Shown piece by piece: positions 1 to 52,489 of a DNA stretch of 52,489 nucleotides. This DNA is from an uncultured Armatimonadota bacterium. GTDB taxonomy: Bacteria; Armatimonadota; Fimbriimonadia; Fimbriimonadales; Fimbriimonadaceae. The translations under genes were made by a program, and so were the position numbers. Under the pieces are notes generated by a model. It was not told the origin of the DNA, searched no databases, and saw nothing but the letters and a program-made list of their open reading frames with translations. The stretch covers positions 1-52,489 of the forward strand of contig CAIUHP010000034.1 in assembly GCA_903899015.1 (NCBI GenBank). The letters run 5' to 3'. The first letter of the stretch is position 1; each line of letters opens with the position of its first letter.

Positions 1-177
1 ACTCTTCTTCACCCGACCTACGAGCACATTACCCTCACTCTTAGTCGGTAGTTTTGAAAGTTTCTAAAACCGTATGGCTCTATACCATTCGTGGGGCAAC
101 TCTTCTTCTGACCTTACGAGCACATTACCCTCACTCTTGTTCGGTAGTTCTCAAAGTTTCTAAATCCGTATGCCTGT
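1..177. repeat. Two-copy imperfect direct repeat, about 96-bp period
   Basis: A unit at about 1-81 recurs at about 99-177. A 24-base block (19-42) is identical to 115-138, and about 37 further bases follow with only a few mismatches. The offset is 96 bases over this core and 98 bases at the unit starts, so a 2-base indel lies near the left end. No convincing ORF spans it. The left end is cut by the window edge, so more copies may lie outside. Nature unknown; it could be a non-coding tandem array or the edge of a decayed element. Confidence 0.6.
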
Positions 178-364
178 CGCGTGAATGTTTCCATCTTGTT
201 GTGGAACCCTTCTGTAATGCCGTTGTTCTTGGTGAACTTCCACATACAAGCGATCTGTTCTTGCCAAGAGTGGAGTGTTTCTCCAAGAGTGACCAGCGGT
301 TCGATTTTAGCGAGATCGTACGCTACCGGAAAGATCGTCCTTCAAACGCATAAATCGGTGATGA

Positions 365-508
365 GTCTTCCTTCCAAATCGGTTGGATCGGAAAAAGATC
401 GGTCGGTTCGTTTGGGTTATCACCGACGGGCTCAAGGGCATCGAAAGCATTGCTGTCGAGACCCTCGACACGATCACGGTTGGGATGAAGCTAAAGCCGA
501 AATTTTAG
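365..508 (+). pseudogene. Possible relic of an RND-efflux periplasmic adaptor (HlyD/AcrA type) C-terminus
   Basis: From about 413 to the TAG at 506-508 one frame reads WVITDGLKGIESIAVETL and then a GMKLKP-like tail. This matches the C-terminal pattern of AcrA/MexA-type membrane fusion proteins (W-[VL]-I-T-x-GLK-G-x-x-x-[IV]-V-E-x-L, G[MA]x[VL]xP). Upstream the same frame soon reaches a TGA (362-364) and shows no adaptor domain, and no start or RBS is present. It therefore looks like a truncated, frameshifted remnant next to the repeat. The identification rests on about 30 residues seen by eye. Confidence 0.35.
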
Positions 509-577
509 GACCTAAACCTCATGGAACGTACGCTTCAGACTCGTTTTTCATCTGGATCGTCCGGTTATGTGAGAGAC

Positions 578-586
578 TGATATACT
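578..586 (+). promoter_or_regulatory. Candidate extended -10 promoter of the GH95 cassette
   Basis: TG at 578-579 followed by one base and TATACT (581-586) fits an extended -10 element; no good -35 is present. Transcription would begin near 593, giving a leader of about 27 bases before the ATG at 620. This argues against the TTG at 602 as the start. Confidence 0.35.
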
Positions 587-619
587 CGCTTTTCTCGCCT
601 CTTGATAGGCTCACATTCC

Positions 620-2959
620 ATGAGAAACAAATCAGATTCATCTGAGAACGCTATGTCGCGGCGTAACTTTATTCGTTCAGCGTCCTTGGCCACAACCGCT
701 CTTAGCCTTGAGCCGGTATCTGGAATCGCAGCGTTAGCTCCCAAAGCAAATGCTCGCGCTCGATCGACCGGAAAATTATGCCTTTGGTCAGATCGTCCGG
801 CGAAGTCATGGATGACGGAAGCTTTGCCAATTGGAAATGGACCGATGGGCGCGATGCTCTTCGGTGGAACCCACGTTGAACGCATTCAATTTAATGAGAT
901 TTCCCTTTGGAGCGGAGATCGCATGGCCGTCGAAGGTCTGGATGATGAGGGACAAAACCTTGGCGCTTACCAGGCATTTGGCGACATCTTCCTCCACTTG
1001 GGCCACCATTTCACCCAAGTTGAGAACTACCGCCAAGAGCTCGATATCGACCGAGCCGTACATCAAGTTACTTACGACTATAAAGGAGTTCGCTATCAAC
1101 GACTGGCCTTCGCGAGTCACCCGGATGGAGTCATTATTGTCCACCTGACTGCAAGCCAGCCGGCCGCGCTCACGGGCATGGTCCAACTGGCGGATATGCA
1201 CAAGGGCCAATGCACTGTCGTTGACAACATGCTCCAAATCGCGGGCAAGCTGGAAAATGGATTCGAATATGAAGCTGATCTTGTGGTGAACCACAAAGGT
1301 GGCTCCATCGAGGCTAAGACTGGCAGTGAACCTGCAAGTAATGAATGGGGAATCTCAGTTCCCCATTCATGGATTCATTTCGACCGGTGCGATAGCGTCA
1401 CGCTGATCTTAGGAGCGGGAACCAACTTCGTCCAAGATCATAAACAGCAGTGGCTTGGATCGCATCCTCATGCGCAAATCCTAAAACGAGTAACCGCAGC
1501 CGCAAAACAGAGCCCGGCCCGGCTGCTCGCTCGCCATTTGAAAGATTATCAATCTCTGTTTCATCGGTTCACTATTGACCTCGGAACCACTGCACCTGAA
1601 ATTCATGCAAAAACGACCGAGAGGCGGCTAGAGGAATACGCTCGTGACCGAACTTCCGATCCCAATTTAGAAGCCCTGTTTTGCCAGTTCGGTCGCTACC
1701 TCCTGATCAGCTGTTCACGTCCCGGATCGCTTCCCGCAAATCTCCAGGGTGTTTGGAACGATAACAATGAACCCGCTTGGGCTTGTGATTACCACTCGAA
1801 CATTAACGTTGAGATGAATTACTGGCCCGTTGAGCCAACCAACCTTTCCGATTGCCATCGACCGTTTATCGATTACGTAAAAAGTATTCGGGAAGTCAGT
1901 GTCAAAAACACTCAGAGAAAATACGGCAAGGTTCGCGGCTGGACGGTCCAGACCATGAACAATGCCTGTGGAGTCTCCTATTGGAAATGGAATCCACCTG
2001 CCAGTGCCTGGTACGCCCAGCATCTTTGGGAGCACTTTGCGTTTGGTCAAGATCACGTTTATCTTCGAGAGACGGCCTATCCTATCCTTAAAGAGGTTTG
2101 CCAATTCTGGGAAGATCACCTAAAGCAGAGGCCAGATGGAACCCTCGTCACACCGGACGGCTGGTCGCCCGAACATGGCCCTCAGGAAGAAGGGGTCACC
2201 TACGATCAAGAAATCATCTACGACCTTTTTACGAACACGATCGAAGCTGCGGACGTACTCGGCGATGATAAGTTGTTCCGTGACCATATCGCCGGTCTGC
2301 GCGATAAATTGCTTAAACCGAGAGTGGGCCGATGGGGACAATTGCAGGAGTGGGAAGCAGATAAGGACGATCCCAAAGATACTCATCGCCACGTTTCTCA
2401 CTTGTTCGCCCTGTATCCGGGAAGACAAATTACCCAAGCAGGTACTCCTGACTTAGCGGAAGCTGCACGGGTCTCGCTGAAAGCTCGCGGAGACAAGAGC
2501 ACGGGATGGAGTCGAGCATGGAAGATTAACTTCTGGGCCCGCTTATGGGACGGCGACCATTCCTACACAATGCTTAGAAGTCTTCTGAATCTGGTGCGAG
2601 AGACGAAGACAATCTATGGCGAGAGTGGTGGTGGAGTCTATTCCAATTTGTTTGACTCTCATCCGCCGTTTCAAATCGACGGCAATTTAGGAGCGACGGC
2701 TGGTTATTGCGAGATGCTTTTGCAGAGCCACACCGGGCAGATACATTTGCTTCCCGCACTACCTAAGGCTTGGCCAAGCGGCAAAGTCTCCGGCATATGT
2801 GCCCGTGGCGGCTTTGAAGTGGATATGGTTTGGGACGCGGGCCGATTGACCAAGGCCGTCATCCATTCCAAACACGGACTTCCCTGTCACGTGTCTTACG
2901 CTAATAAGAAGTGGATCCTCGATACTGTCGCTGGCAAATCTTACTCCTTGAATCTTTAG
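620..2959 (+). CDS. Exported GH95 family alpha-L-fucosidase
   Basis: Hydrolyses terminal alpha-L-fucosides (family GH95, inverting). The N-terminus has a Tat-like signal with SRRNFIRSA followed by a hydrophobic Ala/Leu stretch, so export is expected. The N-terminal beta-sandwich begins with the family hallmark WMTEALPIGNGPMGAM. The catalytic (alpha/alpha)6 barrel shows N-I-N (N394/N396), SPEHGP (E518) and QIDGNLG (D687), which I match to N421/N423, E566 and D766 of the Bifidobacterium AfcA enzyme. HRHVSHLFALYPG is another family block. The length of 779 aa is normal. An upstream in-frame TTG at 602 and an ATG at 653 (directly before SRRNFI) are alternative starts. It is the first gene of a three-gene exported cassette, 16 bases before the esterase gene. 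Substrate specificity (fucose or galactose) cannot be fixed from sequence. Confidence 0.93.
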   Translation: MRNKSDSSENAMSRRNFIRSASLATTALSLEPVSGIAALAPKANARARSTGKLCLWSDRPAKSWMTEALPIGNGPMGAMLFGGTHVERIQFNEISLWSGDRMAVEGLDDEGQNLGAYQAFGDIFLHLGHHFTQVENYRQELDIDRAVHQVTYDYKGVRYQRLAFASHPDGVIIVHLTASQPAALTGMVQLADMHKGQCTVVDNMLQIAGKLENGFEYEADLVVNHKGGSIEAKTGSEPASNEWGISVPHSWIHFDRCDSVTLILGAGTNFVQDHKQQWLGSHPHAQILKRVTAAAKQSPARLLARHLKDYQSLFHRFTIDLGTTAPEIHAKTTERRLEEYARDRTSDPNLEALFCQFGRYLLISCSRPGSLPANLQGVWNDNNEPAWACDYHSNINVEMNYWPVEPTNLSDCHRPFIDYVKSIREVSVKNTQRKYGKVRGWTVQTMNNACGVSYWKWNPPASAWYAQHLWEHFAFGQDHVYLRETAYPILKEVCQFWEDHLKQRPDGTLVTPDGWSPEHGPQEEGVTYDQEIIYDLFTNTIEAADVLGDDKLFRDHIAGLRDKLLKPRVGRWGQLQEWEADKDDPKDTHRHVSHLFALYPGRQITQAGTPDLAEAARVSLKARGDKSTGWSRAWKINFWARLWDGDHSYTMLRSLLNLVRETKTIYGESGGGVYSNLFDSHPPFQIDGNLGATAGYCEMLLQSHTGQIHLLPALPKAWPSGKVSGICARGGFEVDMVWDAGRLTKAVIHSKHGLPCHVSYANKKWILDTVAGKSYSLNL

Positions 2960-2975
2960 TAGGGAGTCACCTCTG

Positions 2976-4748
2976 ATGAAATTAACCCTCGCCTCCTTGA
3001 CGGCCTTATTATTAACTTCGGTCACAGTTGCTTTAGCAGATTCACCTAAACGATTCGCGAACACGAAGACATTACGCGTCTTCATTTTTGCGGGTCAGTC
3101 GAATATGGTCGGATCCGATTCAAAGGCAGAGGACATCAAACGATTTCCTCCCTTCGTAGGCCTTGACCAACCTCAAGAAAACGTCATGTTTTCGTACAAT
3201 ATTGGGCGGGAAGATAAACTCACTTCCGACGGCTGGGTTCCTCTGCAACCTGTGAACACTGTTGTCGGCCCCGAGCTTAGCTTTGCCAGAAAGGTCTCGC
3301 TTGAAGCCAAAGCTCCTATCGCGATCATAAAGTGCGCGGCCGGTGGCACGACTTTAGGAGGAGATTGGAACCCAGATAGTCCTAGTGGTTTCAAGCTCTA
3401 CCCCATCGCCCTTAAGCTCGTTCAATCTTCTCTCGCGGAGCTAGACCGAAGAAAGATTGCTTATCGAATCGAGGGATTCATGTGGCACCAGGGTGAAAAT
3501 GATATGTTCGACAAGAACTTCAAGCCGAACTATGCAAAGAATCTCGCAAACTTTATCGCCTCCTGGCGGCGAGATCTTCATGTACCCAAACTGAGGTTCT
3601 ACATTGGAGAGCTCTGCACAAAGACGGTTTGGGGCATGGACAACCGTGAGAATATGTATGCCATCCGTGCCGGTCAAAAGTCAGTCACGAAGTCCGACCC
3701 ACTCGCGGTTTACATTCCTACATCACATGATGCAGTCGAGATAGGGGGTGGCGCGGGGCTGCACTATCATTATGGGACGCTCGGTCAACTTGAGCATGGA
3801 GTCAACTACGCCGATGCTTATCTGAGCACGATCGGAAAGAAGCTACCGAGCGAACGCCCCTTGAAAGATTGGCCCTATGGAAAAGGGAGTCCGGTCAAGC
3901 TGTTCGTTCTGGCCGGCCACCGTAACATGGAAGGCGAACGAGCATTTACCCAAGAGCTCAGTACTCTTCCCGGGAAGGAAAGCCTCGTGAATGCCAATAA
4001 GAACATTGCATTCAAATACAGTGTCGGCGAGGAATTCAAGAAATCGAAGGGCTGGATTCCACTCGAACCTGCTGGGCCCTATGGTACGTTTGGCCCCGAA
4101 TTAAGCTTCGGCGCCTTGCTCCAGGGCAAGATCAAGGGCAATATTGCGATCGCAAAATACACAGATAGTGGATCGCAGATGAACGACTGGACGCCTCAAG
4201 GTACAGACACTCCTGATCGGAACCGTTACAGAGCGTTCATTGACTTCATCCGATCAAGCATCAAAGAACTTCAGTCAAAAGGACATTCAGTCGAACTCGC
4301 GGGCATCTTTTATCACGTCGGCGAGAATGACATGTCATTTGGCAACTATCGTAGTAATGCGAGCAAATGGCTTCATTCAATGGCCGAAAAGAGCCGTGAG
4401 GACTTGGCATTACCCAAATTGAAGTGGTTCGTCAGCCAGCAGCCGCCCCCGGACGACAAGGGTCTAAACAAGATTGATGTGACATCGGATCTCGATGCCC
4501 TAGCAACTAAGGATCCTGATCTTATTCACATCAAAGCATTTAGTCTCGAACCCTATTTGGAGAAACTCGTGCTTACCACGCCTGGGATTGTAGAATTGGG
4601 CGAAATGCTTGCCCAAAGTTACGTTGATTCCACGACAGGAAGGCTCGTATTGTCGACAAATGCTCCCCAATTACGAACAAGAGCATTTAAGTCAAAAAGC
4701 AAACCTGATTTATCCCTTAACAGAAAAGTTTACGAAGTGAAAAAATGA
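2976..4748 (+). CDS. Exported tandem SASA-type carbohydrate acetylesterase, second domain degenerate
   Basis: Starts after a GGGAG ribosome site and has a Sec signal ending near ALA-DS. Two homologous sialate O-acetylesterase-like (SGNH/DUF303) domains follow. Copy 1 (about residues 29-275) has FAGQSNMVG with the nucleophile at Ser42, GPELSFA, and WHQGENDM. Copy 2 (about 305-550) has LAGHRNMEG, GPELSFG and YHVGENDM, so the nucleophile position is Arg316 and the Gln of the WxQGE block is lost. Copy 1 is probably the active deacetylase; copy 2 probably serves binding or structure. It would remove acetyl groups from glycans attacked by the neighbouring GH95 enzyme. The stop overlaps the next start by 4 bases (ATGA), indicating translational coupling. 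Confidence 0.85.
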   Translation: MKLTLASLTALLLTSVTVALADSPKRFANTKTLRVFIFAGQSNMVGSDSKAEDIKRFPPFVGLDQPQENVMFSYNIGREDKLTSDGWVPLQPVNTVVGPELSFARKVSLEAKAPIAIIKCAAGGTTLGGDWNPDSPSGFKLYPIALKLVQSSLAELDRRKIAYRIEGFMWHQGENDMFDKNFKPNYAKNLANFIASWRRDLHVPKLRFYIGELCTKTVWGMDNRENMYAIRAGQKSVTKSDPLAVYIPTSHDAVEIGGGAGLHYHYGTLGQLEHGVNYADAYLSTIGKKLPSERPLKDWPYGKGSPVKLFVLAGHRNMEGERAFTQELSTLPGKESLVNANKNIAFKYSVGEEFKKSKGWIPLEPAGPYGTFGPELSFGALLQGKIKGNIAIAKYTDSGSQMNDWTPQGTDTPDRNRYRAFIDFIRSSIKELQSKGHSVELAGIFYHVGENDMSFGNYRSNASKWLHSMAEKSREDLALPKLKWFVSQQPPPDDKGLNKIDVTSDLDALATKDPDLIHIKAFSLEPYLEKLVLTTPGIVELGEMLAQSYVDSTTGRLVLSTNAPQLRTRAFKSKSKPDLSLNRKVYEVKK

Positions 4749-6379
4749 GAATCAATCCCATCTTAAGACGTATTCCCGCCCTCCCTGCAACCCTATTATT
4801 GGCGGTATTAGCTGTTAACGCAAATGCACAAGACGAATACCTGGCGGGCTATCTCATCATCCCAACTGGCGAGCGAGTCGACAAAAGTTTTGATGCTGGT
4901 TTTTCAATGTATGTTTCTACTTGGCCGTTGTTACGCCACTATCCCGGCCATCGATTTCAAACCGGGCTGCCAGGGACTTGGATGTTCGCTCAGTACGATG
5001 GAACAGCACCCAAGAAAATGTATTCCGATGTAGAAGGAGGACTGGGATGGTGGACAGATACTCGATTCCCGACTGAAACTCCAAAATTCATCATGGGTGG
5101 TGTCGCACCAAACTTCTCTGAAATCGCCAACGGCCCAGCCCACGGGGCAGGCACGTGGGAGCAACCTGCCGGTCTCTATGGAGTGGCTCAGCTGAGCCCT
5201 TGGCTCCTTTTCCCGTTGGATGGCCTCAATATTAAGCAAGCACCCAAGGGTGAGTTTTTGGGATATGGCTATCTCAACCTTCCACTTGCAAACGCCAAGA
5301 AAACCACTCACGGAAAGGAGACTCCTACCGGTCCAAACTGCTGGACCTTATTCCTCAACTCAAGCAATTTCAAGGGCCCTGTTGCCTTCTTTACTCCTTA
5401 CTTTTGGTCGCACTCCACCCTTAACAATCCTAGCCTTGCAGGGCAGTTGCTCGACAGTCGCCCCGTGGATCCGAACACTCAGATCCAAATGGAGACCCAA
5501 TACATCCCTTGCCGAGTAGCGAAGGATTCAAAGGGTGATTCTTACGCGCGCATCTCTCCAACTTCTTTCCCCCAGAACTACGGAAAGCAATCGGCACTTG
5601 TTCACCGAAGCACCTCATACAACGCCAATGCGCTTTATAACTCTGTTGCCGCTTGGTTCGGTGGCGGAACGTTGAGCACTGGACAGGTTGATATGGCGGG
5701 CGCTCATGTACGTACCTTCCCCGGAAGAGGCAGCGCAACATGGGAAATTCGGACACCACAGCCTGATGGGAAAGACAAACGCGTCCCCATTTCTTGGAAT
5801 TCATTTGCAACTCCTTCGGCGGTTGCACCTTTTACCTTTGGATACAAGTGGAATGAGTCCAACGTCGCTCAACACGATAAGCTTGTAACTCTGCCGGAAT
5901 ATTTCCGACTAGAGAAAGGAAGTGATTCGAAAAAGGATCGCTGGATCCCAATTCAGGAATCAATGGTTCCTGCAGAAACAAATCTGATGTCTCTAAAATG
6001 GGACCGTCCGGTTGAGAACGCTGAAGAGCCGTACGTGACGCCGGCCGAACCCAAGTCAACTTGGAAACAACCTGGACCAGCAGCCGGTCCATTTAAGGCC
6101 CACCTGGGTGATGGAACCGTTGTCACTTACTACTGGTATCGATTTGCAGACCAACCATCGCTTCTTAATGCCGATCTAACGCTTGAAGAGCGCGAACAAA
6201 TGCAGAAAAAAGTAGAGAAGATCCACAGGTCCTGGCCGAAGAACCATAACTACCTAGCGCCGCCTAATTTTGGAAAACTTGCCAGTATCGACCCCGCCTT
6301 AATCGTTAAGCCTCCAAAGGGATTAGAGATCGGTTACGTGCCAATCGCAACGAAGCAAGAACTGGCCAATCATAAATAG
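4745..6379 (+). CDS. Secreted protein of unknown function in the GH95/esterase cassette
   Basis: 544 aa with a Sec signal (LLLAVLAVNANAQ, cleavage probably after ANA). I do not recognise a family. The mature part is rich in Trp, Tyr, Pro and Gly, with few Cys and no repeats, and looks like an all-beta or mixed globular protein. No catalytic motif is obvious. The ATGA overlap with the esterase gene indicates co-expression with it and with GH95, so a role in extracellular glycan binding or breakdown is an inference from context only. No terminator follows in the next 160 bases. Confidence 0.8.
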   Translation: MRINPILRRIPALPATLLLAVLAVNANAQDEYLAGYLIIPTGERVDKSFDAGFSMYVSTWPLLRHYPGHRFQTGLPGTWMFAQYDGTAPKKMYSDVEGGLGWWTDTRFPTETPKFIMGGVAPNFSEIANGPAHGAGTWEQPAGLYGVAQLSPWLLFPLDGLNIKQAPKGEFLGYGYLNLPLANAKKTTHGKETPTGPNCWTLFLNSSNFKGPVAFFTPYFWSHSTLNNPSLAGQLLDSRPVDPNTQIQMETQYIPCRVAKDSKGDSYARISPTSFPQNYGKQSALVHRSTSYNANALYNSVAAWFGGGTLSTGQVDMAGAHVRTFPGRGSATWEIRTPQPDGKDKRVPISWNSFATPSAVAPFTFGYKWNESNVAQHDKLVTLPEYFRLEKGSDSKKDRWIPIQESMVPAETNLMSLKWDRPVENAEEPYVTPAEPKSTWKQPGPAAGPFKAHLGDGTVVTYYWYRFADQPSLLNADLTLEEREQMQKKVEKIHRSWPKNHNYLAPPNFGKLASIDPALIVKPPKGLEIGYVPIATKQELANHK

Positions 6380-6544
6380 AAAGAGGTTCCCCGTTCATGT
6401 CCGCCTCATGATTTCGATTGAATGGGACTAATTACTCACGAACAACCGATGCTTCTTGAATGCCTCTTTCAATAACGCACCAATCTAATTTCTATTTAAT
6501 CGGTTAAATTCACTTCGATCTACGATAAATACAATTTGAATTGA

Positions 6545-6567
6545 GTTTATAAGCGTAATTTATAAAC
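6545..6567. promoter_or_regulatory. Perfect palindrome, likely Fur-family operator
   Basis: GTTTATAA, a 7-base spacer, then TTATAAAC: an 8-7-8 perfect inverted repeat in an AT-rich region 43 bases before the Fur-family gene. Size and composition resemble Fur/PerR/Zur boxes, so autoregulation is the natural reading. It may also serve a promoter within the 230-base gap 6380-6610, in which I see no gene. Confidence 0.55.
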
Positions 6568-6610
6568 GAGGTACAAAATACAAGGTTCATAAAACGTCCT
6601 ATTACCAACG

Positions 6611-7090
6611 ATGAGAGAAAAGAAGTCAACTCAAAGCAAAAGCCAAGCTGCACCAGTAATGACCGATGCCAAGAAATTTGAAGATCGAGCTTTAGTTGCG
6701 TTACGCAACGCTGGGTTCAGAATTACGATGCCCAGAGTTTTAGTGATCCGAGCACTGGCGAACACGAAAACCGCCCTCAGTGCATATGCCATTCATGAGA
6801 AGATCATCGCGACAGATGGGAAAACCGACGTAGTAAGCGTCTATCGAATTCTCTCCACCCTTCAAGAAGTCGGAATGATTCACCATATCGGAATCGTAGA
6901 TGGATACTTCCCGGCACACCTAAACAGCGCAACTCCGCACACTGAAGTAATCGTGAATGAATCGACCGGACACGTCATTGAACTGGAATTTCCAGAATCT
7001 GTCCTCGAAGATATTCGTCGACAGGGCTTGGAACACCACTTCGAAGCAACCACCATTAAGATAGAGATCATGGGCAATAAAGTTCGCTAA
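6611..7090 (+). CDS. Fur-family transcriptional regulator lacking CxxC zinc motifs
   Basis: 159 aa, normal for the family. A winged-helix domain (about residues 20-100) contains GFRITMPRVLVIRAL and the recognition-helix region TDVVSVYRILSTLQEVGMI, both typical of Fur/Zur/PerR. The C-terminal dimerisation part keeps PHTEVIVNESTGHVIELE where canonical Fur has an HxHxICxxCGxxxEF block, so both structural cysteines are missing; the protein appears to have no cysteine. Metal binding could still use the remaining histidines. It controls metal, peroxide or related responses, but which one cannot be told. A perfect palindrome lies upstream and a strong terminator downstream. It is monocistronic. Confidence 0.85.
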   Translation: MREKKSTQSKSQAAPVMTDAKKFEDRALVALRNAGFRITMPRVLVIRALANTKTALSAYAIHEKIIATDGKTDVVSVYRILSTLQEVGMIHHIGIVDGYFPAHLNSATPHTEVIVNESTGHVIELEFPESVLEDIRRQGLEHHFEATTIKIEIMGNKVR

Positions 7091-7115
7091 ATCGCCGCTC
7101 CAAAAGTCTTGAGGA

Positions 7116-7156
7116 AATTAGAACCAGGTTGCAAGGCCACCTGGTTCTAATTTTTA
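7116..7156. terminator. Bidirectional intrinsic terminator
   Basis: AATTAGAACCAGGT (7116-7129) pairs with ACCTGGTTCTAATT (7139-7152), with a short loop and then a T-run on the + strand; on the other strand the A-rich side gives a weaker U-tract. It separates the convergent Fur-family and aquaporin genes. Confidence 0.85.
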
Positions 7157-7172
7157 ATTCGCCTAACTTGAC

Positions 7173-7907
7173 TTAGGGATTTTGGATATCTTCGAGTGCA
7201 TCGAGTAATTCGTTAGGAGCTCCGACAGCGTGCTCCTTATCAATCCGTAACCATTCAAATAGGCGTGCTGCTATCGCAGCCCCGATCGCGGGACCTGTGA
7301 GGTAGATCCAGTAGGAATTAAGGGCTGGACCTCCCGCAAACAAAGCCGGTCCAAGAGATCGTGCAGGATTCATCGACCCTCCTGTTACCGGTCCTCCGAT
7401 AAGTACGCCAACAACAACCGTGAATCCGATCGCTAGTGCCGGCACTGCGCTGGAAACTCGACGGTCAGTCGCAACCGAGATGATCACGAGCATGAGAATA
7501 AATGTGATACAAATTTCCGTGCCCAAATTCCGAAAAACCAAATCAGGACTCACGGGTACATGTGTTCCAAATCCGGGCCCGAAGAGAGCACTCACGCACC
7601 CGGCCGCAGCGATGCCTCCAAGAACTTGAGAAGACCAGTACGGAGCAGCATATTTCCACGGAAACCTGCGGGCTAGGGCGAACCCTAATGTCACCGCGGG
7701 ATTGAAATGAGCCGCCGAAATGGGACCAAGTGCGTAGATCATCGCTAACACGGCAAGTCCGGAGGCTAAAGCCGCTGTCAGTAAGCTTGGGTCACCGCCG
7801 TTATGAGCCGACGCCGATATTGCAACGGGTGCAAACACGATCACGAAGGTCCCTAAGAACTCAGCAACATATCGTCGGATCATGTGGCTATTCATATTTT
7901 CACTCAT
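7173..7907 (-). CDS. MIP-family aquaporin/aquaglyceroporin of the arsenic cluster
   Basis: 244-aa channel with six hydrophobic segments and the two NPA loops (HFNPAVTLG, SMNPARSLG). I place the start at 7907, where ATG overlaps the stop of the metallophosphoesterase gene by 4 bases; the longer frame adds an implausible Arg/Ser-rich N-terminus. In Sinorhizobium AqpS, an aquaglyceroporin encoded in an ars operon conducts arsenite. Here too the gene lies downstream of ArsR genes and ArsM, so a role in moving arsenite or methylated arsenicals is a good inference. Water or glycerol transport remains possible. Transcription ends at the terminator at 7116-7156. Confidence 0.88.
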   Translation of the reverse strand: MSENMNSHMIRRYVAEFLGTFVIVFAPVAISASAHNGGDPSLLTAALASGLAVLAMIYALGPISAAHFNPAVTLGFALARRFPWKYAAPYWSSQVLGGIAAAGCVSALFGPGFGTHVPVSPDLVFRNLGTEICITFILMLVIISVATDRRVSSAVPALAIGFTVVVGVLIGGPVTGGSMNPARSLGPALFAGGPALNSYWIYLTGPAIGAAIAARLFEWLRIDKEHAVGAPNELLDALEDIQNP

Positions 7908-8650
7908 GCTGGAGACTGAACTTGGCCGCCCGTTCGTAGATAGTCGGCGAAATAGTTCGGTAGACCTGCTTCGATCAGCCGGGAGCATGCTGCTTCAACA
8001 TCATATGGAACTCGAATTTGCTCAGAAATCACCGAATTTTGCGAGATCGTTAGAACGCAGTAACCGGCCTCGGGATTGCCATCTTTGGGCCGGCCAACAC
8101 TGCCGGTATTGATAAAGTGAACTCCGTTTACAACTCGGTGAAAGGGCACGTGCGTGTGTCCGAAAACGATCACATCTGCTTGGGCATCGGCTACTCCTCC
8201 AGCAGTAAATTGCTTCAGGTACCCATCCGAACGATTTTCAAACAGGTATTCGGTTGTGTCTCTGGGTGAGCCATGGCACAGCAAGATTTTGTGTCCTTCT
8301 GCGGTGAATCGAATCTCGCGCGGCAAGCCCTTCAGCCAAGTTTTATGCGGTGTCGAAGTACAGTCCCTTGTCCAAAAGAACGAGGTATTCGACATTTCGA
8401 TATCGAACGGCTTGACGTAATGGCAGCCGCAACTGTCCAACTCAAATCCGACGCCTTCATCGTAATTTCCAAGGACAGTCGGGCACCCCATTTCCATAAT
8501 GAGTGCTTGAACCTCATTCGGCTCGGAAGCATAACCTCCAAGGTCACCTAAACAAAAGACACCGTCAAAAGACGAAGCTTCGATGGATGTTTTGACCGCC
8601 AGCATCGCCGGTAGGTTGGCGTGCACGTCAGAGAAGATCGCAAATTTCAA
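7904..8650 (-). CDS. Calcineurin-like metallophosphoesterase
   Basis: 248 aa. Two-metal phosphoesterase motifs in order: FSDVHANL (residues 6-13), GDLGGY, GNYD, CHGSPRD, FGHTHVP and NTGSVGRP. The pattern is that of the YfcE/MJ0936-like branch of metallophosphatases. The start is TTG at 8650, with AAGGA 9 bases upstream; no ATG is near. The substrate is unknown. It lies between an arsR gene (76-base gap) and the aquaporin gene (4-base overlap), so it is probably co-expressed under arsenic control. A direct role in arsenic chemistry is speculation. Confidence 0.88.
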   Translation of the reverse strand: MKFAIFSDVHANLPAMLAVKTSIEASSFDGVFCLGDLGGYASEPNEVQALIMEMGCPTVLGNYDEGVGFELDSCGCHYVKPFDIEMSNTSFFWTRDCTSTPHKTWLKGLPREIRFTAEGHKILLCHGSPRDTTEYLFENRSDGYLKQFTAGGVADAQADVIVFGHTHVPFHRVVNGVHFINTGSVGRPKDGNPEAGYCVLTISQNSVISEQIRVPYDVEAACSRLIEAGLPNYFADYLRTGGQVQSPA

Positions 8651-8726
8651 AATGTGTATTCCTTGAGGTTAGGACCAATAGAAGTGGTCGGTTGACTTAA
8701 TAAGATCTGAAGCGAAATTCGCCTCA

Positions 8727-9074
8727 TTAACAACACTCATCCGATGGGTCCAGTGGATCACACAGATAAGCCGATAGCCGAGTAAGGGCTTCGCGATTGA
8801 CCCCGCAGATCATATATTTACCACGACGTTCAACGGAAATTAATCCCGCGTCACGCAGTTCGTTGATGTGAAAGGAGATCGTTGAATTGATCTTTTCTTT
8901 GCCTGTCAAATGACAGCAAACCTCCCCTACTGATGGGCCGAGAATCGGACGAACGTCTCCGTTCTCGTCGACCGCAACCGGACAGCATCGCTCGCGAAGA
9001 AAATCCAGAATTTGGATTCGGGTTTTGTCTCCCAAAGCCTTGAACATCTGTGCTCGTCCTGCGGAGTCGTCCAC
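8727..9074 (-). CDS. ArsR-family arsenic-responsive repressor, cysteine-rich (copy 1)
   Basis: 115-aa winged-helix protein. FKALGDKTRIQILDFLRERCC begins the ArsR fold, and TISFHINELRDAGLISVERRGKYM gives the recognition helix and wing. Three vicinal cysteine pairs, C30/C31, C53/C54 and C114/C115, suit As(III) or Sb(III) binding. The segment between the first two pairs (CCPVAVDENGDVRP...GPSVGEVCC) is shared with the paralogue at 10138-10470. A 10-bp-arm palindrome lies 15 bases before the start, so it probably represses itself and the metallophosphoesterase-aquaporin genes downstream. Confidence 0.9.
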   Translation of the reverse strand: MDDSAGRAQMFKALGDKTRIQILDFLRERCCPVAVDENGDVRPILGPSVGEVCCHLTGKEKINSTISFHINELRDAGLISVERRGKYMICGVNREALTRLSAYLCDPLDPSDECC

Positions 9075-9088
9075 ACCTTCATCATACC

Positions 9089-9118
9089 ACTACATTTCGT
9101 CATTCTTAGAAATGTAGT
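9089..9118. promoter_or_regulatory. Palindromic ArsR operator (copy 1)
   Basis: ACTACATTTC (9089-9098) and GAAATGTAGT (9109-9118) form perfect 10-base arms around a 10-base spacer, just upstream of the arsR gene at 8727-9074. The core TACATTT/AAATGTA is the same as at 10486-10503. The rest of the gap to 9260 contains an imperfect hairpin (9200-9237) and no gene. Confidence 0.7.
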
Positions 9119-9260
9119 ACCGTTCTGGTATAGGGCAAAGTGTCGAGCAAATGAATGAGCAATCGGTGAGACGGCTCTTATCGGCATGCCCAGTGAAGGG
9201 CCTTGTTCCCACTTCCGTTTGAAAGTGAAAACAAGGCGTTCAAGTCAGAGCTACAAGCTC

Positions 9261-10133
9261 CTATTCAGCGAGTTTTGATGCACGGATGAATGCACCCATA
9301 ATTCGACCGTCCATGCTACTTTTCTCTTCGCTCGAAAGAGATTCAATCGCGGGGGCCGAACAACATGCATCTCCTAAATCAGAAAACATGTATTTCCTCG
9401 TCGGCTCGATCGAAATATCGACAAAGCCTGCCTTGCCAAGTCTGAGGCGGTAGTCGTTTCGCTCAAGCGCTCCTGCTACACAACCCACGTAGGCCTCCAT
9501 ATCCTTGCGCACCGCATCTGGCAATTCGCCATCAACGACCACATCCGAAACCGCAAACCTTCCCCCAGGCTTTAACACTCGAAAAGCTTCCGCGAGAACA
9601 AGATCCTTATCGGCCGACAAATTAATCACGCAATTGCTAATAATTACGTCAACCGACGCATCAGGCAACGGAATCTCTTCAATATGACCCTTCAGAAACT
9701 GAACGTTGTTCAGTCCTGAGCTTTCCTTGTTCTTTTCGGCAAGCGCAAGCATCTCGTCGGTCATATCAAGGCCGTAGGCAAAGCCGCTCGGCCCAACCCT
9801 TTTTGCCGACAGTAAAACATCGATCCCGCCGCCACTTCCCAGATCAAGAACGGTTTCACCGGGACTTAGCTGGGCCAAAGCGGTTGGGTTTCCGCAACCG
9901 AGCGAGGCTAGCAAAGCAGCTTCTGGAATTTGCTCGGCATCAACGTCTGAATACAGATTCGCCGTAATTGGGTCGAATGAGGTGCAACATGATGGTTCTT
10001 CACCACCACAGCAGGAGACCTGTCCTTGCCCATTGAGGACGGTTAATGCTGCTGCTCCATATTTCTTTTTGACGACCTCACGGACGTCGTCTCGATCAGT
10101 TAAGTGACTCATTTCAATCGTTTGATCTCCCAT
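9261..10133 (-). CDS. ArsM-type As(III) S-adenosylmethionine methyltransferase
   Basis: Methylates arsenite with SAM, giving methyl- and dimethylarsenicals. The SAM site is [12 protein letters not shown] (motif I), with GLDMTDEM after it. Conserved arsenic cysteines are visible: an N-terminal VSCCGG and PSCC region (C41/C42, C49/C50), C168 in NCVINL and C218 in VGCVAGAL. The 50-residue spacing of the last two equals that of C174 and C224 in the Cyanidioschyzon enzyme. I chose ATG 10133, 4 bases after the arsR stop; ATG 10112 is an alternative, and the longer frame from 10205 runs into arsR. The C-terminus has a further Cys pair (ACCSAPA). It forms a two-gene operon with the upstream arsR. Confidence 0.92.
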
Positions 10134-10137
10134 TCGG

Positions 10138-10470
10138 TTAGCAACACGGGTTGCTTTTGCCGAAGTAATCCGCGAGCCCGGCCAAGGTCTCGTGGTTGAT
10201 TCCACAGATCATGTTCTTGCCCCGGCGTTCCATCGTAATGAGATCCGCATTTCGAAGTTCTTTCAAGTGAAAACTAAGCGACGAGCTGATCTTCTCAGAA
10301 CCCATCACCGAACAACAAATCTCTCCGACAGTAGGGCCCTCAACCGGACGCACTTCACCTTCTTCACCCACCGCTACCGGGCAGCAACAGGAGCGTAAGA
10401 ATTCAAAGACTCGTACCCGTGTTGGGTCGCCTAACGCCTTAAAAATGACCGCTTTATCTTTGTGGTCCAC
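10138..10470 (-). CDS. ArsR-family arsenic-responsive repressor, cysteine-rich (copy 2)
   Basis: 110 aa, clear paralogue of the repressor at 8727-9074. It has FKALGDPTRVRVFEFLRSCCC, the recognition region SLSFHLKELRNADLITMERRGKNM, and cysteine groups C28-C30, C52/C53 and C109/C110. The same CCPVAV...EGEVRP...GPTVGEICC segment is present. It precedes arsM by 4 bases and has a perfect palindrome 15 bases upstream of its start, so it probably controls the arsR-arsM unit and perhaps the sister unit. Confidence 0.9.
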   Translation of the reverse strand: MDHKDKAVIFKALGDPTRVRVFEFLRSCCCPVAVGEEGEVRPVEGPTVGEICCSVMGSEKISSSLSFHLKELRNADLITMERRGKNMICGINHETLAGLADYFGKSNPCC

Positions 10471-10485
10471 GTTGTCATGATAACA

Positions 10486-10503
10486 TACATTTCTATAAAT
10501 GTA
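10486..10503. promoter_or_regulatory. Palindromic ArsR operator (copy 2)
   Basis: TACATTT (10486-10492), a 4-base spacer, and AAATGTA (10497-10503), 15 bases upstream of arsR copy 2. The half-site is identical to that at 9089-9118 but the spacing is shorter. The remaining gap up to 10691 holds no gene; a short inverted repeat AAGTG/CACTT lies at 10588-10603. Confidence 0.68.
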
Positions 10504-10691
10504 GAACTATTAATCTATTTCGCCAGATAATTTTCCGGTAAGGCATGCCCACCCAATATTCAAGACTTCTAAAATCTGGGGTTTGCTAAGTGGATCGTCA
10601 CTTGGGACCCGATAAAGGGCTTATCAACCCAGTTATGACTACTTTTTAGACAGATTCACACAACTCGTAAATGTTTCGGTAGGATAGCGTT

Positions 10692-13600
10692 ATGCAGGTC
10701 CAGCGTTGGGTCTCAAACCTACTCCTCCTCTCAGCCAGCACAACTTGGCTAACCGTTGCTCTTGTCGTCCCATCAAGAGGTGCACAAGCTCCTGCGAAAG
10801 TAAATTTCTCTCGGGACGTCCTGCCTATCCTCTCAGATAAGTGCTTTAAGTGCCATGGCCCTGACCCTGACACCCGAATGGCGAAAATGCGCCTGGATGT
10901 CGCAGAAGGAGCGTTTGCAAATCGCCATGGACGCATTCCCATCGTTCCGGGTAAGCCGGAGCACAGCATGGTTGTTTCTAGGATCAACAGTCATGACGAT
11001 CCCATGCCGCCAGTCAACAGCGGAAAGTCACTCACCAAAGCTCAGATCGATATTCTCACCCGATGGATTGCTGAAGGGGCTAAATACGATCGACTTTGGT
11101 CATTCGAACCTATTCCCCAAGTCGTTCCAGTTCCTGCCTCTACTAGCACCTGGCCCAAGAACGATATTGACCGATTTATTCTTGCCAAGCTAAAGAAGGA
11201 GCAACTTACTCCCGCTCCGGAAGCCTCTCGACCACGGTGGTTGAGGCGCGTAACCCTCGACCTTACCGGCTTGCCGCCAACCGAACAGGAGATTACAGCC
11301 TTTCAATCCGACCCTTCACCGAAAGCATTTGAAACCGTCGTAGACCGGTTACTGGCAAGTCCTCATTTTGGAGAGCGAGTAGCCGTTGACTGGCTCGACG
11401 CAGCACGATATTCGGACAGCTATGGATATCAATCCGACTTATTGAGCCCAACGTGGCCCTACCGAGATTGGGTCATCAGGGCATTCAATAAGAACATGCC
11501 CTACAACCAGTTCCTCACCGAGCAGCTGGCCGGTGACTTGCTCCCACGAGCAACCCGAGACCAAAGATTGGCGACGGCATTCAACCGGCTCCATCGTCAA
11601 TCGAATGAAGGCGGCTCGATCGCGCTGGAATTTAAAACGACGTATGCCGACGACCGAGTAGACACATTTGGAACTGCGGTGCTTGGACTCACAGTAGGAT
11701 GTGCTCGTTGTCACGATCACAAGTTCGATCCGATCACTCAGCGCGAGTATTACCAATTCTTTGCTTACTTCAATTCCATCGACGAATACGGCCTTTTGCT
11801 CAGCACCGAGATTGTTCCAACTCCGTCATTGCTGCTTCCAAACCCTGACCAGGAACCGAAACTTGCTGCCCTCAAGAAATCCGATCAGGAAGCAAAAAAT
11901 AGCGTTCAGGTGGCAACAAAATCAGCATCGCTTCGATTAAATTCGTGGCTTGCGAGTCATCCTTCGGGGTTGGTCATGCCAGACCGAGCTGCGCACATCA
12001 CGTTTACTAAAGAGACGGGAGGCAAATTTGCCGATGCCGATGGGGCCAAACCTTTCGGCGAGAAACTCGGGAACCTAAAGTCGATTCAGACACCTCACGG
12101 GGCTGGAATTCTGTTTGACGGTGACAATGGCTTAGCTGTACGAGGGCTAACCGCGAAAGAGCGATGGGATCCGTTCACTTGGGCCATGTGGGTCAACGAC
12201 GTAAAGCAATCACCAACTCAGGAAGTATTGCTCCACCGTACCGGTGGTACCGACGTTGGCTTCTGCGGATTTGATCTCTTACTCGAAGACGGTTATCTCA
12301 CCGCTCGCGTTATGCGAGCGCCGCCTGGAAACGCGATCTCGATTCGGGCGAACCACCGAATTCCTAAAGGTGATTGGACTCACGTTGCCTGGACATGGGA
12401 TGGAAGTGGAAGCGTCGATGGCATCAAGCTTTATATCGACGGTCAGCAGGCATCGACAACAGTCATCGCAGATCATTTGTGGAAGAAGATCAATGCCTAC
12501 GGCGACCTCGGTGGAGGAGGCGGCGATTGGACCTTTGCCCAGCGGTTCCGTGATGCGGGATTTAAGGGAGGAGAAGTTGCCGATATCTCCTACTTTGACC
12601 GAGCTATTTCTTCTCTAGAAATTGCTCAGCTAACCGATGGGAAATCATTGACTCAGGCACTTCTCGCTCCTGACAAGCATCTGAAGGACCTTGCCGAGTA
12701 CTACGCTTCTGCCATCGATACCGAGGCAAGAGCGGCAGTCAAGACAGAACAAACTTGCCAAATGAACTTGGCTAACTTCGAAGAAGGAATCTACGAAGTC
12801 CCGGTCATGGAAGAGTCTCGAAGACCGATTCCAGCCTATGTGCTGGCTAGGGGGAATTACGATGCTCCACGGAACGAGAAAACCAGGGTCGTAAGAGATA
12901 CTCCCAAATCTTTGCCACCCCTCAAGCTCAATGGCGCCAACAATCGAGTTGCGCTAGCGGAATGGGTCACGAGTCCGAATCACCCACTGACATCGAGAGT
13001 GGCCGTTAACCGGTTCTGGCAAATGATGTTTGGTACCGGATTAGTGGAGACGAGTGAAAACTTTGGAGTCCAAGGCTCCCAACCTAGCAATCCCGCTTTA
13101 CTTGATTATTTGGCTCGTAGGTTCATGAATTCTGGCTGGAACGTGAAAGCGATTTTCCGAGAACTTGCGCTCTCCGCGGCCTATCGCCAAGACTCTATCC
13201 ACACTCAAAAGAAGAACCAGGTCGATCCCGACAACCGGTTGATTGCGAGGGGACCAAGCAGACGACTCACTGCCGAAATGATCCGCGACACGGTTCTTGC
13301 TGCAGCGGGATTACTCAACGCAAAAGTTGGCGGTCCTCCCGTGAACCCTTACCAGCCAGCCGGAATCTGGCAGGAGAACAACACCATGAGCCCCGGATTC
13401 GTCCAAAGCAAAGGTGCAGACCTCTATCGGCGAAGTATCTATTCCACCTGGAAACGAACTACTCCTGTTCCAAGCATGTTGCTTTTCGATGCAACATCGC
13501 GAGAAGCTTGCACGATTCGCCGTCCAGCGACCAACACGCCTCTTCAAGCTCTCGTATTGCTCAACGACGTCCAGTTCGTAGAAGCAGCACGAGTTCTCGC

Positions 13601-13880
13601 TCAGTCCGAGCTTCTAGAGCACAAGAATGACTCTGAGCGCATCCGCTCTGCGTTTGTTCGACTTGCAGGAAGGGAACCTGAAGTCCGAGAACTAGACATT
13701 CTCGTCAAAACGCTCAATGATCAAAGAGCTCAGTTTTCTTCGATTCCATCGGATGCGACGAAGCTGTTGAAAATGGGTGATTCCAAGCCCGACCCAACGT
13801 TGAATCCCATCGACCTCGCTGCAATGACTGTTACCATGCAAACGATCATCAATTCGGATGCCGTGGTTTGGAGACGCTAA
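10692..13880 (+). CDS. Planctomycete-type cytochrome protein: PSCyt1, DUF1549, LamG-like, DUF1553
   Basis: 1062 aa, exported (hydrophobic signal ending near RGAQA). Order of parts: a cytochrome-like PSCyt1 domain (about residues 35-115) with heme motif CFKCH; DUF1549 (about 150-355) starting WPKNDIDRFILAKL; a concanavalin/LamG-like insert (about 430-640, with WTHVAWTWDGSG and IKLYIDG); and DUF1553 (about 760-1010) with HPLTSRVAVNRFWQMMFGTG. These multidomain proteins are abundant in Planctomycetota and Verrucomicrobiota and their biochemistry is not established. AGGA lies 8 bases before the ATG. The downstream DUF1501 gene begins 2 bases after its stop, the usual partner arrangement. Confidence 0.93.
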   Translation: MQVQRWVSNLLLLSASTTWLTVALVVPSRGAQAPAKVNFSRDVLPILSDKCFKCHGPDPDTRMAKMRLDVAEGAFANRHGRIPIVPGKPEHSMVVSRINSHDDPMPPVNSGKSLTKAQIDILTRWIAEGAKYDRLWSFEPIPQVVPVPASTSTWPKNDIDRFILAKLKKEQLTPAPEASRPRWLRRVTLDLTGLPPTEQEITAFQSDPSPKAFETVVDRLLASPHFGERVAVDWLDAARYSDSYGYQSDLLSPTWPYRDWVIRAFNKNMPYNQFLTEQLAGDLLPRATRDQRLATAFNRLHRQSNEGGSIALEFKTTYADDRVDTFGTAVLGLTVGCARCHDHKFDPITQREYYQFFAYFNSIDEYGLLLSTEIVPTPSLLLPNPDQEPKLAALKKSDQEAKNSVQVATKSASLRLNSWLASHPSGLVMPDRAAHITFTKETGGKFADADGAKPFGEKLGNLKSIQTPHGAGILFDGDNGLAVRGLTAKERWDPFTWAMWVNDVKQSPTQEVLLHRTGGTDVGFCGFDLLLEDGYLTARVMRAPPGNAISIRANHRIPKGDWTHVAWTWDGSGSVDGIKLYIDGQQASTTVIADHLWKKINAYGDLGGGGGDWTFAQRFRDAGFKGGEVADISYFDRAISSLEIAQLTDGKSLTQALLAPDKHLKDLAEYYASAIDTEARAAVKTEQTCQMNLANFEEGIYEVPVMEESRRPIPAYVLARGNYDAPRNEKTRVVRDTPKSLPPLKLNGANNRVALAEWVTSPNHPLTSRVAVNRFWQMMFGTGLVETSENFGVQGSQPSNPALLDYLARRFMNSGWNVKAIFRELALSAAYRQDSIHTQKKNQVDPDNRLIARGPSRRLTAEMIRDTVLAAAGLLNAKVGGPPVNPYQPAGIWQENNTMSPGFVQSKGADLYRRSIYSTWKRTTPVPSMLLFDATSREACTIRRPATNTPLQALVLLNDVQFVEAARVLAQSELLEHKNDSERIRSAFVRLAGREPEVRELDILVKTLNDQRAQFSSIPSDATKLLKMGDSKPDPTLNPIDLAAMTVTMQTIINSDAVVWRR

Positions 13881-13881
13881 T

Positions 13882-15384
13882 ATGTCCAACATCGATCGAG
13901 ACCACCCCTTACACTCACTCTTGGGCCTTACCCGGCGAGAGTTTTTTGGACGTAGTGCGCAAGGAATGGGTGCGCTGGCCTTAGCGTCGCTCATGCCGTC
14001 ATGGGCAATGGGTGAAGCCGTACAAGGCACGATGAAGTCAGGTCGGTATCACCATCCTCCCAAAGCCAAGAGAATCATCTATCTGTGCCAAGCCGGAGGA
14101 CCGGCCCAGCAAGATCTGTTCGACTACAAGCCGTTGCTGAACAAGAACCACGGCCAGAATCTGCCTGACAATATCAGAGGAACTCAGCGCCTAACGGCAA
14201 TGAGCGCGAACCAAAGTGTTTTCCCCCTTGCTGGTTCTCCTTTTAAGTTTTCCCAACACGGCCAAAGTGGAGCCTGGTTTAGCGAAGTTCTGCCCCATCT
14301 CGCTGAGGTCTCCGACGAACTCTGTTTCGTAAAGTCGATGTTCACTGAGGCGATCAATCATGACCCTGCCATCACTTTCTTCCAAACCGGGAGCCAAATC
14401 GCAGGTCGCCCCTCATTCGGTTCGTGGCTATCGTATGGCTTAGGCTCCATGAACGAAGACTTGCCCGCGTTCGTGGTGCTAGCCAGCGTTAACAAAGGAG
14501 ACCAACCTCTTTATGCTCGCCTTTGGGGCAGCGGATTCCTCGATTCGCGCTACCAGGGCGTTCGCTTCCGATCAGGTGGCGATCCGGTTCTCTACCTTTC
14601 CAACCCAGACGGAATTTGTGGGTCGGGACGACGCGCCATGCTTGACCGACTCAGCGAGCTCAATAAAGTCGAATTTGAAAAAGAGCTCGACCCAGAAATA
14701 GAAAGTCGGATTGCTCAGTACGAACTTGCCTACCGAATGCAAACAAGCGTTCCCGAAGTTACCGACCTCAGTAAAGAACCGGCGGAAGTATTCGAGCTTT
14801 ATGGTCCTGATTCTCACAAGCCAGGAACGTTTGCTTCCAACTGCCTAATGGCTCGTCGCCTCGCACAAAAGGGCGTTCGATTCATCCAACTTTATCACCA
14901 AGGATGGGACCAACACGGTGGGCTCAAAGGCGGCATTTCAGCACAATGTAAAGACACCGACCAACCCACGGCAGCTTTGATCAAGGATCTGAAACGCCTG
15001 GGAATGCTAGAGGACACGCTGATTGTTTGGGGAGGCGAATTTGGTCGAACCAGCTATTGCCAAGGGCCACTCGACCTAAACTCATTCGGTCGTGACCACC
15101 ATCCTCGTTGCTTCACCGTTTTCATGGCCGGAGGCGGAGTGAATGCCGGCACCACCTACGGACGAACGGACGATTACGGTTACAACATCGCAGACGCCGA
15201 CGGCAATCCCATCTCACCAACCAAAGAAGTCCAAACCAAGGGGGCGGTTCATGTTCACGACTTGCAGGCGACTCTTCTGTGGTTGCTTGGAATAGACCAC
15301 ACGAAGCTGACGTTTGCCTATCAAGGTCGAGATTTCAGGCTCACCGACGTACACGGTCACGTGATTCAAGAACTGATGGCTTAA
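13882..15384 (+). CDS. DUF1501 family protein, Tat-exported
   Basis: 500 aa. Tat signal [21 protein letters not shown] at about residues 16-36. The alkaline-phosphatase/sulfatase-like DUF1501 fold is shown by [63 protein letters not shown] and the C-terminal [16 protein letters not shown]. The ATG at 13882 lies one base after the TAA of the DUF1549/DUF1553 gene, so I prefer it to the in-frame ATG at 13858. The pair is probably one operon. Substrate unknown. Its stop overlaps the convergent kinase gene by 4 bases. Confidence 0.93.
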
Positions 15385-17687
15385 GTGTCAAGGCGTTTCT
15401 TTGCCAGACATTCCTGAACGACGCTCAGGAGTTCAGGAATGTTAATGGGCTTAGTCGTAAATCCATCCATTCCGCAGTCAATACATCGGTCACGATCCCC
15501 TTCCATGGCATTAGCAGTGAAGGCAACTATTGGGGTGTACCTGCCTGTCACTTGTTCACGACGTCGAATCTCAACGGTTGCGTCATAACCGTCGATCCCC
15601 GGCATATGACAGTCCATTAGGACAACATCAAACTGTTTCTCAGAGACAAGTTCGATAACTTCGGCACCATCAAAAGCAGATTCAACGGTCGCTCCAAGCC
15701 TTTGCAAGATGCTCTCGGCAACCATCAGATTAATATCATTATCTTCCGCGATAAGGACGTGAATATTTGCTAGTGGCTCATCGTGGGGGATACCAACATC
15801 CTCGCCCACCTTTCTAATCGATTTCGCCTGAAGGCCAACTGCCGGTTGAAGTTTGAGGTCAACCCAAAATGTGCTTCCCGAACCTACCGAGCTCTCCATT
15901 CCCATCGATCCTCCCATAAGATCAACAAGTCGCTTTGAAATGGTAAGTCCAAGGCCCGTCCCTCCAAACTTGCGGTACGTTGCCCCTTCCGCCTGAATAA
16001 AGCTGTCGAAAATTGCTGATTGTCGATCCAAAGGAACTCCAACCCCGGTATCCGATATCGCAATTCTGATCGGTATCAATCCATCAACCATTTCCATCGC
16101 TGAGACGCGAATCACAATGCGCCCTTCAAGGGTGAACTTGATCGCGTTGCCGAGTAGGTTGAGCGTCACTTGCCTGATGCGAGACGAATCGGCGTGAACC
16201 CAATGAGGAGCGTCGGGGGCGTATTCCAGCTCTAGCTGAATAAACTTCTCTGAACAGCGGGGTAAAAGGAGCTCGATGATGTCATCCACCATCGCCTTAA
16301 GGTTGAAATCATGAAGCTCGATGGTAACGTTGCCCGATTCAATTTTCGATATATCCAGAATATCGTTGATGATCGTGAGAAGACTTTCTCCTGAAGATCG
16401 AATCAGTCGGACAATATCTTGTTGCTGATGATTGAGTTCCGTATCGAGCAAAACGGCAGTGAGTCCGAGAACTCCATTCATCGGGGTCCGAATTTCGTGA
16501 CTCATGTTCGCCAGAAATTCGGACTTGAGTCGATTGGCTATCTCCGCTTCCTCTTTTGCCGCTCGCAAGTCCCGGTTGATATCAACGAGTAGTTCCGCTT
16601 CCCTAGCTGCCCATTCAGTTTGGTGTCGCAATACGGCATTCTTGACACTCTGTTCATTGACCTCGCGAGCTCGTCGATTCAGCAGGACATTTGCCTGTTC
16701 AAGTGCCTTCATTGAGTCCTCAAAACGGTGAAGGGCTTTGTATGCTTCTGCCAGTCTCGTCCAAATGCGAAGCATGAACGGATTCCCATCGATTTCACGC
16801 GAAAGGTTGAGTGCATGTTCTAGACATTCGACAGCCTGATCGGAACGGCCAATTGCGACATACACGTCACCTAGATCATAAAATGGCTCAGGAACGTTTT
16901 GAAATCGGTTGGTTTCTCTGAATATATGCTCGGATAGATGCGCAAGGGCCTTAGCCTCTACGTCTCGCCCCTGCGACGCAAGAACCATGGACTTATTTCC
17001 ATTGAGGTGAGCGAACAGCATCGGCTCATCCTCTGGGTGGGTCAGTTCGAGCCCTTTCTCGATCATAGGAAGGGCATCTTCAAATCGATGCATTCCGTTG
17101 AAGCAGCCACTGATGTTGTTATAAGTTAGGATCTTTATTTTAGGTTCGCAATCGGGCAAAAGATCCGTCAGAATCCGCTCGTAATATTGAAGCGAATTTT
17201 CCGGTTGGCCGTGGACACTGTACAAGTACCCAAGATTCAGACAAGTGAAGGCAAGTTCGGTTCGAAGATTCAAGTCCTCGGCGATTGAAAGAGCAACCGC
17301 AAGGGTGCCAAAACCGACCGTCGGCTCACCCATATTGCTTTGAGCGAGACCTAATATGTTTTGGGCTCGGACGTAGTAACCGGTCGTATTGTATTCCGAT
17401 AAAATCGCGACTGCCGCTACCGCATGCTTGTACGACTCAGCGACATTGGATCGGAATAGCTCGCACTCCGCTTGAATGTAGGTGAAGACTCCCTCTGCCA
17501 ACTTGTGATGGTGAATCTTAGCATCGTCGATTAGATCCGCAAGTCTTCCCAGGCATATTTGGGCATCTTTGAATCGCAGTTTCTCTAGGCGCTCCACAAG
17601 GTCAGCAAGTTCGGCACCATCACGCACCCAAGTGGGGACTTCCATTTGAAGGTCGTTAGGTTCATCGGGCACGATTTCGCTTCCCAT
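15381..17687 (-). CDS. Cytoplasmic TPR hybrid histidine kinase
   Basis: 768 aa without a signal or membrane segment. Residues about 1-370 are a TPR array and a short coiled coil. The HisKA box [16 protein letters not shown] carries His397. HATPase_c boxes are [22 protein letters not shown] and [20 protein letters not shown] (about 495-620). The C-terminal receiver (about 645-765) has [22 protein letters not shown] with Asp692, and FTANAM and TTKP. It probably senses an intracellular partner through the TPRs and relays phosphate within itself and then to an unseen Hpt or regulator. It lies 71 bases downstream of the DUF1552 gene on the same strand, so it may be co-transcribed with that pair. 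Confidence 0.93.
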
Positions 17688-17758
17688 TCCAATTACAGTT
17701 TTATCCGACCCGACGCAAGACTACAGTGTCGTCAAGATCGCACAGGCACCAATCTGAA

Positions 17759-19078
17759 TTAAGTTAAGTTTGGCAGGATTCCTGCGCCACAGAAGTCAGG
17801 ATTTCCAAATCTATCAATTCGATGGCCAAAACCGTGTGCAATTGCCATCAGGAGTCGGTTATGCGGTACTTGGCCATACTTCAGGCTCCGCCCCATCTTG
17901 AAGTCCACACCATTGCCAACCAAAATAAATGGGATGTCGTTCAATGTGTGGGTATTCCCTTGCCCAAGTTCGTTCGTCCAAACGATGAGCGTGTTATCCA
18001 GGAGACATCCAGAACCATCTGGTTCCTTCGTTTCAGCCAACTTCTTCGCTAGGTAGGCAACTTGAGAGCAATACCATTGATTGATTTTCGTCAATTTCTC
18101 TTGAGCGGCCGCATTGCTGTCAGGCTCATGGGACAAGTCGTGTTGACCTTCCTTGATTCCAAGCCAAGTCATCCGAGCCTGCCCAACTGAATTCGTAAAC
18201 TGAAAGGTCGCGACGCGTGCGGAATCAGCCACGAAACTGCTCACGAGCAAATCAATTTGGAGCTTACTAATCTCAGGGATCTTGTCGTTCTCTCGCCGAA
18301 CTCCTGGTTCCAATGGCGGCACCGCATGGCCCACATCTCGAGTACGAGAGACTCTGATTTCGTCTTCCATCTCACGAACAAGCGTGGTGTGCTCGTCCAA
18401 GATTTTTCGGTCAGGTGCTGCGACTACCGACCTTACTTTCGCAATATCGTCCTTTAGATCGTCGAGAACACTCTCAAGTGTCTCCTGGTCCTTTTTCTGA
18501 CCGTAAAGCTTGGCAAATAGCTGATACGGATCATCGACAGGAGTATTAGGCTTATTGGGCCCCGCATAGGACATGCGCGTCCAAGTGTCGGCATATTCTG
18601 GAACCATGACTCCGAGTTCCAGGGATCCAAATCGAGTGCGAGTTAACGGATTGGCCTGCAAATAATTCTTCAACTCCTGGTCAATCGAGATTCCACTCGA
18701 CCACCCTGCCGGCGTATCCGATCCACCTTGAACATTGCCCGGGAATAACTCCACCCCGGTCAGAAGGCATCCAATGCCTCTCATGTGGTTGTCGCCATCA
18801 CCCCGCACTCGGTCGGCAACGCCTTTCAGCACGAGGGTACGATTTTTGAAAGGTTCCAGCGGCTTAAGAATTTCCTTGAACGCGAAATCTGTTCCTTCTG
18901 CGTCGGGCCAGAAGGTGTTCGGAACAATTCCATCCGGGCTGAACATAATAACCAGCCGTTGCTTACGATGCCCCTTAGCTAAACCCGCAAGGGAAGGCAG
19001 ATTGGCGACAAACGGCAAAACAGCCGCACTCAATCCGAGGTCCCGAATAAACTCGCGGCGAGATTTAATTGGATTCAT
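17759..19078 (-). CDS. DUF1552 family protein, Tat-exported
   Basis: 439 aa. Tat signal [19 protein letters not shown] at residues 6-24, then [38 protein letters not shown] and [16 protein letters not shown], which define DUF1552, a relative of the sulfatase-like DUF1501 fold. GGAAGG lies 10 bases before the ATG. The start overlaps the end of the upstream DUF1592-type gene by 14 bases, the standard partner arrangement. Function unknown. Confidence 0.92.
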
Positions 19079-21428
19079 CTTGCGTTACCTTCCGAGATGC
19101 CTGCTTTCCTGAACTCTTCGTAATCGTGGACAAAACGATATCGGCCATGAGTCTACGAATACTATAACGGTTCTCCACAAATTTGGCGTTGAGTTCATTC
19201 AGCGTCGTGGGACCATATGCCAGAACAGGCTGCTTGATGAGATGCTGAAATAGTTTTTCTACGAATGCAGCATGAGCTTCCTCGTCCGTTGCCAGAAATT
19301 TGGCTAAATCATTGGCACCAGTGAATTTAGTAAACATCCCATTCTTGCTTACGTAACTGCCTGTGCAATCAATCGGCTTGCCGTTATCTTTGTCTCTTAA
19401 CCGTCCAATCGCATCAAATCGTTCAAGGGTGAAACCTAGCGGATTGATCACTCCGTGACAAGCGTTACAGAAATCGGGTTTTGTTTGGAAGGCCACCCTT
19501 TCGCGAGTCGTAAAATCTGGGTGTAGGCCGGGAGCCAATGGTGCGAATGCGGCGGGCGGCGGTTGCAACATGCGTCCAAGGAAATTTCTTACGATCAATA
19601 CTCCTCGATGAATGGGGGAACTCGCATCCAGGTAAGCAAATCGAGAAAGGAGATACGGGTTTGTTAAAACACCCGACCGTTCGGCGGAATCAAGAGCAAT
19701 AGGCTGGAAAGGAGCATCTGTGGGCAGGTTGACCCCGTAGATCTTGGCCAGCCGCCCATTCAGAAACGTTGTGTTACTCAGCATCAAATCCCGATAATCC
19801 GAGCGATCATTCCAAGCCGTCTTCTCAAGGAAGATTTCGAGGGAGGTCCTCAAATCGGACACGCTTGCAACGTCGAAACCCGGATAGTGAACTGGGTTCT
19901 TGACGATATCGGGTACGTCATCCAGTTTGAGCCAGTGGAATAGGAACTCACGTAACTTATTCCAAGCCTTCGGATCGGCTGCCATTCGGCTTGCTTGATT
20001 CTTCAAGTTTTCTGGCGATGCTAACTCCCCCGCCGCAGCCGCTCTCGTGATCTCCGCATCGGGCAACGTATCCCATAGTCCAAACGAAAGTTGAGACGCG
20101 ATGGCATATGGGTCGTGAGTGCCGGGCGCGACGATTTCTCGATAAAGGAATCGAGGTGATATCAATGTAAGAATCACCGAACGCTTTACCGCTATCTCGG
20201 GATTTGCAGCCGAGTCAAACTGCTTGTCAACGTAAATTCGCTGTACCTCTGAGTTGTTGGGTCGCCGAATGGCGCGTTGCACAAACCGCTCACAGTATTT
20301 GCGCAGACGCTCTTTACGATCGGGCGCATCTTGAGGGACTCCTGTGACATCCGCGAGATTTGAAACAATGTAGTTGGCAGTTGAGATGGCCGCTGCCGTA
20401 GTAGCGTCATCCCACTCCTTTGAAACCGACGAACCGCGTTCATATCCCGTGCTCCGATCATCTGGTGGAAACTTCGTATCCACAATAAATGTGGGCACGT
20501 CCGTCTGAGTAAAGAAGCAATGCGATGGGATCCTTTCGGTCGCGTGTTGAGGGCGTCTCCACAGAAGCGAAACAAACGCCTTGCCGGGTGGCTTAGCCTT
20601 GCGTTGCTTCGAGTCGTCTACACCTTGTCCAGCCTTGATGAACTCGAGTCGGATGGGATAGGCGCGACCACCGACGAGATAGATGGATGCCGTGAATTCG
20701 TTGTCATTTGACGATCGAATATGCCCGTCAATCAGGGGTTGCTTCCAACCGTTCACCCAGAGCCTTACGCTTTGATCAGACCGAATCGTGAACTCATAGT
20801 CGCCCGTATCAGGGGCGAGGACATCTCCCTGCCAGGCGATCGTAAAGATGTGAGGATCAAACTTATCGGCTGCGGGAGCGCTCGTTCCAAAATCGAAATT
20901 TATCTCGGGATCGATACGCTTGAAAACTTTGGTTTTTGCATTCGTATCTCGACCATTGAAATACTCGCCATAAAGACCGGTGGGAGGATCGTTCGGAACT
21001 GCCTGGTGAGGAACGCTTACAAGATCGGCGACGGCATTTCGAAACTGACGAACCGTAAGGCGTTGCAAGCTGACTTGCGCAGGTCGAAAACGCTCTTGTG
21101 CCAACGGTGAGTAGAACGAATTAAAGAGATAAGGAGCCAGTAAATTGGCCTCTTCCTTTGAGCAATGCTTCGGCCCGGGCGGCATTTCTTGCTGGATAAA
21201 CCTTGAAAGTTCCGCGACCGATTTCTTGCCCGTAAGCGCCCTCGGATACGCAACTCCTCCCTCTCCATTTGGACCATGACAAACCGCACATCGGGCACGA
21301 AAAATATCGGATCCTTTTTGAGGAGCCGGCGGAGACCCCACGGCAGACGGCGCAAAAAGTGTTACCCCTAAAAAAAGGGCCGAACCTAGAAGTCCCAGAG
21401 TCGATCGAACGGTTCTATTTGGCATCAT
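19065..21428 (-). CDS. Exported DUF1592/DUF1588-type cytochrome protein with PA14 domain
   Basis: 787 aa from the chosen ATG, where a good signal peptide follows ([23 protein letters not shown]); the longer frame to 21524 adds 32 residues with no signal character. A cytochrome-like domain has heme motif CAVCH (just after the signal). A DUF1587-like start ([14 protein letters not shown]) is followed by a PA14 domain ([12 protein letters not shown]...[21 protein letters not shown]), then DUF1595/1592/1588/1585-type blocks with a second CNACH motif in [24 protein letters not shown]. Exported electron-transfer or polymer-acting proteins of this kind have no settled function. Partner of the DUF1552 gene. 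Confidence 0.92.
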
Positions 21429-21556
21429 TGCAGAGCCCGTGTTTTGGCATGTTACCGTTAGGAGACTGAGATTGCCTCCATAAAACGTGGACCATTCGGG
21501 CTGAAAAGTTTTCGACCGCACCATTTAGTCGCAACTTGTCGTTATAGTTAATTCAA

Positions 21557-22435
21557 ATGGTCCCGTTCATATGTGCATTGGTAATGCTTCATTCGAAGCC
21601 CGGTGATTCTCCGATCATCGCTCCCGGAGCGACGCTTCAAAAACTTGGTGGAGGATTTGCATTTACTGAAGGGCCAGCAAATGATGCCGAAGGCAACGTT
21701 TACTTCACCGATCAACCAAACGATCGGATCATGAAATGGAGTGTTGATGGTTCGCTAGAAGTCTGGCTGAAGCCGTGCGGACGGTCCAACGGAATGGCGT
21801 TTGACAAAAAAGGGAATCTTATTACTTGCGCTGACGACAAGAACGAACTGTGGTCCATAAGCCCTTCTCGGAAGATCACGGTCTTAGTTAACAATTTCCG
21901 CGGCAAGTTGCTCAACGGTCCGAACGACCTTTGGATTCGGCCAGACGGCGGAATGTATGTTACGGATCCTCTTTATGTAAGACCTTATTGGAAGCGCGAG
22001 GCAAAATCGCAACAAACGGGTAACCATGTGTACTTCCTGCCCCCCGGCCGACACGTTTTCATGCAGGTAACTGACGATCTCAATACGCCAAACGGCATCA
22101 TTGGTACGCCGGACGGAAAGGCGCTTTATGTGTCGGACTTGGGCAAAGGAATCACTTATCGATACATGATCCAACCGTCGGGCCTATTGCTGGACAAGCA
22201 GCAGTTTTGCAAACTGGGTTCCGATGGAATGACCCTGGACCGTGACGGGAATGTCTACTTAACGGGCAAGGGAGTCACGGTATTTGATCGTACTGGTCAG
22301 CAAATCGAACATATCGACGTGCCTGAAGATTGGGTCGGACATGTTTGTTTCGGCGGCAAGGATCATCGAACCCTGTTTATCACTGCAAGCAAGGGAATTT
22401 ATGGCCTTCAAATGAAAGTTCGTGGCGCCTATTAA
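21557..22435 (+). CDS. SMP-30/gluconolactonase-like beta-propeller protein
   Basis: 292 aa. Propeller repeats and the family signature GFAFTEGPANDAEGNVYFTD near the N-terminus; LLNGPNDLWIRPDGGMYVTDP and LNTPNGIIGTPDGKALYVSD carry the metal-site Asn/Asp positions of SMP-30 lactonases. A short hydrophobic N-terminus (VPFICALVML) may be a signal peptide. The family hydrolyses sugar lactones, so L-fucono-lactone is a possible substrate in this fucose-rich window, but this is inference. It is divergent from the DUF1592-type gene and 104 bases before the GH38 start. Confidence 0.88.
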   Translation: MVPFICALVMLHSKPGDSPIIAPGATLQKLGGGFAFTEGPANDAEGNVYFTDQPNDRIMKWSVDGSLEVWLKPCGRSNGMAFDKKGNLITCADDKNELWSISPSRKITVLVNNFRGKLLNGPNDLWIRPDGGMYVTDPLYVRPYWKREAKSQQTGNHVYFLPPGRHVFMQVTDDLNTPNGIIGTPDGKALYVSDLGKGITYRYMIQPSGLLLDKQQFCKLGSDGMTLDRDGNVYLTGKGVTVFDRTGQQIEHIDVPEDWVGHVCFGGKDHRTLFITASKGIYGLQMKVRGAY

Positions 22436-22538
22436 AGCCTGAGTGCATCTTGCCGATAACCTATAAACTCAGCTGAGCAATCTCGCGTACCTGCCTCCGG
22501 TATAGTTGCTTGCCTCCGTTTGGATCATCGGAATTTTC

Positions 22539-25514
22539 ATGTCACTCCCAGTAAAAAACAAGCTCAATCGCGTCGACCAGACGGTTCGCCAACTTCCTCA
22601 AGCCGTATATGTCACCCTCGGTGAACTCAATGTTTCGGCATGGAGAACGGACGAACCGGTTTCCTTTGCAAATCGAGAGTCTGGCGAGCCAATTTCAATT
22701 CAGACGGGAGATGTTTGGGGCAAACTTTGGGATTGTGCTTGGTTCCATTTCACAGGAGCGGTGCCCAAAGATGCGGCTGGCAAAAGTGTCGTCCTCTTAA
22801 TCGACCTTGGCGGAGAAGGACTCATCGTCGATCACGATGGCAACCCTGTCCAAGGACTCACCTCAATTAGCTCAGGTTTTGATTTTTCGCTCGGGAAGCC
22901 CGGCAAACGAGTTTTTCCGATCTCCAATCCATCCATTGGAGCCGAAATCATCGATATTTGGGTTGATGCGGGCCTCAATGACTTGTTTGGAAACTTGCCG
23001 AATGGAGGCAAGCTAGATGAAGCTCGAATCGCGGTAAGACGCGAGGAAGTTCAAGCCCTTTGCTTCGACTTTGAAGTCTTGCGCGAATTAGTCAATCATT
23101 TGCCGGAGAAGAGCGCTCGCTACGCGAGTGTCGTCCAGGCTCTGTATGAAGCATCACTCTTATTGGGTCACGGTACCGAAGACGATTCGGTGATCGCTGA
23201 AGCAAGAAAACGGCTTGCTCCTGAACTAGCGAAGGCAGGTGGAGATCCTTCTTTAACCATAAGTGCCATCGGACACGCGCACATCGATTTAGCTTGGCTT
23301 TGGCCGATTCGCGAAACGATTCGTAAAGGTGCTCGCACTTTTTCGACCGTGCTGCGGATGATGGAACGCTATCCCGATTACATGTTCGGAGCGAGTCAGC
23401 CCCAAATCTATCAGTGGATGAAGGATCACTACCCAAACCTGTATCAAGAAATAAAAGCACGAGTCGCTGAGGGCCGATGGGAAGTACAGGGTGCGATGTG
23501 GGTTGAGCCCGATTGTAACATTCCAAGTGGCGAATCACTGGCGCGCCAGATGTTATATGGCAAGCGGTTCTTTCGACAAGAATTTGGCATCGACGTCACG
23601 AATCTTTGGGAACCAGACGTGTTTGGTTATTCCGGCAGCATCCCTCAAATTCTACAAAAGGGCGGCGTTGATACTTTTCTCACCCAAAAGCTCTCGTGGA
23701 GCCTCTTTAATGATCACCCCCATCACACATTCAACTGGGAAGGAATTGATGGCACGTCCGTTCTTGTACACATGCCACCCGAGGCAACCTATAACAGCTC
23801 CGCTGCTCCACGCGCAATTGCGAGAGCTGAGAACGATTACCTCGATAAAGACCTGTCGGACGAGTGCTTACTTCTTTTTGGAATTGGTGATGGCGGTGGC
23901 GGTCCAGGCGAAGAACATCTCGAGCGTCTGGCACGTGAAAGAAATTTATCCGGCTTAGCACCAGTGGTCCAGGAAAGCTCTCATAAGTTCTTTGAGCGTC
24001 TCAAGGAGAATCAGAATCGCTATGCAAACTGGCGCGGTGAACTGTACTTAGAGCGCCATCAGGGAACGTTAACGTCTCAAGCCCGTAATAAGTGGTTCAA
24101 TCGCAAAATCGAATTTGCTTTACGCGAGCTTGAGCTGTCTTCAGCGCGCAATATTGCTTCACCAGACCAATATCCGTCTGAAGCATTAGATCGGATCTGG
24201 AAAGAGATATTGTTGCTCCAATTTCACGACATCCTCCCCGGATCATCTATCACCCGAGTATTCGACGAGTCAATCGCAAGGTACGAAGCGCTTCTTGCAG
24301 AAGTAACGGACCTCACAACCGTATCGGACACCGCGTTGCTTGGTTCAGGAACAAAAGGTGCGCTCTCAAATTCACTCTCTTGGAATAGAACCGATTGGGT
24401 GAAAGTGGGAGATGACTGGCATTTGGTTGAAGTCCCAGCAATGGGATTTGCGAGTTTGGAAATGCCAAAGAAAGCATTCGATACTCCTAAGGTCTCACCC
24501 ACAAGTCTGGAAAACGAATACCTGCGTATCGCTTTGTCCGATACGGGAGAGATTGTTTCGATCTTCGACAAAGAAGCAGGACGAGAAACCCTCCGACTAG
24601 GCCAAGCTGCAAATCACCTATGTGTTTACGAAGATCATGGAGACGCGTGGGATTTCCCGGTTGATTACGACTCAGTGTCGCCACAACCGTTCCTCCTGAA
24701 AACAAGTGAGGTCATTACTGACGGTCCCCGATCGCTCATACGGCAAACCCGTTCCTTTGGTCAATCAACGCTGACTCAGGATATCGTTTTGACTTCCGGA
24801 AGCCGTCGGCTAGACTTCGTGACTCATGTCGATTGGCAAGAGCGTCGCAAAATGCTGCGGTCGCTGTTCCCTGTCGCATTGCAATCAGACGTAGCTCGTT
24901 GCGATATTCAATTCGGAAACATCGAGCGTCCGATTCATGCCAACACCTCTTGGGATTGGGCCAAAAATGAAATTTGCGCTCAGAAGTGGATCGATATTTC
25001 TGAGACCGATTATGGTGTCGCGCTGCTTAACGACAGCAAATATGGTCACAGTGTCCGCGATGGGGTCATCAATCTTAATTTGCTCCGTTCAGCAACCTAT
25101 CCCGATCCGATGGCCGATCATGCTTGCCACAACTTCACATACAGCATGTATCCCCATCTTGGAAATTACGTGATCGGTGGAGTGGTTCGGGCGGCTTATG
25201 AGCTCAACGTTCCCCTCCGATTAATTCAGACGGACGCAAAAGAGCTACCCATCGCATTTGCACACGTCTCATCCCAAGATGTCGTGATTGAGGCGGTGAA
25301 AAAATCGGAAGACTCCGATGCGATCATCGTCCGGATGGTTGAAGTACATGGAAAGTCGGTCGCAACCAAAATCAACTTCGGGTTTGAAATTAGAGAAGCT
25401 CACGAGACGAACCTTATTGAAGACGAGTTACGGAGTCTTCCAATCGAACGTAAGTCGATCGCCTTAACCTTTAGGCCCTTTGAGATCCTAACGCTCAAGG
25501 TCCAACCTCAGTAG
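22539..25514 (+). CDS. GH38 family alpha-mannosidase
   Basis: 991 aa, no signal peptide, so probably cytoplasmic. The retaining two-step enzyme uses a zinc site: HAHIDLAWLWP gives H248 and D250, and the nucleophile is Asp360 in LWEPDVFGYSG. QFHDILPGSSI contains the downstream zinc His. Middle and C-terminal beta-domains follow (LENEYLRIALSDTGEIVSIFDK). I chose the ATG at 22539; an in-frame TTG at 22506 would add 11 hydrophobic residues. A terminator follows at 25524. The 100-base leader contains a 10-bp palindrome (22468-22477). Confidence 0.93.
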   Translation: MSLPVKNKLNRVDQTVRQLPQAVYVTLGELNVSAWRTDEPVSFANRESGEPISIQTGDVWGKLWDCAWFHFTGAVPKDAAGKSVVLLIDLGGEGLIVDHDGNPVQGLTSISSGFDFSLGKPGKRVFPISNPSIGAEIIDIWVDAGLNDLFGNLPNGGKLDEARIAVRREEVQALCFDFEVLRELVNHLPEKSARYASVVQALYEASLLLGHGTEDDSVIAEARKRLAPELAKAGGDPSLTISAIGHAHIDLAWLWPIRETIRKGARTFSTVLRMMERYPDYMFGASQPQIYQWMKDHYPNLYQEIKARVAEGRWEVQGAMWVEPDCNIPSGESLARQMLYGKRFFRQEFGIDVTNLWEPDVFGYSGSIPQILQKGGVDTFLTQKLSWSLFNDHPHHTFNWEGIDGTSVLVHMPPEATYNSSAAPRAIARAENDYLDKDLSDECLLLFGIGDGGGGPGEEHLERLARERNLSGLAPVVQESSHKFFERLKENQNRYANWRGELYLERHQGTLTSQARNKWFNRKIEFALRELELSSARNIASPDQYPSEALDRIWKEILLLQFHDILPGSSITRVFDESIARYEALLAEVTDLTTVSDTALLGSGTKGALSNSLSWNRTDWVKVGDDWHLVEVPAMGFASLEMPKKAFDTPKVSPTSLENEYLRIALSDTGEIVSIFDKEAGRETLRLGQAANHLCVYEDHGDAWDFPVDYDSVSPQPFLLKTSEVITDGPRSLIRQTRSFGQSTLTQDIVLTSGSRRLDFVTHVDWQERRKMLRSLFPVALQSDVARCDIQFGNIERPIHANTSWDWAKNEICAQKWIDISETDYGVALLNDSKYGHSVRDGVINLNLLRSATYPDPMADHACHNFTYSMYPHLGNYVIGGVVRAAYELNVPLRLIQTDAKELPIAFAHVSSQDVVIEAVKKSEDSDAIIVRMVEVHGKSVATKINFGFEIREAHETNLIEDELRSLPIERKSIALTFRPFEILTLKVQPQ

Positions 25515-25523
25515 TAAACGCGA

Positions 25524-25557
25524 AAATGACCCAGGGCATTAGGCTCCTGGGTCATTT
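25524..25557. terminator. Bidirectional intrinsic terminator
   Basis: AAATGACCCAGG (25524-25535) pairs perfectly with CCTGGGTCATTT (25546-25557), with T/A-rich flanks on both sides. It lies between the convergent GH38 and RbsD/FucU-like genes. Confidence 0.85.
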
Positions 25558-25574
25558 ATTGATGAGACCTCAGA

Positions 25575-26126
25575 TTATTTTTTCATCAAATCGCGAAGTT
25601 GTTTCTCCTTCGCTGGGCCCCAGTACTTGCAGTCTAGGTTGAAGAAAACCGAAGTGTATGGCATTGCCATGTTTGTCTTGAGAATCAGCACTTTGAAGGT
25701 CTTTCCCGACTCATCCAGTTTGCCAATGAGATCGCTGTGAAGAACGCCCTGCACTTGCCGACCTTTAAAGGTCTTGAAGAGATCCTTCTTGTAGCGACCG
25801 ATGCCTGGTACCAACTTGTCGTTAAGGGTATTCAGCTCTTTATCAATGTAAATAATGGGAGCAACGTGTACCGACGTGCCGAGCTGTCGAAGCACTTCTT
25901 GTACGACTTCAAGCTGGCTAGCACCCGTTTCAATTGTCGTGATTCCCGGGCTGGTTTGAGCAGGGTAAGCGGAGTCGGCGACAACGACCCAATTTCTGTG
26001 CCCAAGAATGGGAAGTTGCTGTCGCAAGGCATTTCTCCATCCTGCGGTATGAGATGGAGCATCGGCATAAGCAAAAGAAGCGGCGATTAGCGCAAGCGCA
26101 ACGGTGAGTTTGGCCTTATTCATCAT
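25575..26126 (-). CDS. Exported RbsD/FucU-like protein (candidate sugar mutarotase)
   Basis: 183 aa. Sec signal ending at FAYADA, then LPILGHRNWVVVADSAYPA, which matches the RbsD/FucU motif GH-x-D-x-[IL]-x-[IV]-A-D-x-x-[FY]-P. The C-terminal MPYTSVFFNLDCKYWG resembles the family end RPYxNxx. RbsD (ribose) and FucU (L-fucose) interconvert sugar anomers in the cytoplasm; this one has an export signal, which is unusual, and the catalytic Asp in GHGD is Asn here (GHRN), so enzyme activity is uncertain. GAGG lies before two adjacent ATGs (26126, 26123); the second has better spacing. Fucosidases elsewhere in the window make fucose a plausible ligand. Confidence 0.75.
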   Translation of the reverse strand: MMNKAKLTVALALIAASFAYADAPSHTAGWRNALRQQLPILGHRNWVVVADSAYPAQTSPGITTIETGASQLEVVQEVLRQLGTSVHVAPIIYIDKELNTLNDKLVPGIGRYKKDLFKTFKGRQVQGVLHSDLIGKLDESGKTFKVLILKTNMAMPYTSVFFNLDCKYWGPAKEKQLRDLMKK

Positions 26127-26195
26127 GGAACCTCTTTGAGAACCATACCGAACTTACGCGCACTTGCGCTCATTCATCGGTAGAATCGCGTTGAC

Positions 26196-28793
26196 ATGGG
26201 GTTTTCTTCCTTCGCTTTGGTTGCTTCCATCCTCGTTTCCGCCGTATCGGACCAAACAGCCTCTCCATCGGCAGAAGAATTTGCTTCGAAGGCAGATGCC
26301 AAGAAATGGTTAGCCAAGCGATCCGAGCAAAGGATCATTGTCGTCACCGACACCCGAGAACAACCCGTTAAGCGTACCGATCAAATCCCGGTTCGCTGGC
26401 TCTCTCGCCAAGATACAATCCATCCGGAATTCACTGGGAAAGCTCAACCTGGCGAATTCTATGTCTTTCAAGTTTCCTTGCTCAACAATGGGAAACTACC
26501 GGTCACCGTGAGCTCGACTTCCGTGAATATGGGTTCCGAGGCCGCTTTGGCCGTGTGCCTCAATCAAGCCGTCAGCCAGGAACCCGGCAAGAGAATTGAA
26601 ATCGCGCCTGGAAAGATTCAACCGCTGTGGATAGGAGTCGAATTCGACAAAGCCGGCGAGTTCTCAGGAAGTGTTCAAGCGACGATTGCTCTCGGAGAAT
26701 CGGGTTACTTTCAAGACATTTCGGTACCGGTCTCGCTGCACGTCTCTGGGTCTCCCGTGGCTAATCACGGCGTAGATGAGGGTTGGCGGTTATCTCGTCT
26801 CAAGTGGTTATTGCCTTCAGACTTGGGGGTTTCGCGCCATCCGACAAAGGGATTCAAACCCTTGAGACTTAACGAACGCACCATCGAATTAACCTCGGCA
26901 ATCTTGTCGCTGGATGAAACTGGCCTTCCAGCCCAAATTGCGGCCAAGGGCCCGAAGTCAACGAGATTGTTAAAGAAGCCATCGACACTCGCAGTCGTCG
27001 CGGAGACTGGAGAAGTTAAATGGTCGCAATCTCGCCTACGATTCACCTCAGTCCATGAAGATCAAATTGCGTGGGAAAATCTTCGGACTTCTGAACAAGC
27101 CGACCTAAAGTGCGAAGGTAGTGTTGACTTCGATGGCTTTGCCAAATACCGATTAATTCTTACCGCGAAAGAACACCTGAAGCTAAAAGATGTTCAACTT
27201 CAGGTTCCCTATCGTGAGGCAGCCGCAAAGTATCAACTCGGGCTTGGATATCGAGGCGGATTCACACCCGCTTCAACGGATTGGAAGTGGAACGTGGCCT
27301 TCCAGCAGGACTGTATTTGGCTGGGCGACGTAACTGCTGGAGCTCAGTGGCGATTTAAAGGATCGAACTACACTCGCCCACTGGTAAACATTTATTACGG
27401 ATACCGTCCATTAAATCTGCCTGATTCATGGGGCAACTTTGGTCGCGGAGGAATTAGGGTAAATCCGACTGCTTCTGGCACTCGATTGATGGAGGCTTAC
27501 TCGGGTATTCGAACAATGGAACCAGGGGATAAGCTGGAGTTCAATTTCGATATTCAAATCACTCCATCGCGACCACTCAATACTGAGCAGCAATGGGCTA
27601 CCCGCTACTATCATCCTGGAGATCTTCCACCAACCGACCCCATCGACAAAGCGGTGGATACGGCAAAAGAGGATGGAGCCAATGTGCTCAACGTACACCA
27701 GCGGCAACAGGTCAACCCCTTCATCAACTATCCATTCAATGACTTCTCAGTCCCTGATCTTAAGAAGTACATTGAGAAAGCTCATAAAGACGATATACGA
27801 GTTAAGCTCTACTACACCACTCGCGAACTCACCTGGCAACTACCCGAAATTTGGGCTCTAAAAAGCTTCGGCGAATCGATCATTGAACCGGGTCCAGGAG
27901 CAAAAGCTCAGACAGTCATCAATCCAAACGGTGCGAATCCAAAACTCGTCGAAGCACTCGAAGGAAACTTCATTCCTGCTTGGGTCACGACCCTCGATGG
28001 GAAATATGCGGGAATGGACGACCTGTCCGTGATCACGCGACCAGACTCAGCCTGGACCGATTACTACCTGCATGGCTTGGATTGGCTCGTGAAGAACCTT
28101 CACGCCGACGGGGTGTATATTGACGACACCGCCCTCGATCGAACGAGCCTCCAGCGGGCCCGGCATATTCTCGAAGACGGCCGACCAGCCCCTCTTATCG
28201 ACTTACACTCTTGGAATCACGAAGACCCACTGGCTGCCCGAGGCTCTAGCACCAGCATCTATATGGAACTGTTTCCGTACATCGACCGAATCTGGTTGGG
28301 TGAAGGATTCGACTATCAGAACGCAACGCCGGACTATTGGCTGGTCTCGATGTCTGGCATTCCCTACGGCGTAATGAGTGAAATGCTCCAAAGTGGCGGC
28401 AATGTCTGGCGCGGAATGCTCTTTGGGGAAACTTGCCGGCTGGGCTGGAGCGGCGACCCACGATTCATGTGGCAGTTTTGGGACAAGTTTGGGATGAAAG
28501 GTACGCAAATGATTGGCTGGTGGGATCCCAGCTGCCCGGTCCAAACCGACTCGATAGATGTCCTAGCGACGGTATATAAGAAGAACGGAAAGTCGCTCAT
28601 CGCGGTTGCCAACTGGACCAACCAGCAGAAGAATACGATCCTGAAAATTGACTGGCATGCGCTGGGGCTCGATCCCAAGAAAGCTAAGTTGACTGCGTAT
28701 CCGATCAGCGGCTTCCAAGGCGAAAAGAGTTGGAAACCTGGAGACCAGGTTTCTGTTCCGGCTGCCAAGGGATGGCTGATTGTTGCGGAATAA
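26196..28793 (+). CDS. Exported DUF6067-like glycoside hydrolase
   Basis: 865 aa with a short signal peptide (SSFALVASILVSAVS). The N-terminal third looks like beta-sandwich domains (FYVFQVSLLNNGKLPVTV). The C-terminal half is a TIM-barrel-like glycosidase with VKLYYTTREL, LHADGVYIDDTALDR (likely catalytic Asp pair), LIDLHSWN, IWLGEGFDY and MIGWWDPSCPV, ending in a beta-domain (SLIAVANWTNQQKN). The arrangement fits DUF6067-type proteins, which are predicted glycosidases; the substrate is unknown. Divergent from the RbsD/FucU-like gene. Confidence 0.8.
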   Translation: MGFSSFALVASILVSAVSDQTASPSAEEFASKADAKKWLAKRSEQRIIVVTDTREQPVKRTDQIPVRWLSRQDTIHPEFTGKAQPGEFYVFQVSLLNNGKLPVTVSSTSVNMGSEAALAVCLNQAVSQEPGKRIEIAPGKIQPLWIGVEFDKAGEFSGSVQATIALGESGYFQDISVPVSLHVSGSPVANHGVDEGWRLSRLKWLLPSDLGVSRHPTKGFKPLRLNERTIELTSAILSLDETGLPAQIAAKGPKSTRLLKKPSTLAVVAETGEVKWSQSRLRFTSVHEDQIAWENLRTSEQADLKCEGSVDFDGFAKYRLILTAKEHLKLKDVQLQVPYREAAAKYQLGLGYRGGFTPASTDWKWNVAFQQDCIWLGDVTAGAQWRFKGSNYTRPLVNIYYGYRPLNLPDSWGNFGRGGIRVNPTASGTRLMEAYSGIRTMEPGDKLEFNFDIQITPSRPLNTEQQWATRYYHPGDLPPTDPIDKAVDTAKEDGANVLNVHQRQQVNPFINYPFNDFSVPDLKKYIEKAHKDDIRVKLYYTTRELTWQLPEIWALKSFGESIIEPGPGAKAQTVINPNGANPKLVEALEGNFIPAWVTTLDGKYAGMDDLSVITRPDSAWTDYYLHGLDWLVKNLHADGVYIDDTALDRTSLQRARHILEDGRPAPLIDLHSWNHEDPLAARGSSTSIYMELFPYIDRIWLGEGFDYQNATPDYWLVSMSGIPYGVMSEMLQSGGNVWRGMLFGETCRLGWSGDPRFMWQFWDKFGMKGTQMIGWWDPSCPVQTDSIDVLATVYKKNGKSLIAVANWTNQQKNTILKIDWHALGLDPKKAKLTAYPISGFQGEKSWKPGDQVSVPAAKGWLIVAE

Positions 28794-28957
28794 ATTACTG
28801 CCTAAGACACCGATCCAAAAATAGAAATGGCTCGTGATCCGGGCCATCCATCGCTTAGTGCTTCATCAGCGCTAACTCATGCAGGAGCACGTTCAGCTTT
28901 TCATCTCCATGGTGCGACGACATGAACGACTCGTAATCAAAGCGCCTCAGACCAAAC
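28794..28957. other. Intergenic gap with a possible coding remnant on the minus strand
   Basis: A minus-strand frame ending at 28855 reads about 33 residues (RRFDYESFMSSHH... ending in LALMKH) without an in-frame ATG before the Met of FMSSHH. It may be a degraded gene end or chance. No terminator is clear. Confidence 0.2.
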
Positions 28958-29485
28958 CTAGGCTCGCCACTCTTCTCTCAGTATCGCGTAGGTGTAACAA
29001 TCAATCCATTCACCATCGCGCTTTTGACTTTTGACAAAGTGCCCTTCCCGCCGCATGCCCAGCTTTTCCATGATCCGAACAGATGCGCGATTATTGGCAT
29101 CGCAATTCGCGGTAAGTCGGTGCAATTTGCGTACAGCGAATGCGTAATTTAGAAGCTCTCGAGACGCTTCTGAGGCATGTCCTCTTCCTTGATATCTGGA
29201 TTGAAGCGACCAGCCAATATCCCCTTGCACTCCACCTTCCGGGATAAAAATGCCCACTTCCCCAATCATCCGGCTCTCACTCTTTAATTCAATCGAGAAC
29301 ATGATCCATCCAAAAGCAGTTTCTGGCTCAATCTTCTCTTGCTTCTCTAGGAAAGAAACCGCGGCATCTTCGGATATAGATGCAATCGACTGAAACTTCA
29401 TGGATTCGAGCGCGTTACGATAGGCTAAAAAGTCGTCCAAATCCTCGATCCGAGGGCGTCGCAGAATCAAATTGTCCGTTTCCAT
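28958..29485 (-). CDS. GNAT family N-acetyltransferase (RimJ/RimL type)
   Basis: 175 aa, whole GNAT fold. It starts ETDNLILRRPRIEDLDDF, has acetyl-CoA pyrophosphate-loop region SRYQGRGHASEASRELL, then LHRLTANCDANNRASVRIMEKLGMRREGHF, typical of the RimJ/RimL-like branch that acetylates protein N-termini or small amines. It lies 22 bases after the SRPBCC gene, third in an ArsR-SRPBCC-GNAT operon. The substrate is unknown. Confidence 0.9.
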   Translation of the reverse strand: METDNLILRRPRIEDLDDFLAYRNALESMKFQSIASISEDAAVSFLEKQEKIEPETAFGWIMFSIELKSESRMIGEVGIFIPEGGVQGDIGWSLQSRYQGRGHASEASRELLNYAFAVRKLHRLTANCDANNRASVRIMEKLGMRREGHFVKSQKRDGEWIDCYTYAILREEWRA

Positions 29486-29507
29486 GAAAGTGGGTGTGTC
29501 GTCGCTC

Positions 29508-30005
29508 TTAGCAAACAGCTTCGCTTAACTCCGGCTGCCGAAATCCAGCCCGCTCCAGAACTGGGATCAGAACTTCGTCGATGCAATAGACAATAGGAAC
29601 CGGTGGCCTTCCGTGACCACTCATGATTGAACCCAAGTAGGTAACGGCTGATTTCCAATTCACTTCTGCCTCAATGGAGAACGAAAGTTTTGCGAGTGGA
29701 AGTTCGGAATGGTCGAGGGTAAGCCTTGTACCTCCATCCTCAGGGCTCAGATTCCAGGCGACAATACTCGGTTGGTCACTCTCACCATCTTCCCACGTGT
29801 ACACCAGACGAGACTTGCCATCGCACTCGAGGACCACTCCCGTGATCTCTTGAGAGCCAGATTTGAGTGCATAGCGGAATCCGATTCGTGGTTCAAAATC
29901 AGCCGGCATCAGCCATTGGCTCAGGAAAGCTGGGTCAGTCAGTGCTCGCCAAACTCGTTCGATTGAGTCCGGGTAGACAATTTCAAGATGGATGTTTTCT
30001 TTCAA
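29508..30005 (-). CDS. SRPBCC/AHSA1-type ligand-binding protein
   Basis: 165 aa. The start is the TTG at 30005: GGAGG lies 7 bases upstream inside the arsR gene, and TTG overlaps its stop (TTGA). A longer frame to 30077 would read through arsR and add a basic tail. AHSA1 fold: IHLEIVYPDSIERVWRALTDPAFLSQWLMP, then a beta-sheet (SRLVYTWED, GGTRLTLDHS). ArsR-AHSA1 pairs are common in bacteria and function is mostly unknown. Co-expressed with GNAT downstream. Confidence 0.88.
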   Translation of the reverse strand: MKENIHLEIVYPDSIERVWRALTDPAFLSQWLMPADFEPRIGFRYALKSGSQEITGVVLECDGKSRLVYTWEDGESDQPSIVAWNLSPEDGGTRLTLDHSELPLAKLSFSIEAEVNWKSAVTYLGSIMSGHGRPPVPIVYCIDEVLIPVLERAGFRQPELSEAVC

Positions 30006-30331
30006 CGTGTTTCCTCCAGGTTTCTTCCTAGTTCCTTTAGTTTTTCTTGCCAAAACGGCTGATAATGGGCGACCCAAGCACTGACTTCTTTTAGCGGTTC
30101 AGCCTTGAGTTTATATATCCTTTGCTTGCCAGCCTTTACGTTTTCCACGAGTCCCGCGTTCTTTAGAATGGATAAGTGCTGCGAGATGGCAGAAATCGAC
30201 ATATTCATCGAGTCTGCCAACTGAGTCACCGGAGTCGGTCCCAACGCCAGTTGATCCAGCAACACCCGCCTCGGTTCCGAGGCTATCGCACCAAAAACAT
30301 CCGGTTTTGATGAGTCAGCACGATTCTCCAT
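30002..30331 (-). CDS. ArsR/SmtB-family repressor of the SRPBCC operon
   Basis: 109 aa with a standard winged helix: VFGAIASEPRRVLLDQLALGPTPVTQLADSMNMSISAISQHLSILKNAGLVENVKAGKQRIYKL. It has no cysteine, unlike the arsenic repressors in this window, so it is not a thiol-type metalloid sensor. It overlaps the SRPBCC gene by 4 bases. A palindrome with the same half-sites lies over each of the two divergent promoters (30343-30360, 30406-30422), so it probably controls both directions. Confidence 0.92.
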   Translation of the reverse strand: MENRADSSKPDVFGAIASEPRRVLLDQLALGPTPVTQLADSMNMSISAISQHLSILKNAGLVENVKAGKQRIYKLKAEPLKEVSAWVAHYQPFWQEKLKELGRNLEETR

Positions 30332-30341
30332 AGCTAACTTT

Positions 30342-30371
30342 ACTTTAGAATTCTCTAAAGCGTTACATCAA
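30342..30371 (-). promoter_or_regulatory. arsR-SRPBCC promoter with overlapping operator
   Basis: Minus-strand -35 TTGATG (30366-30371), 18-base spacer, -10 TAAAGT (30342-30347). The palindrome CTTTAGA (30343-30349) - 4 bases - TCTAAAG (30354-30360) covers the -10 and spacer, as expected for autorepression. Confidence 0.6.
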
Positions 30372-30394
30372 GAGACGGATTTCCATGTGATTCG

Positions 30395-30424
30395 TTGACA
30401 TGATACTTTAGAGATCGCTAAAAT
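30395..30424 (+). promoter_or_regulatory. Promoter of the SnoaL-like gene with overlapping operator
   Basis: -35 TTGACA (30395-30400), 18-base spacer, -10 TAAAAT (30419-30424). A second half-site pair CTTTAG (30406-30411) and CTAAA (30418-30422) lies over it. The -10 contains the upstream candidate ATG at 30423, so translation must start later, at 30441. Confidence 0.6.
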
Positions 30425-30440
30425 GTTTTCAAGATCAAAC

Positions 30441-30803
30441 ATGCTAACTGATGTTACTGCCCAGATTGAACTTCTTCGAAAGGCCTACGCTGCATTTAAT
30501 TCTCGTGACATTGACGAGGCTCTAGCGACCATGACGGCTAACGTGTCTTGGCCCAAAGCATTTGAAGGAGGATTCGTGGTTGGAGCAGAAGCCATTCGCG
30601 AATATTGGACTCGCCAATGGTCAGGCATCAATCCAAACGTGGAGCCAACTACCTTCACTCCTGATGACTCGGGCCGAATGGTTGTGAAAGTTCACCAAGT
30701 TGTGCGGGACCTGCAAGGCAAAGTGATTGATAATCGGCACGTAGGGCATCGCTACACCTTCCAAGATGGACTGATCGATCGGATGGAAATTTGTGATGTT
30801 TAG
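30441..30803 (+). CDS. SnoaL-like/NTF2-fold protein
   Basis: 120 aa. LLRKAYAAFNSRDIDEALATMTANVSW is the typical start of the SnoaL-like/NTF2 fold, followed by VGAEAIREYWTRQW and a C-terminal beta-sheet (GHRYTFQDGLIDRMEI). Such proteins are small ligand-binding or isomerase-like domains; the function cannot be named. The in-frame ATG at 30423 lies in the -10 box, so I chose the ATG at 30441. Divergent from and probably repressed by the ArsR protein. Confidence 0.85.
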   Translation: MLTDVTAQIELLRKAYAAFNSRDIDEALATMTANVSWPKAFEGGFVVGAEAIREYWTRQWSGINPNVEPTTFTPDDSGRMVVKVHQVVRDLQGKVIDNRHVGHRYTFQDGLIDRMEICDV

Positions 30804-30849
30804 GCTCACTTTTGAGCGAGAATCTTAGCAGGCGAAAATTTAAAGTAGT

Positions 30850-30873
30850 AGTGAACTAATACACTGTTTCACT
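30850..30873. promoter_or_regulatory. Inverted repeat, likely YtrA-type operator
   Basis: AGTGAA (30850-30855) and TTCACT (30868-30873) are perfect 6-base arms with a 12-base spacer, 12 bases before the GntR gene. Size, spacing and sequence resemble the AGTGTA-N12-TACACT type of YtrA operators. A TAATAC box at 30857-30862 could be its -10. Confidence 0.55.
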
Positions 30874-30885
30874 CGTCTCTTAGGC

Positions 30886-31293
30886 ATGAGGTTATTTATC
30901 TCGCCTACAGACGGGGTGCCGATCTACATGCAGATCGTGCAACAGGTCCGGAGGTTGGTTGCATCGGGAGAACTTGAGTCGGGAGAAGAGCTTCCGAGCA
31001 TCCGAAGCTTGGCCGACACGCTTGTAATCAATCCCAATACCGTTGCCCGAGCTTATCGCGATCTTGAGGCAGCCGGTATTGTCACTTCAAGTCGGGGCCT
31101 CGGCACCTTTGTTGCCGCTACCGACCAATCAACTGCCCATGGTGAACGGCGCTCAGTGCTTAAAGAGAGGCTAAACGCGCTTGTCGTTGAAAGCCATCAG
31201 ATGGGCATTCCCCTCGCCGAAGTTCAAGAGATGCTCAACGAAAGTTACGCGGCTTTTCTAGCTGCTCAAGATTTGGAGGTTCCACGTGGCTGA
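30886..31293 (+). CDS. GntR family regulator, YtrA type
   Basis: 135 aa. ISPTDGVPIYMQIVQQVRRLVASGELESGEELPSIRSLADTLVINPNTVARAYRDLEAAGIV is the GntR winged helix, with only a short C-terminal helical part as in the YtrA subfamily, which controls linked ABC transporters. It overlaps the ATPase gene by 8 bases. The inverted repeat upstream points to autorepression of the three-gene operon. Confidence 0.92.
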   Translation: MRLFISPTDGVPIYMQIVQQVRRLVASGELESGEELPSIRSLADTLVINPNTVARAYRDLEAAGIVTSSRGLGTFVAATDQSTAHGERRSVLKERLNALVVESHQMGIPLAEVQEMLNESYAAFLAAQDLEVPRG

Positions 31294-32176
31294 ACTAATT
31301 CTAGAAGTTAAAAACCTTGTTCGCACATTTGGCCGTCGTCGTGCCATTGACGACATATCATTTACCCTCGAGCGTGGCTCAGTCCTCGGGCTTGTTGGAC
31401 AGAATGGAGCAGGAAAAACCACTCTCATCAAGCACATCCTTGGGCTCCTTCGAGCCGAGAACGGATCAGTTCGCGTTTTTGGTTTAGATCCCGTTGCCGA
31501 TCCTCCTGGCGTTTTGTCTCGCATAGGATATCTTTCAGAAGAAGGCGACTTACCGCTTTGGATGAAGGTTGAGGAGCTTGTTCGTTACTCCGCCGCTTTC
31601 TATCCGGGATGGGATCCCAAGTACGCCGAAGAACTTCAAAAGCAGTTTGGATTATCGTCCGACTCAAAATTGGGAGCGTTGTCCAAAGGTCAACGAGCAC
31701 GCGCTGGACTCCTTTGTGCTCTCGCGTTCAAACCGGAGTTACTCCTCCTCGACGAACCTTCGTCTGGACTGGATCCCGTCGTCCGAAGAGACATCCTAAG
31801 TGCCGTCATCCGAACGATTGCAGACGAGGGCCGCACCGTTCTCTTCTCGTCTCACCTTCTCGCTGAGGTTGAACAAGTATCGGACCGAGTCATCATGATC
31901 GACGGAGGTCGCATCGTTCTTAACGATGACCTGTCGAACATCAAAGAAGCCTATTTCAGGATAGATATTCGCTTCGAAGCCAACCAAGAGGTTCCTCCAA
32001 CTCTGCCAGGATCGATCCACTGGGAAGGTAAGGGCAAAGATTGGACCGTTATTTGGGCAGGAGACCAAAGCGCGCTCACGAGCGCAGTTTGCGCTCTGAA
32101 GGGTCGCATCCTTACGAATAGAGGCGTTAGCTTAGACGAGATATTTGTCGCCTATGCAGGAGGATGCACCCAATGA
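31286..32176 (+). CDS. ABC transporter ATP-binding protein
   Basis: 296 aa, single nucleotide-binding domain. Walker A GQNGAGKTTLIKHI, signature LSKGQRARAGLL (LSKGQ, as often in YtrB/CcmA-like exporters), Walker B LLLLDEPSSGLDP and the switch His in FSSHLLAEVEQ. A C-terminal extension of about 80 residues follows. It energises the membrane protein encoded next, with which it overlaps by ATGA. Probable substrate: unknown, possibly a peptide, antibiotic or lipid. Confidence 0.95.
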   Translation: MAELILEVKNLVRTFGRRRAIDDISFTLERGSVLGLVGQNGAGKTTLIKHILGLLRAENGSVRVFGLDPVADPPGVLSRIGYLSEEGDLPLWMKVEELVRYSAAFYPGWDPKYAEELQKQFGLSSDSKLGALSKGQRARAGLLCALAFKPELLLLDEPSSGLDPVVRRDILSAVIRTIADEGRTVLFSSHLLAEVEQVSDRVIMIDGGRIVLNDDLSNIKEAYFRIDIRFEANQEVPPTLPGSIHWEGKGKDWTVIWAGDQSALTSAVCALKGRILTNRGVSLDEIFVAYAGGCTQ

Positions 32177-33840
32177 ACTCTGGAATGACGGTCCTCAGTT
32201 TGATGGTCCACCGCTTCAAAAAGGCCTACCTGTTCTTCAGCATCTACATGGGCGTTTTGGTGCTACTCGGATTGACGCCAAGAAGTTGGGTACCGGAACC
32301 TCTGTCAGCAGTCCTGTGTTTGCCATTCGGTCTTGGCCTGCTCATGACGGTATTTGGATTTGTGAACTTCGAAGCCGACATTGCATCGACTGCGTCGGCG
32401 TATTCGCCGTGGCTCCTTAGACTTCCGATTAAGACTCGTGAATTAGCGCTCTGGCCAATACTCGCGGCTGCAACTTGGGGGAGTCTTTCCTGGGTGATAT
32501 TCGCGGTGCTGTTTGTTAGACCTAGGGGCCTCGATGCACCTGTTTGGTGGCCCGCACTTATGTTTATGGCGCTTGCGTTAAGCATGCAAGCTATCTTATG
32601 GCGCCCCGTCAAACGCGGAAACATACGGCTCATCTTCACGATGCTGCTGAGCACAACCATCATGTTGTTTGGGTACATCGCTACCCAAATGCAGGTGAGG
32701 CAAGGAGTTATCTGTGCAATTTACGCCGCAATCGCGGTTCCTTCGGCTGCGATTGCTTGGTGGAGTTTAACGCTCGCGAGAACTTCGACCGCCGGTGGCA
32801 TTCGATCCGCCACCGATGTTAAAGAAACGATCAAGGTTCAACAACAGACGAACTTTTTCAAATCGCCAATGGCTGCGCAGATATGGCTCGAATGGCGCCG
32901 ACAAGGCAAACTCTTGCCCTTGCTCACCGGGTTGGGATTCCTAGCCATTTCTTTGCCTATGGCAGCCTGGCAGGATAAGCACATCATCGGATATACCGGC
33001 AAAGGTCAAGCCATTTTGGCTAACATTTGGCTGACAACGGCATTCCAATTTTTGCCTTACATTCCACTGCTATTTGCCACCGTTATCGGAATGGGAGCAC
33101 GCGTTTCAGATATTCGCGGTACCGATGGTAACTACCATCTTTACTATGCAACGCGACCCTTAAAATCACAAGACATGGTCCGAGCGAAGATGATTGCGAT
33201 CGCCATGGGCGTAGCCATCACTGCACTTTTGACAGCGGTTGTCATGATTCTTTGGGTGAGCATGCCGGTAACGCTTAGTGACGGAACGATCATGACGTAC
33301 TTCAAAGCTACGTTTGCGAGAACATTTGAACGAGAACAATGGGTTGCGATCGCCATGATCGTCGTCTTATTCACAGCGTGGACATGGAGAAATCAATCCG
33401 TGGGAGCATTTGTTGACTACATGCCGTCGCGAGAATTCGCAATGCTCTATCCAATCGCAGTTACCTTCATCGGTGTGCTTGCTTTCACTCTCTTTCGAAC
33501 CTATAACTCTGAGCTCAGAGACCCCAAATATGCGCAAGCTTGGAGCGCCGTAATGGCAATTGCTTTAGTGATCAAAATTGGTAGTGCAATTGTCATTGCG
33601 AGAAAGCAAATACGACTCCGCCCTTCGTCCAAGAGCGATATTCTCACGACATTTGCTTATTGGCAAGGGGCAGGCATCGTTGCAGCCATTTCCGTCGGAC
33701 TTATCGTTAACTGGATGCACCAAGATGGCACTCCCAGCTACATGTTCCATCCCACTCCCGAGATTATGGCTCTCATGCTCGTTCCGCTCGTTCGTCCGCT
33801 GAGTTCTCGCTTGGCCCTTGAACTTGGACGACATCGCTAA
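32173..33840 (+). CDS. ABC transporter membrane protein
   Basis: 555 aa with about ten to twelve hydrophobic segments in two blocks separated by a cytoplasmic part (TDVKETIKVQQQTNFFKSPMAAQIWLEWRRQGK). Start chosen at ATG 32173: GGAGG at 32159-32163 has 9-base spacing to it and would abut the ATG at 32164. It overlaps the ATPase stop (ATGA). It is the permease of the YtrA-type operon; no known substrate motif is visible. Confidence 0.9.
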   Translation: MNSGMTVLSLMVHRFKKAYLFFSIYMGVLVLLGLTPRSWVPEPLSAVLCLPFGLGLLMTVFGFVNFEADIASTASAYSPWLLRLPIKTRELALWPILAAATWGSLSWVIFAVLFVRPRGLDAPVWWPALMFMALALSMQAILWRPVKRGNIRLIFTMLLSTTIMLFGYIATQMQVRQGVICAIYAAIAVPSAAIAWWSLTLARTSTAGGIRSATDVKETIKVQQQTNFFKSPMAAQIWLEWRRQGKLLPLLTGLGFLAISLPMAAWQDKHIIGYTGKGQAILANIWLTTAFQFLPYIPLLFATVIGMGARVSDIRGTDGNYHLYYATRPLKSQDMVRAKMIAIAMGVAITALLTAVVMILWVSMPVTLSDGTIMTYFKATFARTFEREQWVAIAMIVVLFTAWTWRNQSVGAFVDYMPSREFAMLYPIAVTFIGVLAFTLFRTYNSELRDPKYAQAWSAVMAIALVIKIGSAIVIARKQIRLRPSSKSDILTTFAYWQGAGIVAAISVGLIVNWMHQDGTPSYMFHPTPEIMALMLVPLVRPLSSRLALELGRHR

Positions 33841-33897
33841 CGCCTCATAGTCGTAATATGATAGGGTGTAGGGCGTCTAAGTTCTGCACCTTATCTC

Positions 33898-34944
33898 ATG
33901 CTTAGCCTATTGTTAGCCGTTTCGTTGAATTCCCCAAATCAGCCTCAGGTGCCCTTTGTTCGGCATCCAAAAATGGCTTATATCGAGAACGGCGTCATCA
34001 AATTGGGAGTCGACCTAAACCTAGGAGGATCGATCACATACTTGGCTCCGATCAGTCACCCCGAGAAGAGCTTGGTTAACAGTAGCGATTTAGGGAGGCA
34101 AATCCAGCTCTCCTACTACTCTGGTCCCGTGCCTTATCACCCTAAAGGAGCCACCATTTCGAAGAGTTGGCAATTCCTCGGTTGGAATCCAATTCAAAGT
34201 GGCGACTACTACGGTAACTCGTCAAAAATCCTATCTACCAAGATCGGCAAAGATCGCCTCACCCTCCGGTGTATTCCAATGCATTGGCCACTCAAGAATG
34301 TGCCTGGAGAATGCGAATGTGAGGTTTCACTCCAGCTCGAAGGAGCGGCTGTCAAGGCAAAATGTCGACTGTTCAACAAGCGTGACGACGACCTAACTCA
34401 ATATTCTGCCCGGGCTCAGGAGTTACCTGCGGTCTATGTAAATGCCCCGTACTATCACCTCATGACGTATACGGGATCTGCTCCATGGGCTCAGGCTCCG
34501 TTGACGGAAATCCATAACCGACTAGACATGGAGCAGCATTGGGCAACCTGGTTAGCAACGGAAAACTGGGCCGCTCAAGTCGATGATCATCAGTGGGGTT
34601 TAGGAGTTTGGAATACCGGCACGGCACGATTCTCCGGTGGCTTTTTCGGCGAACCTGGAGTTGGCGGACCGGATGACGGACCGACCGGTTACATCGCTCC
34701 AAATCGCACTGAAATTCTCGATCACAACATCGTTTACGACTACAACTATGTCCTCGTAGTCGGTAGCCTCAACGAAATTCGGACTTATATTTACAATCAC
34801 GCAAAGCACGATCTTCCGGTTTGGAACTTTAACCGAACTAGAGAAGGCTGGAACTACGAGAACGCCTCGGACAAAGGGTGGCCGTTAAAGGGAGGTTTGG
34901 ACTTCACTGTTGCCAATAAATCCGTCCATCTGTTTAGCCCTTAG
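33898..34944 (+). CDS. Secreted protein of unknown family, truncated by an in-frame TAG
   Basis: 348 aa to the TAG at 34942-34944. Short signal (MLSLLLAVSL), then an all-beta-looking protein (YIENGVIKLGVDLNLGGSITYLA, NRLDMEQHWATWLATENWA, DHQWGLGVWNTGT). I do not recognise the family. The frame continues coherently for another 94 codons after the TAG to 35226, so this looks like the N-terminal three-quarters of a longer gene. A -10-like TAATAT lies near 33855. The neighbour is a convergent glycosidase gene. It may be carbohydrate-related by context. Confidence 0.7.
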   Translation: MLSLLLAVSLNSPNQPQVPFVRHPKMAYIENGVIKLGVDLNLGGSITYLAPISHPEKSLVNSSDLGRQIQLSYYSGPVPYHPKGATISKSWQFLGWNPIQSGDYYGNSSKILSTKIGKDRLTLRCIPMHWPLKNVPGECECEVSLQLEGAAVKAKCRLFNKRDDDLTQYSARAQELPAVYVNAPYYHLMTYTGSAPWAQAPLTEIHNRLDMEQHWATWLATENWAAQVDDHQWGLGVWNTGTARFSGGFFGEPGVGGPDDGPTGYIAPNRTEILDHNIVYDYNYVLVVGSLNEIRTYIYNHAKHDLPVWNFNRTREGWNYENASDKGWPLKGGLDFTVANKSVHLFSP

Positions 34945-35226
34945 TTCGCTCTTCCACTCGCTCATCTCTCGGCGGTCACCATTCAAGTTTCTTGCTCGGG
35001 CTCTCCAGCCTCGGCTGAACTCATGGCTAAAACCAGCCGGTCGAATGAGTTCTCACCCATTACGAATCAGCCGCTTTCCCTGATGAGTGATGGAAAACTT
35101 CATACCTACCGAATTCAAGTCAAGCCTCAACTTTCAGAAGCGGAGTTACTCAACCAGCTCAAATTCTCATTTAAGAGCGACAAGGAAACGTCTTTAATGG
35201 TGAAATTGGTTCGGATCGAGAAATAG
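34945..35226 (+). pseudogene. In-frame C-terminal continuation beyond the TAG
   Basis: 94 sense codons in the same frame as the preceding gene, with protein-like composition: LAHLSAVTIQVSCSG..., then LMSDGKLHTYRIQVKP. It includes a plausible beta-domain. The only ATG (35023) lacks an RBS. The TAG ends exactly next to the convergent gene at 35227. Either a nonsense mutation, a sequencing error, or stop-codon readthrough; I cannot choose from one sequence. Confidence 0.6.
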
Positions 35227-37428
35227 CTATCCTCCAGATTTTGCGATCGTGAATTCGGCCGAGTGAGTGCTCGGTACTGCCAGTACACCCAGGACGAAAC
35301 GTCCAGTTGTCGAGTCGTAAGACTCAAGTTTGGCGCTTCCCTTTATTGCGGTTACAGTCGGTAAAGACGGGCAAATACCCTCGATGAGAATTCGACTCTC
35401 ACCAGGGGCGAAATGAATCTTAAGACTCAAACCAGTTGATCGAGTGTCGATCGAAACGATTCTTTGTTTGCCAGTCGGCACAATCTTGCTTAAGTCTCCC
35501 AGAATCGTGATTCCCGATTGAGTGACGGGAAGAACCATCAGGTAGGCATAACCCTGCTCACCGATGTCTCCTTGAATGACTCCGTCGCTACCAACGAGAG
35601 TCGATTGATCTTTAGCAAAGTCAAAGACGTAGGCTGCCCCACTTTGCCCCAGGTCACGAAGATTGAACTCAAAGTGCCGTGTCGATTTGTCTCTTGGAAA
35701 GGCGAAGACGTACGAGGTTCGTACCGTTCCGTGGTTCGTGTAAGTCGAGGCTAGGAATGGAGTCTTGCGGTGGTCAGCCCCATCTTGATAGGTTTGGTCC
35801 ATCGGCAAAATTGGCCGATCCGGTTTGACGATTACTCCATCCGGGAGAATGGCTTTAAAGATATTTGACGCATTCTCTTTGCCGATACTGTCCCCTGTCC
35901 CTACCGGACCCGCTGAAAGCACGGACAGTATCATGTTTCCAAGTTCTCCGCTCTTGAAAACGTCGCACCAGGGCAAAATACCAACGGAGTCTGCCAGTTG
36001 GGAAACGTAAATAAAGTCCGCCCACTTGCCGGGTTCAAAACGGTCCCCGCTTGTGCGAATGGTTGTTAGGTTGGGATATTTCAGGCCTTGAAGAAAGAAC
36101 CTCGGAGTCCCCATACAGTATTGAAGAGTCAAATTGTGGTTCTTTGCCGCTTTTGCCATTCCGTCCGTAAAGGCATCGCCGATTCCCGGCATGGTCCCCA
36201 TCTCAGGACTATTCAAGTAGATCTGATCGAGCCAGTCCTGTTCGTAACAAACGACTCCTCCATCTAGGAGGTACTCCATAATGTCATCCCACCATTTGAG
36301 CTCAACGGCACCCACTCCAGAAATCAGATAAGTTTGGTGGTAAGGACTCATTCGATCGATCCACCGGTTATGGGTTGCAAGGGGAATCCCTAAATCATGC
36401 TGAAAGAAGCCCAGTCCGGTAGGAAATAGCTCGGGATCGGCGCGATATTCCATGAGCCCTCCGTAACGATTCCAGTTTCCTTCTGGCAGTTTTGAGTTCT
36501 TCTTGACTCCGCCGGGCTTACCAGATGGATCGTTGATAGACTTTTGATACCACCAGCTATCCAACTGAAGATAACCAAGCGGGATGTCTTTCGCGTCGTA
36601 AGTTTTCTTTAAATCCAACAACGTGTTCGTGTAGCCACGCTTCAAATCATAGTTGTAGTAATAATCGGCCCCATTATCTGTCCAGTAGCCAAATTTCTGA
36701 ACCAGTACATCCGCGTTCGGTTGGTTCAAGGTCCGTTTGTAGAGACCTCGCATCGCCAAACCCCATGTGTCCCACGTGTGGCCGATGCCGTCTCCGAAGA
36801 CCAACAAGGCATCTTGATCCATGTTCTTCGGGATGCTTTTCAAACCCTCGTTAAGCCTCACCCCTAAGGAGGTTTTCTCATTGCCAAACATCTTGGCAAT
36901 CATAAACTCTGAGGCGGGAGACATAATCATGGACTGCCCATTGGGTTCAAAAAGTAGCCATGGAGTGGCAGTTTCAGCTAACCCATACTTCGGAGGAGCG
37001 AACGTTCGATCTTGATAGCTGAAGGTCTTCATTTCACTTAGGTTCCCACTCAAAATGGGAAAAGGGATCCCAGCGCCAAATTCGCCTTCAAGATAGCGCA
37101 ACCGGAACCAAACCACGGGAAGGTTATCGTACCGACGTATCGTTCCTTGAACTGGGCCGACGGTATTCCAGTCGAACCTAATTTCCTGATACGCACCAAC
37201 TCCGTCCTTCCCTTTTCCTGACGATACGTGGGAAACCTTGCTTTCTATCTTTCCCGTGAGCCTTGCTTGCTGGCTCGGCACAGCTATTTCGTAAGTGCCC
37301 TCGGAGGAATTGACCGAAACAAGAATTCCGGATGCCGATTTGGGCAATTGTGAATCACCTGATCGTTGGCACCAAGCGGCTGTACTAACAACCAGGACAG
37401 AAATCGAGGCTATCCATCTCGAATGCAT
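35227..37428 (-). CDS. Exported TIM-barrel glycosidase, GH36/GH31-like
   Basis: 733 aa from the ATG at 37428, with signal peptide RWIASISVLVVSTAAWCQ; a longer frame to 37458 adds 10 residues. The beta-sandwich N-domain precedes a barrel with KFGYWTDNGADYYYNYDL, PLGYLQLDSWWY (strand with a likely catalytic Asp), VVCYEQDWLDQIY and LTTIRTSGDRFEPGKWAD. The layout resembles clan GH-D (GH27/31/36) glycosidases. The exact family is uncertain. The C-terminal beta-domain ends near the convergent TAG gene, with adjacent stops. Confidence 0.78.
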   Translation of the reverse strand: MHSRWIASISVLVVSTAAWCQRSGDSQLPKSASGILVSVNSSEGTYEIAVPSQQARLTGKIESKVSHVSSGKGKDGVGAYQEIRFDWNTVGPVQGTIRRYDNLPVVWFRLRYLEGEFGAGIPFPILSGNLSEMKTFSYQDRTFAPPKYGLAETATPWLLFEPNGQSMIMSPASEFMIAKMFGNEKTSLGVRLNEGLKSIPKNMDQDALLVFGDGIGHTWDTWGLAMRGLYKRTLNQPNADVLVQKFGYWTDNGADYYYNYDLKRGYTNTLLDLKKTYDAKDIPLGYLQLDSWWYQKSINDPSGKPGGVKKNSKLPEGNWNRYGGLMEYRADPELFPTGLGFFQHDLGIPLATHNRWIDRMSPYHQTYLISGVGAVELKWWDDIMEYLLDGGVVCYEQDWLDQIYLNSPEMGTMPGIGDAFTDGMAKAAKNHNLTLQYCMGTPRFFLQGLKYPNLTTIRTSGDRFEPGKWADFIYVSQLADSVGILPWCDVFKSGELGNMILSVLSAGPVGTGDSIGKENASNIFKAILPDGVIVKPDRPILPMDQTYQDGADHRKTPFLASTYTNHGTVRTSYVFAFPRDKSTRHFEFNLRDLGQSGAAYVFDFAKDQSTLVGSDGVIQGDIGEQGYAYLMVLPVTQSGITILGDLSKIVPTGKQRIVSIDTRSTGLSLKIHFAPGESRILIEGICPSLPTVTAIKGSAKLESYDSTTGRFVLGVLAVPSTHSAEFTIAKSGG

Positions 37429-37472
37429 AGGCCCTAAGTCTACGACGATTCGGACCAAAAAGGAGGTCGGGG

Positions 37473-40400
37473 CTATTGATTCCAGACTTCGAACAGCTTG
37501 AGGTTCTCTAAGAAGATCTCTACAATTTCCGGATCAAACTGACGCCCAGATTGAATCTTGATATAGTGAACCGCTTGATCGGTGGACCATCGCTTTCGGT
37601 AAGGGCGATCCGAACGGAGTGCATCCCAAACGTCAACTACCGCAAATATCCTAGCCGGAAGGGGAATCTCTTCGCCCTTGAGGCCTCGCGGGTAACCGGA
37701 ACCATCCCAGCGCTCGTGGTGGCAAAACGGAATATCAATAGCCGAACGTAAGAACTTGACTGGTTCAAGTAAGTCCAGTGCGATGCCTGGATGGCGGCGC
37801 ATTATGACCAGTTCATTCTGATCGAGCTCTCCTGGCTTGTGGAGCACGCTATCTGGGATAGCCATCTTTCCGATGTCGTGGAGAAGGGCCCCACGTCTCA
37901 TATCGGAGATTTGTCCGGCAGGTACGCCTACAAGTTTGGCCAATTCCACCGTCATATCCGTCACGCGACGACTGTGACCTTCCGTCTCATGATCTCGAAG
38001 GTCAAGAGCGCGTGACCAACCTTCGATTGTGGCATCGTAAGCTGAAATGAGCTCACGGTTGGCGGTTCTCAGGCTTCTCAACAAGGTCGTGTTGTCAACC
38101 GCAATCGCCGCCTGCGAAGCCAGCATCTCAGCAAAGTTATCGAGATCAACATCTTGCGGAAGCTCTGTCCGGTGGTAAATCTCAAGAACACCCAGAATAT
38201 TTTCGTTTGCGATCAGTGGAACAGCAAGATAGGATTCAAATCCAGCCGCAATCATGTTTCCAAATCTCCGTCCACGCGCACCTGCTTCCTGAAGATGAAC
38301 CAGTTTGGAACGGTATCGATTAACAATTAAGTCCCTTCCCAGAGATGGGATCGATGTTCCGGTTTCAAACCCGATCGTTGTTTCAAGCTTAAATGAGGTC
38401 GTTGCTTCGTCAAAGAGATGAATAGCCGCCGCATCGATCTTCGTTTGGGATTTGAGCTGCTCGAGCAGCATGTCCAGCATCGTACGAAGGTTAAGATTTT
38501 CGCTTACCGTGGCATGGATAATGCTGAGTGAATGAAGCCGCTGAAGATGAAACTCAGTTCGTTCTCTCAGGGCAACACGCCGTAAAGAGGCGGCTGCGAT
38601 CTCCGCTAAAATGCTTAGGAGCCTCGACTCACCGGCAGTGAATTCAACATCTTTTTGCCCCGCTTCATAGGGTTTCCCGAGCCACAAAACGCCGATCACG
38701 TCACCCCGGGCCACAAGGGGAACTCCTAGTACCGCGGTGGGACTCTCGATAATGTTACGCATGATCGAAGTCGGATCATTCATGATGTTGGGGTCAAACT
38801 TGGGAACAGCATCCCCAAAGACTCGACCGACCAATCCCTGATTTTTTTCGAACCTTACACCCACGAGTTTTTGAAAAACTCCGCTCACATGGCGAATGAC
38901 AACGACATCGGTTTCAGGGTCTACAAGGGCTAAACCTACCGATTGAAGGTCCAGAATACGGGCGATTTGCTCGGAGATGATAGGGAGCATCTCTTCCGTG
39001 GTTTCAACTTCTCGCAAAGCAAAACTGATTGCCGCGACGGCTTCCATCTCTCGATCACGCTGCACTTTCTCAGTGATGTCGTGAAGCGAACCAACCATGC
39101 GAACGACTCGCTGGTTGAGGTCCCGCGCTAACATGCAATACACCTGGTATCGACCGTAAGTGTTGTCGCCACGACGCAGCCTCATTTCCGTGCGGTATGG
39201 ACCTTCCTTGCGAATATGGCGAACGAGAGCCGGTAAATAGTTGCGACGATCGTCTGGATGCACAACTGCAAGTGCGTCGTTGAGATTGGCACCTTGAATG
39301 GTGCGATCGAGACCCAACAGGTCATAGACTCGGTCCGACCACGTGATCGTGTCCGTGTCTCGATCCCAGACCCAAATACCATCCGTGCTTGCGTCCGTAA
39401 CTAATCGGAGCCGCTCTTCGCTTTCTCTTAAAGATTCGGAGTATCTCGTGAGAGCATCTTCAACCCGAATTCGCTCCATGATCTCTTTTTCGAGCGTGAC
39501 TTTCTGCAGTCGAACTTGCTCGTAAAGCTCATCGTTTAGCACCGAAACCGCGACATTGTTTGCAACGATTTGAAGGTGAGCAAGATCACTTGCACTGAAT
39601 TCCCGCTTCTCACGATCGGTGTAGATTGCGATAACTCCGATAATCTGATCCTTCACCATAAGCGGCGCGCCCGCGTAGGATAGGAACCGATATCCGGTCA
39701 GGTAGGTTGGCTGACCGGGATCAGGTAACGAAGCTTCAGGAATCGAAAGAGCTGATTGGACCTCAATGACTTTGGAAGCCAACCCTTTGGCCGCGGGTAT
39801 GGATTGCGTTAATAGCTCGGGTTCAATACCTGAGCTTGCCAGTAATACGAGTTCATCTCCTCGCAAAAGCCTGATAACGCAAGCGTCAACCTGGAACGCT
39901 TTACACACTTGTTCCGAAGTCGTTTTGGCCTGCTCTACCAGCGGAAGTGAGCCAATAACGGTTCCGGTTAGGCTGGTCATGAAAATGAGGCGTTCATTGA
40001 ACAACCTCAATTCTTGTTCAATCTGTCTTCGGACGGTAACGTCGTTGACTACTGCAACACGTACCGCTTGTCCTTCAAGTTGGACCACGTGCGACACGAC
40101 TTCGACATTTATGCGTCGACCGTCCTTTGTGATGTGAATCCAGTCCGTTTTAGATGGCTTTGCCGGATCTAACTGGGATAACTTCTGATCCATCACCCCC
40201 GCTACATCTGACGGCCACAAACGATCAACCGTCAAATTTAGAAACTCGGCTTTGGAGTAACCGTAGTGTTTGATTGCCTCAGAATTTACGTTTAGGATTC
40301 TGCGCGAATACCAATCGTAACAAACAACTGGACTTGGAATACCTTCAAAGAGCTCCCGATACCGCGCTTCTGCATCTATCTCGAGATGCTTCTCATCCGT

Positions 40401-40709
40401 GATATCCGTAATGAATCCTCGAAGCATGTCGGACGAAGGTGCATCCCCTACGACTCGAATCCATCGGAGTTCTCCAGTCGACAACTTCACACGAGCCTCA
40501 AAACCAAAGGGTTGAAGCAAGCGCGCCGCTGTTTCCAGAATTTTTAAGCTTTCAAGATTGGCGTCTCCAATTAAAAGGTGGCGCCAGCTGAAAGGGGATT
40601 TATCTTCAAACTGAGCAAAGCGGGATAGCCGATCGCGGAAGACCGGCGCAAATTGAAGAGTCTTGGTGTCAGCCTCCCAATAACTCGAAAACCCATGATT
40701 TGAATTCAT
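37473..40709 (-). CDS. PAS/GAF multi-sensor protein with HD-GYP output
   Basis: 1078 aa, cytoplasmic. Parts in order: a PAS-like fold (about 1-105), PAS (115-230, YRELFEGIPSPVVCYDW), GAF (240-410), PAS (425-560, RLRLVTDASTDGIWVWDRDTD), GAF (570-720), GAF (735-885), HD-GYP (about 895-1070). The HD-GYP part has DHETEGHSRRVTDMT (D906), LLHDIGKMAIPD (H944/D945), HHERWDGSGYPRGL and ARIFAVVDVWDAL, so the metal-binding motifs of a cyclic-di-GMP phosphodiesterase are present. It probably turns small-ligand or redox cues into c-di-GMP degradation. It follows map on the same strand (76-base gap). Confidence 0.93.
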   Translation of the reverse strand: MNSNHGFSSYWEADTKTLQFAPVFRDRLSRFAQFEDKSPFSWRHLLIGDANLESLKILETAARLLQPFGFEARVKLSTGELRWIRVVGDAPSSDMLRGFITDITDEKHLEIDAEARYRELFEGIPSPVVCYDWYSRRILNVNSEAIKHYGYSKAEFLNLTVDRLWPSDVAGVMDQKLSQLDPAKPSKTDWIHITKDGRRINVEVVSHVVQLEGQAVRVAVVNDVTVRRQIEQELRLFNERLIFMTSLTGTVIGSLPLVEQAKTTSEQVCKAFQVDACVIRLLRGDELVLLASSGIEPELLTQSIPAAKGLASKVIEVQSALSIPEASLPDPGQPTYLTGYRFLSYAGAPLMVKDQIIGVIAIYTDREKREFSASDLAHLQIVANNVAVSVLNDELYEQVRLQKVTLEKEIMERIRVEDALTRYSESLRESEERLRLVTDASTDGIWVWDRDTDTITWSDRVYDLLGLDRTIQGANLNDALAVVHPDDRRNYLPALVRHIRKEGPYRTEMRLRRGDNTYGRYQVYCMLARDLNQRVVRMVGSLHDITEKVQRDREMEAVAAISFALREVETTEEMLPIISEQIARILDLQSVGLALVDPETDVVVIRHVSGVFQKLVGVRFEKNQGLVGRVFGDAVPKFDPNIMNDPTSIMRNIIESPTAVLGVPLVARGDVIGVLWLGKPYEAGQKDVEFTAGESRLLSILAEIAAASLRRVALRERTEFHLQRLHSLSIIHATVSENLNLRTMLDMLLEQLKSQTKIDAAAIHLFDEATTSFKLETTIGFETGTSIPSLGRDLIVNRYRSKLVHLQEAGARGRRFGNMIAAGFESYLAVPLIANENILGVLEIYHRTELPQDVDLDNFAEMLASQAAIAVDNTTLLRSLRTANRELISAYDATIEGWSRALDLRDHETEGHSRRVTDMTVELAKLVGVPAGQISDMRRGALLHDIGKMAIPDSVLHKPGELDQNELVIMRRHPGIALDLLEPVKFLRSAIDIPFCHHERWDGSGYPRGLKGEEIPLPARIFAVVDVWDALRSDRPYRKRWSTDQAVHYIKIQSGRQFDPEIVEIFLENLKLFEVWNQ

Positions 40710-40785
40710 TGGCCCCGATTCAGAAGCAATGACTATGCTTTTAACCTCGTTACTTTGCTCAAACGGAACATCGGCATCAAGAATA

Positions 40786-41574
40786 CTATGATTGGAGCAT
40801 TGTGAGAACCCGGGGGCCGTCTTCAGTGACTGCGACGGTGTGCTCGAAATGAGCTCCGATGGATCCGTCTCGAGTCACGACCGCCCACGGATCACCCGGT
40901 CGATGTCGAATAAGAGGAGAGCCCGCGGTTACCATAGGTTCGATGCAAAAAGTCATCCCAACTTGCAAGGAAATGCCTTTCCCCGCGCGTCCAAAATTCG
41001 GTACGTCAATGCCTTCTTCATGCACTTCCGAACCAACCCCGTGACCAGTCAGCTCTCGAATTACCCCGAACCCGTTTCTCTCGACTAACCTTTGAACGGC
41101 ATTAGAAACATCGCCCATCTTCCCGCCAGCTACGGCTTTCTTGATTCCGTGCCACATCGACTCTTGAGTAACGGAGAGTAGTCGTTGGGCCTTTACACTT
41201 CCGTTTCCTACAATCACCGTTATGGCTGTGTCTGCGAGCCATCCATCGATCTCAGCAACTAGGTCCAGCCCCACAACGTCACCCTCTTTCAGGATTGCTT
41301 TGCTGCTAGGTTGGCCATGGATGACTTCGTCATTTACTGAAATACATGTGGCATACAGATAGGGCACCCGACTAAAACGTGGGTGATAGTTTAGTAAAGC
41401 CGGACGTGCTCCCTGGCTGGCCAACACTTCACGCGCAAGCATCTCCAGGTCCATTGTGGAAACGCCAACAGCGGAGGCTGCTTTGAGTGCCTGAAGGGTC
41501 TTCGCAGCCGCTTGGCCCGAGTGAGCCATCGCGTCCATTTCCCCTTGGGTCTTAAGTCTGATGTTGTTCCCCAT
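40786..41574 (-). CDS. Methionine aminopeptidase, type I
   Basis: Removes the initiator methionine from nascent proteins. 262 aa. Metal-ligand blocks: VGLDLVAEIDGWLADTAITV (two Asp), ELTGHGVGSEVHEEG (His), TFCIEPMV (Glu) and GAHFEHTVAVTEDGP (Glu). Type I, without the type II insert. Not next to ribosomal or secY genes, so possibly a second copy; it lies between the HD-GYP and ilvA genes. Confidence 0.95.
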   Translation of the reverse strand: MGNNIRLKTQGEMDAMAHSGQAAAKTLQALKAASAVGVSTMDLEMLAREVLASQGARPALLNYHPRFSRVPYLYATCISVNDEVIHGQPSSKAILKEGDVVGLDLVAEIDGWLADTAITVIVGNGSVKAQRLLSVTQESMWHGIKKAVAGGKMGDVSNAVQRLVERNGFGVIRELTGHGVGSEVHEEGIDVPNFGRAGKGISLQVGMTFCIEPMVTAGSPLIRHRPGDPWAVVTRDGSIGAHFEHTVAVTEDGPRVLTMLQS

Positions 41575-41828
41575 TTCTCAAATCTTTTTTAGGCATTTTC
41601 GATGCCGATCTTCATGCCCAACATTGTCGAATAGGACGCTGAAATTCATTCAAAGCTCCCACCTTTTCTAACGGCTTGACGCTAATTTGAATCTAGTGAT
41701 GTTGGTAGCGCCCTAAATTATGAATCCAACGCGGGATTCCAGATTGCCGATGAGCCCTAAACCTCACACAAAACAGCATGTCCCCTAAATCCGTTACCTA
41801 AAATTCATGACCTCAGATATGCCTGGCA
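41575..41828. other. Intergenic region, nothing clear
   Basis: About 250 bases upstream of map, AT-rich, with no recognisable RNA gene or strong hairpin. Confidence 0.5.
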
Positions 41829-41975
41829 ATGAAATATCATCCCTGTGTGCTTTACGCCGTTGCGATGTCTTTGGCTTGGATTGCTGCAGCTTTGATTACC
41901 TTTCGAAGTTTGCCGAAGGCGTTAGATCCCCGAAGCAATAAAGTGCCTGCTCGCTCCTCAGTCAAAAGACACTAA
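41829..41975 (+). CDS. Possible small single-span membrane protein
   Basis: 48 aa, with MKYHPC, then a hydrophobic stretch (VLYAVAMSLAWIAAALITF) and a basic, polar tail. It sits in the otherwise empty 417-base gap between map and ilvA. No good RBS is present and an overlapping frame also encodes about 44 residues, so coding is uncertain. Confidence 0.3.
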   Translation: MKYHPCVLYAVAMSLAWIAAALITFRSLPKALDPRSNKVPARSSVKRH

Positions 41976-41991
41976 GCCGCTTCCATTCCTC

Positions 41992-43575
41992 TCATAGGAA
42001 CATTTTCATGGCAGGATTGTCGGTTTCATCGGAGTAGACGTAATCCAAGTCTTCAAGAAATCTAACTAGGTCATCCGACTGGCTAGGATCAACCTCCATG
42101 CCAACGAGTACCCGGCCAAAATCCGCTCCGTGGTTTCGATAGTGAAAAAGGCTGATATTCCACTCTTGCCCCATCTTTTGAAGAAAGTTCATCAATGCCC
42201 CTGGGCGTTCGGGGAACTGAAAATTCAGCATCCTTTCAGAAATGGTGACGGGTGCTCGTCCGCCCACCATGTGCCTCACATGAAGCTTGGCGACTTCGTT
42301 GTCCGTTAAGTCGACCACCTCGTATCCACGTTCAGCTAGATGCTCCATCAATTCTTGAAGCTCTTTTGAATTGGAAATCTGAAGTCCTACAAATACGTGG
42401 GCGATTTTCGAGTCAGCATAACGATAATTGAATTCGGTTACACTTCGCGCTCCAATTGCAGCACAAAACTCGCGGAAACTACCGGGTCGCTCAGGAATGG
42501 TTACCGCAAGAACAGCCTCGCGCCGCTCACCAATTTCTGCTCGCTCCGAGATATGTCGTAAGCGATCAAAATTCATGTTCGCTCCCGAGGCTATGGCGAC
42601 TAACTGCTTCCCTTTCAGCGAATGCTCTTCGGCATACTTCTTCAGCCCCGCAAACGCAAGTGCACCGGAAGGTTCCAAAATGGATCGTCGATCTTCATAA
42701 ATGTCTTTTACGGCCGCACAGATTTCATCGTTGGAGACGATCACGACTTCATCGACCAACTCTTTAGCCACCCTAAATGTCTCGACTCCAACCATTCGAA
42801 CCGCGACACCGTCTGCAAATGTCCCAACTGAATTGAGCCGGATACGTTCACCTTTTGCAAGCGATTGCGACATTGCGTCAGCATCCTCTGGTTCCACTCC
42901 AATTATCCGAACTTCCGGGCTCAATGACTTCACATAAGCGGCTACGCCAGCAATTAAGCCACCTCCACCTACTGGGACAAAGATTGCGTCAATTTGGCCT
43001 GGGTGCTGCTTAAGGATTTCCATCCCAACAGTTCCCTGCCCCGCGATAACATCTGGGTCGTCATACGGATGAACAAACGTAAGATTTTGTTCATCACGAA
43101 GCTTGCAAGCGTGCTCGTAGGCACCATCGTAGTTATCGCCTTGCAAAATCACGTTCGCACCTAATCGGCGAACGGCATCGACCTTAATGCCGGGTGTCGT
43201 CCGGGGCATAACGATAGTGGCTTGAATACCAAGCTTTCTGGCCGCTAATGCGACACCTTGGGCATGGTTTCCAGCGGAAGACGCAACGACTCCCCCTTCT
43301 GCTTGGCTAGGTGAGAGACCGACCATCTTGTTGTAGGCCCCCCGAATCTTAAACGAAAAGATGGGTTGGAGATCTTCCCTCTTTAACCAGACTTGGGTTC
43401 CGAGCCTTTCACTAAGTAGTGGAGCTAAATCTAAGGGCGACTCAACCGCGACATCGTAAACGCGCGCCATCAGTATTCGCTTCAAATAATCGACCGGCAT
43501 ACCCAAACGTACCCCAACAAGCTTTTTTCTAGCTGACCCCGAAGTTTGTTTCGAGCCTTCACTTAGACCAGGCAA
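41992..43575 (-). CDS. Threonine ammonia-lyase, biosynthetic (threonine deaminase)
   Basis: First committed step of isoleucine synthesis: threonine to 2-oxobutanoate. 527 aa. PLP domain: KREDLQPIFSFKIRGAYN with the Schiff-base Lys, SAGNHAQGVALAA, PVGGGGLIAG. Two C-terminal ACT-like regulatory domains (AVTIPERPGSFREFCAAIG and NFQFPERPGALMNFLQKMG) mark the long, allosteric, isoleucine-sensitive type as in E. coli IlvA. The first 25 residues are basic/polar and an internal start at 43500 is an alternative. Confidence 0.94.
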   Translation of the reverse strand: MPGLSEGSKQTSGSARKKLVGVRLGMPVDYLKRILMARVYDVAVESPLDLAPLLSERLGTQVWLKREDLQPIFSFKIRGAYNKMVGLSPSQAEGGVVASSAGNHAQGVALAARKLGIQATIVMPRTTPGIKVDAVRRLGANVILQGDNYDGAYEHACKLRDEQNLTFVHPYDDPDVIAGQGTVGMEILKQHPGQIDAIFVPVGGGGLIAGVAAYVKSLSPEVRIIGVEPEDADAMSQSLAKGERIRLNSVGTFADGVAVRMVGVETFRVAKELVDEVVIVSNDEICAAVKDIYEDRRSILEPSGALAFAGLKKYAEEHSLKGKQLVAIASGANMNFDRLRHISERAEIGERREAVLAVTIPERPGSFREFCAAIGARSVTEFNYRYADSKIAHVFVGLQISNSKELQELMEHLAERGYEVVDLTDNEVAKLHVRHMVGGRAPVTISERMLNFQFPERPGALMNFLQKMGQEWNISLFHYRNHGADFGRVLVGMEVDPSQSDDLVRFLEDLDYVYSDETDNPAMKMFL

Positions 43576-43709
43576 TCCGCGACTACCTCATTTACCGGCG
43601 CTAGTCGAATTGATAAATTTGTAGAAACACGCTTCATCATTTGCCAAAAACACGATTGATCTAGCTCCATGGATGTCTTCGACCTCTCCAGATACGATAT
43701 AACTAGTAT

Positions 43710-43979
43710 ATGACCGAGGCGCGAAAGGCTCGATTAAAAGTCGGAGTGGCAAAAGGCCTTTTGGCGTCTGGAATATTGGTCGGCGTTATCTGGAGCTTTG
43801 GCTACATGACCGGATATCGTCTTGGCCTTCCTCTGCTTCCGATCGTTGCGGTTCTCTTTGGCATCGTCACCGGTGCACAAGCTTACGCAGTTGAGCCCGT
43901 GAACAAGAATGAAGTTCCCGATGAGATGCTCGCGGCTCTCCAGGCAAAGGAAGAAGCTCGATCCGCTCGTCGTCGTTGA
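43710..43979 (+). CDS. Small two-span membrane protein of unknown function
   Basis: 89 aa: a basic N-terminus, hydrophobic segments at about residues 14-34 and 38-60, then a charged tail with EALQAKEEARSARRR character. No family recognised. A palindromic AT-rich stretch (ATATAACTAGTATAT) directly precedes and overlaps the start. Divergent from ilvA. The sugar operon starts 88 bases downstream. Confidence 0.75.
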   Translation: MTEARKARLKVGVAKGLLASGILVGVIWSFGYMTGYRLGLPLLPIVAVLFGIVTGAQAYAVEPVNKNEVPDEMLAALQAKEEARSARRR

Positions 43980-43986
43980 CGCTTGG

Positions 43987-44050
43987 TTAACCGGTTAATT
44001 CTAGGCTTTTGGTTCAAATGAACCTCCTTTGAGCATGTCCGCAAACGTTT
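43987..44050. promoter_or_regulatory. Palindrome cluster upstream of the sugar operon
   Basis: Three palindromes lie in the 88-base gap before the FAH-family gene: TTAACCGGTTAA (43987-43998, perfect 12 bases), GGTTCA-AA-TGAACC (44011-44024, perfect 6-2-6) and AAACGTTT (44043-44050). The first and third have a central CG as in LacI-family operators (compare GntR of E. coli, which has a TTACCGGTAA core). No LacI-family gene is present in the window. Confidence 0.5.
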
Positions 44051-44067
44051 CGTGCAAACTTTGAGGC

Positions 44068-44877
44068 ATGAAAATCATCCGATTCGCTGATGAGAACGGA
44101 AATGAACGGTTCGGAAACCTTTTAGCCGACGGTACGGCCGAATTGCTTGAAGGATTACTACTAACCGGCCTGGAACTTACCAGCGAAATCGTGGAAGTCG
44201 GCGAGTTGCTACCTCCTATCCGCCCTACAGTGATCCTTGGTATTGGGCTTAATTATCGGCATCATGCGGAAGAATCGGGTGCCAAGATTCCCAACTATCC
44301 CATCCTCTTTGTCAAAACACCCAACACTCTGCTCGCACCAGGAGCTCCAATCGAAATCCCAACCGTTCTTGCCAGCAACGAAGTGGATTACGAGTGCGAA
44401 CTGGCGGTTATCATTGGGAAAACATGCAAGAACGTTTCCCGAGAAGATGCGCTCGACTACGTTTTGGGTTACTCGTGCGCAAACGATGTGAGTGCTCGCG
44501 ATTGGCAGATCAAATACGGGGGTGGCCAGTGGTGCCGTGGAAAGTGCTTTGACACCTTCTGCCCGATTGGTCCATGTATCGTCACTCCCGACGAAATCCC
44601 AAACCCCAACAATTTGGCCATCCAAACAAAACTCAATGGAGAAGTTGTTCAGTCGTGGAACACAAGCGACATGATCTTTGATGTTCCCGCGCTTATTGAG
44701 TTTCTCAGTGGAAGCACAACGCTCTTGCCCGGCACCGTTATCCTCACCGGCACACCTCACGGGGTTGGGATGGCACGGACTCCGAAACTTTGGCTTAAAG
44801 ACGGCGACACGGTTACGATTGAGATCGAAAACATCGGTCAATTAACCAACCCGGTACAAAACGAATCAGCCAACTAA
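44068..44877 (+). CDS. FAH-family hydrolase (fumarylacetoacetase-like), sugar-acid catabolism
   Basis: 269 aa. C-terminal FAH domain with the metal-site Glu/Asp pattern in NEVDYECELAVIIG, GYSCANDVSARDWQ, KCFDTFCPIGP and ILTGTPHGVGMARTP. Relatives hydrolyse acylpyruvates, for example 2,4-diketo-3-deoxy-L-fuconate to pyruvate and L-lactate. Fucosidases in the window and the dehydrogenases downstream favour that role, but aromatic-pathway or other keto-acid substrates are possible. First gene of the operon; next gene 25 bases on. Confidence 0.9.
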   Translation: MKIIRFADENGNERFGNLLADGTAELLEGLLLTGLELTSEIVEVGELLPPIRPTVILGIGLNYRHHAEESGAKIPNYPILFVKTPNTLLAPGAPIEIPTVLASNEVDYECELAVIIGKTCKNVSREDALDYVLGYSCANDVSARDWQIKYGGGQWCRGKCFDTFCPIGPCIVTPDEIPNPNNLAIQTKLNGEVVQSWNTSDMIFDVPALIEFLSGSTTLLPGTVILTGTPHGVGMARTPKLWLKDGDTVTIEIENIGQLTNPVQNESAN

Positions 44878-44902
44878 CCGAAAGCCATCAAAGGAATTCG
44901 CA

Positions 44903-45877
44903 ATGTTCAAAGTAGGTCCGAATCCGTATGGGATGTGCTGCACGCTTGGAATCCAGGGAGATCATCCTGCGCCAAGAGACGTCAACTGGTTCATCGACTA
45001 TGCCATTGGGATGCGAGCCAAGTGCATCGAATTCCATTTTGGCCAGTTAATGGCACTCAATCTTGATCAACTCAAGCGTATCCGGGAAACACTTGAAGAA
45101 CATGGAATTGAGCCCATATTGAGCGGACCTTGGCCTCTGGAAGAATTGCCTAATGGTTTTCCGATCGCCAAAGCTCTTGGTGGCAAGACAATCCGGACTC
45201 ATCTTTCACCGATCCTTTGCGGGGCTCGGTCCGAGCTGGGGAGCTACTGGGATAGTTTGGTCTCGAACATCCAGATACAGTTAAACGACCTTGCTCCTCG
45301 GGCTGAGAATGGTGGCTTCGTGATTGCGATTGAAAACCATCAAGACTTCGGAAGTAATGAGCTAGTGGAGTTTTGCGATGTGGCGGGGCCAGCAATAGGA
45401 ATTTGCCTCGACACGGGTAATCCCCTTGCGGTTGGGGAAGATCCGATGGATTTCACACGAAGAGTCTCGCCCAAGGTTCGGCATGTTCATCTTAAGGATT
45501 ATCGTGCCCAGGCAACCTCCGAAGGTTATCGACTTGTGCGCTGCGCTATTGGCGATGGTGCCGTTCCTCTTCAAGAAATTCATCAGATCCTCGCACAGAA
45601 TCACTCAGAATTAACAGCGTCGATTGAACCAGGTGCCCTAAACGCCCGGCATATTCGGTTACGTACGGTAGAGTGGCAAGAACGATATCGGCCAGATTCG
45701 CTGAACATTGAAGTAGCCTGTCGAGTAGCACTTGGTCGGGCCGCGATTGAGGCTCATGAGGAATTCCGAACTCCGTGGGAGCTGAATTCCGATACAAATG
45801 AAGTATGTGAGTTCGAGTTAGGTCAAATGAGCAAGAGTGTGTTCAATATGCAAGAACTAGGTTGGCTTCCAAAATGA
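44903..45877 (+). CDS. Sugar phosphate isomerase/epimerase-like TIM-barrel protein
   Basis: 324 aa. Xylose-isomerase-like fold: [41 protein letters not shown] (metal-site Glu), [17 protein letters not shown] (Asp), VRHVHLKDY (His), and SIEPGAL (Glu). The metal ligands Glu/Asp/His/Glu are in place. It probably isomerises or epimerises a sugar or sugar acid in this catabolic operon; substrate unknown. AAGGA lies 8 bases before the ATG. Overlaps the SDR gene by ATGA. Confidence 0.9.
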
Positions 45878-46644
45878 ACGTCCTCAATTCCTTTCGTCTC
45901 GACGGGAGACGGGCACTGGTCACAGGCGGAAGCCGTGGGCTCGGTCGAGTGATTGCCGAGGCACTCTCTCAGGCAGGAGCCGAAGTCGCAATTGTGAGTC
46001 GAAACCTTGCTGATTGCGAAGCGGCTGCTCTCGAAATCGCAGAGTCCACCGGACGAGGGACGTATGCCACTCATGCAGATCTCACTCAAAGCGATCAAGT
46101 TGCTAAGGTGATTGCTCAAGTTCAAGCTGATTTGGGTCCCATCGACATCTTGGTGAACAACGCCGGCATCAACACTCGCGGCCTTGCACATGAACTCACG
46201 GAGGAAGATTTCGATGCGGTCATCGCGATCAATCTTAAAGCACCCTTTCTTTGCTCCCGTATTTTGGGACCCCAAATGTGTGAGCGGGGCTGGGGACGTG
46301 TCATCAATATTGGGAGCATCCTCTCATCGGTTGCCATCGCTGGCCGTGCACCCTACTGTTCCGCAAAAGCGGGTGTCGCCAATCTCACTCGCGTGCTCGC
46401 TCTCGAATGGGCTCAGCAAGGAGTCACCGTCAACACAATTTGTCCCGGACCGTTCGCCACAGATATGAATAAACCCCTTCTCGAAGACCCCGAAAAATAC
46501 AAGGCCTTTGTTGCAAAAATCCCGATGGGACGCTGGGGAGAGCTTCATGAAATCGCCGGAGCAGCCGTATTCTTGGCATCAGATGCATCGTCGTTTGTAA
46601 CGGGAAGCATGCTCACCGTTGATGGAGGCTGGACCGCGCAATGA
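45874..46644 (+). CDS. SDR-family dehydrogenase/reductase (1)
   Basis: 256 aa. Start at ATG 45874, overlapping the previous stop (ATGA); an upstream in-frame ATG at 45862 is less likely. NAD(P) motif [12 protein letters not shown], catalytic YCSAKAG with Tyr and Lys, ending in [10 protein letters not shown]. Classical SDR, 2-keto-3-deoxy-sugar acid or sugar dehydrogenase type. Overlaps the zinc dehydrogenase gene by ATGA. Confidence 0.94.
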
Positions 46645-47654
46645 AAGCACTTGTATATTCCGCATTAAAAACACTCACCCTGCAAGAAGTCCCGGAGCCA
46701 ATCGCTAGAGAAGGTGAAGTAAAAATTCGCGTCAGTTCCACTGGGATCTGCGGGTCGGATCTCCATGGCTTCTTAGGGCATAGTGCTCGACGGCAACCCG
46801 GCTTAATCCTTGGCCATGAAACGTTAGGATACGTAAGCGAAGGGCCCGATTCATTGGTAGGCAAGCGCGTTTCCGTCAATCCGTTGATCTCCTGCGGCAT
46901 GTGTCCTGCGTGCCGATCGGGGCGCCATAACAACTGTTCCACTTGGCGCTTACTCGGTATGGACAGCACGCACGGAGGCTTTGGAGAATATGTGGTTGTT
47001 CCTGAACGAAACGTCCATCCTATTCCTGAAGATGTTAGTGATGGTGCGGCCGTCATGGTCGAACCATTAGCCAATGCCTTTCACCTTATTTCCATGATTC
47101 CTTCGAATGCCGGGCTCTTACCAACCGTTGCCATCGTTGGCAGCGGAACGCTAGGAGCGTGCATCTTGAGCGTCGCGCTTGCACGTGGACTCGACGTCGT
47201 TGTCGTATCCGAACCTAATCCTGATCGGGCGAAAGTTGCCAGTCAGCTAGGTGCCAAACGGGTCGTCAATCCCCGCGAGGTTGACGTGGTCGAGCATGTT
47301 ATGACTCTCACGTCGGGTCAAGGTGTTTCGGTTGCGGTTGACGCGGTTGGCTCATCGCTGACAAGAAACACAGCCGCCAAATTGGTGAGCCGAGGAGGCA
47401 CGGCTCTCTTGCTTGGACTCGATGAAGGTCCGACTTCCTTTGATTTCTTTGATCTTATTCGACGGGAAGTACGGCTCCAAACGAGCTACGCCTACACCGA
47501 GCAAAACTATTCGGAAGCACTCGATTTTGTGGTGAACCACAAAGTGGATTTCTCACCTTGGACCAATGTCTTCCCCGTGGACGAAGGACAAAAAGTTTTC
47601 GAACAACTTATTGCCAACCCCGCCGACCGAATTAAGATGGTTTTGACCCACTGA
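46641..47654 (+). CDS. Zinc-dependent MDR-family alcohol/polyol dehydrogenase
   Basis: 337 aa. GroES-like domain with catalytic zinc region [13 protein letters not shown] and GHETLGYV; structural zinc loop [15 protein letters not shown]. Rossmann domain with [14 protein letters not shown]. Family members oxidise sugar alcohols, threonine or related polyols. Probably oxidises a sugar or sugar acid in this operon. Overlaps the upstream SDR by 4 bases. Confidence 0.93.
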
Positions 47655-47689
47655 CGTTTTAAATTCCCTTAGACTCCAATCGAGTAACC

Positions 47690-48502
47690 ATGAATGACGC
47701 AAAGATGCTCAATGGACAAATCGCCCTCGTGACAGGCTCAGGTCGCGGATTGGGTTACGCGATCGCCCACCGCTTAGCCGAGCTAGGAGCCGACGTTGCC
47801 ATTCATGATCGGAGCCAAGACGCACCCGCAGAATTTGGCGAGTTCGAAAGCCTAGACGCTTCCGCTGCTTCGATTGCCGCTCTCGGTGTTCGCACGATCG
47901 GAGTTGTGGGCGACATCGCAGACGAATCCGCAACCGTCGCGATGGTGAAACAAATCGAGTCTGCGTTAGGCCCGATCACCATCCTGGTCAATTGTGCGGG
48001 CGGAGATATCGCTGCAAAAGGGGGCAAACCTAATCCCAACAATGCCCTCGGGATCAAACTTGAAGACATTCAAGCGTTGCTCAATCGAAACCTAATTGGC
48101 ACCATGCTGATGTGCCGCGCGGTCGTCCCCGGAATGATCGAGCGACACCGAGGATCGGTCGTCAACATTGCCTCTGGGGCTGCTCATGCTGGTCAATCAT
48201 CGGAGGTTGCGTACGCTTCCATTAAAGCGGCAATTGTCCACTACACCCGCTGCCTTGCGGTTGAAACTCGAAGCGAGGGAGTCCGAGTAAATGTTGTGAG
48301 CCCGGGCGCGACTAAAACTGGACGGTTTATGGCGACCCGCCCAACGGATCCTAACAAGATGGTCGAAGGGTACGACCTTAACAGATATGGAAATCCGCTA
48401 GAAATTGCAAATGGAGTCGCGTTTCTCGCCAGTGACATGGCTAGTTTTGTTCATGGTCAGGTTTTAAGAGTCGACGGGGGCAATACTCTTTTTCCCGGTT
48501 AG
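47690..48502 (+). CDS. SDR-family dehydrogenase/reductase (2)
   Basis: 270 aa. TGSGRGLG, NCAGG (in place of NNAG), catalytic Ser/Tyr/Lys in IASGAAHAGQSSEVAYASIKAA, C-terminal VLRVDGGNTLF. A second SDR in the same operon. Could be the sugar 1-dehydrogenase or the 4-dehydrogenase of a sugar-acid pathway. An in-frame ATG at 47705 is an alternative start. Starts 35 bases after the zinc dehydrogenase. Confidence 0.93.
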   Translation: MNDAKMLNGQIALVTGSGRGLGYAIAHRLAELGADVAIHDRSQDAPAEFGEFESLDASAASIAALGVRTIGVVGDIADESATVAMVKQIESALGPITILVNCAGGDIAAKGGKPNPNNALGIKLEDIQALLNRNLIGTMLMCRAVVPGMIERHRGSVVNIASGAAHAGQSSEVAYASIKAAIVHYTRCLAVETRSEGVRVNVVSPGATKTGRFMATRPTDPNKMVEGYDLNRYGNPLEIANGVAFLASDMASFVHGQVLRVDGGNTLFPG

Positions 48503-48504
48503 TC

Positions 48505-49257
48505 ATGTTTCGACACCTAGAAGAATTGTCCCGCAATGCCTGGCCAGGTAGTCGAGTCGTTGAGTTCGATGGTTGGGTCTTGCAATTTGCGGGCGGATAT
48601 ACTCGTCGAGCCAATTCTGTAAACCTAGCGGGAACCTCGATCATCGCGGTAGAGGACAAAGTGCAGGTTTGCGAAGATGCGTACCGATTAGAAGATCAAC
48701 CTACGATCTTCAAGATATTTCCTGACCCGGAAACAGAGGCCTTGGACGTATATTTAGAAGCTCGAGGCTACCGGTCAGAAGGCCACGCTTATGTCATGAC
48801 TCAAGCAATTGAGCCTATGGAGCTAACGGATTCCTGTCATGTCCAAGTCGAAACTGAACTTACTGATTGGTGGCTAGACGCCGCAGTTCAACTCAACCAA
48901 ATTAGCGGAACAAACCGACTGCATCTTGCCAATATCCTTCGGAACATTAACCCGACACAAGCATTTGCCTCGATTCGTCATGAAAACGAACCCGTAGCCG
49001 TTGGACTAGGGGTGCTTGATAACGGTTGGTGCGGGCTTTACGACATCGTTACTTCAGAGCGCCATCGGCGGTTAGGTCATGGAAAAGTATTAGTTCAAAG
49101 CATGATCGAATGGGCTCGACAACAAGGAGCCCATCACGCCTATCTTCAGGTCATGACTCAAAATCATCCGGCCCAACAACTCTATCGAAGCTTAGGATTT
49201 GAGCAGGAATACGAATATTGGTATCGAGTCTCGCCCCCGACGATTTCCGAAGTGTAG
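48505..49257 (+). CDS. GNAT-family N-acetyltransferase
   Basis: 250 aa. An N-terminal pseudo-GNAT half (FDGWVLQFAGGYTRRANSVN) and a C-terminal GNAT domain with the acetyl-CoA loop SERHRRLGHGKVLVQS and NHPAQQLYRSLGFEQEYEYWYR. Starts 2 bases after the SDR stop, so it belongs to the operon. Substrate unknown. Confidence 0.9.
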   Translation: MFRHLEELSRNAWPGSRVVEFDGWVLQFAGGYTRRANSVNLAGTSIIAVEDKVQVCEDAYRLEDQPTIFKIFPDPETEALDVYLEARGYRSEGHAYVMTQAIEPMELTDSCHVQVETELTDWWLDAAVQLNQISGTNRLHLANILRNINPTQAFASIRHENEPVAVGLGVLDNGWCGLYDIVTSERHRRLGHGKVLVQSMIEWARQQGAHHAYLQVMTQNHPAQQLYRSLGFEQEYEYWYRVSPPTISEV

Positions 49258-49400
49258 TCATCAAGACCTCGCGTTACCCTTCTTGCTCCGGTAGTAGAGC
49301 CATGTAGGAGCCAATTCCAAAGACAGTGAATTAGTGGTGAAAGTCCTAATGCCGCCTTGCCTCTAGCTTCAATTCCCTTGATGGGCCTAAACTGTCTGGG

Positions 49401-50681
49401 ATGATGCAGTCTTGGTTCCCCGATGCGAAACTAGGGATTTTTATTCACTACGGAATCTACGCCGTTCAGGGAATTGATGAATCTTGGGCTTTCTTTAATG
49501 GGAAGGTGAGCTACGAAGATTACATGTCTCAGCTTGACGGTTTCACGGCATCGAAATACGACCCCGAATCTTGGGCAGAACTCTTTGAAAGAGTTGGCGC
49601 AAAGTACGTAGTTTTGACAACGAAGCATCACGATGGAGTTGCCCTATGGGATACCAAGGCAAATGACCTGAGTGTCGTCCATATGACTCCAGCAGGACGT
49701 GACCTCATCACACCTTACGTTGAGTCGCTCCATCGTCACAACCTTAAAGTTGGCTTTTACTATTCTCATTTAGACTGGTCCCATCCCGACTATGCGACGA
49801 TACTTCCAAGAGTCGATGACCCAGCGGAATATGCGACGGCTCGATTTGCGAACCGATTCGCCTATTGCGAAGCGGACAAACAAGATCCCGAAAGATGGGC
49901 AAACTTCCTGAAGTTTCATCGAGCTCAGCTCAAAGAATTGATGACTGAATTCGGGAACGTCGACTTGCTCTGGTTCGACGGAGAGTGGGAGCGCGACTCC
50001 GACCAGTTCGACATGAAAGGACTTCGAGATCAACTCATGGCCTGGCAGCCGAATTGTATTTTTAATTCTCGACTGCGCGATTATGGTGACTATGCAACGC
50101 CAGAGCAAGGCATTCCGATTGTTCCTCCTCAGGGTCCATGGGAATTTTGCGTGACCATTAACGACTCCTGGGGCTATCAAGGAACCGATACCAATCACAA
50201 ATCGGTTCGGCAACTGGTTCGAATGTTTGCTGAAACCATTGGCATGGGAGGCAATATGCTTCTCGACGTAGGCCCCTACGAAGATGGGAGTCTACAACCA
50301 GAGCAAGTAGATCGTCTAGAAGGATTAGGCGATTGGATAAGACGGCATTCCGAAGCCATATATGGAACGGTTGCTGGCCTGCCCACTTTCCTGTTTTATG
50401 GCGCAACGACGCTGAACAAAGCGAAGGACACTCTGTACTTAATGTTCTTCGACAAGCCTTACGACCAGATTGCCGTCAAAGGGCTCCGAAAGCTTCCAAA
50501 GAAAGTCACCGCGCTAGCAACCGGTCACGAACTCACCTTCAAGAATATCGGTGGACTCGGCGAGACACCTGGCATCCTCTGGATCGACATCCCTCAATCC
50601 ATCCTTGATCCGCATGCGACCGTGGTTAAAGTCGAATTCGAAGGCGAAGTCGAAATCTATCAAGGTGCGGGCCGAGAATAA
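49401..50681 (+). CDS. GH29 family alpha-L-fucosidase, no signal peptide
   Basis: 426 aa; the sequence starts directly at the catalytic (beta/alpha)8 domain (WFPDAKLGIFIHYG). Motifs: YVVLTTKHHDGVALWD, FYYSHLDW, and nucleophile Asp193 in DLLWFDGEWE. The NMLLDVGPYEDG block and a short C-terminal beta domain follow. Retaining enzyme that releases L-fucose. There is no signal peptide, so it is probably cytoplasmic and acts on imported fucosides, unlike the exported GH95. It lies 143 bases after the operon's last gene. Confidence 0.94.
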   Translation: MMQSWFPDAKLGIFIHYGIYAVQGIDESWAFFNGKVSYEDYMSQLDGFTASKYDPESWAELFERVGAKYVVLTTKHHDGVALWDTKANDLSVVHMTPAGRDLITPYVESLHRHNLKVGFYYSHLDWSHPDYATILPRVDDPAEYATARFANRFAYCEADKQDPERWANFLKFHRAQLKELMTEFGNVDLLWFDGEWERDSDQFDMKGLRDQLMAWQPNCIFNSRLRDYGDYATPEQGIPIVPPQGPWEFCVTINDSWGYQGTDTNHKSVRQLVRMFAETIGMGGNMLLDVGPYEDGSLQPEQVDRLEGLGDWIRRHSEAIYGTVAGLPTFLFYGATTLNKAKDTLYLMFFDKPYDQIAVKGLRKLPKKVTALATGHELTFKNIGGLGETPGILWIDIPQSILDPHATVVKVEFEGEVEIYQGAGRE

Positions 50682-51119
50682 GTCTGGGGTCATATCCATT
50701 CACTTAAGCCCTAAAGACAACCTCGCTTGGGTGTTTTGTGTCGCATATTGGCCTTTCTGTTCGCACGCCCTCTCTTGGTCTTGTGAACGGGTTCGAGCAG
50801 GACTCTCCGCTGGTACCAAACTCCGCAGGCGAATCTCTCCCGCGACTTACAAAGCAAATCTAGTTAAAATGGAGGCAGAGGCACTAACACTCTATGTGGG
50901 TCAACATCCGGGGACCGGTCACAGCCCTGTACTTCCACTTTGGCTTGGGCGGAGGTGCTTTTAGGCTTTGCGTCATGCCAGATGAATTGGCAATCTGACC
51001 GCAGATGACTTATTCAGGAAACCACATATCATTTAACGAATACCCTGAGAAACTCGATTAAGTTCGGTGAAATTTGACAACCGTTACCAGGAATTCGTCG
51101 ATTCAGGCCCAATGGACTT
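50682..51119. other. Gap of about 440 bases without a supported gene
   Basis: Short frames exist (for example 34 aa at 50894-50998, with no RBS) but none has family features. No tRNA and no strong terminator is visible. Possibly a degraded gene. Confidence 0.4.
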
Positions 51120-52100
51120 TCACCAAATGTTTTGATCCCGCAACTTTTGAATCTCATTTTGCAGCGGCAAACTTTGGTTCCGCCAACGCAATTGTTGCTG
51201 CTCTTCAACCATCTTCTTGATGACAGGTAGTGCAGAAAGTTTGTTCGGCATAGTGATCCTGTCATCTCGAGATTCTAGGCGTACCGTGTTGGTCCAATTA
51301 TGGAAGTCCAGTGAACAGTTCTCGTCTAGCCAAATTCGAGCCGAAAGCTGGCCCTGCGGTGATATTCTCTCAACTCGATCTGAATAGATAATCACCTTTT
51401 CTACGAAGAGTGACCGAATAGCCACAACCAGAAACCAGAGACCAAGGCCAATGATCAGCAAATAGTGCATTATGCGACCGGGTTCGTCAGCCTGTGGGAA
51501 AGTGTTTGTGCCTGGCACGAGAACAATTACGGATAAAAATAAAGACGCCTTGATATAGGACATGCTTTGAGCTGAGTTCTCAGAGAACAATGGACGCCGA
51601 GACCGACTCGCATCATCAAGGTCGCGCTGACCTTGCCCAATTCGACGACGAAGCTCAGACACCAAACGGAACACCCCTTTGGTTGTCTCCGGAATAAAAA
51701 CGTTCCGGCTACCCACAACCACCCTATAGTGGGTTGCAATTGATCCCCGCTCGATTTGCGCTTCCACTCTATCAATGTCCGCATAGGGAGCCAACTTCTT
51801 CTCAGTACCGAGCCAGTTGATGCGATATAAGCCGTCATCGGCCAGAATCAATCCCTCATTACGCCAAATAGCGATCCCAAGAACGATTAAGAACACGGAA
51901 ATTCCAGTTCCAATCCAAACGCCTATTCCGGCATTGGATACTCGCGAGACGAGATCCGTGTAGTTTCTTGGAGTCAACGGCTTAGCGGAGATAAGTACCA
52001 CCCAGAGCGACATCGAGTTAAAGAGCATCCCGAAGATCGATCCATGCAAAGGTTTCCTAAAGTAGAAACGTTCTCTCAATAGACTGCCCTCTTGTATCAC
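51120..52100 (-). CDS. Membrane protein with two repeated TM-pair plus PH-like units
   Basis: 326 aa. About four hydrophobic segments: a pair at about residues 23-40 and 58-78, and a pair at about 180-200 and 212-230. Each pair is followed by a short beta-rich part with similar pattern (DDGLYRINWLG... and SDRVERISPQG...), as in bacterial PH-like (YdbS/bPH2-type) proteins. The C-terminus is Gln-rich and helical. Function unknown. No family can be assigned with confidence. Confidence 0.8.
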   Translation of the reverse strand: MIQEGSLLRERFYFRKPLHGSIFGMLFNSMSLWVVLISAKPLTPRNYTDLVSRVSNAGIGVWIGTGISVFLIVLGIAIWRNEGLILADDGLYRINWLGTEKKLAPYADIDRVEAQIERGSIATHYRVVVGSRNVFIPETTKGVFRLVSELRRRIGQGQRDLDDASRSRRPLFSENSAQSMSYIKASLFLSVIVLVPGTNTFPQADEPGRIMHYLLIIGLGLWFLVVAIRSLFVEKVIIYSDRVERISPQGQLSARIWLDENCSLDFHNWTNTVRLESRDDRITMPNKLSALPVIKKMVEEQQQLRWRNQSLPLQNEIQKLRDQNIW

Positions 52101-52318
52101 TTACGCCACAGACCAAAGCTTAAGTATACGCTGAGATTCCTTCATGACTTAGGCTGCTGTGACTCAATTGATCGGACGATAAGAACCTGCACCGCAGCGC
52201 ACTCTCGTGTTGACATTGGAGGAGTTATGCCCAGGTTGCGCATTCGAAAGGAAAAAGATCTTTAAAGGTCGACGCACGACATCGGAGAACCTAGAGTCGG
52301 CCCCAGACCTCAGACACG
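52101..52318. other. Region between the membrane-protein gene and the rRNA operon
   Basis: Contains TTGACA (52210-52215) and a GGAGGAG before a 12-codon ORF (52227-52265), but the ORF is tiny and I do not call it a gene. Confidence 0.3.
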
Positions 52319-52348
52319 AAAAAGCCCCTCTTGTTATGGAGGGGCTTA
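52319..52348 (-). terminator. Intrinsic terminator of the rRNA operon
   Basis: Read on the minus strand, AAGCCCCTC pairs with GAGGGGCTT (arms 52340-52348 and 52323-52331) and is followed by a T-run (52319-52324), just downstream of 5S rRNA. Confidence 0.88.
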
Positions 52349-52363
52349 TTTCTAAATATTAAC

Positions 52364-52478
52364 CGGGCGACGCACATATCTCGCGGGACCCTGCGGACCA
52401 ACTACTTCCGTCGCTGAGGAGCTTAACTGCCGTGTTCGGGATGGGAACGGGTGTGACCTCCTCGCCATGGTCACCCGG
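52364..52478 (-). rRNA. 5S ribosomal RNA
   Basis: 115 nt. On the minus strand it begins CCGGGTGACCATGGCGAGG and ends with the paired GCGTCGCCCGG. The loop sequence CCGAACACGGCAGTTAAGC is diagnostic. It is the last gene of an rRNA operon that continues past the right end of the window. Confidence 0.96.
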
Positions 52479-52489
52479 AAACTTTACAG

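Follow-up and report, generated by a model that had tools for sequence, protein, structure and literature searches.

A probable sugar-processing gene interrupted by a single in-frame TAG codon in an uncultured Armatimonadota bacterium

The window analysed here is a stretch of 52,489 nucleotides from an uncultured Armatimonadota bacterium of the family Fimbriimonadaceae (contig CAIUHP010000034.1 of assembly GCA_903899015.1). On its plus strand, translation from position 33898 gives 348 sense codons (the 5′ part or head, 33898-34941), an in-frame TAG at codon 349 (34942-34944), a further 93 sense codons (the 3′ part or tail, 34945-35223) and a second TAG at 35224-35226. The ATG at 33898 is the sole usable start in this frame, in which an upstream stop lies just 11 codons away. 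The second TAG is the natural terminal stop; relatives stop ~80-127 codons beyond the position of the premature TAG. A convergent gene occupies 35227-37458 on the minus strand, and its stop directly abuts the terminal TAG, as a sequence-only reading of the window had stated. The same reading gave 94 sense codons after the premature TAG, a count that took in the terminal stop; the number is 93. The product of the neighbouring gene is 743 aa long and has no sequence match in Pfam, NCBIfam or the PDB.

The protein is present in 7 of the 20 genomes searched from the genus and, across the phylum, in 46 of 291, and a contig search yielded 16 further loci in Verrucomicrobia, Bacteroidetes, Planctomycetes, Lentisphaera, Armatimonadetes and Clostridia. 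An alignment was made of the extracted frames of 22 relatives from these same groups, and a second set of 23 more loci from the phylum was examined for continuation beyond codon 348. The sequence-only reading had pointed to full-length homologues as a check on its view of the locus, and the outcome was uniform: all 45 relatives continue beyond the TAG position (one of them, L051, running to its contig end), and none of the 45 ends naturally at residue 348. The TAG falls in a variable, non-conserved column of the alignment, where each of the 22 aligned relatives has a sense codon; a stop codon at this column was found in none of the relatives examined.

The closest relative belongs to another species of the same genus (G013) and is uninterrupted. 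It is a true orthologue, because it lies in the same gene order: a GntR gene, an ABC ATPase, a permease, the gene described here, and a sensor on the opposite strand. Since every relative reads past the TAG position and the G013 orthologue is uninterrupted, 33898-35226 is one gene with a single in-frame TAG, and no natural shorter form of it is known. The premature TAG was found in one genome only, in a comparison that included one genome per species. At the syntenic G013 locus (L055), the gene for the 743-aa protein is missing and the sensor gene comes directly next; one of the two species has therefore gained or lost the 743-aa gene.

The sequence downstream of the premature TAG had been described as protein-like in composition, and its codon score is indeed that of a gene and not that of random sequence. 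The in-frame score of the tail, 0.118, stands at the 42nd percentile among in-frame 93-codon pieces of the genes in the window, and exceeds the scores of all off-frame pieces. Only ~1% of shuffles of the tail give 93 codons free of stops. On a profile of the relatives' tails, built without the window sequence and without G013, the window tail scores 29.2 bits and the intact G013 tail 27.1 bits; among 2,000 shuffled window tails, none reaches 29.2 bits and the maximum is 6.1. Codon score, shuffles and profile match together rule out that the tail is a chance open frame. The earlier claim of one continuous gene, broken once in frame at 34942-34944, is thus upheld by the translation, the relatives and the tail profile.

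Structural modelling places the TAG within a domain. An AlphaFold2 model of the read-through protein, made from a 23-sequence alignment, has a pLDDT of 87. The protein begins with a short hydrophobic stretch that appears to be signal-peptide-like, after which residues ~25-305 are predicted to form a mutarotase-like supersandwich and residues ~303-442 a separate CBM-like beta-sandwich. Modelled alone, the C-terminal domain (residues 303-442) reaches a pLDDT of 91. The 5′ part of the gene would accordingly encode the hydrophobic stretch, the supersandwich and the start of the beta-sandwich, residues ~303-348, with the remainder of the beta-sandwich encoded by the 3′ part. Because codon 349 falls inside the second domain of the model, after its first strands and ahead of its long strands, a truncated product would contain an unfinished sandwich.

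Neither part of the protein matches a Pfam or NCBIfam model above cut-off, and a search of the PDB with a profile built from 23 family members gives no sequence match up to an E value of 10. The family is a widespread, uncharacterised one, with proteins of ~430-500 aa that are probably secreted; by its predicted fold, the protein is a probable sugar-processing, glycan-active one. The best match to the modelled supersandwich is the GH174 endo-1,3-fucanase 8jd7 (Z 23.7, rmsd 3.1 Å, 260 residues aligned, 11% identity), followed by the GH174 endo-1,3-fucanase 9k1g (Z 22.6), with the next matches at ~17. However, the family profile has no sequence match to 8jd7 or 9k1g, although both are in the PDB. 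Because sequence similarity was sought and is absent, we do not claim membership of GH174, and the likeness is one of predicted supersandwich fold only. In the GH174 enzyme Fun174A, an extra beta-sandwich domain has been shown to bind sulfated fucan, and the catalytic residues are reported to be D119, E120 and E218 (reviewed in PMC11943901). In the family described here, the acidic residues E138, E142, D164, E175, E222 and D275 are invariant. The modelled C-terminal domain of our protein resembles CBM28, CBM27, CBM29, CBM6 and CBM4, with which it aligns over 113-136 of its 140 residues at Z ~11-13; however, identity is 5-16%, and meprin and reelin domains match the same fold at similar Z, so that sugar binding by this domain is only suggested. 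Two loci in Planctomycetes (L029 and L030) carry family members within proteins of >1,200 residues with additional C-terminal regions, and the L029 protein terminates in a PEP-CTERM-like sequence.

The two parts of the protein differ in their conservation. Identity to relatives is 41-66% in the head versus 9-22% in the tail, and against the G013 orthologue it is 66% and 22%, respectively. The ratio of tail to head terminal-branch length is 4.98 for the window gene, the highest of 23, and 4.40 for the intact G013 orthologue; the mean residuals are -0.142 and -0.139, respectively. No part of the protein evolves faster in this lineage than the tail, and the intact orthologue is no different in this respect. 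The sequence-only reading had argued that the stop of the neighbouring gene, being directly adjacent, kept the tail from drifting, an argument that fails in the face of this pattern. A tail branch that is long relative to the head's could point to relaxed constraint, but the two ratios differ little; because the orthologue shows a like pattern, the fast evolution of the tail either predates the stop or is independent of it.

One possible scenario that bears on this pattern is that the truncation is adaptive or tolerated, such that the 348-residue protein is functional and this lineage can do without the C-terminal module. The supersandwich is complete in the model, and the rapid evolution of the tail, in the intact G013 orthologue as well, would suggest that constraint on the module is weak. 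However, the stop lies inside the modelled beta-sandwich and would leave ~46 of its residues unpaired, and not one of the 45 relatives ends at that residue; we consider a functional truncation highly improbable.

The recency of the stop is indicated by the undiminished match of the tail to the family, and not by the adjacency of the neighbouring stop. In simulations of neutral drift amounting to 0.1-0.2 substitutions per site, only ~14-37% of the runs stayed free of further stops and the median tail score fell to ~5-16 bits; the window tail has no second lesion after the TAG. The family match, set against the drift simulation, suggests that the stop is young, or unreal, or partly ineffective. 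The same choice follows from the relatives that read past the position, the intact syntenic orthologue and the continued match to the tail profile, which together argue for one gene whose stop is recent, erroneous or leaky. An attempt at dN/dS gives no decision between a young, an unreal and a leaky stop, because synonymous sites are saturated relative to the nearest relative (pS ~0.8). The sequence-only reading took a single nonsense change to be the simplest explanation and considered sequencing error and readthrough to be possible as well, and we concur.

An unreal stop would be a sequencing, consensus or assembly error, or else a minority variant, with the gene being intact in most cells. 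Such an explanation has the appeal that one base separates the observed sequence from an intact gene in which nothing else is wrong. Decay of the tail is no greater than in the intact orthologue, and the assembly consists of 119 contigs with repeats at contig ends. On the other hand, consensus sequence seldom contains isolated substitution errors, and the assembly, with a completeness of 99.87% and a contamination of 0.79%, bears no direct sign of error. We therefore regard an erroneous TAG as unlikely.

With regard to a leaky stop, a key question is how TAG behaves in this genome, of which 1.85 Mb was surveyed. TAG is a normal working stop here, terminating 393 of 1,287 sampled long genes. 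Reassignment of TAG as a sense codon was considered and rejected, since the codon is in regular use as a terminal stop. The ~41/44 tRNA genes of the genome that the survey covered include none with anticodon CTA; a sequence-pattern search for a suppressor tRNA gave fewer matches than its reversed control and is uninformative. Nor is there a clear TAG-specific excess of coding extensions in the 1.85 Mb (8 of 389 for TAG, compared with 7 of 519 for TAA and 6 of 367 for TGA). Ten of the best other extension cases were scanned against Pfam, and several of these consist of two separate genes that share a frame: DnaX then YbaB, FecCD then pterin-4a dehydratase, an esterase then DUF5990, and MurJ then an AtpI-like protein. 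The remaining cases have a Pfam match on one side of the stop only, or a weak one; a HEAT-repeat protein (L143) is among the cases. Because several of the other long extensions are separate downstream genes, the interrupted gene looks like an isolated case.

Programmed or leaky readthrough would produce the short form together with some full-length protein, and would keep the tail under selection. The preservation of the tail as a domain is consistent with this, and in-frame stops with dN/dS below 1 have been reported in many bacterial genes (Belinky et al. 2021, PMC7918605). A stable RNA hairpin is predicted on the plus strand at 34960-35050, ~15 nt past the TAG (z -2.4); none of 200 shuffles is as stable, and only 0.7% of 150 coding windows fold as low. 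However, the search for the hairpin was post hoc, a second stretch of the gene, at 34078, folds similarly (z -2.3), and the hairpin is not found in relatives, which also lack the stop; it is a weak hint only, of doubtful significance. A UAG with U as its next base is not known as a leaky context. Added to the tRNA and extension counts, and to the relatives, in which no stop was seen at this position, these points make readthrough distinctly improbable in our estimation. A more elaborate version is that the TAG is a newly evolved, regulated site in this lineage, at which the hairpin stimulates readthrough to give protein with and without the CBM-like domain; to this we attach hardly any credence.

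We favour, and consider likely, a recent nonsense mutation by which an accessory carbohydrate-active gene has lost all or part of its function. One base change would have turned codon 349 into TAG in this genome, and translation would presumably end there, so that the product, 348 residues long, would retain the supersandwich but lack roughly two thirds of the C-terminal domain. What is left of that domain would not be able to fold normally, and the product would probably be unstable or impaired. We infer that the base call is correct, that the ribosome stops at the TAG and that function is affected. The change would be recent, because the tail encodes its domain as well as that of the intact orthologue does and is free of a second lesion.

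The locus has the features of the nonsense-interrupted bacterial genes described by Belinky et al. (2021, PMC7918605), namely a single in-frame stop, uninterrupted orthologues and gene-like sequence beyond the stop, but differs in that one genome alone carries the stop. In that survey, carbohydrate metabolism ranks with the categories most often interrupted, and in-frame stops prove widespread among bacteria and mostly short-lived (PMC7918605), which makes the present case an ordinary one. As a mutation it matters little, because it only adds to the recent nonsense changes seen in accessory carbohydrate genes; automated annotation would label this gene either a 348-aa protein or a pseudogene. 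The family is more useful. Its spread over multiple phyla, its predicted fold near that of the fucan-degrading GH174 enzymes and its lack of a Pfam, NCBIfam or PDB sequence match make it a candidate new glycan-active enzyme family, which is testable with the intact members.

Finally, we note several features of related loci and contigs. A homologue in another genome (G092:C40, L054) was considered as a parallel case of TAG nonsense and rejected, since it is broken near a contig end. At L054:1-130 the family copy is broken by sequence resembling a transposase C-terminus, NNENPKPFVWTKSVQTILEKVNDCKAITETLH, and then a stop, an independent disruption. In L034 (G066:C89), the equivalent of residue 348 is followed by the family-like sequence SGFWLAEDSPK and then by an unrelated proline-rich stretch, with the tail running for 127 codons; this looks like a frameshift in that relative. 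In the G000 contigs C9, C12, C16, C18, C19, C25, C26, C27 and C32, the same short sequences recur at distances of up to ~250 bases from the ends, suggestive of a multi-copy element that interrupted the assembly at these points.
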